This document shows, in pieces, positions 1 to 64,000 of a stretch of 64,000 bases of DNA. Both the position numbers and the translations under genes were made by a program. How positions within the stretch are numbered: position 1 is the stretch's first letter; each line of letters opens with the position of its first letter. The notes beneath the pieces are model-generated. The model made no database searches. It had not been told where the DNA came from and was given only the letters and a program-made list of their open reading frames with translations. Source of the stretch: Chitinophaga pinensis (lineage in GTDB: Bacteria; Bacteroidota; Bacteroidia; UBA4408); assembly GCA_945861665.1 (NCBI GenBank), contig CAMAVS010000011.1, positions 1 through 64,000 on the forward strand, read 5' to 3'.

Positions 1-181
1 TATTTTCCAATTCTTTAATTCTTGATTTTAATTGTTTTACTGTCCAATTTTGAATTATAATCAAACTGAAAAGTCCAATTGACAAAATTAGGCTACCATA
101 AGATAAATGCATCACTTTCATAATAGCACCTATCATAACAATTAAAGTACCTAATCCTAATAATATATCTTCTTTTTTCAT
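1..181 (-). CDS. Small membrane protein, C-terminally truncated by window edge
   Basis: Read by eye: minus-strand ATG at 181 gives MKKEDILLGLGTLIVMIGAIMKVMHLSYGSLILSIGLFSLIIIQNWTVKQLKSRIKELEN..., open to the window start; hydrophobic segments then a charged coiled tail. Confidence 0.6.
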   Translation of the reverse strand, partial: MKKEDILLGLGTLIVMIGAIMKVMHLSYGSLILSIGLFSLIIIQNWTVKQLKSRIKELEN

Positions 182-237
182 ATTGTTTACTTATTTAATT
201 TTCAATTATTTAATGAGTATGGACTTCCATAATGGCA

Positions 238-367
238 TATAACGTTTTCGGGCTTGGCGAAGGTGGCGATTTTTACCACAAATATTGATGCGGAGAACCA
301 ATGTTTGATTAACCACAAATGTGTCTGCGGAGCACTGAACCGCCACTTTTGCCAAACCCGTGTTATA
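238..367 (-). repeat. attC-like foldable element E1 at the 3' end of the restriction-like unit
   Basis: TATAAC...GTTATA termini; imperfect inverted repeat CGGGCTTGGCGAAGGTGGC / GCCACTTTTGCCAAACCCG; about 94% identical to 10327-10456. Confidence 0.75.
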
Positions 368-514
368 GCCAGTGGTTCTTGTCCACCGTCCTTGCAAACC
401 ATTGTCAGTATTGAGTTTCTGTGTCATTGTGTGTCAGCTGTGCGTTGCGTTTTTTATTTTTTTGAAGCGTTAGAAATTTTTAAAAACAATTTTTCTTTTG
501 GGTTGGAAGGGTGA

Positions 515-570
515 AAGCTCTTTTACAATTTTTGGTTAAGCGTTGGTTTGTGCGAATTGTAAATGTGCTT
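515..570. repeat. Hairpin D, TCTT/ATGT internal-loop family
   Basis: AAGC-TCTT-TTACAATT ... AATTGTAA-ATGT-GCTT; right arm overlaps the stop codon of the 569-1297 CDS. Confidence 0.7.
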
Positions 571-1297
571 AAACCTGTGCGTTGATTTTTTGATAATGTT
601 TATTTACAATTTTAAACCAGTCTTTAAATGTCATGCTTTTATATTTGCCTTTGTAAAATTGAGTGCAAACTTCAACTGCCTCTAAAACTTTATTTTTTTT
701 CAGTAGTGGTTTTATTTCAAGAATTAGGGATTTGTCAGTAATGTCAAGCAGTCTATCAGTAATATATTCTGTCAAAGGTTCGCTTACAATGTTTGTTTTT
801 TCATCTTCATTTTCCCCTCTTACTTCTTTAAAAAGAGCTGGGATGTTGTCAAAGAAACTTGTCAAACTAACTCGTTTAAAAATGATAATTTTTTCGCCAT
901 TTGATAGATAACCAGACTTAAATTCATTCGGTTTAACTTTTGTTTGTAATGATTCACGTGAGTATAAAGAAACATTACTCTTTGCGTTCAATCGCTGTTT
1001 AACGTGCTTTGGATTCCAGCAAACCACAGTGTCGTTGTCAACATCATATCCTAGTATGATAAAAGGTATATCTGCTTTAAATATTTTTGAGAAGTGGTCG
1101 CTGTATGGTAACTGAACACGTGTAACATCAGGTGAGTTTTTAAAATATGCAGGTGATAGATTTTTTAGAAATATGAAAAATCGTTTTGTTCCTATTTTAA
1201 TTAGAAATGGATTCCCGTCTTCGTAACTAAAATTCACCAAATCACTCAAGGTTTCAATAAATTTTATCTTTAGTTCTTTTGCTAATATTTTTCTCAT
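569..1297 (-). CDS. Uncharacterised protein, last gene of the restriction-like operon
   Basis: 242-aa ORF 8 bp after the DUF4420 gene; resembles restriction-associated N-terminal domains (...FIFLKNLSPAYF..TRVQLP..IPFIILGYD...VVCWNPKHVKQRLNAKSNVSLYSRES...). Confidence 0.6.
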   Translation of the reverse strand: MRKILAKELKIKFIETLSDLVNFSYEDGNPFLIKIGTKRFFIFLKNLSPAYFKNSPDVTRVQLPYSDHFSKIFKADIPFIILGYDVDNDTVVCWNPKHVKQRLNAKSNVSLYSRESLQTKVKPNEFKSGYLSNGEKIIIFKRVSLTSFFDNIPALFKEVRGENEDEKTNIVSEPLTEYITDRLLDITDKSLILEIKPLLKKNKVLEAVEVCTQFYKGKYKSMTFKDWFKIVNKHYQKINAQV

Positions 1298-1305
1298 ATC
1301 AATAA

Positions 1306-2292
1306 TTACATTTTGAAAAGTGAACTATGAAGAAGCGATTTATTCTTACAAGATTTCACGTCTAGAATATCTGTTAGGTCACAATCAAATCTAACGTTTG
1401 TTATTTGTGTCGGAATACTTACAGAATTAATTGTAGGAACAATTTCACTGTAATAGTATTTTATAGAATCAACAGCAAGTTGATAGTCATAGAATACATC
1501 AAATGATTTCTCAAAATCTTTCCCTAAAGTTTGAGCAATTATTTCATTTATGCGAAAACACAATTCTTTATCCTTTATCCTTGTTTCGATTAATTCAATC
1601 AATCCAAAAATATTTTTGCCAACTCCAGTTTCTACAGCAAAAATAGATGCAATAATTAAATTTGAATTTTCATTTGGATTAAGTTGTTCAATTGAAAAGT
1701 TATGAATTCTTCTGCTTTTTGAAGTGCTTTTTATTTCTAACTTGTCTGAACCATCATTAAAATCAAATTTATCACTTTTAGAGCTATGCCATGCTTGAAT
1801 TAAATAATCGGGGTTTCTTGATTGTTCAATTACTAAAAGTTCAGCCCACAAGCCCTGTATAGTTTTAACTGGTGGATTTGAGAATTTGCTAAACAAGTTT
1901 ATAAGTGTATCCACTTCAATTTTCAAATCTTTTAGCAGAGGTTTATCCGATAGCTTTTTTATAATTAGATAAACTATTTCTAAAAAATATTCTTGTAATT
2001 CAATGGAGTCGGTTTTTAGCGAAATTATACTGTATACATCTTCCTCAATTTTATTTTTAGCGGTTTTCAGTAGGCACTTTCGGTTGAATTGAACTGATAT
2101 AAATTCAAGGTTGCTGTCTATTGATTTCACATTTGCTGAATCTGCACATTTAATAAAAAACATTGGTTGCTCGTTTTGAGAAATACCAATCTTATGATTT
2201 TTGATTAATGGCAACGAACCAACTTTAAAACTGTCGCCATTAACTGACGATTGTTTTTTAAGTTCTAGGAATATTTTAAAAATTGAGTCCAT
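1306..2292 (-). CDS. DUF4420-type PD-(D/E)XK motif protein
   Basis: KFDFNDGSDKLEIKSTSKSRRIH matches a PD-(D/E)XK core; more likely start MDSIFKIF at 2292 (TAA-A-ATG junction with the Z1 gene) rather than 2325. Confidence 0.8.
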   Translation of the reverse strand: MDSIFKIFLELKKQSSVNGDSFKVGSLPLIKNHKIGISQNEQPMFFIKCADSANVKSIDSNLEFISVQFNRKCLLKTAKNKIEEDVYSIISLKTDSIELQEYFLEIVYLIIKKLSDKPLLKDLKIEVDTLINLFSKFSNPPVKTIQGLWAELLVIEQSRNPDYLIQAWHSSKSDKFDFNDGSDKLEIKSTSKSRRIHNFSIEQLNPNENSNLIIASIFAVETGVGKNIFGLIELIETRIKDKELCFRINEIIAQTLGKDFEKSFDVFYDYQLAVDSIKYYYSEIVPTINSVSIPTQITNVRFDCDLTDILDVKSCKNKSLLHSSLFKM

Positions 2293-2293
2293 T

Positions 2294-4465
2294 TTACTTT
2301 TTGATACCAACAAATGAATGAGCAAAATCTTCGGGGTAATAAATACCTAAAGTGTATAATACTTGACCGCCCCATTTAACAGAAAGTGTATCACCTTTGA
2401 TTCTTATTTTATGAATTTGTATACAAAGCGAATCCTCAAACTTGATTCCCTTATCTCCAGGATATACTTCAAACCCTTTTGGGTCTGGACCTGAAAAAAT
2501 ATTGTTTATCTTCAAATTTCCTTTGTCATCTATCAAACTTCTATTTCTACCTTCTGCTACGCCAAAACTCATTTCAAACACGTAGGCTTCTTTTATACCT
2601 TTATTGTCAGCTAAGTATCTTAAATACTGAATAGTTGAGGATTTACGCAAAGCATCAGGCATATTGGCTATTTTGAAATCCTTTAAAAATTCGATTACTT
2701 TTCTTATTTCAAGTTTTACATATCTATGATTTCGGTCGTTTGTTCTATAATCTTTGAAATTTTTAAATGATTGTGAATTCAGAAATTCAGAAACAAAAGA
2801 ATAGTTTTCTTGAATGTGTTGCAAAGCATTTAATTGCCTCCAACCGTTCATTTTTTGTTTTATCAATTCCGATGATAAAATGTTATTTCTCGTTGGATTC
2901 ATTGCACTACTTAAAACTAACAACTGCTCAAGTTGTGCAAGTGTATTTTCTTTCAGCATAGTTCGCATGATTTCCTCATGCTCTACATACTCTCTATATT
3001 CAATAATAGAATCATTTGGAAGAAAAACTCTACAACTTTCAAGATAGTTTAGTTTGTAACCAAAAAACCTACATCGTTGTTGTATTGTGTCTGCATTTGA
3101 TTTGCCTATGCTATATCGAGGCATATATGAAACAGACAATCCTTCTACTGTATAGCCTCTATTTAGCATGTCAGCACCAACTAAAATATGAGATGATGCG
3201 TTGCTCCAATCAATTTCTCTTGAACCTTGTATTACCAGTTCCATGTTTGTATCAAGTATTGCTTGCAATACTTCTTGAATCACTAAATCAAAACTTGGAG
3301 GATTGTCAATTCTTCTAACTGCTTCAATATAATTTTCTTTAAATTCTTTCACTAGCTCAATTTTACTTGGGTCAGTATCAGTTAGATTTAGCCTTTCCGC
3401 CCAAACCCCAATTAGTTTTTTAACCCAATCATAAAATTGCTTACTTGCATCTTGCTCCCTATCTGCATGAATCATCATCGAAAGAAAATTTTCTTTCCCT
3501 TCGATGTTCACAGTAATTGCAACACCCATTAAAAACAATTGTAAAGCATCTATTAAACTTTGAGGACATTCTGCAAGTTGATTATGTTTATGATGATATA
3601 CTTCTGTATCAGGAATTGTAATTATTAGGTCTGTGTTATCCTCAAAAAATGTTTTACCACCAGTGTAAGACTTCCCAGGAGTTAATACCACATGAAATTT
3701 TGGGGAAAGTAAATCCATAATGTTTATCAATAATGGACCTTGAGGTGTTGCCGTATATTGAATATATGAATGATTTGAAAGCGATGCTCTTAAATTAAGA
3801 ATACTTGAATATGTCGAACTAAATTCATCATCTTCCCAATCTTCTGTTTTGCTATTCTTTCTTGCATAAGTATTTAAACTTGCTTGGTCAGCTTCATCAT
3901 CAATTATTAAAACACCATTGTTTCCTAATTCTTCACTTACTTCAGCTGTTTTGAATATTTTGGTTAGTTCTTCAATGTGCTTGTAATGCTTTAATACAGT
4001 TATCAGAATAGCTGGCTTATGATTTAACCTTAATGCACTTTGGATTTTACCATGAACATTATCAATAACGGATGGGCTTTGGTAAACTTTAAAAAATCTT
4101 GCATTGTCGCCATCTGTATGAAGGTCTTTTTTCAAACGTTTTGTCGTTTGCTCTAGCAAATTCACCTTTATTCCTGCAAAATAAATTACAATGCGGAAAC
4201 CATTGTCAAGAGCTAATGCAGTTAATGTTGTAAATGACATTGTCTTACCACTTTGAACATACCCAATAGCAATACCTGTTGTACTACCGATTGTGTTTAC
4301 AGGGTTAACGCATTGCGAAAGAATTTCTGTTGTTTCATTTATCAGATTATCTCTTTCGTCAGAATCCAGTTTTGTTAAACGGCTTATCAAATCTCTTGTT
4401 CTCGAACCTTCTGCAATTTGAAAGTTTGAAACAGTGGGTTGGATTATTCTAATTGTTTCACTCAT
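2294..4465 (-). CDS. Z1 domain-containing ATPase/helicase-like protein
   Basis: Walker A GYVQSGKT, Walker B VLIIDDEAD, YTATPQ, HILVGADMLNRGYTVEGL motifs of the Z1 family. Confidence 0.9.
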   Translation of the reverse strand: MSETIRIIQPTVSNFQIAEGSRTRDLISRLTKLDSDERDNLINETTEILSQCVNPVNTIGSTTGIAIGYVQSGKTMSFTTLTALALDNGFRIVIYFAGIKVNLLEQTTKRLKKDLHTDGDNARFFKVYQSPSVIDNVHGKIQSALRLNHKPAILITVLKHYKHIEELTKIFKTAEVSEELGNNGVLIIDDEADQASLNTYARKNSKTEDWEDDEFSSTYSSILNLRASLSNHSYIQYTATPQGPLLINIMDLLSPKFHVVLTPGKSYTGGKTFFEDNTDLIITIPDTEVYHHKHNQLAECPQSLIDALQLFLMGVAITVNIEGKENFLSMMIHADREQDASKQFYDWVKKLIGVWAERLNLTDTDPSKIELVKEFKENYIEAVRRIDNPPSFDLVIQEVLQAILDTNMELVIQGSREIDWSNASSHILVGADMLNRGYTVEGLSVSYMPRYSIGKSNADTIQQRCRFFGYKLNYLESCRVFLPNDSIIEYREYVEHEEIMRTMLKENTLAQLEQLLVLSSAMNPTRNNILSSELIKQKMNGWRQLNALQHIQENYSFVSEFLNSQSFKNFKDYRTNDRNHRYVKLEIRKVIEFLKDFKIANMPDALRKSSTIQYLRYLADNKGIKEAYVFEMSFGVAEGRNRSLIDDKGNLKINNIFSGPDPKGFEVYPGDKGIKFEDSLCIQIHKIRIKGDTLSVKWGGQVLYTLGIYYPEDFAHSFVGIKK

Positions 4466-4468
4466 AGC

Positions 4469-6004
4469 TTAAATATTTCTTAGAAAATGATTAAAATTAA
4501 TTCTAACATTTCCAGCATGTTTGGTGCCTTGTGAAGGTGACTTTAATTCTGCTAAAACTAACGAACGAATGATAGAAATAATGGGCTGATAATCTTGCTC
4601 CTTTTTGAATTGCTCAAAACGCATAAAAAATGGATGGGCAAGATTTATTTTGTAGAGTATTTTTTTAGTAAATAATTCATCATCTTCTTGCTCCATAGAA
4701 TAGAGTATAGGCAAATTGGGCTCGGTAATAAGTTCTAATTTAAGTTTAAACTTTTCATTATCAAAATCAAAAAAATCCTCATACGAATCAATTGCCACAG
4801 ATTTTTTTAATATTCTTTCATTTTGCGTTGCTATTTCTTTACTAACGATTTCTTTGAGTGATGTTTCGACATTTTCTTTTAAATTAGATTCTTTTGTTAG
4901 CTTTCTTAAATTATTTATAATTTTTTTTGCAACCTGTTTATTATTCTCTTGTGTCTTTGGTTTTATATATTTTTCTGCCTGTGTGTACAGATCAAAATTC
5001 TTGAAAGAAATTTCTGATTGTAAAGCTTCCATTAGAGCATCCAAATCTTCCTGCTCTTGAAAACTGCCTTTATTGAAACTTACCGAAAATCCTTCTAATT
5101 CTAACTCACCAAAAATCCTTTTGTGTCTTGGAGAGCCGACTTGTCCACAAAGGACTTTTGGTTTATACTTTTCATCGTGACTCCCCTCAATAACTCTTCC
5201 TCTTCGAAATAACGACAATCCATTCACTTCACTTGTACTCATTGTATTTAAAATCCCAATGAAGCCATTTACCTTATAAATTCCTGAAGAGAAATTTATT
5301 TCTTTTTTCCAAAGAATTGATTTACCGTTTGGGTTATTATAGACAGGCGCATTTAAAATTTCCGGCTCGTCATAAACTAATTCTTCATTATTAATAAACA
5401 ACTTCATTTCTCCTTTTCTAATAAACTTCCGATATATGCTTGCTAAATGCTTCTTGATTTTATCTAATTGGTGATTTGAGGGTGCGTTTTTGGTAAGTTT
5501 TGAAAGAGTCAAAACTGTATAATGCTCATTAACATCAACTGTTTTACTTTTTATTGGCAATTCTTCTAGCTTATTTTCCTTTACATCCTTTAAATCAAAA
5601 TTGACAAATCTTTCAATATTTTCTCCTAGAGCCTTTGTTCTTAAACTCCAGGATTTTGATAGCCAATTTGAAGAAGTCTTTAAACCCATTCCAAACTCAT
5701 TTAATCCGCTAACATCTGAATGTGTATTTGCTACTTCTAGGGCACGTACAATATTTACAGAATCTATTCCAGCTGCATTATCTGAAATTATAATCAGATC
5801 GTTCTCTTTATCAAGAGTAATTCGAACTTCTAACGTATATTTTCCGTGATGCGTTTTTTTAAGCAAAGATTTATTGCTGTGATAACTTTGCCAAGCATTA
5901 TCAACGTACTCACCAATAACATTCCAAATTTTATTGCTAAAATTTTCAAATTGCCCATAAAAATCGGGTTTGAATTTGATAGATACTTTATTAATTTTTT
6001 CCAT
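4469..6004 (-). CDS. GHKL (MORC/MutL-like) ATPase
   Basis: GEYVDNAWQS, ISDNAAGID, NEFGMGLKTSS motifs of the HSP90-like ATPase fold; next to Z1 and C5 methyltransferase. Confidence 0.85.
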   Translation of the reverse strand: MEKINKVSIKFKPDFYGQFENFSNKIWNVIGEYVDNAWQSYHSNKSLLKKTHHGKYTLEVRITLDKENDLIIISDNAAGIDSVNIVRALEVANTHSDVSGLNEFGMGLKTSSNWLSKSWSLRTKALGENIERFVNFDLKDVKENKLEELPIKSKTVDVNEHYTVLTLSKLTKNAPSNHQLDKIKKHLASIYRKFIRKGEMKLFINNEELVYDEPEILNAPVYNNPNGKSILWKKEINFSSGIYKVNGFIGILNTMSTSEVNGLSLFRRGRVIEGSHDEKYKPKVLCGQVGSPRHKRIFGELELEGFSVSFNKGSFQEQEDLDALMEALQSEISFKNFDLYTQAEKYIKPKTQENNKQVAKKIINNLRKLTKESNLKENVETSLKEIVSKEIATQNERILKKSVAIDSYEDFFDFDNEKFKLKLELITEPNLPILYSMEQEDDELFTKKILYKINLAHPFFMRFEQFKKEQDYQPIISIIRSLVLAELKSPSQGTKHAGNVRINFNHFLRNI

Positions 6005-6011
6005 TATAATT

Positions 6012-7316
6012 CTATTTCAGTAAATTTTTAGCTATATTTTTTACAACACAAACATTTACAGCATTTCCAAATGCACGGAAGGCCTTTGCCGTAGTGCTTG
6101 GCAATTCTTTGAGTTCCTCCATACACTGTAGTTTTGAAGCCTCTCTTGGCGTCATATATCTGCCGAGCCAAGGAAAAATTGGAATTTGAGTTGATGTTAA
6201 AACTAAGGCAGGAGAAAAATCAGGTATCTTTACTCTAATACCCGAAGGCCTAAATTGTAAAATCTTGTCATTAATTACCAAAGGGATTTTATTACCACAA
6301 TTCCATTCAAATTTTTGGTGACTGTTTTCAAAATCAAGAATTTTTGGAATCCAATTGTCTAGCCATTTTTTATGTTTCAAATAAAATTCTCTGTTAGCTC
6401 TGATGTAATATTTTTTCCAGTGAGGAAATTCTTTCTGGTCAATCTGAGAATAGATTGGCAAGCATTCAAGCACTTCATCAAAGGAATGTCCTTTGATTTT
6501 TTTACCGAACTTTCCTTTGTGTTTTTTTAATTCATCTATTGAAAGTTTGATTGGGGCTTTATTTTCGTAAGGATAAGTTGCTCCAAACTCCATTGCCCAA
6601 ATTGGAAATCTCGGCACTTCTTCGCTTTTAAGATTGTCTAAAAACTCTTGCCAAACTTTAAGGTGATTTAAAGAATCGGGTTTTATTCCAGTATATTCTT
6701 TTGGTTTTTTTTCAATAATTGATTTTATTGAAAGTGTTCCTTTAAAATCACCTTCTGGCAATTCATAATTTTTTAAACCTCCTTTAGATTTTAATCGGCA
6801 CACAATGTATATTCTTGAACGATGTTGAGGAACACCGAACTTATGAGGTGAAATAACTTTTTCCTTTACTTCATATTTTATAGAAAGTTTATCAAAAATA
6901 TACTGCCAAGTGTTACCCTCGTCATGCCCTTTGAGATTTGGAACATTTTCTAAAAAAATGAACTCGGGTTTGTGTAAATCTGCAATTTCCATTATACGAT
7001 TAAAGAAGTTTCCATTATTTAAATCCTCTAGCCCGTTTTGTTTACCAGCTTTAGAAAATGGTTGACAAGGAAACCCAGCACATATTATGTCGTGTTTAGG
7101 AATGTCTTTAACTTCTACAGCATTTATATCTCCAGTACACTGGATACCATGATTAATTTTATATAACTTCCTTAGGTCATCATTTATCTCACTTGCAAAA
7201 ACACATTTGTGGCCTAAACTATGCAATGCAATATGGAAACCACCAAGACCTGCGAATAAATCTATAAATGTTAGGCTTCTTTCTTTTTTAATTTCCATTT
7301 CTCTTTTTCTGCTCAC
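6012..7316 (-). CDS. dcm: DNA (cytosine-5-)-methyltransferase
   Basis: FIDLFAGLGGFH, GFPCQPFSKAG, FLENVPN, RAFGNAVNVCVV motifs. Confidence 0.95.
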   Translation of the reverse strand: MSRKREMEIKKERSLTFIDLFAGLGGFHIALHSLGHKCVFASEINDDLRKLYKINHGIQCTGDINAVEVKDIPKHDIICAGFPCQPFSKAGKQNGLEDLNNGNFFNRIMEIADLHKPEFIFLENVPNLKGHDEGNTWQYIFDKLSIKYEVKEKVISPHKFGVPQHRSRIYIVCRLKSKGGLKNYELPEGDFKGTLSIKSIIEKKPKEYTGIKPDSLNHLKVWQEFLDNLKSEEVPRFPIWAMEFGATYPYENKAPIKLSIDELKKHKGKFGKKIKGHSFDEVLECLPIYSQIDQKEFPHWKKYYIRANREFYLKHKKWLDNWIPKILDFENSHQKFEWNCGNKIPLVINDKILQFRPSGIRVKIPDFSPALVLTSTQIPIFPWLGRYMTPREASKLQCMEELKELPSTTAKAFRAFGNAVNVCVVKNIAKNLLK

Positions 7317-7352
7317 TTTTATTTTCTTGTATTGATAAAACTATTTTGTGAT

Positions 7353-7592
7353 TCATCTTTCTATTACCTTAAATTCATAATCCAAAAAAATTGAAAACCG
7401 AACTAAGTAATCAACTGTAATTCCAAATTTTCCATTTTCAATTTTTGAAATGGTAGAACGGTTTATGTCCATTTTTTCTGCCAGCTGTTCTTGGCTGTAT
7501 CCTCTTTTCTCACGAACAATTCTAATCTTGTCACCAAGTTTTAGTCGGTAATCTTTAATTTGTTCTTCTGTTGCTGATAATTCTGCTTTCAT
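7353..7592 (-). CDS. XRE-family helix-turn-helix regulator (controller-like)
   Basis: REKRGYSQEQLAEKMDINRSTISKIENGKFGITVDYLVRF. Confidence 0.9.
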   Translation of the reverse strand: MKAELSATEEQIKDYRLKLGDKIRIVREKRGYSQEQLAEKMDINRSTISKIENGKFGITVDYLVRFSIFLDYEFKVIER

Positions 7593-7603
7593 AGAATTGC
7601 TTG

Positions 7604-8002
7604 TTAATTCACAAAAAGAGTTCCTGTGTGTTCTTTACCGTTTTCGTCTTCAATTGTCAGATAAACATTTGTTTCAACTCCTTTAACCCCTTTGGTCAAG
7701 TCAAGCATAATTTTCTGTTCACTTACTTTTACAACTTTTCCAGTTGCTTGTGAATAGTCCGCTTTGTTGATAGTTACATTGTGTCCAACAAGGTCAGCAG
7801 TGTCAACCTCTACAACTTCGAGGTCGTCTAATTTTACTGTGTTAATGGGAGGGAAGGAAAGTCCTGTATTTAATGCTTTGATGTCAGCCCTTGGTCTTTC
7901 ATCGTCTTCGATAATTTCTAAAACAACGTAAAGTTGGTTGGGGTTTTCGTCTGGTAGCGGTGTATGAAACTTTGCTACTTGTCCAATTTTGTTTGGTCTC
8001 AT
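7604..8002 (-). CDS. Uncharacterised 132-aa protein, first gene of the restriction-like operon
   Basis: Intact ORF 11 bp upstream of the HTH gene, same strand; no recognised motif. Confidence 0.65.
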   Translation of the reverse strand: MRPNKIGQVAKFHTPLPDENPNQLYVVLEIIEDDERPRADIKALNTGLSFPPINTVKLDDLEVVEVDTADLVGHNVTINKADYSQATGKVVKVSEQKIMLDLTKGVKGVETNVYLTIEDENGKEHTGTLFVN

Positions 8003-8161
8003 TTGTCTATGTGCAGAATTTATAGCGTTGCCCCCGCTGTTAAATTATTTAGTGCGTCAAAGATATAAATTTCACTTTTAAAAGGTGCAATATATTGAAC
8101 ATATTTTTCAACATGTTATTCTTGTCAAGTTTATTATCGTTATAGGTGCGTTGGCTAAAAA

Positions 8162-8224
8162 GTGGCTCTTTTGGTTTTGCCGAAGGGCTTGCTTTGTGTG
8201 TCGGGGCAAAACCAAATGTGCCAC
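8162..8224. repeat. Hairpin A, TCTT/ATGT internal-loop family
   Basis: GTGGC-TCTT-TTGGTTTTGCC ... GGCAAAACCAA-ATGT-GCCAC, 5+11 bp perfect stems. Confidence 0.8.
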
Positions 8225-8431
8225 TTGTGCGGCTGGCTAAAATTGTTTTTAAAGAAGTGCGGTGGGAAAAAAAATAAAAAACATTGGGTCGGCTTGAGTG
8301 TCGGAGTACTCGCTTTCCAATTTCAATATGGTCTGTATGTTTTTGGTCACCTGTCAAAATGGTTTGTCTTTGTTTTAATGTTTAAATTTTAGTCGGTTTG
8401 TCGTCTTTGGAACGGTCGTCCTACCATTGGC

Positions 8432-8507
8432 TATAACGGTTTGCGTGTAGGCGATGTTGCCTTGTGTTGCGCCTGCGGCAAGGCAATATTGCTTACACGC
8501 TGTTATG
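8432..8507 (-). repeat. attC-like foldable element E2 at the 3' end of the DUF262 unit
   Basis: TATAACGGTTTGCGTGTAGGCGATGTTGCCTTG ... CAAGGCAATATTGCTTACACGCTGTTATG; near-complete stem, loop TGTTGCGCCTGCGG. Confidence 0.8.
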
Positions 8508-10331
8508 TGATGTGGTTCTTGTCAATTCTGTCTTATCAATTGATTTTCCTTTAAATAATTTATGAATTGGTTTGTAATTTCTTCTGTTCTTTTTGTTATA
8601 TCCTGTTCTGTAAAATCAGTATTATTTGAAGCTAAATTTACAAGCTCTGATATAATTGTACCTGTTTTTTGTTGTCCTTTGTCATTGGTAAATCCTTCAT
8701 AATACTTTATTTTATCAATAAAACGGTAATCAGCCGCTCTAATATTTATTTTATCCTCTAATAGTACTTTATTACCTAAGGCCTCTAAATTTTTAGTGTT
8801 TACTAAAGTTTTGTCGTTCTCTTGACGCTTTCGAGCAAAAATATGTTCAATATCAAAATTTGTGTTTATTGTTGGGATGATTTGAATGTCATTATTAAAT
8901 GCCCACCAAGTTAACATTGATCTTGTTATTGGTCTTCCATTCTTAAATTCAAAGTTATTTATTGCAATCCTTAATGTATTTTCTTCAAATTTATGTTCAT
9001 CAAAATTCACTTCTTTATCCGTAACTACATTAATCATCTCTGCATATACAGGTGTTCGTAGTGCATTTACACCTGGATTGATAAAAGAAAATCCCCAAAC
9101 AAAACCTATTATTTTATTTAAAAAATCATCAAGTTTATTTTCTTCTAATTGGTCACTCCCATTTTTGTTATGTAAAAAATACACTGATAAAAAATAAGTC
9201 CACATTCCATTTGGAGCGTAATTTAAAATAAATAACTTTCTTAAAATGTTCGGTTGAAATCGTTCGGAATTTTGATTGTAAATATCATTCCAAAAATCTA
9301 CTAATATTTTAAGATTAGTTAAAGTTTCATCTTGTTTAAGGATTGCATATTTTCCTTTTTCATAAAATTTACGAAGTGCTTCTGTTGTACTAGATTTAAT
9401 TCCTTGTTTTGATCGTATAAAATACATATACCTAGTGAATAGCTCATCCATCGGAATTCCATTTAAAGGTCTAAAAATCTTTCCCGAGATTTCTTCAAGT
9501 TCTTTCCATTTTTCAATAAAATCATCTTTTTGATTTTTTGTACTGTAATACTTGTAAAACTGTGCTTTGAAAATATCGGCATCTGATAATGGCAGTCCTC
9601 TATTATTTAAAGTTGAAAAAATTCTTAAAGCCGTATCTTGAGATTCTGCTTCAATAGGCAAAAGAATACAGTTCCCAAGAATTCTAGCAGGTAAGTATGC
9701 AAAGTAAGACGGGAACTCACTCAAAAAATCATCAATTTTTTGTTGAAAAAATATGTAATTTCTCGCATAATTACTTTTTTGATCTTTACTTACAAAACCC
9801 GTTTTCAAAATATCAAGGAATTCATCTTTGTCATTATCGGTAGCTACTTCTGAATCTATTTTTAGTACATTGAGATCTGCTTTGCCAAATTCATCCGTTT
9901 TCCATAAACATTGTGCAATTCTATCACGTGTGCTTTTAGAATTGTCATCTTGCATATTATTAAATTTTGCATAAAATGCTCGTAATAACAACATTAAAGT
10001 TGTCAAACGTTGCTGTCCATCAATTACTTCTTTTTTATTATTTTCATTTTCAAAAGTTACTATCGAACCTAAAAAGTATTCTTCGTTTTTTTCAAATTTT
10101 TCGTAATTGTTATCAGGAAAAGCAAATGCAAAAATGTCGTCCCAAAGCGTTTGGCACTGGCTTTCTTCCCAAGCATAAGGTCTTTGATAATCTGGTATTA
10201 GAAAATCCGATTTCTTGTCGGAAAAAAGCAACATGATAGTTTTTTGGTCAACATTAAGTTTAGACATATTTTTTAATTTTTATTTAATGGTCAAATTTTT
10301 ACTGTGAGTTTCGTTATACCATAACACATAA
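8437..10331 (-). mobile_element. Putative integron-like cassette 2 (DUF262/DUF1524 gene, about 1.9 kb)
   Basis: Begins (minus) GTTATGTG at 10332 and its terminal element E2 begins with the reverse complement CACATAAC (+ strand GTTATGTG 8502-8509). Confidence 0.55.
8522..10267 (-). CDS. DUF262 and DUF1524 (HNH) GmrSD-like protein
   Basis: IPDYQRPYAWE, VIDGQQRLTTLMLLL (DUF262) and FDIEHIFARKRQ (DUF1524 HNH-like). Confidence 0.9.
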   Translation of the reverse strand: MSKLNVDQKTIMLLFSDKKSDFLIPDYQRPYAWEESQCQTLWDDIFAFAFPDNNYEKFEKNEEYFLGSIVTFENENNKKEVIDGQQRLTTLMLLLRAFYAKFNNMQDDNSKSTRDRIAQCLWKTDEFGKADLNVLKIDSEVATDNDKDEFLDILKTGFVSKDQKSNYARNYIFFQQKIDDFLSEFPSYFAYLPARILGNCILLPIEAESQDTALRIFSTLNNRGLPLSDADIFKAQFYKYYSTKNQKDDFIEKWKELEEISGKIFRPLNGIPMDELFTRYMYFIRSKQGIKSSTTEALRKFYEKGKYAILKQDETLTNLKILVDFWNDIYNQNSERFQPNILRKLFILNYAPNGMWTYFLSVYFLHNKNGSDQLEENKLDDFLNKIIGFVWGFSFINPGVNALRTPVYAEMINVVTDKEVNFDEHKFEENTLRIAINNFEFKNGRPITRSMLTWWAFNNDIQIIPTINTNFDIEHIFARKRQENDKTLVNTKNLEALGNKVLLEDKINIRAADYRFIDKIKYYEGFTNDKGQQKTGTIISELVNLASNNTDFTEQDITKRTEEITNQFINYLKENQLIRQN

Positions 10332-10456
10332 CGGTTTCGGGCTTGGCGAAGGTGGCAATTTTTACCACAAATGTTGATGCGGAGAACCAAACTTTGATTA
10401 ACCACAAATGTGTCTGCGGAGCACTGAGCCGCCACTTTTGCCAAACCCGTGTTATG
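10327..10456 (-). repeat. attC-like foldable element E3 at the 3' end of the Zorya unit
   Basis: CATAAC...GTTATG termini; about 94% identical to E1 over 130 bp (roughly 8 differences by eye). Confidence 0.75.
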
Positions 10457-10517
10457 CGTTCGCCCTTCTTTCTCGGTCATTGTTTGTGTGTCCATTGTCG
10501 TGTTGTTGTGCGTTGGC

Positions 10518-10582
10518 TTGGTAGCTCTTTTGCATTTTTTTGTTTGGCTCTTGCGTTGGCAAAAATGCAAATGTGCTACCAA
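10518..10582. repeat. Hairpin B, TCTT/ATGT internal-loop family
   Basis: TTGGTAGC-TCTT-TTGCATTTTT ... AAAAATGCAA-ATGT-GCTACCAA, 8+10 bp perfect stems, about 10 nt past the zorE stop. Confidence 0.8.
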
Positions 10583-10592
10583 ATGCGTTGGC

Positions 10593-11414
10593 TTATATGT
10601 CGTCAATATATTCGTTTCCAAGTTCAATAAGTTTAGTTCTGTATTTGTCAAGAAACCGTTTAATTCGTTTTCGCATTCCTGGTTTTGAAAAGTTTGCTTT
10701 ATGCACATCGTCTTTTTGACTATGGCACAAAATGCAAAGACATTGTAAGTTGTTTCTACGCATATTAGCAAGCTCCCAAGCAACAATGTGGTCTGTGTGA
10801 ATAAACTCTCTGTCTTTGCGGCTTTCCAGCATATCTCCACCAAAACCACAATTTTCGCAAGTGTAGTTTTGTTCCTGTCTATATTCTTTGCTGATTTTAT
10901 CCCAATCTAGCGGTCTATTAAACATATCAAGTTCTATGTCCCTTGTTGTGTCTTCAATCTCTTGCTGGTCAAGTAAACTAAAAAAGCCTTCTGTGTCGTT
11001 ATAATTTTCAATGTCAGATTGCTGTTGGCATCTTGAACAAAGTTCAATAGATACTTGGTCGAACTTTGCTCCTGTTTGAGCATCAGTTAGGTCAACAAGA
11101 TTTGAGTTGTGCCAATAGTAACGATTTTCAAATTTTCCTTTAGCTCTTTGTTCTTGAATTGTTTCGCAATTGGTAATATGAAATTTTGGGAACTTGTTTC
11201 CGTAATTCACAATAAAGGGTTGCTTGATATACATATAGCCTTTGTATTCTTTACCGTCAATTGTCAAATAAATTCCGTCATCTCTAAAGTCAATGTTGCC
11301 TGCTCGTTCCTCTTGAGTTAAGTCACGCCTGATTACACGAAATCCACTTTCTGTGGCTTCGGGAAATCCAAGCTGTGTCAGCCGTTGTGCAAGATTATCA
11401 AAAGTGTAGAGCAT
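10593..11414 (-). CDS. zorE: HNH endonuclease, ZorE-like (type II Zorya effector)
   Basis: CENCGFGGD...EFIHTDHIVAWELANMRRNNLQCLCILCHSQKDD HNH/zinc motif; TAATG overlap with the upstream zorB-like gene. Confidence 0.75.
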   Translation of the reverse strand: MLYTFDNLAQRLTQLGFPEATESGFRVIRRDLTQEERAGNIDFRDDGIYLTIDGKEYKGYMYIKQPFIVNYGNKFPKFHITNCETIQEQRAKGKFENRYYWHNSNLVDLTDAQTGAKFDQVSIELCSRCQQQSDIENYNDTEGFFSLLDQQEIEDTTRDIELDMFNRPLDWDKISKEYRQEQNYTCENCGFGGDMLESRKDREFIHTDHIVAWELANMRRNNLQCLCILCHSQKDDVHKANFSKPGMRKRIKRFLDKYRTKLIELGNEYIDDI

Positions 11415-12145
11415 TATTTATTTTGCATTTGTTGAATTACCTTTTCTACTAAAAGTTCGCTTGTTGTCACAATTCTAAATTCCACTCGTCTTGAATATTC
11501 AAAGTTTATATCCTTTCCTGTTTTGTAACTGTATTTTTTTTCATTATCCAATGTTCTGCCATAAGAAAGTCCAGTTGCAGTAACACTAAATCTAATCCAT
11601 TTTTTATCTGTGGCAGGAAGTTGATTATAATATGTGCTTCGTATTATATTGTCCATCACAGACAAGGAACGGTCTTGAGACAATTGAAGATTTTCAATGT
11701 AACCAACGTTTTCGTTTTGATAACCAGTTGGAGTTCTTGCCGAAGGGTCTGAATGTCCTTCTATTCTAATTTCAGCAATTTTGTTTTGGTATTTTGCTTG
11801 CCTTAGAACATTAAAATATTTTGGAATAAACTCATTTAATATTTGCTCAAACAAAGGTCGAATGTTGGCTTTGTCTGGTTCAAACAAAACATTTGGATTA
11901 GTAAATCTAATTGACAAATCTTGGTCAAGTGCTAAATTCCATCGCTGAAAATCATTCTTGAATGTTTCTTTAAGTTCGTTGTATAGATTTTCTTTTGTCT
12001 GTTTGTATTCTTCAAATATTTTATCTTGCTGTTGCTGTTTGTATTGAACAAGTCCCATATATGCTAGTGAAATAAATAAGAAGATAACCATCAAAACGGT
12101 CATCAAATCTGCATAGGGTATCCAAAAACTATCTTTCTTACTCAT
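11414..12145 (-). CDS. zorB: ZorB-like MotB/OmpA-domain protein
   Basis: N-terminal FWIPYADLMTVLMVIFLFISLAY membrane helix with MotB-type Asp; IEGHSDPSA...LSQDRSLSVM OmpA C-like domain. Confidence 0.85.
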   Translation of the reverse strand: MSKKDSFWIPYADLMTVLMVIFLFISLAYMGLVQYKQQQQDKIFEEYKQTKENLYNELKETFKNDFQRWNLALDQDLSIRFTNPNVLFEPDKANIRPLFEQILNEFIPKYFNVLRQAKYQNKIAEIRIEGHSDPSARTPTGYQNENVGYIENLQLSQDRSLSVMDNIIRSTYYNQLPATDKKWIRFSVTATGLSYGRTLDNEKKYSYKTGKDINFEYSRRVEFRIVTTSELLVEKVIQQMQNK

Positions 12146-13596
12146 TACTTGCGGTTAGTTGGGACAAATCTTTGAATACACTGGTCAAGGTTCGCAAGAG
12201 TATCATTTAACCTCTCGTAGAATTCAGAGTTTATATTTTCCAAATCTCCACCTAATCGGGTGCTTGTTTCCTTTACAATAGAAACTGCTTTATTCATTTC
12301 CTTACGATATTTATCCCAAACATCACCGTTGAAATCTCTGAACTCTTCTAACTTGGTAATAAGAATTTGTGCGGCTTCCTTAAAGTTCTTTTCTGTCTTA
12401 ACCCATTCGTTTAGTTTTGATGTTGTTTCATCAAAACTTTCTGTTGTGCTTTCAAGCGTTTCAATCGTCTTGGTAAGTTTGTTTGTTATCTCTTGAAACT
12501 TACCGTCTTCAATCATTACACGCTTTAGCTCGGCAACCAGTTGACTCAACTTGCTATCATCGTCTGTAAGTGATTTTGTATTGTCTGCAACTTGTTGCAG
12601 CGTTGTCGCTGAAATGGTAAACATTTCAGTTGTCTTTTGAAACTGCTCTGTGAGTTTTTGAACTTGTTCCTTGTTTTGCTTTTGCCAGTCATTCAAACTT
12701 TTTACGCTGTTATTCAACTCTGCAAAATTTTCTTTTACTAATCGGTTTATCAATTCACTCATTTGCTCATTGAATTGTTCCGTTGCCTTTTTCATTACTT
12801 CAACAAGTGCTTCTGTATTGTTCTTGCGAAGCAATTCAGAAAACTCATCAAATTTCTTTGAAGTGAGTTTGTTGTTCTCACTCATTGCTTTTATTATTTC
12901 ATCGGTATTCTTGTTGGCTTTCTCTGATGTTGCTTTTTGTTCTTCTCTTAAATTTTTGAATTGTTCTGTCAATTCAATTCTACTGTTGTTTGATGTTGTG
13001 TTTATTTGAGTTAGTCCTTCTGTCGTTGTTTTTTGATTTTCGTTTGCTGTTTTTTGAAGATTGATTACTTCCTTTTCAAGAGTTGAAAGTTTTGAAGAAA
13101 CTTTAGTTTCTAAATCTGTTCCGAATGATTTAATAAGCTTTTCAATCTGTTTCTGATTGTCATTCTTTAATTCTTTTACTTCAAATGTCAGTGCTGCAAT
13201 TGCAGAAAGTTCGTCTGTTTGCTTTACTGGTCTGTTTGGGTCATCGTCAATTTGCTTCTGAATGATTGCGTTTATTTTTTGAAAAACGATTAGCCCAATA
13301 ATTCCTGCCATTGTCGCAAAGAAAGCAAGTCGCAAGCCTTGTAAAAGAGTAGGAAGGCTTTCTTGTATTTTTTCTGTGTCAAACCCAGAAAGTCCAAATG
13401 TTATACCTAAAGCGGTGCAAAAGATACCAAGTGTTGGAAACACAGGCGGAATACTTTCAAAGATGTAGCTATTGTTCCAAAAACTTTTTTTGTCTGCCGT
13501 TGCGGTAGTCTGGTAATGCTTGAATTTCCAAATGAATATAATGCTGAAAACTGTCCACAGTCCAAAAATTATTGTCGCTATTAATAGTTCGTTCAT
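12145..13596 (-). CDS. zorA: ZorA-like MotA-type membrane protein with long coiled-coil tail
   Basis: N-terminal helices, FPTLGIFCTALGITFGLSGF, FFATMAGIIGLIVFQKI, then about 350 aa coiled coil. Confidence 0.85.
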   Translation of the reverse strand: MNELLIATIIFGLWTVFSIIFIWKFKHYQTTATADKKSFWNNSYIFESIPPVFPTLGIFCTALGITFGLSGFDTEKIQESLPTLLQGLRLAFFATMAGIIGLIVFQKINAIIQKQIDDDPNRPVKQTDELSAIAALTFEVKELKNDNQKQIEKLIKSFGTDLETKVSSKLSTLEKEVINLQKTANENQKTTTEGLTQINTTSNNSRIELTEQFKNLREEQKATSEKANKNTDEIIKAMSENNKLTSKKFDEFSELLRKNNTEALVEVMKKATEQFNEQMSELINRLVKENFAELNNSVKSLNDWQKQNKEQVQKLTEQFQKTTEMFTISATTLQQVADNTKSLTDDDSKLSQLVAELKRVMIEDGKFQEITNKLTKTIETLESTTESFDETTSKLNEWVKTEKNFKEAAQILITKLEEFRDFNGDVWDKYRKEMNKAVSIVKETSTRLGGDLENINSEFYERLNDTLANLDQCIQRFVPTNRK

Positions 13597-13634
13597 ATGT
13601 CAGTGTCTGTTTGTGATTGTTGTGGTGCGGTCGG

Positions 13635-13700
13635 GCAAAAGCAAATGTGGTGCAACTGTGTTTCGGCTTGTGGGTGGCGTTGCATCTCTTTTGATTTTGC
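13635..13700. repeat. Hairpin C, TCTT/ATGT internal-loop family with permuted strand order
   Basis: GCAAAAgCAA-ATGT-GgTGCAAC ... GTTGCAtC-TCTT-TTGaTTTTGC upstream of zorA. Confidence 0.65.
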
Positions 13701-13802
13701 TGAAGCGTTGGCTTTTCTGTTCATTTTTTTGTCGTTTAATGTTAGCGCTGTCGGTCGCCATAGGGTGACGCATAACTCATTTATAGGGGAAGTTTTTCTT
13801 CT

Positions 13803-13851
13803 AAAAACTTCCTCAATATCTCCAATTTGGACGTATTGAGGAAGTTTTTTT
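13803..13851 (-). terminator. Rho-independent terminator downstream of the ElaA-like gene (works on either strand)
   Basis: AAAAACTTCCTCAATA ... TATTGAGGAAGTTTTTTT, 16-bp perfect stem with T tract. Confidence 0.8.
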
Positions 13852-13895
13852 GTTTATTTGTTTCCCTTTATGTTTATATTGTTTCCTGTTTAATT

Positions 13896-14351
13896 CTAAA
13901 GTTTAACCCCCGAAAACAGCATTTGTATATGCGGAATATCGTCTTCAAAATATTCATCTCCCTGGCATACAAAACCAAAGTCTTCGTAAAATTTAATCAA
14001 GTAACATTGTGCTGATATGCATACCGCAACTTCCCCCCATTTTTCTTTTATAAATAACATTGTTTTACTCATTAATTCTTTACCAATACCGAGGTTTCGT
14101 GCCTTACTTGTGGTTAATACACGCCCAATAGAAATTTCATTATAGGAAACCCCCGGAGGCAGTATTCTGGCGTATGCAACCAATTCGTTTTTATCATTGT
14201 GTGCTTGTAGGTGGTAGGCTTTCAAATCTTTTCCATCGGCATCCTGGTAATGGCAGTTTTGTTCCATTACAAAAGTGGAAATGCGTACTGTAAATATATC
14301 GTACAGCTCTGTTGTGCTAAGTTCTTTAAAATGTTTAATGCTCCAGTACAC
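13896..14351 (-). CDS. GNAT N-acetyltransferase, ElaA-like
   Basis: ISIGRVLTTSKARNLGIGKELM acetyl-CoA motif; RISTFVMEQNCHYQDADGKD typical of ElaA. Confidence 0.85.
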   Translation of the reverse strand: MYWSIKHFKELSTTELYDIFTVRISTFVMEQNCHYQDADGKDLKAYHLQAHNDKNELVAYARILPPGVSYNEISIGRVLTTSKARNLGIGKELMSKTMLFIKEKWGEVAVCISAQCYLIKFYEDFGFVCQGDEYFEDDIPHIQMLFSGVKL

Positions 14352-14406
14352 TCTTTGATTTTAAAATTTAGTATGTTACTTGCTTAACACAAAGGTATTC
14401 AACTTT

Positions 14407-14632
14407 TTATATAAAAAAAGTCAGTATTGCACCTAAGGAATTGACTATAAAGTCATACACATCGGCACTGCGCTTCTTAAAAATTATCCCTTTGAATGAG
14501 CTCCAGTGTCTCTACCATAAACAATAGTAACAAGTGTAAAAATAAATATAAAATAGGGTGATGTACACCTATTTATTGAAACTGAGCATTTCTAAAAATG
14601 AAATATGCGGAATACCCGACAGGATATTCCGC
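14407..14632 (-). pseudogene. Degraded VanZ-like protein gene
   Basis: Minus-strand fragments IPHISFLEMLSFNK* and, after stops/frame disruption, KKRSADVYDFIVNSLGAILTFFI*, matching VanZ N- and C-terminal signatures. Confidence 0.6.
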
Positions 14633-14693
14633 ATACAACAATAATAATAAGTGCCCACAAAAATGCGGGAACAAAATACTTTTTAAAGTAAAA

Positions 14694-15074
14694 TTAGTGT
14701 CCTGTTAATTCCTTGTAAGTCCCAGCCGACAGCAATGCACTTACTTCTGCTGCATTTGTCAACTCAATTTTAATCATCCAGCCATCACCGTAAGGGTCGT
14801 TGTTTACTTTATCGGGATTGCCTTCCAGGCCCTTGTTAACTTCCACCACTTTACCAGATACAGGCATAAAAAGGTCCGAAACAGTTTTTACCGCCTCAAC
14901 GGTACCAAAAATTTCTTCGTGAGCAAGAGTTTCGCCTTCGGTCTCTATTTCAACATACACAATATCACCTAATTCGCTTTGTGCAAATTCAGTAATTCCT
15001 ACAGTTGCAATGTTACCGTCTATTTTTATCCACTCGTGGTCTTTTGTGTATTTTAAATTTTCAGGAAAATTCAT
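14694..15074 (-). CDS. gcvH: Glycine cleavage system H protein
   Basis: [53 protein letters not shown] lipoyl-lysine motif. Confidence 0.97.
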
Positions 15075-15146
15075 AATTCTGTTTTTTTTAATTGTGTCGC
15101 AAATATAAATGAATCTTTACTCTTTTATTCAATTTTTAGAAACAAT

Positions 15147-18100
15147 TTATTGAATAGTAAAGCGGATACTAACTCCCGAGCTGGTATTGGATGTTTTAAA
15201 GGAAGTTGAAATTTCAGGTTTCGTAATTACTCTATCGTAAAATATACGAATGTTAAGCCGTTCGCTTACTATATAATCGGCCGTAAATTTCAATGTAATA
15301 ACCGTTTGCCCTGCTGTTACTTGGTTAATTTCAGTTACTACTTGACGAAGCAACGTGTTGTTTTTTCTAATCGATACATCCGCTCTGCAATTCAAATCGC
15401 TCTTTAATTGTTTCTTAGTTCCTTGAATTGTAAAAGGTATAGTAACATCTTTAAATCGATAGCCAAGCCCCGTTATTATCTCATTGCCCTTTACTTCTGT
15501 TATCTGGGTATTTGCCATTGAAAGTGAAATGTTTCTATCGCGCTTTAACTCCACTTTAGCAAGTAAACTGTTTTGCAAGGTCATGTCAAATCCAAGCAAA
15601 GGACTAAACTGTTCTGATATAGTTGCCACATTTATTTGTCGTTTTGCAATAAAATTGTTCGATATGTCTCTCGCTAAGTCCGCTCCATTTTCGTCCTGCA
15701 AATAATTTAAGTTAGTAGTGTATGAGCCAATATTAAAGGATGAACGGTAAGCATGCGTAACCGAAATGGTTTTAAAATATTTTTTGAACAAAGCATATTT
15801 ATTTAATCCATCGTAGGATACGCGCCAATTGGGTTTTGGAATTAGTTTAAAGGCATCAATAGTTCCTGCATTTGCCGAACCATTGCTATAAGCATCTACA
15901 AAAGAAAGCAATAATACATCCTGTGCCGTTGAGTTGTAGCCATCACTAAATTCGTCAAAAACCGACAGTGAGTGTGCATTTTGTTCGCCCAATTTTTTAG
16001 AATACTTTTCACGTTTTGCCAAGAAATTTTTAAATACCTGTGATGAGTGATCGCCCTTATCATCCTTTACGAAAGATGTTCCCAAGGCTATAATCGAAAC
16101 GCTAAAGCTTCCTGTTTCGGTTTTACTTTGCCCATAGTAGCTATCCGTTAGTGGGTCGTACTTATATATTTCCTGATTGTTGCGTGTTTTTGTTCTTGTT
16201 CCTGTTAGTTCAATTTTTAAATCTTTGAAGGGTTCTAAGCTTGCTTTCGCGTTGATATTTTCATTAAATGTGCGTGTAAATGGAGTATTCACATATTCCG
16301 ATTTTGATAACCACCCATTTTTACCCGCCTGTTCGGCAAAACCGGCACTCTGTTTTCCGAATACAAATTCGTAACCTGGAGCATACAGGAAATCAGAGTT
16401 ATTGTGTACATTTCTTCCATCCGATATTCCAAATAGCGTAGTTTTTGGTAAGTAGCCCGGTAATATTGTTCCATTGGTAACGGAGTAGCTTCCCGAAATA
16501 GATTTAACGGTCATGATAAACTTAGCAATGCCAGCTAAAAATTTACTGTCACTGGGTTTTGTTTTGACAGTATCTTTTGGTATTTTTTGTTTTTTATCCT
16601 TTTCGTTTTCTAACTTTTTGGGGTCTTTTTCATCTTTCTTATCACCCTTTTTTACAACTGATTTTACGGGTGCTTTTGGCTTGGGTGAGTTTACTTTTTT
16701 AAAGTACGGAATTTTGTTGTAAAGTGTTACCATATTCAATTGAGGATTCAATTGTTTTTGATTGGAGTTTGAAATATTGTTACCTATAATTTCAGACCCC
16801 AATGGTGCTGCCGTCCAATCATAGCCGGCCGAATATTTTGCTGTAAGGGTTACCCAATTTAAAAGCGGGAATTTATTGATAGGCACATTCCACGTAGTAT
16901 TTGTACGATGATTGTAAGTCGTAGTTCTACCAAACTTTTTAGCATTGTCTATTAGCACCGATTTTATTTTGTTGATGGAATCACGCTCATTATCTATTTC
17001 TTTGTCGTAGCTGCGGAATGCCTTGCCCTCTAACTCATCCAAGGAAGCATTGTTACTTGCCGTGAAGTCAATGGATAATGCTTTTGTTATATCGTATTTA
17101 AAATCATACACCCTGTTATTTACAAATGTTTTATTGTAAGTGGGTAAAATAAGTATTTCAGCACCATCAGTAGTATTACGTGTTTTTACTTCGTTGTAAT
17201 TTCTATCCACATCCGTTCGGAAGGATAGACGGGAAGGGCCAGTATTGTAATTAATATCACGAATCAATTGTAAATACGGGGAACTTAGTTTTTTCGATTT
17301 TGAAAAAGGTTTTATGTTTTTGGGATTGGCATTAAAATTATAGGCAAGGGCCCCTTTATAATTTTTTAATCGGTTGTATTCCGTATTTATATTTCTCTTG
17401 TACACTTCATTAAATGCGTAGGATACCGACAAATTCTCAACATCGTAAAAATGTGATTTGCCCGATCCCTTTTTTTCTTTTTTTACGTTCGTAAAATTGA
17501 TACCTTTTCTGCGTGTATAATCCTTAATGATTTTAGATAAGGAGTCTCTCTCCTGTTCCATATATGTTGGATAATTATCCAAGGTGGCTTTGGTTGTAAT
17601 ATCCGGATCGAGTGGATTGTATTTTGGAGCAATCCAACCTTCGGAATAACCTGCATACATCGGAATATTTAAGCCCACTTTTTCAGGAATAAATTTACCC
17701 AAACGTATGTTCGATGAAAGATCATAATTGTAGGTATTATCCAAAGCTCGTTCATTCAACTTTTGTTCGATACTGCCGAAGCCCTGTGTTTTAATTCCCG
17801 ATGCAAGTGTAATATCAGCGAAGTCGGCAAGCTTGGCTTGTACACGACCAAGGGCTGCCCATCCGCCTTTTTCTTCAAAACCTTCCAAGCTTAATTCGTT
17901 TACCCATATTTGCGCACATTTTGCAGCACCATCATCTTTAAAGTCGGTTGCGGCAATACGTTTTGGATTTCGAATACCAATCATAATTGTTTTTACGGCA
18001 CTTAAATTCGGATTACCTACAACGGTTATCAGGTGAGCACCGTTGTCGAATGTGGTAACATATGGTGTTATTAAATTGATGCCTTGTATTTTATTAATAA

Positions 18101-21100
18101 TGTCTTGATTGCGCTTTAGTTTTGCATCTTGCAAATCGGAGAAGGTAATGTCCATGTTGTTCACAGGGCTTTGCCAAATATCTTCGCGCGAAGTGGAGCC
18201 ATTAGGAGTAACTGACAAGGTATATTCGTACTCGTAATAATTCTGGTCGAAGTCGGTTCCTAATCGAACAAACATTTTTATGTCTCCTGTGTTAAGTGCC
18301 TCTTTACCTGCTGCTTCAGCGTGTGCAAACATTTTTAAGTGTTTGTAGTTACGCATATCTAACGAAACATTTTTATAAGTAGCTCTTCCATCACCGTCTT
18401 GTAAATTACAAACACTTAAGGATAAGGATTGCTCGTTTAACAATGCTTGTGAAGTAGTTTGTAAATTTCTTTGTCTGTCAATACCAGGAGGAAGCACATA
18501 GTTGAATGGTTTTTTTGAACTGTTTTCTTCTACGTTTACTGCAGCAATATTAAAAGTTGTTTGGTAAGCATTATCGTCCTGAATGTATTCTCCGGGATAC
18601 AACAAAGAGTAATTGTATTTTCTCCAATCGCCACGGATAAGCTCTAATCGTGCAAAACGACATACAATCGGTTGGTCGAATCCTTTAAAGAACATACGCA
18701 TAAATCGCATTGAGCGCAAATCAACATCACCAACAATTCTTTCAGGCGAACGAATAGGAATTTTGAATTGGTACCATTTTATATTTCTTGTACCGTTGGG
18801 CGTTACTGCTTGCGCTTCTACCACATCGGTAATGTAGTTTTGTCCAAGTACCATACTTCCGGGAGCAAGATTGATGTGATATTGAAAATAATTTTCAGAT
18901 TGTGTAAGGTTGTTGTCTCTATTTATATCTTCGGTATTTGGTGTAGTGTTTGAACTTGTTGGATAGCCATCGGGTTGCTCGGTGGTAGAGTTTCCTTCCA
19001 ATCCATTGTATTCACTGTAACGAGTTAAAACAGGAGCACTGGCATTGTCCCAATTTGAGCTTCTGAAATACTTGTAATCATCAGCTGATGGATCGGCTTT
19101 TGCATTTGTTGTTGCGATTGAATTTGTTCCGAAAGCAGCTTCAACAGAACTAATGTAGTTTGCAAAAAATGTTGCTTCATCTGTATTGCTATAACCGTCT
19201 AATCCCACATCTTGTTTTTGTCTCTTTTCAGCGTCATTATCAAATGCATTTACCATTGGTTGAGTTAACGGCACAAGCCCCCAATTGGTATTTGTAAGCA
19301 CGTTTGTGTCGTAAGGTTTAGCAAAAGGCAATCCATTTTCAAACGATTTTCTGGAATCTTTTAATACATCTTCTGAGATGTCACCGATGTTAAAATATAA
19401 GTCACCCTTTGTGTTGGCTGCTGTAAGGTTATCATCGTTAAATGGGTCCATCATCCAAAACTGGATATAGTCCACATTGGATGCTTCGAAATCGGTGGTC
19501 TCTAATCTTCGGATAACACCTCCCCAAGTGGAAGTAGGATTTGTTAATTTTCCGTCAGCAGCCAATCCTGTTACATTAAAATTATAAGGGCCTCTTTCAT
19601 CGGGATAAAATGCAAAGTCGAGTATGGGTAAATTTGTAACAATGGCATTTGGATTTTGCCTGTTTGGAAAAATTTCTTTTTCCAATACCTCTCTTACAAA
19701 ATGATTTGATTGCGCAACCTTATCACTTTTAATGTGATCGGGTGTTAGGTTGTTGTTTCTAAAAAACAAAGGGTCAATAATGTACCAAGCTAATTTTGAA
19801 CGATTGTATCCGTAAGCTAAGTTGTTGGTTAAATTTCCTTCTGGGAATAAGTCGATCTGACCTTGAGGTACACTTGCCAGTGTCCACGATTGCTGCTGTT
19901 TTAAATCAATGGCAGACTGGCTACCTTCAAAATCATCGATGTACGAAATACCTTCTTTTCCTATTGCACGGGCGTGTCCGGGAAATAATCTGGCAACCTC
20001 ACCGGCAACTGTTAATGTGGACATTTCCTTTGTGTTAATCAAGGGGATTCTATCAATCAACTTAGTAAGAAATGGGGCTTCTGTTCTATAGGTTCCATCT
20101 AAGCCAACAATAGTATTTGATATGGGCTCATCGCCAATGTTTACTTTTTGTGTAAGGGGCCTTTCTGTTAAATTCATAAAAGTACCACCCAGTGTAAAAT
20201 CTTTGGAAAATTGATAGTCTAAATGTGTTCCAATAAGCGATTTGGTTTGGAAGGCAAATAATGCGTTGCTCTCCAACGATATTTTTATGGGTTTTCCTGA
20301 CTCCAAAATACCTTGATTTATAATTTTTACACGACCAAGTGCATAGTCAACTGTATAATCGACATTTTCAGTAAGTGGTGCACCACCAGCAGTAACTTTT
20401 ACCGACCCCTGGGGTATATTAACAGCATTTAATGGAATTTCAGAACCGGATGAAGAACTATAGCTACCACGCATTTTAAAACGATTTTTGGCAGGAATTT
20501 GCTGTGCCGCTGTTTTGGTTGAGTCGTATAATTCCTGAAACACATATTTATTTGCAAGCTGTTGTTCACCCTCAGAGAAATGATTTCGTAAGTGACTACC
20601 AAAAGGCTCTAGTACAGGAAAATATAATTTTCCATTCTTTAAATTGATAGGAATTATATCTCCTTGAATAACATCTAAGACTCCATCAGCGCCTTGATTT
20701 CCCTGCCTATTTAGTCTGTCTAATTTAAAAACTTGAAGTAATATTTTTCCGTTGATGGCGCCTTCAGAAATATAATTCACATCAACTCCTCTCTCAATGT
20801 TTGCGTGTAAAACATTTAGTTGTAAATCTTTTTCATTGATGTTGTAACCTCCAACACTGTATACGTTTTTCATCATCAAATCCCAAATCGGTAACTTAAT
20901 ACGCACACTGGTTGCTTTTAGCATTTTAAGAAAAAGCGCCTTTGGTGCAGCAACGCCATCGTTTGAAAACTCTCCTGCTTGATAGGTTTTTCCATCAACA
21001 GTATATTGGTAGGCAACAGAAAGTACAGCGCTGCTGCTTAAGGTTGAATTGAGCGAGATAAAACCTAAGCGTGGGTGAAAGGTGTATTCAGATTCTGATA

Positions 21101-22490
21101 ATTTTCTGGCGTTCTCAATTACTTCATAATCTTGTACGGGTGCAAAATTAATACCCGGTGTATTGTATATAGATAAGGTATTGATGGCATTAAAAAAGCC
21201 GCGATCGGGAAGTAAGGTATTCATGTGCGTATATAAATCATTCGAACCCTTATTGTCTGGATATCCTTTTGAATCATTTGCTGCTGCAGGGTCGTTAATA
21301 AAACCTTGTGCAAACCACGATTGATTTGGGAAATTGGAAGGAGAGTTGGTTCGTTTTGATTCACCTAAATCCGCAAAAGCAACAATGTTTCGTGTATTGT
21401 CGGTCACACCATTTTCGTTTGTTACCCATACCTCAACGCGTGCAATGTTAATTTTAGAACTTAAAATAGGAGCAGTGGACAGGGCTTTTTCGTAACTGTC
21501 TCTGAAGTATTGTGAAAGAAAAAAGTGTCGGTTCGATTCATAATTATCACCCAACACTTCAAACTTAGTAACCTGAGCTCCACCGCTAACTTCCACCTCA
21601 CTCTTTTTTCCTTTTTGTTGTGAGAAAATTGTTGTTGCTGTTAATCTTCCAAATTGCAATTTAGTTTTTATACCGAACAAGCTTTGGCTACCTGTAATTA
21701 AACTTCCATTCAGTGGTAAGCTAACATTTCCCGCTTCTATTTTTTTAATGATTTCATCCTCGAATCCTGTGTATTCTAATTTTGTTTGATTTTCCCAATC
21801 AAACGCAGCTTCGGTATTATAGTTGAGTGTAAGTTTTAATTTTTCGCCAATTTTCCCAATCATGTTAATTTGAATTTTTTGGTCGAAGTTAAAGGTGCTT
21901 ACTTTTCGTTGTTTTTCCGTTAACGCAGGATTTTCATTTCGCGATGTGTTTACACCAAAAATTAGTTCAGCCGAACCTTGTGGGCGAATATCAACGGTGT
22001 TGCCTCCAAAAATCCTATCGAACGCATCGCCTGCTACGTGTATGGGCGGTATAAGATTGTTTTTAGGATTGTTAACATTTTCAGCATCTTGACGTTTTTT
22101 CCAATTGTCTTTCAATGCTTTTTTCATATCGTAGTCCAGGTATTCCTCCATAGTCATATAGGAAGGATTGCGATAATTTATATCGCCCATTTTTTGTTTA
22201 AAAATGTATTGGCCGGTTTTTGGGTCGTACTCTAATTCATCTTTAATATTGGTAGGGTTGTTTCCGTAAAGTCCGCCCACGTGACCTTTGTCTGAAGGGT
22301 CCCAGGAGTCGTCTTTAAATGGGTAAGGAAGTTTTGTGTCTTTTGTTTTTCCTGTGTCACCAGGAAGCGTTTTTGCCGGACTTACAACGTAACGATGGTA
22401 ACGATTTACCATTGCACTCGAATTCCATATAATCAATGACAGTGTGCTAACAAAAAAGTAAAAAGGTATGCTGCTGCGCTCTATCTTCAC
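15147..22490 (-). CDS. sprA: Cell-surface protein SprA (type IX secretion translocon)
   Basis: 2447 aa, characteristic N terminus and size; gene neighbourhood ruvA-sprA-gcvH. Confidence 0.95.
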   Translation of the reverse strand: MKIERSSIPFYFFVSTLSLIIWNSSAMVNRYHRYVVSPAKTLPGDTGKTKDTKLPYPFKDDSWDPSDKGHVGGLYGNNPTNIKDELEYDPKTGQYIFKQKMGDINYRNPSYMTMEEYLDYDMKKALKDNWKKRQDAENVNNPKNNLIPPIHVAGDAFDRIFGGNTVDIRPQGSAELIFGVNTSRNENPALTEKQRKVSTFNFDQKIQINMIGKIGEKLKLTLNYNTEAAFDWENQTKLEYTGFEDEIIKKIEAGNVSLPLNGSLITGSQSLFGIKTKLQFGRLTATTIFSQQKGKKSEVEVSGGAQVTKFEVLGDNYESNRHFFLSQYFRDSYEKALSTAPILSSKINIARVEVWVTNENGVTDNTRNIVAFADLGESKRTNSPSNFPNQSWFAQGFINDPAAANDSKGYPDNKGSNDLYTHMNTLLPDRGFFNAINTLSIYNTPGINFAPVQDYEVIENARKLSESEYTFHPRLGFISLNSTLSSSAVLSVAYQYTVDGKTYQAGEFSNDGVAAPKALFLKMLKATSVRIKLPIWDLMMKNVYSVGGYNINEKDLQLNVLHANIERGVDVNYISEGAINGKILLQVFKLDRLNRQGNQGADGVLDVIQGDIIPINLKNGKLYFPVLEPFGSHLRNHFSEGEQQLANKYVFQELYDSTKTAAQQIPAKNRFKMRGSYSSSSGSEIPLNAVNIPQGSVKVTAGGAPLTENVDYTVDYALGRVKIINQGILESGKPIKISLESNALFAFQTKSLIGTHLDYQFSKDFTLGGTFMNLTERPLTQKVNIGDEPISNTIVGLDGTYRTEAPFLTKLIDRIPLINTKEMSTLTVAGEVARLFPGHARAIGKEGISYIDDFEGSQSAIDLKQQQSWTLASVPQGQIDLFPEGNLTNNLAYGYNRSKLAWYIIDPLFFRNNNLTPDHIKSDKVAQSNHFVREVLEKEIFPNRQNPNAIVTNLPILDFAFYPDERGPYNFNVTGLAADGKLTNPTSTWGGVIRRLETTDFEASNVDYIQFWMMDPFNDDNLTAANTKGDLYFNIGDISEDVLKDSRKSFENGLPFAKPYDTNVLTNTNWGLVPLTQPMVNAFDNDAEKRQKQDVGLDGYSNTDEATFFANYISSVEAAFGTNSIATTNAKADPSADDYKYFRSSNWDNASAPVLTRYSEYNGLEGNSTTEQPDGYPTSSNTTPNTEDINRDNNLTQSENYFQYHINLAPGSMVLGQNYITDVVEAQAVTPNGTRNIKWYQFKIPIRSPERIVGDVDLRSMRFMRMFFKGFDQPIVCRFARLELIRGDWRKYNYSLLYPGEYIQDDNAYQTTFNIAAVNVEENSSKKPFNYVLPPGIDRQRNLQTTSQALLNEQSLSLSVCNLQDGDGRATYKNVSLDMRNYKHLKMFAHAEAAGKEALNTGDIKMFVRLGTDFDQNYYEYEYTLSVTPNGSTSREDIWQSPVNNMDITFSDLQDAKLKRNQDIINKIQGINLITPYVTTFDNGAHLITVVGNPNLSAVKTIMIGIRNPKRIAATDFKDDGAAKCAQIWVNELSLEGFEEKGGWAALGRVQAKLADFADITLASGIKTQGFGSIEQKLNERALDNTYNYDLSSNIRLGKFIPEKVGLNIPMYAGYSEGWIAPKYNPLDPDITTKATLDNYPTYMEQERDSLSKIIKDYTRRKGINFTNVKKEKKGSGKSHFYDVENLSVSYAFNEVYKRNINTEYNRLKNYKGALAYNFNANPKNIKPFSKSKKLSSPYLQLIRDINYNTGPSRLSFRTDVDRNYNEVKTRNTTDGAEILILPTYNKTFVNNRVYDFKYDITKALSIDFTASNNASLDELEGKAFRSYDKEIDNERDSINKIKSVLIDNAKKFGRTTTYNHRTNTTWNVPINKFPLLNWVTLTAKYSAGYDWTAAPLGSEIIGNNISNSNQKQLNPQLNMVTLYNKIPYFKKVNSPKPKAPVKSVVKKGDKKDEKDPKKLENEKDKKQKIPKDTVKTKPSDSKFLAGIAKFIMTVKSISGSYSVTNGTILPGYLPKTTLFGISDGRNVHNNSDFLYAPGYEFVFGKQSAGFAEQAGKNGWLSKSEYVNTPFTRTFNENINAKASLEPFKDLKIELTGTRTKTRNNQEIYKYDPLTDSYYGQSKTETGSFSVSIIALGTSFVKDDKGDHSSQVFKNFLAKREKYSKKLGEQNAHSLSVFDEFSDGYNSTAQDVLLLSFVDAYSNGSANAGTIDAFKLIPKPNWRVSYDGLNKYALFKKYFKTISVTHAYRSSFNIGSYTTNLNYLQDENGADLARDISNNFIAKRQINVATISEQFSPLLGFDMTLQNSLLAKVELKRDRNISLSMANTQITEVKGNEIITGLGYRFKDVTIPFTIQGTKKQLKSDLNCRADVSIRKNNTLLRQVVTEINQVTAGQTVITLKFTADYIVSERLNIRIFYDRVITKPEISTSFKTSNTSSGVSIRFTIQ

Positions 22491-22503
22491 TGTATAATTG
22501 TCA

Positions 22504-23097
22504 CTACAAATTTTTCAATGTTTGTTTTATAGCTTGCTCTACTGATAATTCGGAAGTTGCCGCTCGAATTACTTTATCCAATGATTTTTCAGCTAAATTT
22601 TTGGCAAAGCCTAGCATTACCAAAGCAGATAACGCTTCTTCTCGAATTGTATTGTGTGGCATCATCGAAAATGTGCTCGCAGTGTCTTCTTTTCCTACTT
22701 TATCTTTCAAATCAACAATAATTCGCTGTGCTGTTTTGTCGCCAATTCCTTTTACGGAGCGCAATGCTGCTACATTCCCTGCTAATATGGTTTGTTGTAA
22801 TTCCGATGGAGCAAAAGAAGAAAGAAACATACGTGCTGTGTTTCCTCCTACGCCCGAAACGGAAATTAAATGTCGGAAAAAAGTGCGCTCACTTTCTTCC
22901 GAAAAACCGTACATGGTTTGTGTATAATCCATTGTGTTTACCAAGGTGTGGCTATATAATTTACATTTATCACCTGGGGCACCCAGTTTAGAAAATGTGT
23001 TTAATGAAATATTTAGCATATACCCAACGCCCGAACAGTCTATTACTGCATAAGTAGGTGTTTTTTCAGCTAAGCGACCTTCAATGTGTGTTATCAT
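22504..23097 (-). CDS. ruvA: Holliday junction branch migration protein RuvA
   Basis: MITHIEGRLAEKTPTYAVIDCSGVGY; GVGGNTARMFLSS, VKGIGDKTAQRIIVDLKDK; start set at 23097 rather than 23148. Confidence 0.95.
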   Translation of the reverse strand: MITHIEGRLAEKTPTYAVIDCSGVGYMLNISLNTFSKLGAPGDKCKLYSHTLVNTMDYTQTMYGFSEESERTFFRHLISVSGVGGNTARMFLSSFAPSELQQTILAGNVAALRSVKGIGDKTAQRIIVDLKDKVGKEDTASTFSMMPHNTIREEALSALVMLGFAKNLAEKSLDKVIRAATSELSVEQAIKQTLKNL

Positions 23098-23098
23098 A

Positions 23099-25390
23099 TT
23101 ATATATCTTCTCCGGCAGATTGTTTAACTTGCGCATCCACAACTGCAATGGTAACCATATTCACAATTTCTCTAACCGAACTTCCCAACTGAACAATATG
23201 TACCGATTTTCTTAATCCTAGTAAAACTGGCCCAATAGCTTCAGTACTTCCCATTTCTTGCAGCATTTTATAGGCTATATTGCCGGATGAAAGATTCGGG
23301 AAAATAAGTGTATTTGCTGGAGCCTTTGCCAATTCACTGAACGGAAATTGCTCCTTTGTCATTTCACTGTTGAGCGCAAAATTTGCTTGTATTTCACCAT
23401 CTACAATCAATTCAGGGTGTTCTTCGTGCAGTATACTTACTGCTTCGCGAACTTTGTTTGATTCCTCGCTGTTTACTGAACCAAAGTTGGAGTAGGAGAG
23501 CAGTGCTATTCTTGGAATAATGTTCAATTGTTGCACAGCAGTGGCCGTTAGCAACGTTATATCTACTAAGTCTTGGGCAGTTGGATTAATGGTTACAGTA
23601 GTATCGGCAATAAAGTACGGACCTTTTTTATTCACCATAATATACATTCCTGCTACTCGATTAACCCCCTTTTGAGTGCCAATTATTTGTAAGGCAGGAC
23701 GAATGGTATCTGGATATTTTCTGGTTACTCCCGATATTAATGCATCCGCTTCACCTGTTTCCACCATCATTGCACCAAAGTAGTTACGTTCACGCATAGC
23801 TTTGCGAGCCTCAGGTAAGGTGCATCCTTTGCGTTTACGTTTTTTGAAAAACAAATCACCGTATTCATTTCTTTTCACATCTTGCTCTTTGTTTCGCGGA
23901 TCTATAATTACAGTATCGCCTAGGTCGATATTGTTTTGAAGCATTAAAGCATTTATTTTTTCCTTATTACCCAATAACACAGGTATTGCAATTCCTTCAT
24001 CACGCACTTGTTGAGCAGCTTTTAGAATTTTGTGATTATCGGCTTCAGCAAAAACCACTTTCATTAATTTTTGTTTTGCACGAATAGTGATGTAACGCAT
24101 TAACTTACTGTCAAGTCCTAAGCGGTTCATCAATTCGGTTTTATATCCTTCCCAATCGGTAATTTTTAATCGTGCAATGCCCGAATCGATGGCGGCCTTT
24201 GCAACTGCTGGAGCTACCGTATAAATTAAACGAGGATCAATGGGTTTTGGAATAATATAATCTCTTCCAAAAGCCATACTTTTTTCGTTATAAGCCAATG
24301 TAACAGCCTCTGGAACAGGTTCTTTTGCAAGTTCAGCAATAGCTTTTACTGCTGCCAGTTTCATTGCCTCGTTAATTCCACTTGCGCGAACATCTAATGC
24401 CCCTCTAAATATAAATGGAAAACCAAGTACATTGTTTACTTGGTTTGGAAAGTCGGAACGACCAGTCGCTAAAATGATGTCTTTTCGTGCAGCTATTGCT
24501 TCGTGATAAGTAATTTCAGGGTCAGGGTTAGCAAGAGCAAAAACAATGGGATCTTTTGCCATTGATTGAATCATAGCTTTGTTTACCACATTTCCTTTCG
24601 ATAAACCCAGAAAAACATCGGCTCCTTTGAAGGCATCTTTCAATGTTTTAATATTTTTAATCTTCGTTGCAAAATACTTTTTTTGGTCATCTAAGTCTTT
24701 TCTGTCTACTGAAATTACGCCCTTGGAATCGAGCATAATGATGTTTTCTTTTTTAGCACCCAAGGCGAGGTAAAGCTTTGTACAAGATATTGCTGAGGCC
24801 CCAGCACCGTTTACGACTATCTTTATTTTGTTTATTTTTTTATTGACTAATTCCAGGGCATTTAACAAACCGGCAGCCGAAATAATGGCTGTTCCGTGCT
24901 GATCATCGTGCATCAGTGGAATGTCTAATTCCTCTTTTAATCTCCGTTCTATTTCAAAACACTCAGGAGCTTTTATATCTTCTAGATTAATACCACCAAA
25001 AGTGGGTGCAATAGCTTTTACAGTGTTAACAAACGAGTCAACATCCACCGCATCTACCTCAATGTCAAACACATCTATATCGGCAAATATTTTAAACAAC
25101 AATCCTTTTCCTTCCATAACGGGCTTAGATGCCAGTGGGCCAATATTGCCTAAGCCAAGCACTGCAGTTCCGTTGGATATAACAGCTACTAAATTTCCTT
25201 TTGCAGTATATTTATAAGCATCATCCGGATTTTTTTCTATTTCAAGGCAAGGTTCGGCAACCCCTGGAGAATAAGCTAATGAAAGGTCTCGTTGGGAGTT
25301 ATATGGTTTGGTTGGTATTACCTCAATTTTCCCCGGTCTGCCTTGTGAATGATAATCAAGCGCATCTTGTTTTTTTATTTTTGTAGCCAT
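23099..25390 (-). CDS. maeB: NADP-dependent malic enzyme (malic enzyme + phosphotransacetylase domains)
   Basis: 763 aa, [34 protein letters not shown]-terminal PTA-like domain. Confidence 0.95.
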
Positions 25391-25511
25391 CTATTTATTT
25401 GTTTTCTAAATATTTTCTAAATAACTTGAACTTGCGAAGTTAATAAATTATGAAAAATATTGCATATTTTAATTTAGGACAGGTACTTTTATCAAAAAAT
25501 AGCAAATTAGG

Positions 25512-26201
25512 GTGAAAAATGTAGTGGTATTTACAGGTGCAGGAATAAGTGCTGAGAGTGGTATTAAAACTTTTCGCGATAGTGGCGGACAATGGGATGA
25601 ATATGATTTAAATAACGTTGCTACTCCCGAAGCTTGGGAAAGAAATCCAATTTTGGTGCTCGATTTTTACAATGCGCGTAGAAAGCAAGTAATGAAGGCC
25701 AAACCAAATTCTGCACATAAAGCGCTTGTTGAGCTAGAGCAAAAATTTAATGTGCAAATAATTACCCAAAATGTGGATGATTTGCACGAAAGGGCCGGTT
25801 CAAAAAATGTGTTGCATTTACACGGTGAAATAATGAAGGCTCAAAGTACAGCCGACCCATCGCTTGTTCATACACTGCAAAATTCGAGCCTTTTGCATGG
25901 TGATAAATGTAAAAATGGATCGCAATTGCGACCACACATTGTTTGGTTTGGGGAGCTCGTTCCGAATATGGAATTGGCTTATTTATTAGTAGAAAATGCC
26001 GATATATTAATTGTTACAGGAACTTCGTTAAATGTTTATCCTGCTGCTGGCTTGCTTGAGTACGCACCAAAAAAATCGGCTAAATACATTATAGACCCAA
26101 ATGATGTGAGCCTTGTTATAGAGGAAGGATTTACCTATATTAAAAAAAATGCAGGAAATGGATTGCCTGAATTATGTCAAAAATTGCTGAATGAAAAATA
26201 G
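25512..26201 (+). CDS. cobB: Sir2-family NAD-dependent deacylase (GTG start)
   Basis: VVFTGAGISAESGIKTFRD, TQNVDDLHERAGS, LHLHGE. Confidence 0.93.
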   Translation: MKNVVVFTGAGISAESGIKTFRDSGGQWDEYDLNNVATPEAWERNPILVLDFYNARRKQVMKAKPNSAHKALVELEQKFNVQIITQNVDDLHERAGSKNVLHLHGEIMKAQSTADPSLVHTLQNSSLLHGDKCKNGSQLRPHIVWFGELVPNMELAYLLVENADILIVTGTSLNVYPAAGLLEYAPKKSAKYIIDPNDVSLVIEEGFTYIKKNAGNGLPELCQKLLNEK

Positions 26202-26541
26202 CCTTATCGTTGCTTTAGTTGCCTTGGCAGTATTTTATTCTTGTTCTAAAAAGCAAGGAGAAAGTCCTTATTCTATTATCAGCAAAGATACAATGGCACT
26301 TGTTATTACGGATTTACACATTGTTGATGCCGCAATTTCATTGAATAGTTTTGATATGAGTGCCACAGATTTTGATAAACAGAAGTTATATGCACAAGTT
26401 TTTAAACAACACAAAGTAACTAAGGCTAAATTTAATAAAAGCTTCAAATGTTATTCAGAAAACCTGGCGGAAATAAATGAAATTTATAAGGAAGTAATTA
26501 TTGCATTGAGTAAAAAGCAGGCAGAGGTAAGCAAACAATAA
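26191..26541 (+). CDS. DUF4296-type lipoprotein
   Basis: Lipobox VFYSCS; short a-helical DUF4296-like sequence. Confidence 0.65.
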   Translation: MKNSLIVALVALAVFYSCSKKQGESPYSIISKDTMALVITDLHIVDAAISLNSFDMSATDFDKQKLYAQVFKQHKVTKAKFNKSFKCYSENLAEINEIYKEVIIALSKKQAEVSKQ

Positions 26542-26542
26542 A

Positions 26543-27118
26543 TCACTTTTTGTAAAAATTCATTTCGCTCAGGTATTCATATACGGATTCTGGCATAAAA
26601 TAGCGCACCTCCTTTTTGTTTTTTATTGCATCGCGAATAAACGAGGAAGTTATTTCAACTAGAGGGGCATTTATTAATTTAATATTTTTATGGTTTCGTA
26701 ATGCGCCACCATCATAGCCCGGGCGCGGATAAACATACAATTGATAATGTTCCAAAATATGTTCGTAATTTTTCCATTTGTGAAAGGATTGTAAATTATC
26801 TGAACCCATAATGAGTGAAAAAACATTTTTAGGAAATTTTTCTTGCAAGTGTGCTAATGTGTTAACAGTATAAGAAGGTTGTGTTAGTTTAAATTCAATG
26901 TTACTGGCTTTCATTTTATTATTGATCCCAATAGCTAATTTTACAAGTTCTAATCTGTGATTATTCGCCAATAACGATGATTTTTCTTTTAGTGGATTAT
27001 GTGGCGAAACAATGAACCAAAGACTCTCTAAATCTGTAAACGAAAGCATATAATTTGCCAACAACATATGCCCATTGTGTATAGGATTAAATGAGCCGAA
27101 AAAGAGTCCTGTTTTCAT
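26543..27118 (-). CDS. nadD: Nicotinate-nucleotide adenylyltransferase
   Basis: GLFFGSFNPIHNGHM, LIMGSDNLQSFHKWKNYEHI. Confidence 0.95.
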   Translation of the reverse strand: MKTGLFFGSFNPIHNGHMLLANYMLSFTDLESLWFIVSPHNPLKEKSSLLANNHRLELVKLAIGINNKMKASNIEFKLTQPSYTVNTLAHLQEKFPKNVFSLIMGSDNLQSFHKWKNYEHILEHYQLYVYPRPGYDGGALRNHKNIKLINAPLVEITSSFIRDAIKNKKEVRYFMPESVYEYLSEMNFYKK

Positions 27119-27122
27119 TTCA

Positions 27123-28367
27123 TTAGGTCGTTAAGCGTATGGAGAATTCTTTTTTTATTAGTTTCGTTACTGAATACCAGGAGGATAAAAAACCCACTAT
27201 TGTAACGGCAAAAATTACGTTTATAAAATCGATTAACTTTAGTTTTATTGGATAGTAATCTACCACAAAAGATCCGCTTCCTTGCAATTTAATTATTCCG
27301 AATTTGTCTTGTAAATAACAAATTAAATAACCCAATAGTAGTCCTATTACAGCTCCAATAAATGAAATAAGCAAACCTTCCGTTAAAAAAAGTTTGCGAA
27401 TGCTCGATCTATTTGCACCCATACTGCGCAGTATTGAAATATCTTTTTGTTTTTCAATAATAAGCATTGTAAGCGAACCAATTACGTTAAAGGTTGCAAT
27501 CACCAATATAAAAGCCAGAATAAAAAACACAGCCCACTTTTCAGTACGCATTATTTTGTAAATTGTTTCGTGTTGCTCATATCTGTTTTGAATTTTGAAA
27601 TCAGAACCTAATAGATTAGCAATTTGTTCTTTGGTTTGCTCACCGTTAACCGAATTATTTAAACCAATTTCAATGGAACTTGCTTGTGTAGTATAATTCA
27701 ATAAGTCTCGAACAAAGGATAATGGCACAAGCACATACTTGGCATCAAAGTCCTGTTGTATTGCAAATACAGAGGATGGGGAAAGTGATTTAAAACGAAA
27801 AGCATCGTCCATATTAACTGTATTCAATGTGATACCTCGCTTAGGAATGTATACCATTAAAGGGCTAAAAAAATCATTAGTGTTGACTCCCAAATTATTC
27901 GCTATTCCTTGTCCAACAATAGCATACGGTATACTGTCTTTCACAAGTATAGCATCCCCTTCGGTTAGCATAGTATCAATACCACTGTTATTGATAAATT
28001 GTTGATCTGTTCCTTTTATTGTTGCAATGCACTGTTTATCGTTGTATTTAAGCAAAGCATTTTCTTCAATTATTTCAGAATAATAATGAAGTTCTGGCAT
28101 TTTTCTAATTTCATTAAAAACAGCCTTTGAAGCATCAAATGTTTTCCCCTTTACAGCCATTATTTTTAAATCAGAATCAAATGAATTAAGTAAAGAGCCT
28201 GCAAGGTGTTCAAAGCCGTTAAAAACAGAAAGTACTACAATAAGAGCCATTGTTCCAACGCAAACACCAATGGCAGAAATGATGGAAATGATGTTAATAG
28301 CATTGTGCGACTTTTTAGAAAAAAGATAACGATTGGCAATAAATAAAGTAAAATCGGGTTTAAACAC
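27123..28367 (-). CDS. FtsX/LolE-type ABC transporter permease
   Basis: INIISIISAIGVCVGTMALIVVLSVFNGFE; LRSMGANRSSIRKLFLTEGLLI. Confidence 0.9.
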   Translation of the reverse strand: MFKPDFTLFIANRYLFSKKSHNAINIISIISAIGVCVGTMALIVVLSVFNGFEHLAGSLLNSFDSDLKIMAVKGKTFDASKAVFNEIRKMPELHYYSEIIEENALLKYNDKQCIATIKGTDQQFINNSGIDTMLTEGDAILVKDSIPYAIVGQGIANNLGVNTNDFFSPLMVYIPKRGITLNTVNMDDAFRFKSLSPSSVFAIQQDFDAKYVLVPLSFVRDLLNYTTQASSIEIGLNNSVNGEQTKEQIANLLGSDFKIQNRYEQHETIYKIMRTEKWAVFFILAFILVIATFNVIGSLTMLIIEKQKDISILRSMGANRSSIRKLFLTEGLLISFIGAVIGLLLGYLICYLQDKFGIIKLQGSGSFVVDYYPIKLKLIDFINVIFAVTIVGFLSSWYSVTKLIKKEFSIRLTT

Positions 28368-28399
28368 GTAAAAAAATTAGTGCCTTAAATATACAAAAA

Positions 28400-29203
28400 C
28401 TATTTAAATGCTTTTACTATTAATCCTGTTCCTGTTTTGTGAACAGAGTATGTATCTATATAATTCAGTACAAATGCAAAAGGGTAAACTGCTAAATAGT
28501 AAAATGGTAAAATCACAAAAAACAATTTGCTTGCGCCCAACATTAAAATCGGATATTTCATCGAAAGCTTCCATGATATTTTACCCGGTGTTCCATACGA
28601 ATACAATACCTCTATTTTTGAAAACCCAGTTGATTTCAATTTATCTTCAATTTCTTTTACATTATAACCATCTCGAACGTGCTCCTCAATAAATGATGTT
28701 TCACCATCACTGTGAACGTCTGATCCCCCTTGGTCAGAAGGAGTTGAAATAAGTAACATCCCACCTTTCTTAAGAGATGAATGAAAATTTTGAAATACTT
28801 GAATGTCTTCTAAAATATGTTCCATTACATCCACTGAAAGAATTAAATTGTAAGTGTCTGGCTTGTTGTATTTTACCAAATCGGCAACAGTGAATTCCAC
28901 ATTGGGTTTACCGATCCTTTTAAAAAATCGGGTACAATCATCCACTTGTTCTTGCTTTACATCAACCGCTAAAATAGAGGAGTTGGGTACTTTCTTTGAC
29001 ATATAAAAGGAGTATTGCCCAAAACCCATACCTGCGTCCAAAATGGTTGTCTTGCCAACATTGTTTTTCATCCAAGCCCTTAGTTCACGTTGAATGTGCC
29101 AAGTTCTTAGGAGTAATAAATCCAACAAGTTGTAAAATAATTTTCTTAAAAAAGCGCTATTGAAAACACCTCCCAGCGTACGTTTTATAGGGTCGTAATG
29201 CAT
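28400..29203 (-). CDS. Class I SAM-dependent methyltransferase
   Basis: TILDAGMGFGQYSFYMSK; LILSVDVMEHI. Confidence 0.88.
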   Translation of the reverse strand: MHYDPIKRTLGGVFNSAFLRKLFYNLLDLLLLRTWHIQRELRAWMKNNVGKTTILDAGMGFGQYSFYMSKKVPNSSILAVDVKQEQVDDCTRFFKRIGKPNVEFTVADLVKYNKPDTYNLILSVDVMEHILEDIQVFQNFHSSLKKGGMLLISTPSDQGGSDVHSDGETSFIEEHVRDGYNVKEIEDKLKSTGFSKIEVLYSYGTPGKISWKLSMKYPILMLGASKLFFVILPFYYLAVYPFAFVLNYIDTYSVHKTGTGLIVKAFK

Positions 29204-29542
29204 TTATTTTTTTAGTAATTCATCAATTTTATGAGCGTAATCTATTGAGTCGTCAATATAATAAGCAAATTCAGGTATAATGCGAACTTGTTGTTTTATA
29301 TTGTCACCCACTTTTTTTCTTATTTCTTTTGAAACAGATTTTACTTTGTTGAATATTTCTTCTTTGTTGTCTTTTCCAAAAATATTCAAATATACTTTTG
29401 CGAACGATAAATCTGCACTAACACGAACAACTGTTACCGAAATAAATGCCTTCGAAAATAAAGCAGTGCTTTCTCGAAGGAAGATGTCTCCTAATTCTTT
29501 TTGTAACAAGCGAGCTACTTTTTTCTGACGAGTACTTTCCAT
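29204..29542 (-). CDS. rbfA: Ribosome-binding factor A
   Basis: MESTRQKKVARLLQKELGDIFLRE...VRVSADLSFAKVYLNIF...IPEFAYYIDDSIDYAHKIDELL; internal start at 29542. Confidence 0.92.
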   Translation of the reverse strand: MESTRQKKVARLLQKELGDIFLRESTALFSKAFISVTVVRVSADLSFAKVYLNIFGKDNKEEIFNKVKSVSKEIRKKVGDNIKQQVRIIPEFAYYIDDSIDYAHKIDELLKK

Positions 29543-29632
29543 ACTGTGCAAAGGTATAAATAAATTTAGGGAAATTATACATTCTCCAATCGACCTTTTT
29601 AGGATAAATTTTCTTACATTTGTTCTAATAAC

Positions 29633-30535
29633 ATTCATAAAATAAAAACACTATATTCCCTTTTTATAAGCTTAGTTGCGATTACAACTGTTAGTGGACA
29701 ATCTGTTCCAAACGGTAGTTTTGAATTTTGGGGTGCCGGAGAACCTATTAATTGGGTTACGGCAAACCTTGTTTCGGCTAATTCAACCACTAAAAGTCAG
29801 GTTGCTTGTTTTGACTCATTTGCAGTGAAAATGGAAACAAAAGCTTTAGCATTTAATCCTTTTCCGGGCATTATTCCTGATACTGTTCCGGGTATGGCAA
29901 TATTGTCGGCAAACCAAAATATTTCGCAACGATCAGGTATTCCTTATGTAGCTCGACCTGCCACATTTACATTTTACTATAAATATGAACCGGTAGATAA
30001 CGATACAGGTTTTGCTTATGTGAGATTATCAAAATGGAATCCTAATACTATGCACTCTGATAGTGTTGGTGAAGGAGGAGTTTTTTTAAATGCTGCACCT
30101 AACTACACAATGGGAGTATCGCCTATTTTTTATTATTCGGCAAACATACCCGATTCATTAACTATTATTTTAGCCTCTAGTAGAGGGGCAACTTTTGGCG
30201 GTTATCCAGCTGTACCGGGAAGTGTTTTATATGCTGATAATGTTTCATTAACAGGTGGCACCGTTGGAATAAGGGATGCATTTGCGGGTAATATGATGTA
30301 TGCATTTCCAAACCCAGCTATAGATAAAATATCTTTTGTAACGAATTCAATGGACTTGAACAATAAAACATTGGTAATCTTTGATATAATTGGAAATAAG
30401 GTAGAAGAGAGGCTTTTTAATTCTACTCACCTGGACTTAAATATAAGTAATTACTCACAAGGCATTTATTTTTATCAATTAGTAAATAATTCAAATACCA
30501 TTACGGCCAATGGAAAGTTTAATATCGTAAAATAA
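29633..30535 (+). CDS. Secreted T9SS-sorted protein (paralogue of 30542-31462), apparent non-ATG start
   Basis: Frame open upstream of 29825 encodes IHKIKTLYSLFISLVAITTVSGQSVPNGSFEFWG..., a signal peptide; C-terminal FPNPAIDKISF...GIYFYQLVNNSNTITANGKFNIVK. Confidence 0.65.
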   Translation: MHKIKTLYSLFISLVAITTVSGQSVPNGSFEFWGAGEPINWVTANLVSANSTTKSQVACFDSFAVKMETKALAFNPFPGIIPDTVPGMAILSANQNISQRSGIPYVARPATFTFYYKYEPVDNDTGFAYVRLSKWNPNTMHSDSVGEGGVFLNAAPNYTMGVSPIFYYSANIPDSLTIILASSRGATFGGYPAVPGSVLYADNVSLTGGTVGIRDAFAGNMMYAFPNPAIDKISFVTNSMDLNNKTLVIFDIIGNKVEERLFNSTHLDLNISNYSQGIYFYQLVNNSNTITANGKFNIVK

Positions 30536-30541
30536 TCAAAT

Positions 30542-31462
30542 ATGAAAAAATCACTTATCTTGTTTTCTCTAATTGTTGTTGTAGCAGCAAGTTCTTTTGC
30601 TCAACAACAAGTAATAAACCCCTCTTTTGATACGTGGGGTAATTACGGACCATTAGCACCACAAATTGAAGACCCAACAGGATGGGTAAGCTTTAATGTG
30701 TTAAATTCGTTTACGCAAACCGCAATTTCTGTTACAAAAGCAAGCCCTTCACATACAGGAGCATTTGCTGCAAAAATTACAACTGTTGTTGTTAGTCCAC
30801 CTCAAAACAATGTGCCGGACACAATTGGTATACTGGCAACAGGAGTTATTATTTTACAACCCTTGCCGCCTACCATAAAGTATGGTACACCTTTTACATC
30901 TCGCCCGGGCTCAATGAGTTTTTATGCAACCTATGCTCCTATGCCAGGAGACACTGGTTTTGCTTGGGTATTAATTACCAGAAAAAATCCGAATACACAA
31001 ATGAGAGATACTGTGGGGTCAGGTTTTTTACCCATAAATGCAACTGTCAATTTTACTCAATTTAATGTTCCTATAACATATGTGGGAGCTTGGGTAATGC
31101 CCGATAGCGCTCTCGTTTATTTTTCCTCTAGTAAATTGGTTCACCCTAAAGATAGCAGTGTGCTTGTTGTGGATGATGTTTCTTTTGGTGTGCCAAATAC
31201 CATAGAAGAAAGCAGTGTGTATGCTAAAATACCCGCGTTTCCAAATCCGGCAAACAATGTTGTAAATATCAATACGGATAAAAATGCTGCCAGCATAAAT
31301 ATTTATGATGTCACAGGAAGAATGGTTGGAACTTTTGTTGCTGAGAATAAAAAAACTTCACAGATTTCAACCTCTGCTTTCGATCAAGGCATATATATAT
31401 ATAGGGTATTAGATAAATCAAATATGCTGCTGTATACCGGAAAGTTTTCGGTTGGTAAATAA
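30542..31462 (+). CDS. Secreted T9SS-sorted protein
   Basis: Signal peptide MKKSLILFSLIVVVAASSFAQ; C-terminal FPNPANNVVNI...GIYIYRVLDKSNMLLYTGKFSVGK. Confidence 0.85.
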   Translation: MKKSLILFSLIVVVAASSFAQQQVINPSFDTWGNYGPLAPQIEDPTGWVSFNVLNSFTQTAISVTKASPSHTGAFAAKITTVVVSPPQNNVPDTIGILATGVIILQPLPPTIKYGTPFTSRPGSMSFYATYAPMPGDTGFAWVLITRKNPNTQMRDTVGSGFLPINATVNFTQFNVPITYVGAWVMPDSALVYFSSSKLVHPKDSSVLVVDDVSFGVPNTIEESSVYAKIPAFPNPANNVVNINTDKNAASINIYDVTGRMVGTFVAENKKTSQISTSAFDQGIYIYRVLDKSNMLLYTGKFSVGK

Positions 31463-31500
31463 AACAAGGGGTTAAAAATATATCTAAAAAAGTTACTTGC

Positions 31501-34344
31501 TTAGTGTGCTTGTAACCAATTTTTACCTTCGCCCATTCCTACTTCAATTGGAACCTTCATTTGAATGGCATTTTTCATTTTGTCTTCAATGATAGGTTTA
31601 ATAATGTGCAACTCATCTTTGTGTGCATCAAATACCAATTCATCATGTACTTGTAATAACATTTTTGATTTAAAATTCTGTCTTGTAAATTCAGCGTGAA
31701 TATTTATCATTGCAATTTTTATCATATCAGCAGCCGATCCTTGTATGGGTGCATTAATGGCATTACGTTCTGCAAATCCTCTAACCACGGCATTGGCAGC
31801 ATTGATATCGCGCAAGTAGCGCCTTCGACCCATAATTGTTTCTACATAACCTTTCTCTCTCGCACGGTCAATGCTATCATTCATATACGTTTTAATTCCA
31901 GGATACTTTGCAAAGTAATTGTCGATAATTGTAGTAGCTTCTTTGCGCGGAATATTTAATCGTTCCGATAATCCAAATGCTGAAATACCATAAATAATAC
32001 CAAAATTTACCATCTTAGCATTTCTGCGCATATCCGATGTCACTTCTTCTAATCTCACATCATATACTTTAGCAGCTGTTGCAGCATGGATATCTAGTCC
32101 CGAATGAAATGCCTCTATCATCGCTTCATCGTCACTCAATGCGGCTATAATTCGCAACTCAATTTGTGAATAATCGGCAGATAACAGCATATAATCTTCA
32201 TTTCTTGCAACAAACGATTTCCTTACTTCGCGCCCTTTTGTACTGCGAATTGGAATATTTTGTAAATTGGGATTATCGGAACTAAGTCGACCTGTAACTG
32301 CCACAACTTGGTTATACGATGTATGTATACGGCCCGTATTTTTATTAACAAGCAAGGGTAATGTATCTACATAGGTGTTTTTTAATTTCTGCAATTCACG
32401 GTACTCAAGTATTTTATTTACTATGGGGTGCTTACCTTCTAATTTTATCAATACATCTTCACCCGTAGCATATTGTCCGGTCTTCGTTTTTTTGGGTTTC
32501 TCAACAATTTTTAAATATTCGAATAATACTTCACCTACTTGTTTGGGTGATGAAACATTAAATTGAGTTCCTGCAAACTTTTGGATTTGTTCATCAATTA
32601 TACTAATTTCTTTTTCCAATTCGGCCGAATATTCGGTTAGTGCTTGTATGTCCAAGGTTATTCCCTCTGCTTCCATTGCAGCCAAAACAGGGACTAGAGG
32701 CATTTCTATTTTTTCAAATAGCGCTACATTTTCAGATTCTGAAAGCATAGGAACAAACTTGTTGTGCAATTGCAAGGTAACGTCTGCATCTTCGGCAGCG
32801 TATTCTACCAATTTTTCAATGGCAACATCGCGCATACTGCCTTGAGTGTTATTTGTACGACTCTTTTTTCCGATAAGTGATTCAATTGAAACGGGAGAAT
32901 AACCCAAGTAAGTTTCTGCAAGCACATTCATATTGTGCCGCATATCTGGTTGTATTAAAAAATGTGCAATCATTGTGTCAAATAATGTTCCTTTTAATTG
33001 AACTCCGTAATGATTTAAAACACTTATGTCGTATTTTATATTTTGACCAATTTTTTCAATGGATGAATTTTCGAGTATGGGTTTAAATTCATTTATTAAT
33101 TGGGTTGCTTCATCCTGATTTTCAGGAATAGGTACGTAATAAGCTTCAAAAGGAGTAAAGGCAAATGACAGTCCAACCAACTCAGCTGTATGCGCGTTCA
33201 ATCCTGTTGTTTCGGTATCAAAACTGAATTTTTTCAGGGTCAATAAATCTCCAATTAGCCTATTCCTTTTTTCAATCGTATCTATCAAATGATAGTTGTG
33301 GGGAATGTCGTTAATTGTTTTGTAATGTATAATAATGGCTTCTTGTGCTTCTCCAGCATTTTTTTCAGCATCTGCAACCGAAAACATATCCATTTGTGCT
33401 GTTCCTGTTCTTTTTACTTTTGCAATCGGTTCTGCAGTATCTTTTTTACTAGTTGCAGCATTTTTTCCTAATATTTGTTCTGCTAATCTTCTAAATTCAA
33501 GTTCGTTGAATAGTTCAAAAAGTGCTTCTTTATTAATTTCTCCAATCAGTGTTTTCTCTTCTTCAAATTCAACAGGAACATCGCAAATAATTGTAGCAAG
33601 TTGTTTTGACAATATTGCCATATTCTTATTGTTCTCAACTTTCTCTTTCAGTTTCCCCTTTAACTTATCAGTATTAGCAAGTATATTTTCGATGTTATCA
33701 AAATCTTTTAGTAACTTAACTGCAGTTACTTCACCAACGCCCGGTATGCCGGGTATATTGTCTACTTTGTCTCCCATTAGTCCAAGCATATCAATAACTT
33801 GATCGATACGTTTTATGTCCCACCTTTTACACACCTCAGCAATGCCCATAATTTCTACTCCGTTACCCAAGCGAGCAGGTTTATATATAAAAATGTTCTC
33901 CGAAACCAGTTGCCCAAAGTCTTTATCGGGAGTCATCATATAGGTTGTATAACCCTGTTTTTCTGCTTTTTTTGCCAATGTTCCAATTACATCATCTGCT
34001 TCGTAACCATCAATACCAATTACTGGAATGTTAAAGCCTTCTATAATTTTAATGATATATGGAATCGATTTTCTTAAATCATCTGGCATTTCTTCACGGG
34101 TCGCTTTGTAGGCTGTAAAATCAATATGCCGTTGTGTTGGAGCTGCTGTATCGAATACTACAGCAATGTGGCTTGGTTTTTCTTTTTTGAGTACATCCAG
34201 TAAAGTATTGGTAAAACCTAACATTGCCGATGTGTTAAGTCCTTTTGAATTTATCCTATGGTTGTTGCTAAATGCAAAATAAGCCCTGTAAATTAATGCA
34301 AAGGCGTCAAGTAAAAAAAGCTTTTTATCATTGTTAGGTTCCAT
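31501..34344 (-). CDS. polA: DNA polymerase I
   Basis: 5' nuclease, 3'-5' exonuclease and polymerase motifs (SADYSQIELRIIAALS, RRNAKMVNFGIIYG, LLQVHDELVFDA). Confidence 0.97.
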   Translation of the reverse strand: MEPNNDKKLFLLDAFALIYRAYFAFSNNHRINSKGLNTSAMLGFTNTLLDVLKKEKPSHIAVVFDTAAPTQRHIDFTAYKATREEMPDDLRKSIPYIIKIIEGFNIPVIGIDGYEADDVIGTLAKKAEKQGYTTYMMTPDKDFGQLVSENIFIYKPARLGNGVEIMGIAEVCKRWDIKRIDQVIDMLGLMGDKVDNIPGIPGVGEVTAVKLLKDFDNIENILANTDKLKGKLKEKVENNKNMAILSKQLATIICDVPVEFEEEKTLIGEINKEALFELFNELEFRRLAEQILGKNAATSKKDTAEPIAKVKRTGTAQMDMFSVADAEKNAGEAQEAIIIHYKTINDIPHNYHLIDTIEKRNRLIGDLLTLKKFSFDTETTGLNAHTAELVGLSFAFTPFEAYYVPIPENQDEATQLINEFKPILENSSIEKIGQNIKYDISVLNHYGVQLKGTLFDTMIAHFLIQPDMRHNMNVLAETYLGYSPVSIESLIGKKSRTNNTQGSMRDVAIEKLVEYAAEDADVTLQLHNKFVPMLSESENVALFEKIEMPLVPVLAAMEAEGITLDIQALTEYSAELEKEISIIDEQIQKFAGTQFNVSSPKQVGEVLFEYLKIVEKPKKTKTGQYATGEDVLIKLEGKHPIVNKILEYRELQKLKNTYVDTLPLLVNKNTGRIHTSYNQVVAVTGRLSSDNPNLQNIPIRSTKGREVRKSFVARNEDYMLLSADYSQIELRIIAALSDDEAMIEAFHSGLDIHAATAAKVYDVRLEEVTSDMRRNAKMVNFGIIYGISAFGLSERLNIPRKEATTIIDNYFAKYPGIKTYMNDSIDRAREKGYVETIMGRRRYLRDINAANAVVRGFAERNAINAPIQGSAADMIKIAMINIHAEFTRQNFKSKMLLQVHDELVFDAHKDELHIIKPIIEDKMKNAIQMKVPIEVGMGEGKNWLQAH

Positions 34345-34380
34345 TTTGCGAATTTAGATAAAATAAAACAGTTTACCTTT

Positions 34381-34578
34381 CTATCTTTCTTTTATACGTC
34401 TATTTAAAAGAATTGAGGAATATGAACCGATCAATATTGCTTTTTTTCTTTGCCAACCCCTCTCTACTTTTTGTCTTTTTAATATGCCATTTGTCAGCTT
34501 TTTTTCAAATGTCTTCTTCACATCCATAGGAATGTCAATTGATGGAGATGTAATTATTTTAATTTTCAAATCCGCCAT
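34381..34578 (-). CDS. Short hypothetical protein
   Basis: 65-aa ORF upstream of polA; no recognised motif. Confidence 0.3.
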   Translation of the reverse strand: MADLKIKIITSPSIDIPMDVKKTFEKKLTNGILKRQKVERGWQRKKAILIGSYSSILLNRRIKER

Positions 34579-34624
34579 TCTTTAGTTTATTTTTTTACCT
34601 TTAGGAGAATTTATCAGCTACCCC

Positions 34625-34759
34625 ATGAATCCATTGGTTATTGAAGCAACAGAAGACCAGCCAACTGTTGTGTTTGATGCAAAACAAAATACGTTTGAAT
34701 TGTTGGGGAGATTTTTTAGAGTTTTTTTTGATATTCCTTTTAGATTTATTGAATACTAA
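34625..34759 (+). pseudogene. Truncated SiaC/DUF1987-like N-terminal fragment
   Basis: MNPLVIEATEDQPTVVFDAKQNTFELLGRFFRVFFDIPFRFIEY*; matches the (I/L)(I/L)IEAT..TP.V.FD...-.LEI.GR start of SiaC-family proteins, then ends. Confidence 0.45.
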
Positions 34760-34761
34760 AA

Positions 34762-35979
34762 ATGAAAATGCCATCTGCCTTACAATCTGTCAAGACTAAA
34801 ATACAAGCCCTTGCGATTGAAAACTTAAAGGAAGTTATACACATAAGGAGGCATTTACACCAACATCCCGAATTATCTTTTCAGGAAATAAAAACATCAC
34901 AATATATAGCTCAAAAATTAAAAGAGTACGGTATCGAATTTAAAATTGGATACGTTAAAACAGGAATTGTAGCTATTATCAAAGGTAAGAATCCATCAAA
35001 AAATATAATCGCCTTACGAGCCGATATGGATGCATTACCCATTACAGAAGAAAACAATGTGCCTTATTGTTCAAAAAACAAAGGCTCAATGCATGCATGT
35101 GGACACGATGTGCACAGTGCTTCTTTGCTAGGAACGGCAAAAATATTACACAAGTTACGCAATGAATTTGAAGGAACAGTGAAGCTGATGTTTCAGCCTG
35201 GCGAAGAAGTATTGCCGGGCGGTGCATCCTTAATGATACAGGAAGGGGCACTTAAAAACCCTGCCCCAAAAAGCATATATGCTCAGCACGTTTTTCCTTC
35301 GATGGAAGCTGGTAAGGTAGGCTTCAAAAAGGGAATGTATATGGCATCAACCGATGAGTTGTATTTAACTGTGGTAGGCAAAGGTGGTCACGCTGCTATG
35401 CCTGCGGAATATATAAATCCTATTTTAATTGCCTCTGAAATACTGTTAGCATTGAATACAAAATTTATGATTCCTAAAAAGAAGGGAACAGCTATTCCAA
35501 CTGTATTGGCATTTGGAAAAGTAAATGCCAATGGTGCAACCAACGTAATTCCAGAAAAAATATTTATAGAAGGAACGTTTAGGACTATGGATGAAAAATG
35601 GAGAAAAGTAGCGCATATTAAAATGAAAAAAATAGCAAGAGAAATTGCTGTAAAAAGAGGAGGGAAGTGCATTTTTGAAGTTCGAAAAGGCTACCCTTAC
35701 TTAGTAAATGATGAATTGCTAACTACACGAAGCATTGGCTATGCAATTGATTATTTAGGAAAAAATAATGTCGAGGAATTGCCTCTCAGAATGACTGCCG
35801 AAGATTTTGCTTACTACAGTCAAGTTATGCCCGCTTGTTTTTATAGACTGGGAACAGCAAACAAAAACAAAGGAATTACGTCCGGTGTACACACTCCAAC
35901 TTTTGATATTGATGAAAATGCATTGCTGGTAAGCAGTGGATTAATGGCGTGGATGGCAATAAATGAATTATCTGCCTAA
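34762..35979 (+). CDS. M20-family amidohydrolase/peptidase
   Basis: RRHLHQHPELSFQE, RADMDALPITEE, MHACGHDVH, MFQPGEE. Confidence 0.95.
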   Translation: MKMPSALQSVKTKIQALAIENLKEVIHIRRHLHQHPELSFQEIKTSQYIAQKLKEYGIEFKIGYVKTGIVAIIKGKNPSKNIIALRADMDALPITEENNVPYCSKNKGSMHACGHDVHSASLLGTAKILHKLRNEFEGTVKLMFQPGEEVLPGGASLMIQEGALKNPAPKSIYAQHVFPSMEAGKVGFKKGMYMASTDELYLTVVGKGGHAAMPAEYINPILIASEILLALNTKFMIPKKKGTAIPTVLAFGKVNANGATNVIPEKIFIEGTFRTMDEKWRKVAHIKMKKIAREIAVKRGGKCIFEVRKGYPYLVNDELLTTRSIGYAIDYLGKNNVEELPLRMTAEDFAYYSQVMPACFYRLGTANKNKGITSGVHTPTFDIDENALLVSSGLMAWMAINELSA

Positions 35980-35983
35980 GTTT

Positions 35984-36649
35984 TTAATCGGTAGCTTTAT
36001 TTAAAAAATCATTTAAAGGCTTAATGGCCTTAAAAACATCAATACATTGTTGTAAAAAATCGGGGGCGCAAATTTGTTTGTCGCTGAAAGACTTTGATAC
36101 AATAAAACTTTTCAATTTTAGTGTTTCAATTTCCAGATGGTCTTTTGCATAACCTTTCGGAGCAGTTTTTAGTTTGTCAGAATCGTCTAGTTTTCTAAAA
36201 TGATTAACGAAACTTTTATTGTAAACAATGGTTTTAAATGCTAAGGGATTGTAGTCAATTTCCTGACGTATGGCCGATAAAATATCAGTAGGTGGCATAT
36301 ATATACCGCCTGCAATAAAAGATTTTTCGGGTTCAAGGTGAAGATAATACCCACCTGTAAATAATTTTTTTCCTCCTTTACTTACACCTGCGCCAATATT
36401 CGTTTTGTAGGGTGATTTGTCGTTCGAAAATCGCACATCACGATTTATTCTAAACATGCATTCCTTTGCACCAATATCGACTATGGTTTTATCAAATTTT
36501 TTAATCCCTTGTATTAATTCTTCAATAAATAATGCAAACTCATTTTTTGTTTTTTCATATACTCTTTTATTGTTCAAAAACCAGTTGCGGTTATTGTTTT
36601 CTTTCAGCGTTTTTAAAAAATGAAACAAGCTTGGATTGAGTTGAGCCAT
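35984..36649 (-). CDS. DUF2461-family protein
   Basis: FLKTLKENNNRNWFLNNKRVYE; MFRINRDVRFSNDKSPYKTN. Confidence 0.88.
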   Translation of the reverse strand: MAQLNPSLFHFLKTLKENNNRNWFLNNKRVYEKTKNEFALFIEELIQGIKKFDKTIVDIGAKECMFRINRDVRFSNDKSPYKTNIGAGVSKGGKKLFTGGYYLHLEPEKSFIAGGIYMPPTDILSAIRQEIDYNPLAFKTIVYNKSFVNHFRKLDDSDKLKTAPKGYAKDHLEIETLKLKSFIVSKSFSDKQICAPDFLQQCIDVFKAIKPLNDFLNKATD

Positions 36650-36818
36650 ATATTGATATATTTCTAGTGATACTCCTTTTGGTAAATGTAATAAATAATT
36701 AAAAATAGATATATGAAAAAGTTAACACTCCGTTGCTCATTAATGGCTTGTAATTAAATAATATACCTGTTCTTTTTAATGAGTAAAGTCATGTCTTTCT
36801 TTGGAAATGAGCAAGATT

Positions 36819-37802
36819 TTATTCTTCCCTTCCTAACAAAGAGCGGCTTATGGATAAAATTTCTATTTTGCGTTCCTCATTTACTGGAACTTTATCAAAA
36901 TGGGAAAATGCCAGCGCATAATATTTTTCAAATTCCTTTTTTGCTAATTCGCGTATGTTTAAATAGTTGTATATTTCTGTAACAGCCTGCACCTTTTCTA
37001 TGGCGTCAAATTGAGGGGCAAAAATCCAATTTGCCAACTCTTCTTTTTTATACCTATCCGCAATTTGAAAGGCTTTAAGCAAAAGGTATGTTTTTTTATT
37101 TAAAATTATATCGCCACCAATTTGTTTCCCAAATTTATCAGGACTTCCATAAACATCCAAAATATCGTCTTGCAATTGAAATGCAATTCCCAAATTTTTC
37201 CCAAAAAGGTACATATTCTCAGCATCTTCTGGCAGTGCACCACCCAGTATGGCACCTATTTTTAAACTGGCAGCTACCAATACTGCTGTTTTAAGTGTTA
37301 TCATTTGAATGTATTGAGGGATCGAAACGTTGTCTGTCGTTTCAAAATTCATATCCAATTGCTGTCCTTCGCAAACTTCTATTGCTGTTTTATGATATAC
37401 TTCAAGCACCTCCCGTAATTTGTTATCATCACATTGCGTCATCAATTCGCTTGCTTTTACAAACATAGTATCACCAGACAGCATGGCAATATTATTATTC
37501 CATTTACTGTGAACAGTAGGATTTCCTCTTCGCAAAGGAGCATTGTCCATTATATCATCGTGTAACAAAGTAAAGTTGTGAAATATTTCTATGCCTACTG
37601 CAGCATTTACTGCGACATCTATATTTTCATCGAATAAATTACAGCTAGCCAACAACATAATCGGACGAATTCTTTTGCCTCCCATAGCTAAGGAATAACG
37701 TATAGGCCCATATAGCTCTTGCGGTTTTTTTGTTAATGAAAGTGCATTAATTGCTTGTTCTACTTTTTGGTGAAGTGCCTTAATTGAAAACGGTTTGTTC
37801 AT
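36819..37802 (-). CDS. Polyprenyl (geranylgeranyl/farnesyl) diphosphate synthase
   Basis: GGKRIRPIMLL, LLHDDIMDNAPLRRG (first Asp-rich), FQLQDDILDVYG (second). Confidence 0.93.
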   Translation of the reverse strand: MNKPFSIKALHQKVEQAINALSLTKKPQELYGPIRYSLAMGGKRIRPIMLLASCNLFDENIDVAVNAAVGIEIFHNFTLLHDDIMDNAPLRRGNPTVHSKWNNNIAMLSGDTMFVKASELMTQCDDNKLREVLEVYHKTAIEVCEGQQLDMNFETTDNVSIPQYIQMITLKTAVLVAASLKIGAILGGALPEDAENMYLFGKNLGIAFQLQDDILDVYGSPDKFGKQIGGDIILNKKTYLLLKAFQIADRYKKEELANWIFAPQFDAIEKVQAVTEIYNYLNIRELAKKEFEKYYALAFSHFDKVPVNEERKIEILSISRSLLGREE

Positions 37803-37978
37803 TTTCCAAAAATAATTAAAAAAGTATGGATATTAATGGAATCGTAAGATTATATACAATTGCTTAACTTTGTACAATAAAATTAACAATAAGGTGTTTT
37901 TTATGTTAGTAATTTTCACTAAACTTGCCACTTTTAAAACCTAAAAAATTAATTAATAACCAAATAAAACCAATCACA

Positions 37979-38779
37979 ATGAGTAAATCAAACAATTCAG
38001 GCATTAAAGCAGCGTTTGCATCACTTGCAATACCTATTTGCTTACTGATGGCTTATTTAATCTATATTTTCCTTTTGGGAAATGGAGCTAATTTTGAAGG
38101 CAGAAACTCCGAAAATCATCCGATTAATGTACTTGGAACAATTCATAAAGGAGGTATTGCTATTGTTCCTATTTTGATAGCAGTACTTCTCATTATCGTA
38201 ACTTTTTGTATCGAACGCGCAATGACTATTTCAAAAGCAAAAGGAAATGGTCAAGTTGAAGCATTTATTCAAAAGGTTAGAAAAATGTTGGCAAACGATC
38301 AATTAGATGAGGCTATTGCAGAATGTGACCGTCAAAGAGGTTCCGCTGCAAATGTTATTAAATCTGGTCTTGAGAAATACAAGATGGTGGAGAACGATAA
38401 CACAATGGACAAAGAAAGTAAAATTGTTGCTATACAAAAAGAATTGGAAGAAGCTACTTCACTAGAATTGCCAATGTTATCTAAAAACTTAGTGATTATT
38501 TCAACTTGCGCATCCATTGCAACCTTATTGGGTTTGATTGGAACAGTATTAGGTATGATTAAAGCCTTCTCGGCTTTAGCTCAAGCAGGCGCACCTGATG
38601 CTACAGCTCTTGCAACCGGTATTTCTGAAGCACTTATCAATACAGCTTTTGGTATTACTGGTTCGGCAATAGCAATTATTATGTATAACTATTTTTCTAC
38701 TAAAATAGATGCATTAACATATAGTATCGATGAGGCAGGATTTACAATCGTACAAACATTTGCTTCAAAGAACAAGTAA
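37979..38779 (+). CDS. exbB: MotA/TolQ/ExbB proton channel family protein
   Basis: TLLGLIGTVLGMIKAFSALAQAG...ALATGISEALINTAFGITGSAIAIIMYNYF; start at 37979. Confidence 0.9.
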   Translation: MSKSNNSGIKAAFASLAIPICLLMAYLIYIFLLGNGANFEGRNSENHPINVLGTIHKGGIAIVPILIAVLLIIVTFCIERAMTISKAKGNGQVEAFIQKVRKMLANDQLDEAIAECDRQRGSAANVIKSGLEKYKMVENDNTMDKESKIVAIQKELEEATSLELPMLSKNLVIISTCASIATLLGLIGTVLGMIKAFSALAQAGAPDATALATGISEALINTAFGITGSAIAIIMYNYFSTKIDALTYSIDEAGFTIVQTFASKNK

Positions 38780-38879
38780 TCAGTCATTTAGGACGTGTTT
38801 TATTTCTTTTATGGAATTTAATAATTAGTAGCATCTACTATACAAATAGAAAAGGTATAAACATTATAAAAAATATACA

Positions 38880-39512
38880 ATGCCAAAATTGAAAATGCCG
38901 AGAAGCAGCCCTTCTCTTGATATGACACCGATGGTGGATTTGGCGTTCCTCTTGGTAACTTTCTTTATGCTTACTACGCAGTTTCGTGCAGACGAACCTG
39001 TGATTGTGGATATGCCTTCATCTATTGCCGAAATAAAAATACCGGAAATTGATGTGATGACTATTACCGTTGATGATAAAGGACAAGTTTTCTTTAACAT
39101 TGATGGTAAAGAAACACGTGCGAAGGTACTTGCTAAAATGGGCGAAAAGTATAAGGTAAATTTTACTCCCGATGAAATAAAGCGTTTTTCTATCATTACT
39201 TCTTTCGGTATGCCAATAACAGAACTTAAAAATTATTTGCCCAAAAAGGAGTTGGAGCGTAAGGCTTTATATGATGTAATACAAATCGCAGGAAAAAAGG
39301 GAATACCATACGATTCATTAAACAATCAATTATCGGATTGGATTTTGCAAAGCCGTTATGCCAATCCAAAATTTAGGATTGCTATTAAAGGTGATGGTAA
39401 TTCTCCTTATCCTACAGTAAAAAAGGTAATTGAAATATTGCAAAAAAACAAAGTGAATAAGTTTAACCTAATTACAGGTATGGAAACAGGTGCTGCCCCT
39501 GCAGCCAAATAA
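38880..39512 (+). CDS. exbD: ExbD/TolR-family biopolymer transport protein
   Basis: SPSLDMTPMVDLAFLLVTFFMLTTQF. Confidence 0.9.
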   Translation: MPKLKMPRSSPSLDMTPMVDLAFLLVTFFMLTTQFRADEPVIVDMPSSIAEIKIPEIDVMTITVDDKGQVFFNIDGKETRAKVLAKMGEKYKVNFTPDEIKRFSIITSFGMPITELKNYLPKKELERKALYDVIQIAGKKGIPYDSLNNQLSDWILQSRYANPKFRIAIKGDGNSPYPTVKKVIEILQKNKVNKFNLITGMETGAAPAAK

Positions 39513-39544
39513 AAAAATTATAACAACAGTATAAAAAACATACA

Positions 39545-40180
39545 ATGTCAGATGTAGATACAGGCGGTGGTGACGACCACGGCAAAAAAGGTAAAAAGCG
39601 GGCTAAAAAAAATTCTACTAAAATAGATATGACACCAATGGTTGATTTGGCGTTCCTATTACTCACATTCTTTATGCTTACCACTACTTTCAGTAAGCCC
39701 AATGCAATGGAAATTAATATGCCATTGAAAGACCCTACCATTACTCCTCCAAAAATTGCTGAGTCTACAGTTATGACAATTATTTTAAGTGATAAGAACA
39801 AGATATATTATTATTATGGCATAACAGATCCTAAAGTAGAGCAAACCAATTTTGGTCCGGATGGAATACGCAAGGTATTGTTGAAAAGAAATAAAACTGT
39901 GATTGATGCGGTAGAAAAAATCAGAAAAGAGTTTGAACCTAAAATAGAAGCTGCAACTGAAGAGAAGGACGAAAAGGCGATTGAAAAGGAAATGAAAGTA
40001 GCGATGAACAAAGTAAAAGGTGATAAAAATTCGACTATGGTGTTGATAAAAACAGACGATATGGCGAAGTACAAGAATGTGGTAGATATATTGGACGAGA
40101 TGTCAATTTGTACTGTGGGTAAATATGCTTTAGTAGATATTACGCCTGTAGAAATAGAAATGATTAAGAACTTAAAATAA
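39545..40180 (+). CDS. exbD: ExbD/TolR-family biopolymer transport protein (second copy)
   Basis: KIDMTPMVDLAFLLLTFFMLTTTF. Confidence 0.9.
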   Translation: MSDVDTGGGDDHGKKGKKRAKKNSTKIDMTPMVDLAFLLLTFFMLTTTFSKPNAMEINMPLKDPTITPPKIAESTVMTIILSDKNKIYYYYGITDPKVEQTNFGPDGIRKVLLKRNKTVIDAVEKIRKEFEPKIEAATEEKDEKAIEKEMKVAMNKVKGDKNSTMVLIKTDDMAKYKNVVDILDEMSICTVGKYALVDITPVEIEMIKNLK

Positions 40181-40185
40181 TAAAA

Positions 40186-41010
40186 ATGGCTAACAACATT
40201 CTATCCCAAGATTGGAACAACGTTGTTTACGAGGGTCGTAACGACATTGTTTTTGCCGAAAAAAACAAAGAGTACGGTGCCTACTTTATTCGCAAGGAAT
40301 ACAACCGAAGCGTAATGATGGCATTAATTTTCTCCATTGCTTTTTTTCTGGTGTGTTTGAGTATACCTGTGGTTTCTTCTTGGATAAGTTCAATGGTTCC
40401 CGATGTTGAAAAACCGGTAGAAGTAGAGGTGAATTTATCAGAACCTCCTCCTTTAAATGAGGACGAACCACCACCGCCACCTGTTGAGCCTCCACCACCT
40501 GTTCAGGAGTCTATTAAGTTTGTGCCACCTGAGCCAGTTCCTGATGAGGAAGCGACAGACGAAATTCCTCCTACTCAAGAAGATTTGAAGGAATCTAATC
40601 CCGGTACAACCACACAAGATGGGCAAGAAGGAGTAGTTGATTTACCGCTAGGAAACGGTGATGAATCGGTAGGAAATGAACCAGAAGAAATATTTATAAA
40701 TGTAGAGGAGATGCCTCAATTTCCAGGAGGTGGAGAAGAGGCATTGTTCCGATATTTAGGCGTGCATATAAAATATCCGGCAATGGAGAAAGATAATGGT
40801 ATTTCCGGTACAGTATGGGTAGATTTTGTTATTAATAAAGAAGGAAAGGCGACCGATGTTAAAATAAAAAGAGGTGTAAAAGGTGGGGCTGCCTTGGAAA
40901 AAGAAGCATTACGCGTAATACAGGGTATGCCAACTTGGAGTGCAGGAAAACAAAATGGCCGTGCTGTAAGTGTTTCACATATTATACCTGTAAAGTTTGT
41001 ATTGAAATAA
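40186..41010 (+). CDS. tonB: TonB-family energy transducer
   Basis: Single TM, Pro-rich linker EPPPLNEDEPPPPPVEPPPP, C-terminal TonB domain GTVWVDFVINKEGKATDVKIKRG. Confidence 0.92.
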   Translation: MANNILSQDWNNVVYEGRNDIVFAEKNKEYGAYFIRKEYNRSVMMALIFSIAFFLVCLSIPVVSSWISSMVPDVEKPVEVEVNLSEPPPLNEDEPPPPPVEPPPPVQESIKFVPPEPVPDEEATDEIPPTQEDLKESNPGTTTQDGQEGVVDLPLGNGDESVGNEPEEIFINVEEMPQFPGGGEEALFRYLGVHIKYPAMEKDNGISGTVWVDFVINKEGKATDVKIKRGVKGGAALEKEALRVIQGMPTWSAGKQNGRAVSVSHIIPVKFVLK

Positions 41011-41029
41011 TTTTAAGTTTTACTCAAAA

Positions 41030-41260
41030 ATGGAAGATAAAAACAAAACACTTCGAAACGTAGTATATTACTTTGGTTGGGCTATGGTTGGTTTATATAT
41101 TGTGTTTGGATTAATCCTTGCTTTTACCAATATTCTTGTTGAGGTAATTCCTAACAACCGAATTATTATTGGTGTAGCCATTGTATTATACGGTATTTTT
41201 AGGCTGTATTTTACTATGCGCCTAAAAAGAGCCAAAGAAAAAGCGAATGATATTAATTGA
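41030..41260 (+). CDS. Small two-TM membrane protein
   Basis: 76-aa ORF in the exb/ton operon. Confidence 0.7.
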   Translation: MEDKNKTLRNVVYYFGWAMVGLYIVFGLILAFTNILVEVIPNNRIIIGVAIVLYGIFRLYFTMRLKRAKEKANDIN

Positions 41261-42228
41261 GTTTGAGAATGTATAATGTAAATAATACAACACCTGTAAT
41301 AGCTTTTATAATTGCTGTTACAGGTTTTTCTTTTTTGTTTAGTTCTTGCAATCAAGGTGGTGGGCAACATTATGATGATACTCCTACTGCAGGTACTATT
41401 TCAATTAGTTCAGATGAATCATATAAATTATTAATCGATTCTCAACTGTATACTTTTCAATCGCTGTATGACAGGGCGCATATTACCGTAAATTATTGCA
41501 GCGAATCCCAGGCAATAAAAGATCTTATCAATGATTCCGTAAGGCTTATTGTTATAAGTCGTGAATTAAAGGAGGATGAAACTGATTACTTTAAAAAAAT
41601 AGTAATAACACCCCGCATTACTAAAATAGCCATTGAGGCAATTGCTATTATTGTAAACAATGAGAATATTGACACGGCATTCTCTGTTCAACATATCAAA
41701 GCAATGTTGGAAGGTCAAATAACCAATTGGAAACAGCTTAACCCCCTTTCTGAACTAGGTGAAATGCAATTGGTTTTCGATAATGAGAATTCAGGAAATG
41801 CCCGACTAATAAAAGAAAGATTGTTGGAAGGAAGACCTTTTCCGAAAAACTGCTTTGCGGTAAAGTCAAACCCCGAAGTAATTGAGTATGTAAATAAAAA
41901 CAAGAATGTAATAGGAATAATAAGTGTTTCGTGGATTAGTGACCGTGACGACCCCAAGGTGGAAAATTTCCTGAAAAAGGTGAAAGTGGTCGACTTATCG
42001 CAAGATAGCACGGCAAGTTCCGAAGAACATTATAAACCCTACCAAGCCTACATAGCACAAGGTGTTTATCCGCTTTGTAGAAATATATATACCATAAGTC
42101 GTGAGGCACGTGCCGGACTTGGCACAGGCTTTGTATCGTTTGTTGCAGGCGATAAAGGTCAGCGTATTTTCCTTAAATCTGGATTAGTACCCGCCACTAT
42201 GCCTGTAAGAATTATAAAAGTGAATTAA
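41257..42228 (+). CDS. PstS-like phosphate substrate-binding lipoprotein
   Basis: FLFSSCNQGG lipobox; periplasmic phosphate-binding-like sequence LEGQITNWKQLNP..DNENSGNARLIKERLL. Confidence 0.8.
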   Translation: MSLRMYNVNNTTPVIAFIIAVTGFSFLFSSCNQGGGQHYDDTPTAGTISISSDESYKLLIDSQLYTFQSLYDRAHITVNYCSESQAIKDLINDSVRLIVISRELKEDETDYFKKIVITPRITKIAIEAIAIIVNNENIDTAFSVQHIKAMLEGQITNWKQLNPLSELGEMQLVFDNENSGNARLIKERLLEGRPFPKNCFAVKSNPEVIEYVNKNKNVIGIISVSWISDRDDPKVENFLKKVKVVDLSQDSTASSEEHYKPYQAYIAQGVYPLCRNIYTISREARAGLGTGFVSFVAGDKGQRIFLKSGLVPATMPVRIIKVN

Positions 42229-42276
42229 TCGCTGAATTTTTCTTTTCTTTTTTAACTTTGAAACTTTATATACTAT

Positions 42277-43854
42277 ATGAAAACGTGTAAATTTATTTTA
42301 GCTCTTGTTTTTACATCGATAAGTTTGTCGCAAGCACAAACACTTAAAGAAGCCATTAAGCTATCCGATAATGAACAATTCGAAAGTGCAGGCAAGGCAT
42401 TTGAAGCATTGGTGCAGCAGCAACCAACGAATGGTGACAACTATTTTTATTGGGGAGAAAATTATTTTAATTCAGAAAAATCTGCAGAAGCCCTTAAAAT
42501 GTATACAAAGGGAATAGAGGTGATGGCTAGTAATCCGCTTAATTATATAGGTCTTGGAAAATGTCAGGCATTTGAGGAGAAGGAAACAGAAGCCAAAGTT
42601 AATATAGATAAAGCCTTAGCATTAGGAGTAGGTAAGAACATTTTGGTATTACTGAAAGTTGCAGAAACATATACTCTAACACCACAAAAGAATTTATTGC
42701 AAGCAATGCAATTATTGGATGCAGCAATGAAATTGGATCCTAAAAATACAGAGATTTACCTGTTGAAAGGTGATGTATACCAAGAAATGGGAGAGGGAAG
42801 TAAAGCGATTGAGTTGTATAAAAAAACGGCTGAAATGGATAAGTCTTCATTAAAGGCTTTACTAAGAATTGGTAAATTGTATGGAAGAGCGAAAAACTAT
42901 CCGTTGGCATTTGATTTTTATTCTCAAGCAGCAAAAGTAGATTCAACTTTTGCTCCTGCTTACAGAGAACAAGGGGAGTTACTTTACTTATCAAAACAAT
43001 ATGATAAAGCAAAATTAAAGTACAAGCGTTATCTTGATTTATGTGGCAGTAACAATTTAAGCGCGCGTATGCGTTATGGCTCATTCTTGTATTTAAGCAA
43101 GGAGTACCCTGCTGCTATTACAGAAATTACTGAAGTGCAAAAATTGGATTCATCCAACAACATTATGAACAGAATACTGGCTTATTCTTATTATGAAAAA
43201 GGTGATTATGTGAATGGAACAATGAGTATCACTAAATTTTTTAGTCGCGCTAACAATGAGGGAACAAAAGTATTGGCCTCCGATTTTGAGTACAGTGGAA
43301 AATTGCTTTCTAAAACAGGAAAGGACTCTTTGGCAATAATCGAATTTTATAAAGCGATGGAGTTTGATACCACAAAAACAGAATTGTATGGAGAGATAGG
43401 TGCGATATATTTGAAACAAAAGAAAAATACAGAAGCCATAAGCGCTTTTGAAAAAAAGGTAGCTGCTAAAAAATTTGTAACAGCTAACGACTATTATAAC
43501 ATAGGTAAGGCAGCTTACTTTATGAAAGATTATATGAAAGCAGATACTTCTTTTGGGATGGTAATAAGTTTACAATCTAAAATAACAAACGGCTATATAT
43601 GGCGAGCTAAAACACAAACACAGCTCGACCCTGAATCGACAAAAGGTTTGGCAAAGCCTTGGTATGAAAAGTTTTTGGAAATGAGTCCCGATCCTGTAAA
43701 AAACAAAGTCGATATAATTGAAGCGAACGCTTATTTAGGGTATTATTTTTACATCAAGAAGGATAACGCCAACTCTAAAATATACTGGTTAAAGGTAAAG
43801 GAGATTGATCCCAATAATGAAAAAGCAAAAAAGGCACTGGATGCAATTAAATAA
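42277..43854 (+). CDS. Tetratricopeptide repeat protein
   Basis: Signal peptide and repeated TPR motifs. Confidence 0.88.
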   Translation: MKTCKFILALVFTSISLSQAQTLKEAIKLSDNEQFESAGKAFEALVQQQPTNGDNYFYWGENYFNSEKSAEALKMYTKGIEVMASNPLNYIGLGKCQAFEEKETEAKVNIDKALALGVGKNILVLLKVAETYTLTPQKNLLQAMQLLDAAMKLDPKNTEIYLLKGDVYQEMGEGSKAIELYKKTAEMDKSSLKALLRIGKLYGRAKNYPLAFDFYSQAAKVDSTFAPAYREQGELLYLSKQYDKAKLKYKRYLDLCGSNNLSARMRYGSFLYLSKEYPAAITEITEVQKLDSSNNIMNRILAYSYYEKGDYVNGTMSITKFFSRANNEGTKVLASDFEYSGKLLSKTGKDSLAIIEFYKAMEFDTTKTELYGEIGAIYLKQKKNTEAISAFEKKVAAKKFVTANDYYNIGKAAYFMKDYMKADTSFGMVISLQSKITNGYIWRAKTQTQLDPESTKGLAKPWYEKFLEMSPDPVKNKVDIIEANAYLGYYFYIKKDNANSKIYWLKVKEIDPNNEKAKKALDAIK

Positions 43855-43904
43855 AAATAATTCACTAACAGAATCTATAAAAAGTTGCTGTTCGTTTTAA
43901 TACT

Positions 43905-45995
43905 ATGCGTATGAAAAATAGGTACTATCTTTTATTGGTGTTGTTTTTGTTTTGTATGAGTACAGTTAAGGCTCAATTGAATAATCCGGTGAAATGGAAA
44001 TTTACTGCAAAAAAGCTAAGTGACTGCGAATACGAATTAGTTCTTGATGCAGTAATCGAAGATCATTGGCATTTATATTCACAGAAAAAAACAATTGAGG
44101 ATGGCCCTAACCCGGCTTCTTTTCGTTTTGATGTTGCTGCTGGATATGAATTGCTTGGCTCTACAAAAGAAGGGAAAGCGATAAAAGTATTTGATAAGAT
44201 GTTTGAAGGCGAAGTACTTTACTTTGAAAAAAAGGCAAGTTTCAAACAAAAAATAAAATTAAAAACAGATAAGAAACTAGTTATTAAGGGAGAGCTCGAG
44301 TATCAAGCTTGTACAGATGAAAAATGCATATTTCCGCCACTAACACCATTTGAATTTATTGTAATGGGAACTGCTGAGTGTATTGACGAATCAGTATCGC
44401 AAGAATTTGTTGATACATCAGAAGCAAGCTTGTCGTTAGCGAATATTGTTGATACAAGTGCTGCCGTTTTACAGAATGCAGTTATAGAAAACACACAGAT
44501 TGTAGCTCAAAAAAAGGAAAGTTCTAATGAAAACAGAACGTGGTGGGCAATTTTTATAGCAGGTTTCTTAGGAGGTTTAGCAGCATTACTTACTCCTTGC
44601 GTGTTTCCAATGATACCGATGACGGTTAGCTTTTTTACCAAAAGTAGCAAAACAAAAGCAAAAGGGATTAGCAATGCAATTATTTATGGGGTAGCCATTA
44701 TTGCTTTATATGTTGCCTTAGGATTGGGCGTGACAATGATTTTTGGTTCGGATGCACTCAATGCTTTTTCCACTAATATTTATTTTAATTTATTTTTCTT
44801 TTTACTCCTTGTTATTTTTGCCATATCCTTTTTAGGAGCATTTGAAATAGTACTGCCTGCTGCGTTTGTAAATAAAATTGATTCGCAATCTGATAGAGGT
44901 GGGCTTATAGGCATTTTCTTTATGGCATTTACATTATCTTTAGTTTCTTTTTCTTGTACCGGTCCTATCATCGGAACATTATTGGTGGATGCAGCTGTAA
45001 ATGGAGGGGTTAAAGGTCCATTTTGGGGTATGTTAGGTTTCTCTTCAGCACTTGCTTTGCCGTTTGGACTGTTTGCAGCATTTCCGGGTTGGCTTAACTC
45101 GTTGCCTAAATCAGGTGGTTGGTTAAATTCCATAAAGGTTGTACTAGGCTTTTTAGAGTTGGCCTTGGCACTTAAGTTTGCTTCTAATGCCGACTTGGTT
45201 ATTCAAGCGGGTATACTAACGAGAGAAGTTTTCTTGGTACTTTGGATTGTTATTTTTGGGTTGATGGGTATTTATTTAATGGGTTGGATAAAATTTTCTC
45301 ACGACAGTGATTTGTTATTTTTATCTGTGCCTCGTTTATTTTTTGCAATACTTACATTTGCTTTTACTATTTATATGATACCTGGATTATGGGGCGCGCC
45401 TTTAAAACTAATTAGTGGATTTCCTCCACCAGATTTTTATAGCGAATCGCCAAGCGGATTTGGAGGGTCAAGAGTAACGACTGAAGTTGTGGTTAATAAG
45501 GCTTCATCTGCTTCTGATATGGGGAATCATAAAAAAGAGCATTGCCCGAATAACTTACCTTGTTTTCACGATTATGATGAGGCACTTGCCTACGCAAAAA
45601 AAGTTGGTAAACCATTAATGATAGATTTTACTGGGTGGGCTTGTGTAAATTGTCGTAAAATGGAGTCGCAAGTTTGGACGGACTCAGAAGTTGATAAACG
45701 CTTGAGAAATGATGTGGTACTTGTTTCTCTATATGTGGATGATAAAAATCAATTACCACTGGATCAACAAACGGTAAAAAAAATGGGTGATAGAGATTTT
45801 AAAATAAAAACCATCGGAAACAAATGGAGTTTTTTGCAAGCCGATAAATTTAAAACAAATACACAGCCACAGTACATATTACTTGACCATAATGAGCGAT
45901 TATTGTCGGAACCAACTAACTATGATCCCGACATTGAGAATTATATTAAATGGTTGGATGCAGGAAAATCGGAGTTTTTAAAAAGAAAAAAATAA
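43905..45995 (+). CDS. dsbD: DsbD-type thiol:disulfide interchange protein
   Basis: DsbD N-terminal domain, GGLAALLTPCVFPMIPMTV membrane domain, DFTGWACVNCRKME thioredoxin-like domain. Confidence 0.93.
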   Translation: MRMKNRYYLLLVLFLFCMSTVKAQLNNPVKWKFTAKKLSDCEYELVLDAVIEDHWHLYSQKKTIEDGPNPASFRFDVAAGYELLGSTKEGKAIKVFDKMFEGEVLYFEKKASFKQKIKLKTDKKLVIKGELEYQACTDEKCIFPPLTPFEFIVMGTAECIDESVSQEFVDTSEASLSLANIVDTSAAVLQNAVIENTQIVAQKKESSNENRTWWAIFIAGFLGGLAALLTPCVFPMIPMTVSFFTKSSKTKAKGISNAIIYGVAIIALYVALGLGVTMIFGSDALNAFSTNIYFNLFFFLLLVIFAISFLGAFEIVLPAAFVNKIDSQSDRGGLIGIFFMAFTLSLVSFSCTGPIIGTLLVDAAVNGGVKGPFWGMLGFSSALALPFGLFAAFPGWLNSLPKSGGWLNSIKVVLGFLELALALKFASNADLVIQAGILTREVFLVLWIVIFGLMGIYLMGWIKFSHDSDLLFLSVPRLFFAILTFAFTIYMIPGLWGAPLKLISGFPPPDFYSESPSGFGGSRVTTEVVVNKASSASDMGNHKKEHCPNNLPCFHDYDEALAYAKKVGKPLMIDFTGWACVNCRKMESQVWTDSEVDKRLRNDVVLVSLYVDDKNQLPLDQQTVKKMGDRDFKIKTIGNKWSFLQADKFKTNTQPQYILLDHNERLLSEPTNYDPDIENYIKWLDAGKSEFLKRKK

Positions 45996-46055
45996 TATTT
46001 TTTATTCTGAAACAGTAAATCTTTACATTAAATTTGTGACTGTGATTTATTTTCA

Positions 46056-47156
46056 ATGAGTAAACCTATCTTATATTCTTTGATTTCTCCTCAAGATACT
46101 GGTTTTGTCTCACCAAAAATATCCTTACCCAACGCACCGAATATTCCGATTTTATTGTTTTCTCCTCCTGAAAAACAGCTGTATCAGATAGACATAAAGC
46201 AGCAGGAAAGCGATACAGCAATCTTAAAAAAGGCGAAGAAGAAAAAATATGAAACAGTCAAAAAAGATCAACAAAAGCTGCTAAAAGATGAAAGGGTGGG
46301 TGTAGCAGTTGTAAAAAGCGAGTCGCCAAAAGAGTTTTTTGTTAAAGATAGTTTAGTTGTAAACGAACCGTTTAAACAGGATGTTGTAAAGTCCACAAAA
46401 ATATTCACGGAGTCAATTTCTTTAAAGACAAAAGATACCTTAAACGAGAGTTTATTCAATGGGCACTTACTTCATTGTTCAAAAATTCAACCTATCATAA
46501 AGACCGTTGAAAACAAAGATTGGACTTTAGTAATAATACTTAGTACCTTAGTTCTATTCGGTATTATAAATACATTATACAATAAGAGATTACGATTGCT
46601 TTTTAATGCAATAACCAATATTCGTTATGTTAATCAAATCATACGCGAAGAAAATGCACTATCACAAAGAGCATCTATATTCCTATCCATTTTATTTATA
46701 TTATCCTTCACCCTATTTGCATTTAAACTGCATAACTACTATCAATTAAATCTTATTAAAAAAAGCGGATTTTTAGGGTATTTTATCTTATTGTGGTATA
46801 TGTTCCTATTCTATTTTTTAAAGATAATTATTCATCGCATACTTGGGGTAATATTCAAAATTGAGAAAGAAACGAATGAGTATATATTTAATTTATTTTT
46901 GTTTAATCAATTTATAGGCTTGGCGTTTATTCCGATTATAGTTTGCCTTGTTTTTTATCCAATGACTTCCCCTGGCAATATTTATTTTTTCGGATTCTGT
47001 TTATTGATACTTAGTTTTTTATACAGAACAGCAAGAGGAATAAGGGTTGCGGGAGGGAATAGTGGTATTGCAAAATCATATTTATTTATGTATCTTTGCA
47101 CCTTGGAAATTTTACCGTTGTTAGTGATTACTAGAGTATTGATAAATAAAATGTAA
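46056..47156 (+). CDS. DUF4271-type membrane protein
   Basis: Multi-TM C-terminal half, directly upstream of hemD. Confidence 0.75.
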   Translation: MSKPILYSLISPQDTGFVSPKISLPNAPNIPILLFSPPEKQLYQIDIKQQESDTAILKKAKKKKYETVKKDQQKLLKDERVGVAVVKSESPKEFFVKDSLVVNEPFKQDVVKSTKIFTESISLKTKDTLNESLFNGHLLHCSKIQPIIKTVENKDWTLVIILSTLVLFGIINTLYNKRLRLLFNAITNIRYVNQIIREENALSQRASIFLSILFILSFTLFAFKLHNYYQLNLIKKSGFLGYFILLWYMFLFYFLKIIIHRILGVIFKIEKETNEYIFNLFLFNQFIGLAFIPIIVCLVFYPMTSPGNIYFFGFCLLILSFLYRTARGIRVAGGNSGIAKSYLFMYLCTLEILPLLVITRVLINKM

Positions 47157-47194
47157 TTTTTTCCTTGCTCATTTTTTAGTTAAAATAATCAGCC

Positions 47195-47944
47195 TTGAAA
47201 GTAAAAAGTATACTTGTTTCTCAACCCAAGCCGGAAAGTGATAAATCACCTTATTTGGATTTGGCGAAGAAGTGTAATATCAAGATTGATTTTCGTCCCT
47301 TTATTCACATTGAAGGAGTAACGGGTATTGATTTTCGCAAAGAAAGAATTGCGATACTGGACCATACGGCAATAATATTAACAAGTCGCAATGCTGTAGA
47401 TCATTTTTTTAGAATGTGCGTAGAAATGCGCGTTACTGTTCCTGAGAATATGAAATATTTCTGTATTTCAGAATCAACTGCATACTATCTTCAGAAGTAT
47501 GTTCAATACCGAAAAAGAAAAATATTTCACGGAAAACAAACATTCACCGACCTTGTTGATATTTTAAAAAAACACAAAGGCGAAATTTTTTTGTTGCCTT
47601 GTTCCGATAGATACAAGGAAGAAATTCCCGATGTATTAGACGAATTAAAACTGAATTATACAAAAGCCATTATGTACAAAACCGTTTGCAGCGATCTTTC
47701 CGATTTAGCAAATGTAAATTTTGATATACTCGTGTTTTTTAGTCCTTCAGGTATAAAATCATTGTTCCAAAATTTCCCAAAATTTAAGCAAAACAAAACA
47801 CGCATCGCTGCTTTTGGTCCTACAACTGCTAAGGCTGTTAAAGAGGCTGGTTTGAATTTAGATATTCATGCCCCTACGACAAAATTCCCTTCTATGACGA
47901 TGGCATTAGAAGATTATATTATAAAAATTAATAAGGTAAAGTAA
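47195..47944 (+). CDS. hemD: Uroporphyrinogen-III synthase
   Basis: VKSILVSQPKPE..., DILVFFSPSGIKSLFQNF, RIAAFGPTTAKAVKEAGL. Confidence 0.88.
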   Translation: MKVKSILVSQPKPESDKSPYLDLAKKCNIKIDFRPFIHIEGVTGIDFRKERIAILDHTAIILTSRNAVDHFFRMCVEMRVTVPENMKYFCISESTAYYLQKYVQYRKRKIFHGKQTFTDLVDILKKHKGEIFLLPCSDRYKEEIPDVLDELKLNYTKAIMYKTVCSDLSDLANVNFDILVFFSPSGIKSLFQNFPKFKQNKTRIAAFGPTTAKAVKEAGLNLDIHAPTTKFPSMTMALEDYIIKINKVK

Positions 47945-48994
47945 TTAGTTTTTTCGAATGCTGTGTAATAGATAAATTACACTTGAAAACAGTAAAAATG
48001 CTCCCGTTTGATGCAATATTCCTAATACAACCGGTACCGAGTAAAGCAAAGTAAACAATCCTAAAAGGAATTGGAAAAGTACAATTATTGGTAAGAAAGC
48101 AATTGCTTGTTGTTGTCTTTCTGTAAGAGCTATTTTTTTTCCTTTATACCAAACAATAAATACCAATACAACAATAGCATAGGCTAAGTAACGATGTATA
48201 AACTGAACACCTGCCAACCCTTCAACAAAATTTCCCCAAAAAGGATTTAATGCAGTAACGCTTTCAGGAATCCACTCTGTTCCCATCTTCGGAAAAGTAT
48301 TATACACCAAACCCGCATTTAGTCCTGCTACAAAAGCACCATAAATAATTTGCAATACAACTGCAGCAAAAAGCCATTTTGAGATTTTAGAAAGCGAATT
48401 TCCTGTTTTACTAACTATGTTTTGTTCTTTAGCATAAATTAGATTAAGTACCACCCAAAATATATATCCAAAAACAGCAAAGGCTGTTATTAAATGTGCT
48501 GCAAGCCTATAATGACTGACATCAGGGTTTTTAACTAGTCCGCTTTTTACCATAAACCAACCTAAAAAGCCTTGCAGACCTCCCAATATAAAAATTAAAA
48601 CCATGTCTTTTGTCACTTTTTTATCCAGTTTTTTCTTGATTAAAAAATAGATAAAAGGAATTAGGAATACTAGTCCAATAATTCTACCCAACAATCGATG
48701 AAGGTATTCCCACCAAAAAATAGACTTAAATTCAGAAAGTGAGTAGTGATTGTTAACTATTTTAAATTCTGGACTTTGTTGATATTTTTCAAAAGTAAGC
48801 TGCCATTGTTCTTCATTTAAAGGAGGCAAAGTGCCCATAATAACTTTCCATTCGGTGATAGATAAGCCCGAATGTGTTAATCGTGTTATTCCACCTACAA
48901 GTACCATTACGTATACTAATAAACAGCCGGTAAGCAACCAAATTATAACGGGTTTTTGTGAAGAAGGGTGCATTTTAATTAAATAACGATACAA
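47945..48994 (-). CDS. ctaA: Heme A synthase (COX15/CtaA)
   Basis: GGITRLTHSGLSITEWKVIMGTLPPLNEEQW; multi-TM; QFIHRYLAY. Confidence 0.93.
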   Translation of the reverse strand: MYRYLIKMHPSSQKPVIIWLLTGCLLVYVMVLVGGITRLTHSGLSITEWKVIMGTLPPLNEEQWQLTFEKYQQSPEFKIVNNHYSLSEFKSIFWWEYLHRLLGRIIGLVFLIPFIYFLIKKKLDKKVTKDMVLIFILGGLQGFLGWFMVKSGLVKNPDVSHYRLAAHLITAFAVFGYIFWVVLNLIYAKEQNIVSKTGNSLSKISKWLFAAVVLQIIYGAFVAGLNAGLVYNTFPKMGTEWIPESVTALNPFWGNFVEGLAGVQFIHRYLAYAIVVLVFIVWYKGKKIALTERQQQAIAFLPIIVLFQFLLGLFTLLYSVPVVLGILHQTGAFLLFSSVIYLLHSIRKN

Positions 48995-49066
48995 ATGTAT
49001 AAATGTTTATTTGGTGAAATCATATGTGAAAGAAAAAAAGTAACTTTATCAAAATAAATTTTTACT

Positions 49067-49948
49067 ATGAAACGCTTGGATGTTTTAAAAACTTACAAAA
49101 TATACATTGATGGTCAATTTCCTAGAACAGAGTCGGGGAGGTATTATACTTTAAATGATACCAAAGGCAATATGCTTGTAAATATCTGTTTATCATCAAA
49201 AAAAGATTTTAAAAACGCAGTTGTTGCTGCTCGTAATGCATTTTCCGGTTGGAGTAATCGCTCTGCATTAAACCGAAGTCAAATATTATATCGTATTGCA
49301 GAGATGCTTGAAAGTAGAAGAGCACAATTTATGGAAGAATTGATAAGGCAAGGGTATAGCAAAACGAATGCAAATAAAGAATTAGAGTTGTCAATTGATA
49401 GAATCGTTTATTATGCTGGTTGGTGCGATAAATATCAACAAATATATAGCAGTGTTAATCCGGTAGCTTCCTCGCATTTTAATTTTTCTGTACCCGAGCC
49501 GATGGGTTTGGTAAGTGTAATTTCCTCTGAGGAAAGTTCCTTGCTTGGATTGGTTTCTACACTGATACCAGTTATTGCAGGAGGAAATACCTGTGTTTTA
49601 CTTGCATCAGAATCGCTGCCACTATGTGCAGTAACATTTGCAGAAGTTCTCAACTCGTCAGATGTACCCAAAGGAGTTGTAAATATATTGACAGGTAAAA
49701 GAAGCGAATTAATGACACCTTTTGCATCACATATGGATGTAAATGCCATTGTTTATTGTGGAGCCATTCCAAATGAAATAAAACTTATTAAAAGTGAGGC
49801 CTCAAAAAATGTAAAAAGAGTATTTGTTTACGATGTTGATTTTTATAGCCAAGAAGAGCAAACCCCCTATTACATTAATAATCTTCAAGAAATAAAAACA
49901 ACCTGGCATCCAATAGAAAATATAGGAAGCGGAAAAGCAGGTTATTAA
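49067..49948 (+). CDS. Aldehyde dehydrogenase family protein, short form lacking the catalytic domain
   Basis: ALDH N-terminal cofactor domain (FSGWSNRSALNRSQILYRIAEMLESRR, PEPMGLVSVI, GVVNILTG) with no C-terminal Cys region. Confidence 0.75.
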   Translation: MKRLDVLKTYKIYIDGQFPRTESGRYYTLNDTKGNMLVNICLSSKKDFKNAVVAARNAFSGWSNRSALNRSQILYRIAEMLESRRAQFMEELIRQGYSKTNANKELELSIDRIVYYAGWCDKYQQIYSSVNPVASSHFNFSVPEPMGLVSVISSEESSLLGLVSTLIPVIAGGNTCVLLASESLPLCAVTFAEVLNSSDVPKGVVNILTGKRSELMTPFASHMDVNAIVYCGAIPNEIKLIKSEASKNVKRVFVYDVDFYSQEEQTPYYINNLQEIKTTWHPIENIGSGKAGY

Positions 49949-50011
49949 GCATTTGATTTTAGAGAAAATATACTTACTTTTACAGTAGCTTAATCTTAAA
50001 AACTAAATATT

Positions 50012-50665
50012 ATGAAAAAAATCTTTACTACATTATTATTCTCATTTGTAATATTTTCAATGGCTAACGCTGCTTTTGAAATAAAACGAACTGTTTTTGT
50101 TGGTCAAAATGCACAAGGTGCAGCAGCCAATGCATTTAATTCAAATAATCTAGTTTGTTTTGTTGGAGATACCATTGAGTTTAAATGGTTTTCAGGTTCT
50201 CAGCATTTTGTAGGTGCTCTAGCAGGTCCTTGGCCGTTACAAGAAGTGTTAGTTTTGACGGGCTTTACATTTACTGCACAAACTGCAACTTATTTGTTTG
50301 TAATACCTACGGCAGGAACCTATAGCTATACTTGTTTTACTCACCCCAATATGATAGGATCATTCAATGCCATTGTGAATCCGGCAAGTGTGCAAGTAAC
50401 ACCATATTTTTCAGTTGATTTAAAATCGTATCCAAATCCTACTAAGGAAAACTTAAATGTAACATTCAATTCAAACAGTTCAACAAAAGGACAGTTTAAG
50501 GTGTATGATATTCAAGGGAAAGCTGTAATTAAGGAAGAAATTGAAATAATTCCAGGTGCAAATATCTATTCATTGTCTGTTGCTACCTTAAACAGTGGTT
50601 TGTACTTTATGGAAGTGTACCAAGATGGTAAGAAGATAGGGGTTAAAAAGTTCGCGAAGAACTAA
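50012..50665 (+). CDS. Secreted plastocyanin-like cupredoxin with T9SS sorting domain
   Basis: GDTIEFKW.SGSQHF...GTYSYTCFTHPNMIGSF copper ligands; SYPNPTKENLNV...GLYFMEVYQDGKKIGVKKFAKN. Confidence 0.85.
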   Translation: MKKIFTTLLFSFVIFSMANAAFEIKRTVFVGQNAQGAAANAFNSNNLVCFVGDTIEFKWFSGSQHFVGALAGPWPLQEVLVLTGFTFTAQTATYLFVIPTAGTYSYTCFTHPNMIGSFNAIVNPASVQVTPYFSVDLKSYPNPTKENLNVTFNSNSSTKGQFKVYDIQGKAVIKEEIEIIPGANIYSLSVATLNSGLYFMEVYQDGKKIGVKKFAKN

Positions 50666-50684
50666 TTTATACTCTGATTATTTT

Positions 50685-50714
50685 AAAAAGGATGGCAAAT
50701 TTGCCATCCTTTTT
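50685..50714. terminator. Perfect palindromic terminator
   Basis: AAAAAGGATGGCAAATTTGCCATCCTTTTT. Confidence 0.8.
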
Positions 50715-50759
50715 TATGAAATAACTTTGTTACAATCTTCAATATCTTTGAAAAATTAA

Positions 50760-51016
50760 AAGCTACCGAAACAGAGATCGCAAATCGCAACGACTTCGTT
50801 CTAAAGACGAAAAAATAATTCAACAAGTGGAGGAGATAAATTCAAATGGTGATGAGGTTTTAAAAAAATTACAAATAGCACAAAATTTAGTGTTGCTGTT
50901 CAAAAAGTGAAAAATGTAATGCAAGCACAAATATTTGCTATTACAATTGAGAATGAAGGAGGAAGTAAAACGCCCATCTTGTCTATTTTACACGTAATAG
51001 GAAATGTCATAAGAAC
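50760..51016 (+). pseudogene. Remnant of an anti-sigma factor (RskA-like C terminus)
   Basis: FSVAVQKVKNVMQAQIFAITIENEGGSKTPILSILHVIGNV in one frame, preceded in another frame by QQVEEINSNGDEVLKKLQIAQN. Confidence 0.5.
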
Positions 51017-51025
51017 TACAAAGCT

Positions 51026-51472
51026 CTACTTTGTAAGAATAGAAGTGCACGTGTCTGTGCTTGCGCCATCGTTTACATAATAAGTAAGATTAATTTTACT
51101 AGAACTTGATACTATTCCAGTCCCATTTACAGTGTTACTTCCTGAAAAAATTTGTTGTGTAATTGTAATTGTGCTCGTACTTAAAGTGATGAATATCGAT
51201 TTATTAAAACCGTAATTGTAAAAATTATCTATCAGTATTTGCGTATCATCTGTAGTATTCTTTTTAATATTTACATTAAAGGTTGTTTGCCCATTTATTT
51301 TGCTGTTCTCAGCACATACCCAACTCCCGATATATTTATCTCGAGGGTCAATTGGGGTAGATTCTTCATCTTTTGTACACGCTGTAAGAGTAAGTACAAT
51401 TATAAATAGTGAATATTTTAAGGGTTTTGTATATTGATTCATGTTTTTTATATATGTATTTCTTATTCGCAA
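51026..51472 (-). CDS. Lipocalin-like lipoprotein (hypothetical)
   Basis: Lipobox LTACTKDEE; DKYIGSWVCAENSKINGQTTFNVNI. Confidence 0.5.
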   Translation of the reverse strand: MRIRNTYIKNMNQYTKPLKYSLFIIVLTLTACTKDEESTPIDPRDKYIGSWVCAENSKINGQTTFNVNIKKNTTDDTQILIDNFYNYGFNKSIFITLSTSTITITQQIFSGSNTVNGTGIVSSSSKINLTYYVNDGASTDTCTSILTK

Positions 51473-51492
51473 TTTTTATGCCATTCCTTGAT

Positions 51493-53499
51493 TTAAAAAA
51501 TATTGTCAATGATTGTTTCGTCTACGCTATTCGGCAAGGTGATTTTTAAATCCGGTGTACGTTCCATTTCGCGTTTTATGGCAAACAGTGCTTCCTCGTT
51601 TCTAGCCCAGCTTCTGCGAGCAATTCCGTTATTTACATCCCAAAATAACATCGACTTCAAGCGTCTGTCACTGTCTTCACTGCCATCTAACACCATCCCA
51701 AAACCCCCGTTTATCACTTCGCCCCATCCAACTCCACCTCCGTTGTGCAAAGAAATCCAAGTTGCTCCTCGGAATGAATCTCCAACAAAATTTTGTACTG
51801 CCATATCGGCTGTAAAGCTCGATCCATCATAAATATTCGATGTTTCACGATAAGGTGAATCTGTTCCGGATACATCATGATGGTCGCGGCCAAGCACTAC
51901 AGGTGAAGAAATTGTCCCTGATTTAATGGCATTGTTAAATACCTCTGCTATTTTTATACGTGCTTCTGAATCTGCATATAAAATCCGTGCTTGCGAACCA
52001 ACCACAAGATTGTTTTGCATTGCATCTTTTATCCAAAGTATATTATCATTTAGCTGTTGCTTAATTTCATTGGGTGCAGTTTCATACATTTTTTCTAATA
52101 CTTCGAGTGCTATTTTGTCTGTGATAGCAAGGTCTTTCGGATTACAAGAGGTGCACACCCATCGGAAGGGTCCAAAACCATAATCGAAACACATCGGACC
52201 TAAAATATCTTGAACATAAGATTTGTATATAAATGTTCCATCTTTATTTACAATTTCAGCTCCTGCACGAGATGCTTCCAGCAAAAAAGCATTTCCATAA
52301 TCAAAGAAATACATCCCATTTATTGCTAATGTATTCACTGCATTTACATGACGAATCAATGTTTTTTGAACTTCCACTTTAAATTGCTCCGGCATTTTTG
52401 CCATCATTTCATTGGACTGTTCAAGGGAATAACCGGCAGGGTAATAACCTCCCGACCAAGGATTGTGTAAGGATGATTGGTCGGTACCAATATCTACTTT
52501 GATTTTTTCTTCCACTAGTCTTTCCCATAAATCCACAACATTTCCTTGGTATGCTATAGAAACAGCTTCTTTTGATGCTTGAGCTTTTTTTATTCGTACT
52601 ATCAATGCTGTTAAATCATCGTATACTTCATCAACCCATCCTTGTGAATGTCGCGTTTTTGTTGCTTTTGGATTTATTTCAGCAACCACTGTAATTAATC
52701 CTGCAATTTTTCCTGCTTTGGGTTGTGCGCCACTCATCCCACCAAGACCACAGGTAACAAATAACTTTCCTTTTCTATCTTCTTCGGAATGAGAAATTTT
52801 ACGTGCTGCATTCATCACTGTTATGGTTGTTCCGTGCACAATTCCTTGCGGACCAATGTACATGTATGACCCTGCTGTCATTTGTCCGTATTGCGTTACA
52901 CCCAAAGCATTAAATTTTTCCAAATCATCGGGTTTGCTGTAGTTTGGTATCATCATACCGTTTGTGATTACTACACGTGGAGCATCTTTATGCGATGGAA
53001 ATAAGCCCATTGGGTGACCGGAATACATAACCAATGTTTGTTCATTGCTCATCTCCGCTAAATATTTTACGGTTAATAGGTATTGTGCCCAATTTTGAAA
53101 AACTGAACCATTACCACCGTATGTAATAAGTTCGTGAGGATGTTGTGCAACTTCATCGTCTAAGTTGTTTTGCAACATTAATATGATTGCAGCAGCTTGA
53201 GTTGATTTAAACGGATAATCGTTTATTGGTCGTGCGTATATTTTATAATTGGGACGAAAACGATACATATAAATTCTACCGTATTCCTTTAATTCTTGTG
53301 CAAATTCTTTAGATAAAATGGGATGGTGTTTTTTGTCGAAATAACGTAGGGCATTTCTGATGGCTAGTTTTTTTTCCGTTACACTTAAAATGTCTTTTCT
53401 TTTAGGAGCGTGATTGGTATTCGTATCGTAAGACTTAATAAGCGGTAACTCGTTTGGAATACCTTGTAAAATTTGTTTTTTAAATTCTTCGTTGGTCAT
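51493..53499 (-). CDS. hutU: Urocanate hydratase
   Basis: TYGGNGSVFQNWAQYLLTVKYL, VTCGLGGMSGAQPKAGKIAG, GDSFRGATWISLHNGGGVGWGEVINGGFGMVLDGS. Confidence 0.95.
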   Translation of the reverse strand: MTNEEFKKQILQGIPNELPLIKSYDTNTNHAPKRKDILSVTEKKLAIRNALRYFDKKHHPILSKEFAQELKEYGRIYMYRFRPNYKIYARPINDYPFKSTQAAAIILMLQNNLDDEVAQHPHELITYGGNGSVFQNWAQYLLTVKYLAEMSNEQTLVMYSGHPMGLFPSHKDAPRVVITNGMMIPNYSKPDDLEKFNALGVTQYGQMTAGSYMYIGPQGIVHGTTITVMNAARKISHSEEDRKGKLFVTCGLGGMSGAQPKAGKIAGLITVVAEINPKATKTRHSQGWVDEVYDDLTALIVRIKKAQASKEAVSIAYQGNVVDLWERLVEEKIKVDIGTDQSSLHNPWSGGYYPAGYSLEQSNEMMAKMPEQFKVEVQKTLIRHVNAVNTLAINGMYFFDYGNAFLLEASRAGAEIVNKDGTFIYKSYVQDILGPMCFDYGFGPFRWVCTSCNPKDLAITDKIALEVLEKMYETAPNEIKQQLNDNILWIKDAMQNNLVVGSQARILYADSEARIKIAEVFNNAIKSGTISSPVVLGRDHHDVSGTDSPYRETSNIYDGSSFTADMAVQNFVGDSFRGATWISLHNGGGVGWGEVINGGFGMVLDGSEDSDRRLKSMLFWDVNNGIARRSWARNEEALFAIKREMERTPDLKITLPNSVDETIIDNIF

Positions 53500-53506
53500 A
53501 TTGAAT

Positions 53507-54586
<1,080 letters not shown>

Positions 54587-55048
54587 TCAAATAGAAATTA
54601 TTCTGGTGGTGAAAACGCCTTTCGAATTTATAACTTTAATAAAATAAGTTCCTTTTGGATATTTGCTGATATCTAGTTGAGCTGGAGATATGGTTTTAAT
54701 TTCTCTCTTTAGTACTACTTCACCGAGTGTATTTGTTATCTCTACATTTGCATTTTGTACTCCTGTAATTGTAAAAGTCCCATTGTTTGGATTTGGATAA
54801 ACAGAGATTTTAAATTTTGATTCATCTTCTTGAACAGCAAAAAAACCACTAATCACAACAGGTGGGTATTCCGTTCCGTAAGTAGAATCAGTATTCATAC
54901 TCTTATAATGCACAATGATGCTATCTGTAATTTGTGAAGTAGGAGTTAGCATTACTCCGTAACGTTCTCCTGGCATTAGAACCAAAGTATCGGAGTTAAT
55001 ACTGGTTGGTAAAGGTTTGCCATCAGAATCAATTATTTGCGCTTGCAA
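54587..55048 (-). pseudogene. Truncated multicopper oxidase with T9SS tail
   Basis: QAQIIDSDGKPLPTSINSDTLVLMPGERYGVMLTP is MCO middle-domain sequence, frame open upstream to GFFNNQVIFPSSLQ; C-terminal YPNPNNGTF...GTYFIKV. Confidence 0.55.
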
Positions 55049-55140
55049 TGAAGACGGGAAAATTACTTGATTATTAAAAAAGCCTTAATATTGCACATAA
55101 AACACATCTATTTTAACCATTGATAATAAACTCGGAAACC

Positions 55141-56595
55141 ATGAAGAATAAATTATTAATTATCTTATTAAGTGTCAGTTTTTTCGCCACGGCACAAACT
55201 GGTATTACTTGGTCACCAGCTGTTAGTGTTTCAAATATGAATATGTACAGCAATCTTCATCCTCGTATTATGTTGGATGGAAGTGGTGAGCCTATGGTAC
55301 TGTGGAGTAAATCCAGTACAAAAAAGGTAGCTTTTTCGCGTTGGAGCGGGAATACATTTACGACACCTGTGTATTTGAATCCTTCACCGATAGATATTTT
55401 TACATCTTCTTGGGCAGGACCAGATTTTGCTTCCAAAGGAGATACCGTTTATGTGGTTTTTAAAAGAGAGCCTGAAATTTATGATACCAATTATATTTAT
55501 ATAGTTCGTTCTTTTGATGGAGGAGCAAATTTTTCTGCACCCATTCGTGTAGATATGATTGGGAATAAAATATCTCGGTTTCCTACAATTACCGTAGACA
55601 ATATAGGGAACCCTATTGTGGCTTTTATGAAAATTGATGCAAATTTTATGAATCCAAAGTGGGTAGTTGTAAAGTCTACTGATTATGGAAGCACCTTTTC
55701 AATGGATGTATTGGCAAGTGGTTATTCCGGAGGAAATGGCGATATATGTGATTGTTGCCCCGGTGCCATCGTTGCTTCTGGTAATAACGTTGCTATGCTT
55801 TACCGTGATAACCTGAATAATATGCGTGATATTTGGGCGGGTGTTTCAACAAATGGCGCAACTTCATTTCCAAGTGGAATGAATATCGATCAAAATAACT
55901 GGATGGTGAATGCATGTCCTTCAACTGGTCCTGATGGAATTATAGTGGGTGATACGCTTTATTCAGTTCTGATGAATCAAGCAAACGGTCCGGCTTTGGT
56001 ATATTCCGGCAAAGCATCTCTATCTGCAATGCAAGGAGGTTTAGCTCTTAATATTACAGGTGTGCTTCCTGGCATTATACAACAAAATTTTCCACGTATT
56101 GCGAATAATGGTTATGTAGCAGCTGAAGTATGGAAGCAGGTTGTAACTGGAGGAGATGCACAGATAGCATTAAAATTTTCAACCAATATTCAAAATGGAT
56201 TTATAGCAGGTTTTGATACCGTTGCTAGTAGTATGGCGAACGACATTGAAAATGCAGATGTAGCAATTGGCTATGGTGCTGTTCACGTTGTATGGCAAGA
56301 TAATAGCTCAGGTACAGTTAAATATTCGAAAGGGACTTTTATTCCTTCTGGGATTAGTAATGATTTGGGTAAGAAAACCATTTCGGTTTATCCTAACCCT
56401 TTCGAAAATGAAATAAACATTAAACTTAATTCTACCAATGATTTTTCAGTAGAAATTTTAAATACTTTAGGTGAAAATGTATTTTATGCGCATGGTCAAA
56501 GTAAAGTGAATACTTCAAAATTGGCAAATGGGATTTATTTTATAAGAGTGAAACAGGATAATGACTTGTTTATGCAAAAAATTATTAAACAATAG
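55141..56595 (+). CDS. Secreted sialidase/BNR-repeat-like protein with T9SS sorting domain
   Basis: Signal peptide MKNKLLIILLSVSFFATAQ; Asp-box-like FDGGANFS, TDYGSTFS; C-terminal YPNPFENEINI...GIYFIRVKQDNDLFMQKIIKQ. Confidence 0.75.
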   Translation: MKNKLLIILLSVSFFATAQTGITWSPAVSVSNMNMYSNLHPRIMLDGSGEPMVLWSKSSTKKVAFSRWSGNTFTTPVYLNPSPIDIFTSSWAGPDFASKGDTVYVVFKREPEIYDTNYIYIVRSFDGGANFSAPIRVDMIGNKISRFPTITVDNIGNPIVAFMKIDANFMNPKWVVVKSTDYGSTFSMDVLASGYSGGNGDICDCCPGAIVASGNNVAMLYRDNLNNMRDIWAGVSTNGATSFPSGMNIDQNNWMVNACPSTGPDGIIVGDTLYSVLMNQANGPALVYSGKASLSAMQGGLALNITGVLPGIIQQNFPRIANNGYVAAEVWKQVVTGGDAQIALKFSTNIQNGFIAGFDTVASSMANDIENADVAIGYGAVHVVWQDNSSGTVKYSKGTFIPSGISNDLGKKTISVYPNPFENEINIKLNSTNDFSVEILNTLGENVFYAHGQSKVNTSKLANGIYFIRVKQDNDLFMQKIIKQ

Positions 56596-56665
56596 TGTAA
56601 GGTTGAAAAGGAATTTTAAATTTATAATTAACATTTTTGTAACTTTGAACACAAATAAATCAAAA

Positions 56666-57448
56666 ATGAAAAAATCTTTACTAATTATCGCTTTGATGTT
56701 TACAGTTGTGATTTCCAAAGCACAAAATGTAATGCAATTAAACGGAGCCGACTGTAATGGAAATATGCACGATTTGTATGCAGATTTAAATGCAGGAAAA
56801 GCTGTAATACTGCACTTTTTTATGCCAAATTGTGGCTCTTGTCCGCCACCTGCACAAAAAATTCAGACAATGGCAAACAGAATATTATTAGCACATCCTG
56901 GCAAAATTACTGCCTATGCAATGCCTTACAATAATACTACAACTTGTGCAGCTACTGCATCTTGGGTTTCTTCAAATGGTCTTTCATTATATATGCCATA
57001 TGATAGTGGTGCAACACAAGTAGCCAATTACGGAGGATTTGGTATGCCAACCATAGTTTTATTGGGAGGAACAAATCATCGTGTGATGTTTTCTACTCAA
57101 AGTTTTTCAACAAGCGATACGCTTATTATGAGAGATTCAATCTTAAACTTGTTATATGGTCCTGCAGGAATAAGTAAGGAGCAGAATTTTGTTTCAAATG
57201 TTTCTGTATATCCAAACCCCGCAAACGACAAAGTACAATTGGAATTAAATATTATTCAGTCTTCATATATAAAAATTGAAGTGGTAAATTTGTTAGGAGA
57301 GGTAGTTGCAAATGTATACGAAAGTAAAATTGGAGAAGGTGTTTTAAGAAAGGAAATTCCAACAACAGCATTAAGTAACGGTACGTATTTTATACGTGTG
57401 AATGATGGAAATAAGTCACAAAACCATAAGTTTACAGTAATACATTAA
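56666..57448 (+). CDS. Secreted thioredoxin-like protein with T9SS sorting domain
   Basis: VILHFFMPNCGSCPPPAQKIQ CxxC; YPNPANDKVQL...GTYFIRVNDGNKSQNHKFTVIH; start at 56666. Confidence 0.82.
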   Translation: MKKSLLIIALMFTVVISKAQNVMQLNGADCNGNMHDLYADLNAGKAVILHFFMPNCGSCPPPAQKIQTMANRILLAHPGKITAYAMPYNNTTTCAATASWVSSNGLSLYMPYDSGATQVANYGGFGMPTIVLLGGTNHRVMFSTQSFSTSDTLIMRDSILNLLYGPAGISKEQNFVSNVSVYPNPANDKVQLELNIIQSSYIKIEVVNLLGEVVANVYESKIGEGVLRKEIPTTALSNGTYFIRVNDGNKSQNHKFTVIH

Positions 57449-57449
57449 T

Positions 57450-59198
57450 TTGAAAGTGAAGCAGGCTTTTAGTTGTAAAATAATAATAGGAGTGGCATTT
57501 ATATTTATCGTTGCCACTTCTTTTGTGTATTCGCAAAATCCACTTTTTATTCCACCTACTCTTACTGGATTAAATTTCAATTTGGATATTCAAAACGGAA
57601 TAACACAATTCTATCCGGGAATAAACACACCTACCTATGGTATTAATGGTGCCTTACTTGCACCAACTTTGATTGTAAATAAAGGGGATGTTGTAACTTT
57701 GAATGTAACAAATAATTTAGTGGGATTTGGCAATTCAACTACCATACATTGGCATGGTTTGCACGTGCCAGCAATGGACGATGGTGGGCCACATCAGGTA
57801 ATTCCTCAAGGGAGTACTTGGAGCCCGAATTTTCAAATATTGAATAATGCAGGTACATTTTGGTATCATCCACACGGTGATAATAAAACCGATTTGCACG
57901 TTTCGAAAGGAATTGCAGGAATGATTATTGTGAAAGACCCAACTGAGGCCGCACTTACTTTACCTCGAACTTATGGAGTGGATGATTTTCCGATTATAGT
58001 CCAATCAAAAGCATTTGATGTGTTAAATCAAATTGCAATTTCTACGGAGGAAGATACTGCAATATGTGTGAATGGAACTATGTTTCCTTATTTAGATGCA
58101 CCATCACAAGTAATTCGTTTGCGACTACTAAATGGATCGTCTACAAGATCATATAATTTTGGATTCACAGCAAACAAGTCCTTTAAAATGATTGCCACTG
58201 ATGCGGGGCTATTGGACAGCGCTATTACACTTACCCGAATTTTATTGAGTCCGGGTGAAAGAGCTGAAATACTGCTCGATTTACAAGGAATGCAAGGGCA
58301 AACAATTTTTTTAAACAGTTTTAGTTCGGAGCTGCAAAACGGGATATATGGTGCTGCAACTGTTATAGGTATGATGGGAGGAACAATTCCTGATTACAAT
58401 TTAAACCCTTTGAATGGTGCCGATTTTGGAATACTTAAAATTAATGTTGTTGCTCAATTTGCAAATCCTATTCTTACTTTACCAACAACATTAATTACGA
58501 ATGCTCCTTGGGGAGCTTATACTGTTTCTCGAAATTTTGTCCTTCGCCCAGATACGATGATGAATGCTCAAGCGCAAGTAGAAGGTCCATTCAATATCAA
58601 TGGATTTCATTTTGATATGAATGTTGTAAATGATACTGTTCATCTAAATGATATTGAAAAATGGCGGGTAACCAACAATACGGGCATTGCACATCCGTTC
58701 CATATCCACGATATGCATTTTTATTTATTGAATAAAAATGGAGCTGCAGTTCCTAAAAGTGAGATGGGAAAAAAAGATGTTGTATTGGTACTGCCGAATC
58801 AATATGTTGAGTTTGTTACCAAGTTTGAAGATTTTGCAAATGATACAGTCCCTTATATGTATCACTGCCACTTACTTCATCACGAGGACGATGGTATGAT
58901 GGGTTCCTTTATTGTGATTGATACAACATTATCGGCTATTTCAAAAAATAGTTGGGAAGGAAATATTACATTGTTCCCTAATCCTTCATCATCAACAATT
59001 ACATTACAATCAGCTATTGATTTTAAAAATGCAGAAATAAAAATAATAAATGTTTTCGGACAGGTTGTTTTAATTGAAAATATAAGCATTTCTTTAAATT
59101 CTGTAAAAGTCGACTTAACAGAACTTAATAGTGGAATTTATGTGTTTCTTTTAAAAGAGAACAATAAATTGTTTACTCAAAAATTTATTAAGCAATAA
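57450..59198 (+). CDS. Secreted multicopper oxidase with T9SS sorting domain
   Basis: TIHWHGLHVPA, GTFWYHPHGDNKTDLHVSKG, HPFHIHDMHF, MYHCHLLHHEDDGMMGSF. Confidence 0.93.
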   Translation: MKVKQAFSCKIIIGVAFIFIVATSFVYSQNPLFIPPTLTGLNFNLDIQNGITQFYPGINTPTYGINGALLAPTLIVNKGDVVTLNVTNNLVGFGNSTTIHWHGLHVPAMDDGGPHQVIPQGSTWSPNFQILNNAGTFWYHPHGDNKTDLHVSKGIAGMIIVKDPTEAALTLPRTYGVDDFPIIVQSKAFDVLNQIAISTEEDTAICVNGTMFPYLDAPSQVIRLRLLNGSSTRSYNFGFTANKSFKMIATDAGLLDSAITLTRILLSPGERAEILLDLQGMQGQTIFLNSFSSELQNGIYGAATVIGMMGGTIPDYNLNPLNGADFGILKINVVAQFANPILTLPTTLITNAPWGAYTVSRNFVLRPDTMMNAQAQVEGPFNINGFHFDMNVVNDTVHLNDIEKWRVTNNTGIAHPFHIHDMHFYLLNKNGAAVPKSEMGKKDVVLVLPNQYVEFVTKFEDFANDTVPYMYHCHLLHHEDDGMMGSFIVIDTTLSAISKNSWEGNITLFPNPSSSTITLQSAIDFKNAEIKIINVFGQVVLIENISISLNSVKVDLTELNSGIYVFLLKENNKLFTQKFIKQ

Positions 59199-59320
59199 AA
59201 TTTTCAAACATTTATTGTTCAAAATAATAGATATATGATAAAGAAGATTGGTCTTGCTTTTTTAAGTATACTATCGTCAATTTTTATAAAGAAGGGTTGT
59301 TGTAAATAGTTTTAAGTTCG

Positions 59321-59896
59321 TTATAATATATTTAACGGCTTTCGAGTTTTAATATCCAGTTTTTTGTATTCGCCCATTGATAGGCCGGTTATGGATTTAA
59401 ATTGATTCGAAAGGTGTTGAGGGTTTTTATATCCAAGTAAGTATGCTATTTCAGCGAAAGAATTTTCGTTGTATTCAATTAATTCTTTTGCTCTCTCAAT
59501 ACGTTGCAGAATGGCATACTTCTCAATCGTAATTTTTGTGTTTTTTGAAAAAATAGTACTTACTTGATTGTATGATTTTGCTGTTATATCAGTAATATAT
59601 TTTGAAAGGGAAAAATTCGCATTATTTGTTTTGTTTTGGTAAATAAGCTGAGTGATGGCATTCTTAATTTTTTCAACCATTTTTTCTTCATTGCTCAATA
59701 ATATTTGAAAACCGTTTTTATACAATGAATTTTCAATCGATTCAACTGATATACTCTTATTGGAAACAAAAGTAGCATTTCCTAAATTTACAGATACTAC
59801 ATTTGCTCCGAGTGCTTTTAACACATCGTTCACTACTTTAATACAGCGATCACAAACCATATTTTTTATTTGTATGGTAGTGGTTTCAATTGTCAT
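59321..59896 (-). CDS. HMA domain-AraC helix-turn-helix fusion regulator
   Basis: N-terminal IQIKNMVCDRCIKVVNDVLKALG (HMA CxxC), C-terminal SFAEIAYLLGYKNPQHLSNQFKSITGLSMGEYKK (AraC). Confidence 0.85.
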   Translation of the reverse strand: MTIETTTIQIKNMVCDRCIKVVNDVLKALGANVVSVNLGNATFVSNKSISVESIENSLYKNGFQILLSNEEKMVEKIKNAITQLIYQNKTNNANFSLSKYITDITAKSYNQVSTIFSKNTKITIEKYAILQRIERAKELIEYNENSFAEIAYLLGYKNPQHLSNQFKSITGLSMGEYKKLDIKTRKPLNIL

Positions 59897-59979
59897 TTTA
59901 GTTTATTTAAGTATTTTGTAAATATATATTTGTAGTGCCTAATCAAATATAATTAGAAAATACATATACTTACAACAAA

Positions 59980-61212
59980 ATGGAGCAAAAAGGAAATGAG
60001 TTGAAAATAGTGGTACTTGGTGGTGGAGCAGCGGGCTTTTTCGCTGCTGTTAATGCCGCTTCTATTCACAAAAATGTCAAAGTAGTTTTACTTGAAAAAA
60101 GCAACAAGCTTCTTAGCAAAGTAAGAGTTTCGGGTGGTGGAAGGTGTAATGTTACGCACGCATGTTTTGATAATAATGTATTGGTTAAAAATTATCCTCG
60201 CGGTGAAAGGGAATTAAAAAGTGCCTTTAGTCGTTTTTCTGTAAAGAATACTATTGAGTGGTTTGAGAGCAGGGGAGTTAATTTAAAAGTAGGGGCTGAT
60301 GGAAGAATGTTTCCGATTAGTGATAATTCTGAATCGATAATTGCTTGTTTGTTAGAAGAGGCTAAAAAATATGGAGTGGAAATTAAAATGGGTACCGAAG
60401 TGATTCGAATTGAAAAGCTTGATATTGGTTTTAATTTATACTTAAGAGAAGGAAATAAGCTTGAAACAAATAAATTAATAATTGCAACTGGTGGTAGTCC
60501 AAAGGAGGAAAGTTATAATTGGTTAAAACAGTTGGGGCACACTATCGAAAAACCTGTTCCTTCCTTGTTTACTTTTAATATTCCAAATGAAGAAATAACA
60601 AAGCTGATGGGTCTTTCAGTATCCAATGTGAAAGTAAAAATTGTTGGAACAAAATTAGAACAAGAAGGTCCGTTTCTAATAACACATTGGGGTTTTAGCG
60701 GCCCTGCAATTTTAAAATTATCAGCTTGGGGAGCACGTACGTTGAATGAATTGAATTATGATTTTCAATTGGCTATAAATTGGCTCCCAATTTATACTCA
60801 AAATGAGTTTAAAGAAAAATTGTTGAACAATAAAAAAGAGTTGGGAAATAAGTTAGTCATAAATTCAAAACCAACGGAAATTCCTGCACGCCTATGGGGT
60901 TATTTTTTAAATAAGGTTCAGATTAGCGAAAGCAGTCGTTGGGCAGATCTTTCAAATGCTAAATTGAGCTTGTTGTTAAATTGCTTACAACAAGATGTCT
61001 ATACAGTAAAAGGTAAAACGACTTTTAAGGAAGAATTTGTTACCTGCGGTGGAATTAATTTAAATGAAGTAGATTTTAAAACAATGCAAAGTAAAATAGT
61101 CCCCAACTTATTTTTTGCAGGTGAAGTATTGGATATAGATGGTATAACTGGAGGCTTTAATTTTCAAAATGCTTGGACAACGGCTTGGATTGCCGCCAAT
61201 GCAGTTTGCTAA
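59980..61212 (+). CDS. HI0933/YhiN-family flavoprotein
   Basis: VVLGGGAAGFFAAVNAA, SGGGRCNVTH, LFFAGEVLDIDGITGGFNFQNAWTTAWIA. Confidence 0.93.
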   Translation: MEQKGNELKIVVLGGGAAGFFAAVNAASIHKNVKVVLLEKSNKLLSKVRVSGGGRCNVTHACFDNNVLVKNYPRGERELKSAFSRFSVKNTIEWFESRGVNLKVGADGRMFPISDNSESIIACLLEEAKKYGVEIKMGTEVIRIEKLDIGFNLYLREGNKLETNKLIIATGGSPKEESYNWLKQLGHTIEKPVPSLFTFNIPNEEITKLMGLSVSNVKVKIVGTKLEQEGPFLITHWGFSGPAILKLSAWGARTLNELNYDFQLAINWLPIYTQNEFKEKLLNNKKELGNKLVINSKPTEIPARLWGYFLNKVQISESSRWADLSNAKLSLLLNCLQQDVYTVKGKTTFKEEFVTCGGINLNEVDFKTMQSKIVPNLFFAGEVLDIDGITGGFNFQNAWTTAWIAANAVC

Positions 61213-61233
61213 AACCAAAAAGAAACTAATTAG

Positions 61234-63321
61234 TTATTTATTGATAACCAATTTAGTATTCAATTCTTGATGATCTACCTTAAGTTTTACAAGGTAAATT
61301 CCCGAATTAAATGATTCTGTTGATACATTAAAAGTTTGTAACCCGGCTTGTAATATGCCATTGTGCAAACTTTTTATTTCTTTTCCAAGCATATCGTATA
61401 CAGCTAAACTAACATTTTCTTCCTTTAATAAATTAAAGGAGATGCTCGTGTTTTCTGTTGCCGGATTTGGCATTAAAGAAAAATGTAGTTTGGTTGAAAG
61501 TTCATCAATACCCGTTGGATTCCAGATATTAATATCGTCCAAGTAAATATTATTACCTCCCTGATTTGTAAACTTAAACATAATCCGTACATTATTATTT
61601 CCTGCATATCCTGATAATGGAATATAGTCTTCACGCCATTCAAAAATACCCGATGGTACAAATGCAAAATCTTGGGCAATACTTGTAGCAAGTGTATTTC
61701 CGCTGCGTGTACTTTTTAAGGTCCAGGTTTTTCCGCAATTGGCGCTTACATATATTTGTAATTTATTTTGAGTAGAAAGGGAGCTTGTTTTTTGTACATA
61801 AGCAACTTTCCAATACAATATAGGATTCGGTATGGTTGTAAAATTATAAGAAGGACTTATAAGCATATCTGTTGAATTTAAATCACCAACCATATTGTCC
61901 AATTTTGCACAAGCTGCTCCGTTATAATAAGCAGATGTAGTTTGTTTCCAAGTATTGTTGTCTGCTGTTTCATCATTTACAAGCCAATTACTATTTGGAA
62001 TTGCACCACTTTCAAATGGTTCATAATAATGCCAGTCGCTGAACATTGCTGCAGCTGAGCTCACAAATACCAAACTGTTTTTTGTTTCTGTTGCAGTTCC
62101 TGCAGCGTTTGTAACTGTTAAGCTTACATTGTGCAATCCTGCAGTATTATATTGTACTGTTTGGCTCTGTAAGTTCGAAGTCGCGGGCGTTCCTCCTTGA
62201 AATGCCCAGCTCCAAGTAGCCGGAAGTCCGTTATACGAACCATCTACAAAATTAATAGAGTTGCCTGCACAAATGTAAAGTAATTCTTGCGGTGCGAAAT
62301 CTGCAACAGGTGCACACAAAATAGGTGGAATACCATTTGTTCCAGTAGCAGCTAAATTCCCTGCCGAAATAATATTAGTTCTAACAACATTAAACACAAA
62401 ATCCATTTGAGCTTTTTGTCCTATTGTAAACATATTTTGACAAGCACCGTCACTATAGTCCATATAGTTGGTAAACATTTCACCATTCACACCAGCTCCG
62501 CAAACATTATTTGGATTATGAGGAAAAGCAGGACATCCATTATTGGCTCCATAATGAATTGGAGTATCGTTAATATTGTCATTGCCACACTGAGCATCTC
62601 CCCATATATGTCGCAAACCAAGCCAATGACCCACTTCGTGTGTAAGGGTTCGGCCTTTATAATTGAATGGGTCGGGACCTATACAGCCTACCACATCTGA
62701 ACGTAGCATCACACCATCTGTTGCTGCAGGACCAAATCCAGGAAATTGTGCATACCCTAGTATTGTCCCAGCCCCACCTTGACTATCAATAAACTTTACT
62801 ACCCAAATATTTAAATATTTATTGCTAGGCCAATAACTCAATGCTTTAGAATCATCATTTCCAAGATTAGTTTCTTGCGAAAAAACACGCACAATACCAT
62901 CCGTACAATTTCCATTTGGGTCCAACTGAGCTAGACGAAATTCCACATTGCAATCTGCAGATAATTGCTTAAATGGGGATGGTGTATTTATTGTGTCTGC
63001 ATTCAGTCGTCTGTAATCCTTATTCAATGAATCAATCTGATTTCTAATCCAAGATGCCGGAATATTTTCTGAACCACCTTCGTGAATAATATGAAAAACT
63101 ACAGGTATTATACGAGCAGCCATTTGGACTTGCAAATCAGGCTTAGGTTTAGGTAAACTCTCAAGCCACTCATTAAAATGATCTTTTCGATATTGTAGAG
63201 AAGGGTTTTTATCTATTAGTTTTTGCATCATCTCATTCGTGTAACAAGGTATAACTTGTTGCGCTTTTGTTACAGTAACAAAAAGTGACAATACTAAACT
63301 GAAGGCAATTATTTTTTTCAT
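61234..63321 (-). CDS. M43-family metalloprotease with PKD and T9SS domains
   Basis: TLTHEVGHWLGLRHIWGD; PKD WSWAFQGGTPATS; C-terminal LMPNPATENTSI...GIYLVKLKVDHQELNTKLVINK. Confidence 0.92.
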   Translation of the reverse strand: MKKIIAFSLVLSLFVTVTKAQQVIPCYTNEMMQKLIDKNPSLQYRKDHFNEWLESLPKPKPDLQVQMAARIIPVVFHIIHEGGSENIPASWIRNQIDSLNKDYRRLNADTINTPSPFKQLSADCNVEFRLAQLDPNGNCTDGIVRVFSQETNLGNDDSKALSYWPSNKYLNIWVVKFIDSQGGAGTILGYAQFPGFGPAATDGVMLRSDVVGCIGPDPFNYKGRTLTHEVGHWLGLRHIWGDAQCGNDNINDTPIHYGANNGCPAFPHNPNNVCGAGVNGEMFTNYMDYSDGACQNMFTIGQKAQMDFVFNVVRTNIISAGNLAATGTNGIPPILCAPVADFAPQELLYICAGNSINFVDGSYNGLPATWSWAFQGGTPATSNLQSQTVQYNTAGLHNVSLTVTNAAGTATETKNSLVFVSSAAAMFSDWHYYEPFESGAIPNSNWLVNDETADNNTWKQTTSAYYNGAACAKLDNMVGDLNSTDMLISPSYNFTTIPNPILYWKVAYVQKTSSLSTQNKLQIYVSANCGKTWTLKSTRSGNTLATSIAQDFAFVPSGIFEWREDYIPLSGYAGNNNVRIMFKFTNQGGNNIYLDDINIWNPTGIDELSTKLHFSLMPNPATENTSISFNLLKEENVSLAVYDMLGKEIKSLHNGILQAGLQTFNVSTESFNSGIYLVKLKVDHQELNTKLVINK

Positions 63322-63376
63322 ATCAAGTGATTAACTCCAATAAATTTACAATAAAAAATCAGTAACACAAAATTCT

Positions 63377-64000
63377 TTAGCTCAATGCTTGTTTAAGGTC
63401 TTCCAATAAGTCATCAATGTGTTCAATGCCAACACTAAAACGTAGCAACGAATCAACTACACCAACCCTCTCTCTTTCCTCTTTTGGTATCGATGCGTGT
63501 GTCATTGTTGCGGGGTGATTCACTAAGGATTCTACTCCACCCAATGATTCTGCCAAAGAGAATACTTGAAAATTAGATGCGATGCGGAATGTTTCTTCCT
63601 TATCTCCTTTTATCACTACAGAAACCATTCCTCCAAAATCGTGCATTTGTTTTTTTGCAATTTCGTGATTGGGGTGATCAATAAATCCTGGCCAATATAT
63701 TTTTTCAATTTTGGGATGTGATTTTAAATATTCGGCAACTTTTCTGCCATTGTAACAATGTCGTTCCATACGTATGTGCAATGTTTTTAAGCCACGAATT
63801 ACTAAAAAGCTGTCCATTGGTCCAGGTGTTGCACCGCAAGAATTATGTATAAAAGCAAGCTGCTCGTATAAACTATCGCTATTCAAACACAAGGCTCCCA
63901 TAATTACATCGCTGTGTCCACCCAAGTATTTTGTTACTGAGTGCATAATAATATCTGCTCCAAGTGCAAGTGGATTTTGTAAAAAGGGTGATGCAAAAGT
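63377..64000 (-). CDS. Cystathionine gamma-synthase/lyase-type PLP enzyme (5' end beyond window)
   Basis: LGADIIMHSVTKYLGGHSDVIMG PLP-Lys motif; SLGGVESLVNHPATMTHASIP; frame open to window end. Confidence 0.93.
   Translation of the reverse strand, partial: TFASPFLQNPLALGADIIMHSVTKYLGGHSDVIMGALCLNSDSLYEQLAFIHNSCGATPGPMDSFLVIRGLKTLHIRMERHCYNGRKVAEYLKSHPKIEKIYWPGFIDHPNHEIAKKQMHDFGGMVSVVIKGDKEETFRIASNFQVFSLAESLGGVESLVNHPATMTHASIPKEERERVGVVDSLLRFSVGIEHIDDLLEDLKQALS

What the first reader, a model, noticed from the sequence alone, without database searches (positions are those of the whole stretch)
569..8002. Seven-gene C5-methyltransferase/MORC/Z1/DUF4420 system with non-canonical ends
Seen: 132-aa unknown, XRE HTH, C5 MTase, GHKL ATPase, Z1, PD-(D/E)XK DUF4420, 242-aa unknown, nearly gapless on one strand. 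Established: MORC/MutL-Z1-REase-methylase restriction systems were predicted by comparative genomics, and Mza-type systems (MutL, Z1, DUF4420, AIPR) are antiphage. Inference: this is a variant in which the AIPR position is taken by a 242-aa protein and an extra 132-aa protein leads the operon.
Basis: partly seen in the sequence, partly recalled or inferred. Interest (0 to 1): 0.62.

Follow-up and report, generated by a model that had tools for sequence, protein, structure and literature searches.

The report
Restriction operon in an integron-like cassette array
The seven genes form an ordinary-looking but rarely described bacterial DNA-restriction system of a kind predicted in 2008; the unexpected part is that it, and the defence genes beside it, sit as swappable cassettes in what looks like a little-recognised Bacteroidota relative of integrons, the platforms that gather and reshuffle genes.

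Summary
In detail: seven intact minus-strand ORFs at the stated places. The core (C5-methyltransferase, GHKL ATPase, Z1 helicase, PD-(D/E)XK DUF4420) is the dcm-MORC-Z1-nuclease restriction-modification class predicted by Iyer 2008, not an Mza derivative. Its GHKL protein has the MORC signature, Mza models score far below cut-off, and the same four-gene order recurs in two other Bacteroidota and in Rathayibacter. The 'unknown' 242-aa protein is Pfam MTaX1 (PF20296). Elsewhere MTaX1 is fused to HNH or DUF262 nucleases beside other methylases, so it is probably the DNA-reading module. The 132-aa protein has no family, but with the XRE gene it also leads unrelated defence operons, one Mza-like, so it looks like a portable control module. 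Outside the given coordinates, each defence operon here is followed by a ~130-nt attC-like hairpin (14 of 21 pairs with compensatory changes). These hairpins form same-orientation arrays downstream of a XerA-like recombinase that lacks the IntI insertion; 43 of 43 sites around 13 recombinase homologues obey this rule. The operon is best read as one ~8-kb cassette of an integron-like array. Activity of the restriction system and of the recombinase is untested.

The parts
7604..8002 (-). 132-aa leader protein (p132), no known family
   Evidence: homologues lead other defence operons
7353..7592 (-). XRE helix-turn-helix regulator (control-protein-like)
   Evidence: HTH_3 58.1 bits; PADLOC HTH_VI / Control_protein 46 / 43 bits
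6012..7316 (-). C5-cytosine DNA methyltransferase
   Evidence: PF00145 214.7 bits; motifs DLFAGLGGFH, GFPCQPFS, ENV, QHRSR, GNAV
4469..6004 (-). GHKL ATPase of MORC type
   Evidence: HATPase_c_3 48.1 bits; MORC signature NGLSLFRRGRVIEG fits GhXhhpXXRhl of PMC2292703
2294..4465 (-). SF2 helicase with Z1 domain
   Evidence: PF10593 117.3 bits; GKT, DDEAD, DTIQQRCRFFG
1306..2325 (-). PD-(D/E)XK nuclease, DUF4420
   Evidence: PF14390 103.8 bits; E-D-ExK residues conserved in all eight sequences aligned
569..1297 (-). 242-aa MTaX1 protein (MTaX1 at residues 38-149, plus ~90 C-terminal residues)
   Evidence: PF20296 70.7 bits, cut-off 25
232..370 (-). attC-like hairpin site that ends the operon's cassette
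   Evidence: R1 152.6 bits; fold z = -4.4
8426..8510 (-). short attC-like site that ends the preceding (GmrSD) cassette
   Evidence: R1 46.1 bits, not used to build the model
10321..10459 (-). attC-like site that ends the Zorya cassette
   Evidence: R1 145.5 bits
8522..10267 (-). GmrSD/DUF262 gene, neighbouring cassette
   Evidence: PF03235 141.7 bits
10593..11414 (-). ZorE-like HNH gene, Zorya cassette
   Evidence: PADLOC ZorE 245.2 bits
11414..12145 (-). ZorB position (OmpA-like ORF) of Zorya
   Evidence: ORF and position; not scanned against a library
12145..13596 (-). ZorA of type II Zorya
   Evidence: PADLOC ZorA2 502.5 bits

Best explanation
A restriction-modification operon of the dcm-MORC-Z1-DUF4420 class, carried as one gene cassette of an integron-like array. 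The C5 methyltransferase would mark host DNA. MTaX1 (inferred target reader) and the DUF4420 nuclease, driven by the Z1 translocase and the MORC clamp ATPase, would cut unmarked DNA. XRE plus the 132-aa protein would control expression and travel as a module. Shown: gene content, intact motifs, conserved core, MTaX1 fusions to nucleases, p132-XRE reuse, and attC-like sites in oriented arrays behind a tyrosine recombinase. Inferred: restriction activity, the role of each accessory protein, and that the recombinase moves the cassettes.
For: Domains and motifs. Same four-gene core and order in L034, L035 and Rathayibacter plasmid L017. MORC and Z1 signatures as defined in PMC2292703. Z1-containing N-proteins of CglI/NgoAVII power ATP-dependent cleavage in systems that also have a C5 methylase gene (PMC4267653). 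MTaX1 is fused to HNH_2 in L012 and L015 and to GmrSD_N in L013, each beside another methylase; it lies convergent with the core in L005, and an MTaX1-like DUF262 protein lies next to the Hymenobacter core in L016. p132-XRE also leads an Mza-like operon in L023 and a helicase/PD-(D/E)XK operon in L024, and p132 leads vsr-dcm-MvaI/BcnI in L027. Sites: 14 of 21 pairs doubly compensated, 0/500 shuffles as high; 21 sites in the own genome; 43/43 on the same strand and 3' of recombinase homologues; 52/54 follow a same-strand ORF and none lies inside a large ORF; recombinase presence and site presence associated, p = 7e-6.
Against: No activity data. No confident structure for MTaX1 (pLDDT 50) or p132 (pLDDT 35), so the DNA-reader and control roles are guesses from context. 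The bare core exists without MTaX1 or p132, so both may be optional. The recombinase lacks the IntI-specific insertion, which is described as essential for integron function (PMC8138268). Many genomes hold sites without a close recombinase homologue (73 of 130). No recombinase was seen on the window's own array fragment; the nearest known one is on contig C3.
Confidence: 0.72

Rival explanations
1. It is a divergent Mza anti-phage system in which AIPR (MzaE) was lost or replaced by the 242-aa protein.
For: Same domain set for MutL/GHKL, Z1 and DUF4420; weak matches to MzaB, MzaC and MzaD. An Mza-like operon with the same p132-XRE leader exists in L023.
Against: Scores far below cut-offs; MORC signature present here and absent in the Mza-like homologue; relatives of the core lack both AIPR and MTaX1.
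Confidence: 0.1
2. The ~130-nt hairpins are ordinary dispersed repeats (REP/MITE-like elements or transcription terminators), and the operon is simply part of a normal defence island with no cassette mechanism.
For: A few sites lie alone in the genome (C1, C2, C10); sites occur in genomes without a close recombinase homologue; the recombinase is not a canonical IntI.
Against: Uniform orientation, position mostly 5-200 nt after a same-strand stop codon, location only 3' of the recombinase, conserved TAAC...GTTA ends with covarying arms and no Rfam family are attC-like and not expected of REP elements.
Confidence: 0.2
3. A methylation-dependent (type IV-like) or regulatory MORC system: the methyltransferase marks DNA for a MORC-led response rather than protecting host DNA from cleavage.
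For: Eukaryotic MORCs are proposed to act in response to methylation marks (PMC2292703); MTaX1 could be a reader of modification rather than of sequence.
Against: The nuclease keeps its E-D-ExK site, and MTaX1 fused to HNH beside an N6/N4 methylase with an XRE gene upstream (L012) looks like a classical type II restriction-modification layout.
Confidence: 0.08

Closest known systems
MORC-SFII(Z1)-RE-fold nuclease-cytosine methylase operons predicted by Iyer, Abhiman and Aravind 2008 (PMC2292703, third operon type)
   Same: C5 methylase, MORC with its diagnostic motif, SFII helicase with the C-terminal DThhQXuRhFG-type motif, E-D-ExK nuclease
   Different: Here with a p132-XRE leader and a separate MTaX1 protein, and framed as a cassette; the 2008 figure lists unexplained X1-X3 domains, but whether X1 equals Pfam MTaX1 was not verified
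CglI / NgoAVII restriction-modification systems (PMC4267653)
   Same: C5 methylase plus Z1 SF2 ATPase; this Z1 matches PADLOC Helicase_II at 166 bits, and tblastn finds a homologue in N. gonorrhoeae chromosomes (26% identity)
   Different: Their nuclease is PLD-B3; here it is DUF4420 plus MORC, with no PLD or B3 domain found
Mza anti-phage system
   Same: GHKL ATPase, Z1 helicase, DUF4420 nuclease order
   Different: No AIPR, no MzaB/C/D at cut-off, MORC rather than MzaB-type ATPase
Sedentary chromosomal integrons / CALINs
   Same: Same-orientation array of cassettes, each ending in a structurally conserved hairpin with TAAC...GTTA ends, next to a tyrosine recombinase
   Different: Recombinase is XerA-like with an N-terminal extension and lacks the IntI insertion; recombinase gene lies in the same direction as the cassettes; cassettes can be multi-gene operons of up to ~8 kb

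Membership tests
dcm-MORC-Z1-nuclease R-M class (Iyer 2008) | C5 cytosine methylase with intact motifs | tested here: met
dcm-MORC-Z1-nuclease R-M class (Iyer 2008) | GHKL ATPase with the MORC motif GhXhhpXXRhl | tested here: met
   GLSLFRRGRVI in the window protein; conserved in L005, L016, L017, L034, L035
dcm-MORC-Z1-nuclease R-M class (Iyer 2008) | SFII helicase with DThhQXuRhFG motif | tested here: met
   DTIQQRCRFFG, 9 of 11 positions by the letter (Q for h, C for u); DTLQQRARFFG in L034
dcm-MORC-Z1-nuclease R-M class (Iyer 2008) | RE-fold nuclease with E-D-ExK | tested here: met
   E in GLWAEL, D in KFDF, EIK; conserved in all homologues aligned
dcm-MORC-Z1-nuclease R-M class (Iyer 2008) | restriction and protective methylation activity | not testable with these tools
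   needs bench work
Mza | MzaB, MzaC and MzaD at equivalog cut-off | tested here: not met
   18.5/850, 120/1500, 25/420 bits
Mza | AIPR protein (MzaE) | tested here: not met
   no AIPR match among the seven proteins
CglI/NgoAVII R-M | PLD-B3 nuclease subunit | tested here: not met
   no such domain in the operon
CglI/NgoAVII R-M | Z1-containing SF2 ATPase | tested here: met
   Helicase_II 166 bits
MTaX1 (PF20296) | Pfam gathering score | tested here: met
   70.7 bits against 25
Integron | attC-like sites with conserved structure and ends, same orientation, after genes | tested here: met
Integron | IntI integrase with its specific insertion, at TIGR02249 cut-off | tested here: not met
   206 bits against 265, ~42 model positions missing; no insertion in 20 homologues
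Integron | attI site beside the integrase | not tested
   not examined
Integron | cassette excision and insertion | not testable with these tools
   needs a recombination assay

The most novel reading that the evidence does not exclude
Bacteroidia carry a distinct, widespread integron lineage. It has a XerA-like recombinase with its own N-terminal domain and without the IntI insertion, acting on ~130-nt attC-like hairpins. It stores complete multi-gene defence systems (a seven-gene MORC restriction system, Zorya, type I R-M, Mza-like) as single cassettes, some with their own portable p132-XRE control module.
Probability: 0.5. Interest if true: 0.85.

Novelty: new variant of a known kind. Interest (0 to 1): 0.62.

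Why it matters
The restriction operon itself extends a class that has been predicted since 2008; I know of no biochemical work on its MORC-containing form. It suggests what MTaX1 does (guide a nuclease) and names a candidate shared regulator, p132. The larger point is mobility. If the arrays are true integrons, Bacteroidia would have a common, so far little-recognised platform for collecting whole defence operons, although a 2022 survey reported just one complete integron in Bacteroidetes proper (Salinibacter ruber M1; PMC9024848). It would also mean that integron-type recombination does not need the IntI insertion.

Tried and rejected
Structure of MTaX1 from five close sequences: pLDDT 50, not used. 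Structure of p132 alone: pLDDT 35, not used. Sequence search of solved structures with MTaX1, p132 and Z1: no match. Viral-contig scans for p132 and for MTaX1-HNH: no relatives. Phage records for p132: none. Rfam on window 1-15000: no family. First idea that the site-adjacent recombinase is a canonical IntI: rejected because the insertion is missing. Chryseobacterium plasmid recombinase homologue: no sites found beside it, so the pairing is not universal. Paper searches for MTaX, DUF4420 or Bacteroidota integrons with defence cargo found nothing describing this; most subscription literature is not in that library.
Full report
What is in the sequence. Read from the promoter side they are: a 132-aa protein (p132), an XRE regulator, a C5 methyltransferase, a GHKL ATPase, a Z1 helicase, a DUF4420 PD-(D/E)XK protein and a 242-aa protein. 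Pfam confirms the named domains, and the catalytic motifs are present: DLFAGLGGFH/PCQ/ENV for the methylase, EYVDNA/DNAAGI/GMG for the ATPase, GKT and DDEAD for the helicase, and E-D-EIK for the nuclease. The 242-aa protein is a member of Pfam MTaX1, 'Methylase-associated X1' (70.7 bits, cut-off 25). p132 matches nothing significant in Pfam, PADLOC or NCBIfam.

What kind of system. Iyer et al. 2008 (PMC2292703) described MORC operons whose third type combines an SFII helicase with a C-terminal DThhQXuRhFG motif, a new RE-fold nuclease and, often, a cytosine methylase. The window's Z1 protein has DTIQQRCRFFG and its GHKL protein has GLSLFRRGRVI, matching the MORC-specific motif GhXhhpXXRhl. The same four genes in the same order occur in two other Bacteroidota genomes (L034, L035) and on a Rathayibacter plasmid (L017), without MTaX1 or p132. 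A Hymenobacter plasmid has the methylase, ATPase and Z1 genes, with a DUF262 protein carrying an MTaX1-like N-terminus convergent to them. The system is not Mza: MzaB, MzaC and MzaD models score 18.5, 120 and 25 bits against cut-offs of 850, 1500 and 420, Z1 is nearer to PADLOC Helicase_II, and the MORC motif is absent from the Mza-like ATPase in L023.

The 242-aa end gene. MTaX1 is rare: 5 of 396 genomes sampled from the phylum have it. In the other regions read it is the N-terminal part of proteins that end in an HNH nuclease (L012, L015) or a GmrSD domain (L013), next to an N6/N4 or Eco57I-type methylase. In L012 an XRE gene precedes methylase and MTaX1-HNH, the layout of a classical type II system. 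In L005 MTaX1 lies convergent to the rest of the operon. My inference is that MTaX1 reads DNA (sequence or methylation state) for a nuclease, and that in this operon it serves DUF4420 and Z1 as a separate chain. This is not shown; the structure model was too poor to use.

The 132-aa leader. p132 occurs in 5 of 395 genomes of the class including the window's own, two of these being fragments, and on one Spirosoma plasmid. In G540 a 95% identical p132 with its XRE gene leads C5 methylase, MzaB-, MzaC-, MzaD- and MzaE-like genes. In G564 p132-XRE leads a helicase/PD-(D/E)XK operon. On the Spirosoma plasmid p132 leads vsr, dcm and an MvaI/BcnI-type nuclease. About 340 bp upstream of p132 are also conserved between the window and G540 (80%). 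So p132-XRE behaves as a swappable front end, probably regulatory; this too is inference.

The surroundings. Beside the operon lie a GmrSD/DUF262 gene and a type II Zorya. A 128-nt inverted-repeat element follows the 3' end of the MTaX1 gene and that of ZorE at 86% identity; a shorter one follows GmrSD. Copies elsewhere in the genome follow a type I R-M operon on contig C6 and cassettes on C3, C8 and C13. Nine copies align with invariant TAAC-like and AACGTTA ends and covarying arms: 14 of 21 base pairs have double compensatory changes, 95.8% of cells pair, and no shuffle of 500 reaches these values. A covariance model finds 21 sites in the own genome at E < 1e-5. Most cluster at contig ends in uniform orientation, including the short GmrSD site that was not used in the model.

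An adjacent recombinase. On contig C3 the array begins right after a 384-aa tyrosine recombinase that passes the NCBIfam XerA/'integron integrase' model (233.9 bits, cut-off 220), falls short of the IntI model (206 against 265) and lacks about 42 positions of it. It is found at E <= 1e-70 in 102 of 295 genomes of the class. In 20 regions around homologues the model finds 43 sites in 13 regions; every one is on the recombinase's strand and on its 3' side. Of 54 sites with an upstream ORF, 52 follow one on the same strand, often by 5-20 nt, and none lies inside a large ORF. Sites occur in 132 of 198 genomes of the class. Genomes with the recombinase have them more often (59 of 68 against 73 of 130, p = 7e-6; this assumes the two samples are nested, which their shared handles suggest). 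These are the marks of an integron cassette array, except that the recombinase has no IntI insertion. PMC8138268 calls that insertion essential, and the 2022 survey PMC9024848 lists a single complete integron in Bacteroidetes proper, in Salinibacter ruber.

Cassette reading of the finding. The operon lies between the site at 8426-8510 and the site at 232-370, so it is one unit of about 8 kb; GmrSD is the next, Zorya the one after. The closest relative outside this genome, in a Ferruginibacter MAG (L002), is 88% identical in DNA over 3.2 kb up to the TAACA that opens the site and then differs completely. p132-led operons in G540 and G564 also have sites next to them.

Verdict. The operon is a new variant of a known, predicted restriction class. 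The finding's main interest is the integron-like setting, which makes a clear and cheap recombination test possible. None of the activities is demonstrated. The host is taken to be Bacteroidota from its SprA and T9SS genes and its named relatives; the genome itself is unnamed.

Noticed in passing
window 232-370, 8426-8510, 10321-10459 (all -); G000 contigs C3, C6, C8, C13: attC-like hairpin sites in same-orientation arrays after genes, apparently a Bacteroidota integron-like platform; 21 sites in this genome and sites in 132 of 198 genomes of the class.
   Followed up: partly
L048 4829-5983 (-) (G000:C3): 384-aa XerA-like tyrosine recombinase with a ~100-aa N-terminal extension at the head of the C3 array; homologues in other genomes often lie at contig ends.
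   Followed up: partly
window 10593-13596 (-): Type II Zorya (ZorA, ZorB position, ZorE) that itself looks like a cassette ending in an attC-like site.
   Followed up: partly
L046 3571-9947 (+) (G000:C6:151570-157946): Type I restriction operon hsdR-hsdM-hsdS framed by a short attC-like site upstream and a 128-nt one downstream.
   Followed up: partly
window 8140-8282 and L046 3744-3883: A ~140-nt sequence upstream of two different defence operons is 90% identical; possibly a shared promoter, leader or hairpin.
   Followed up: no
L048 1715-3682 (-): Schlafen group 3 helicase-domain protein as a cassette in the C3 array; could be another defence gene.
   Followed up: no
L003 439-6179: Relative of the operon (about 90% identical in C5 MTase, DUF4420 and MTaX1) in which the MORC gene is missing and Z1 is broken, a decayed or recombined copy.
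   Followed up: no
window 13771-13878 and L046 2203-2310: A 108-nt stretch with a strong palindrome (terminator-like) is 98% identical at two places in the genome.
   Followed up: no
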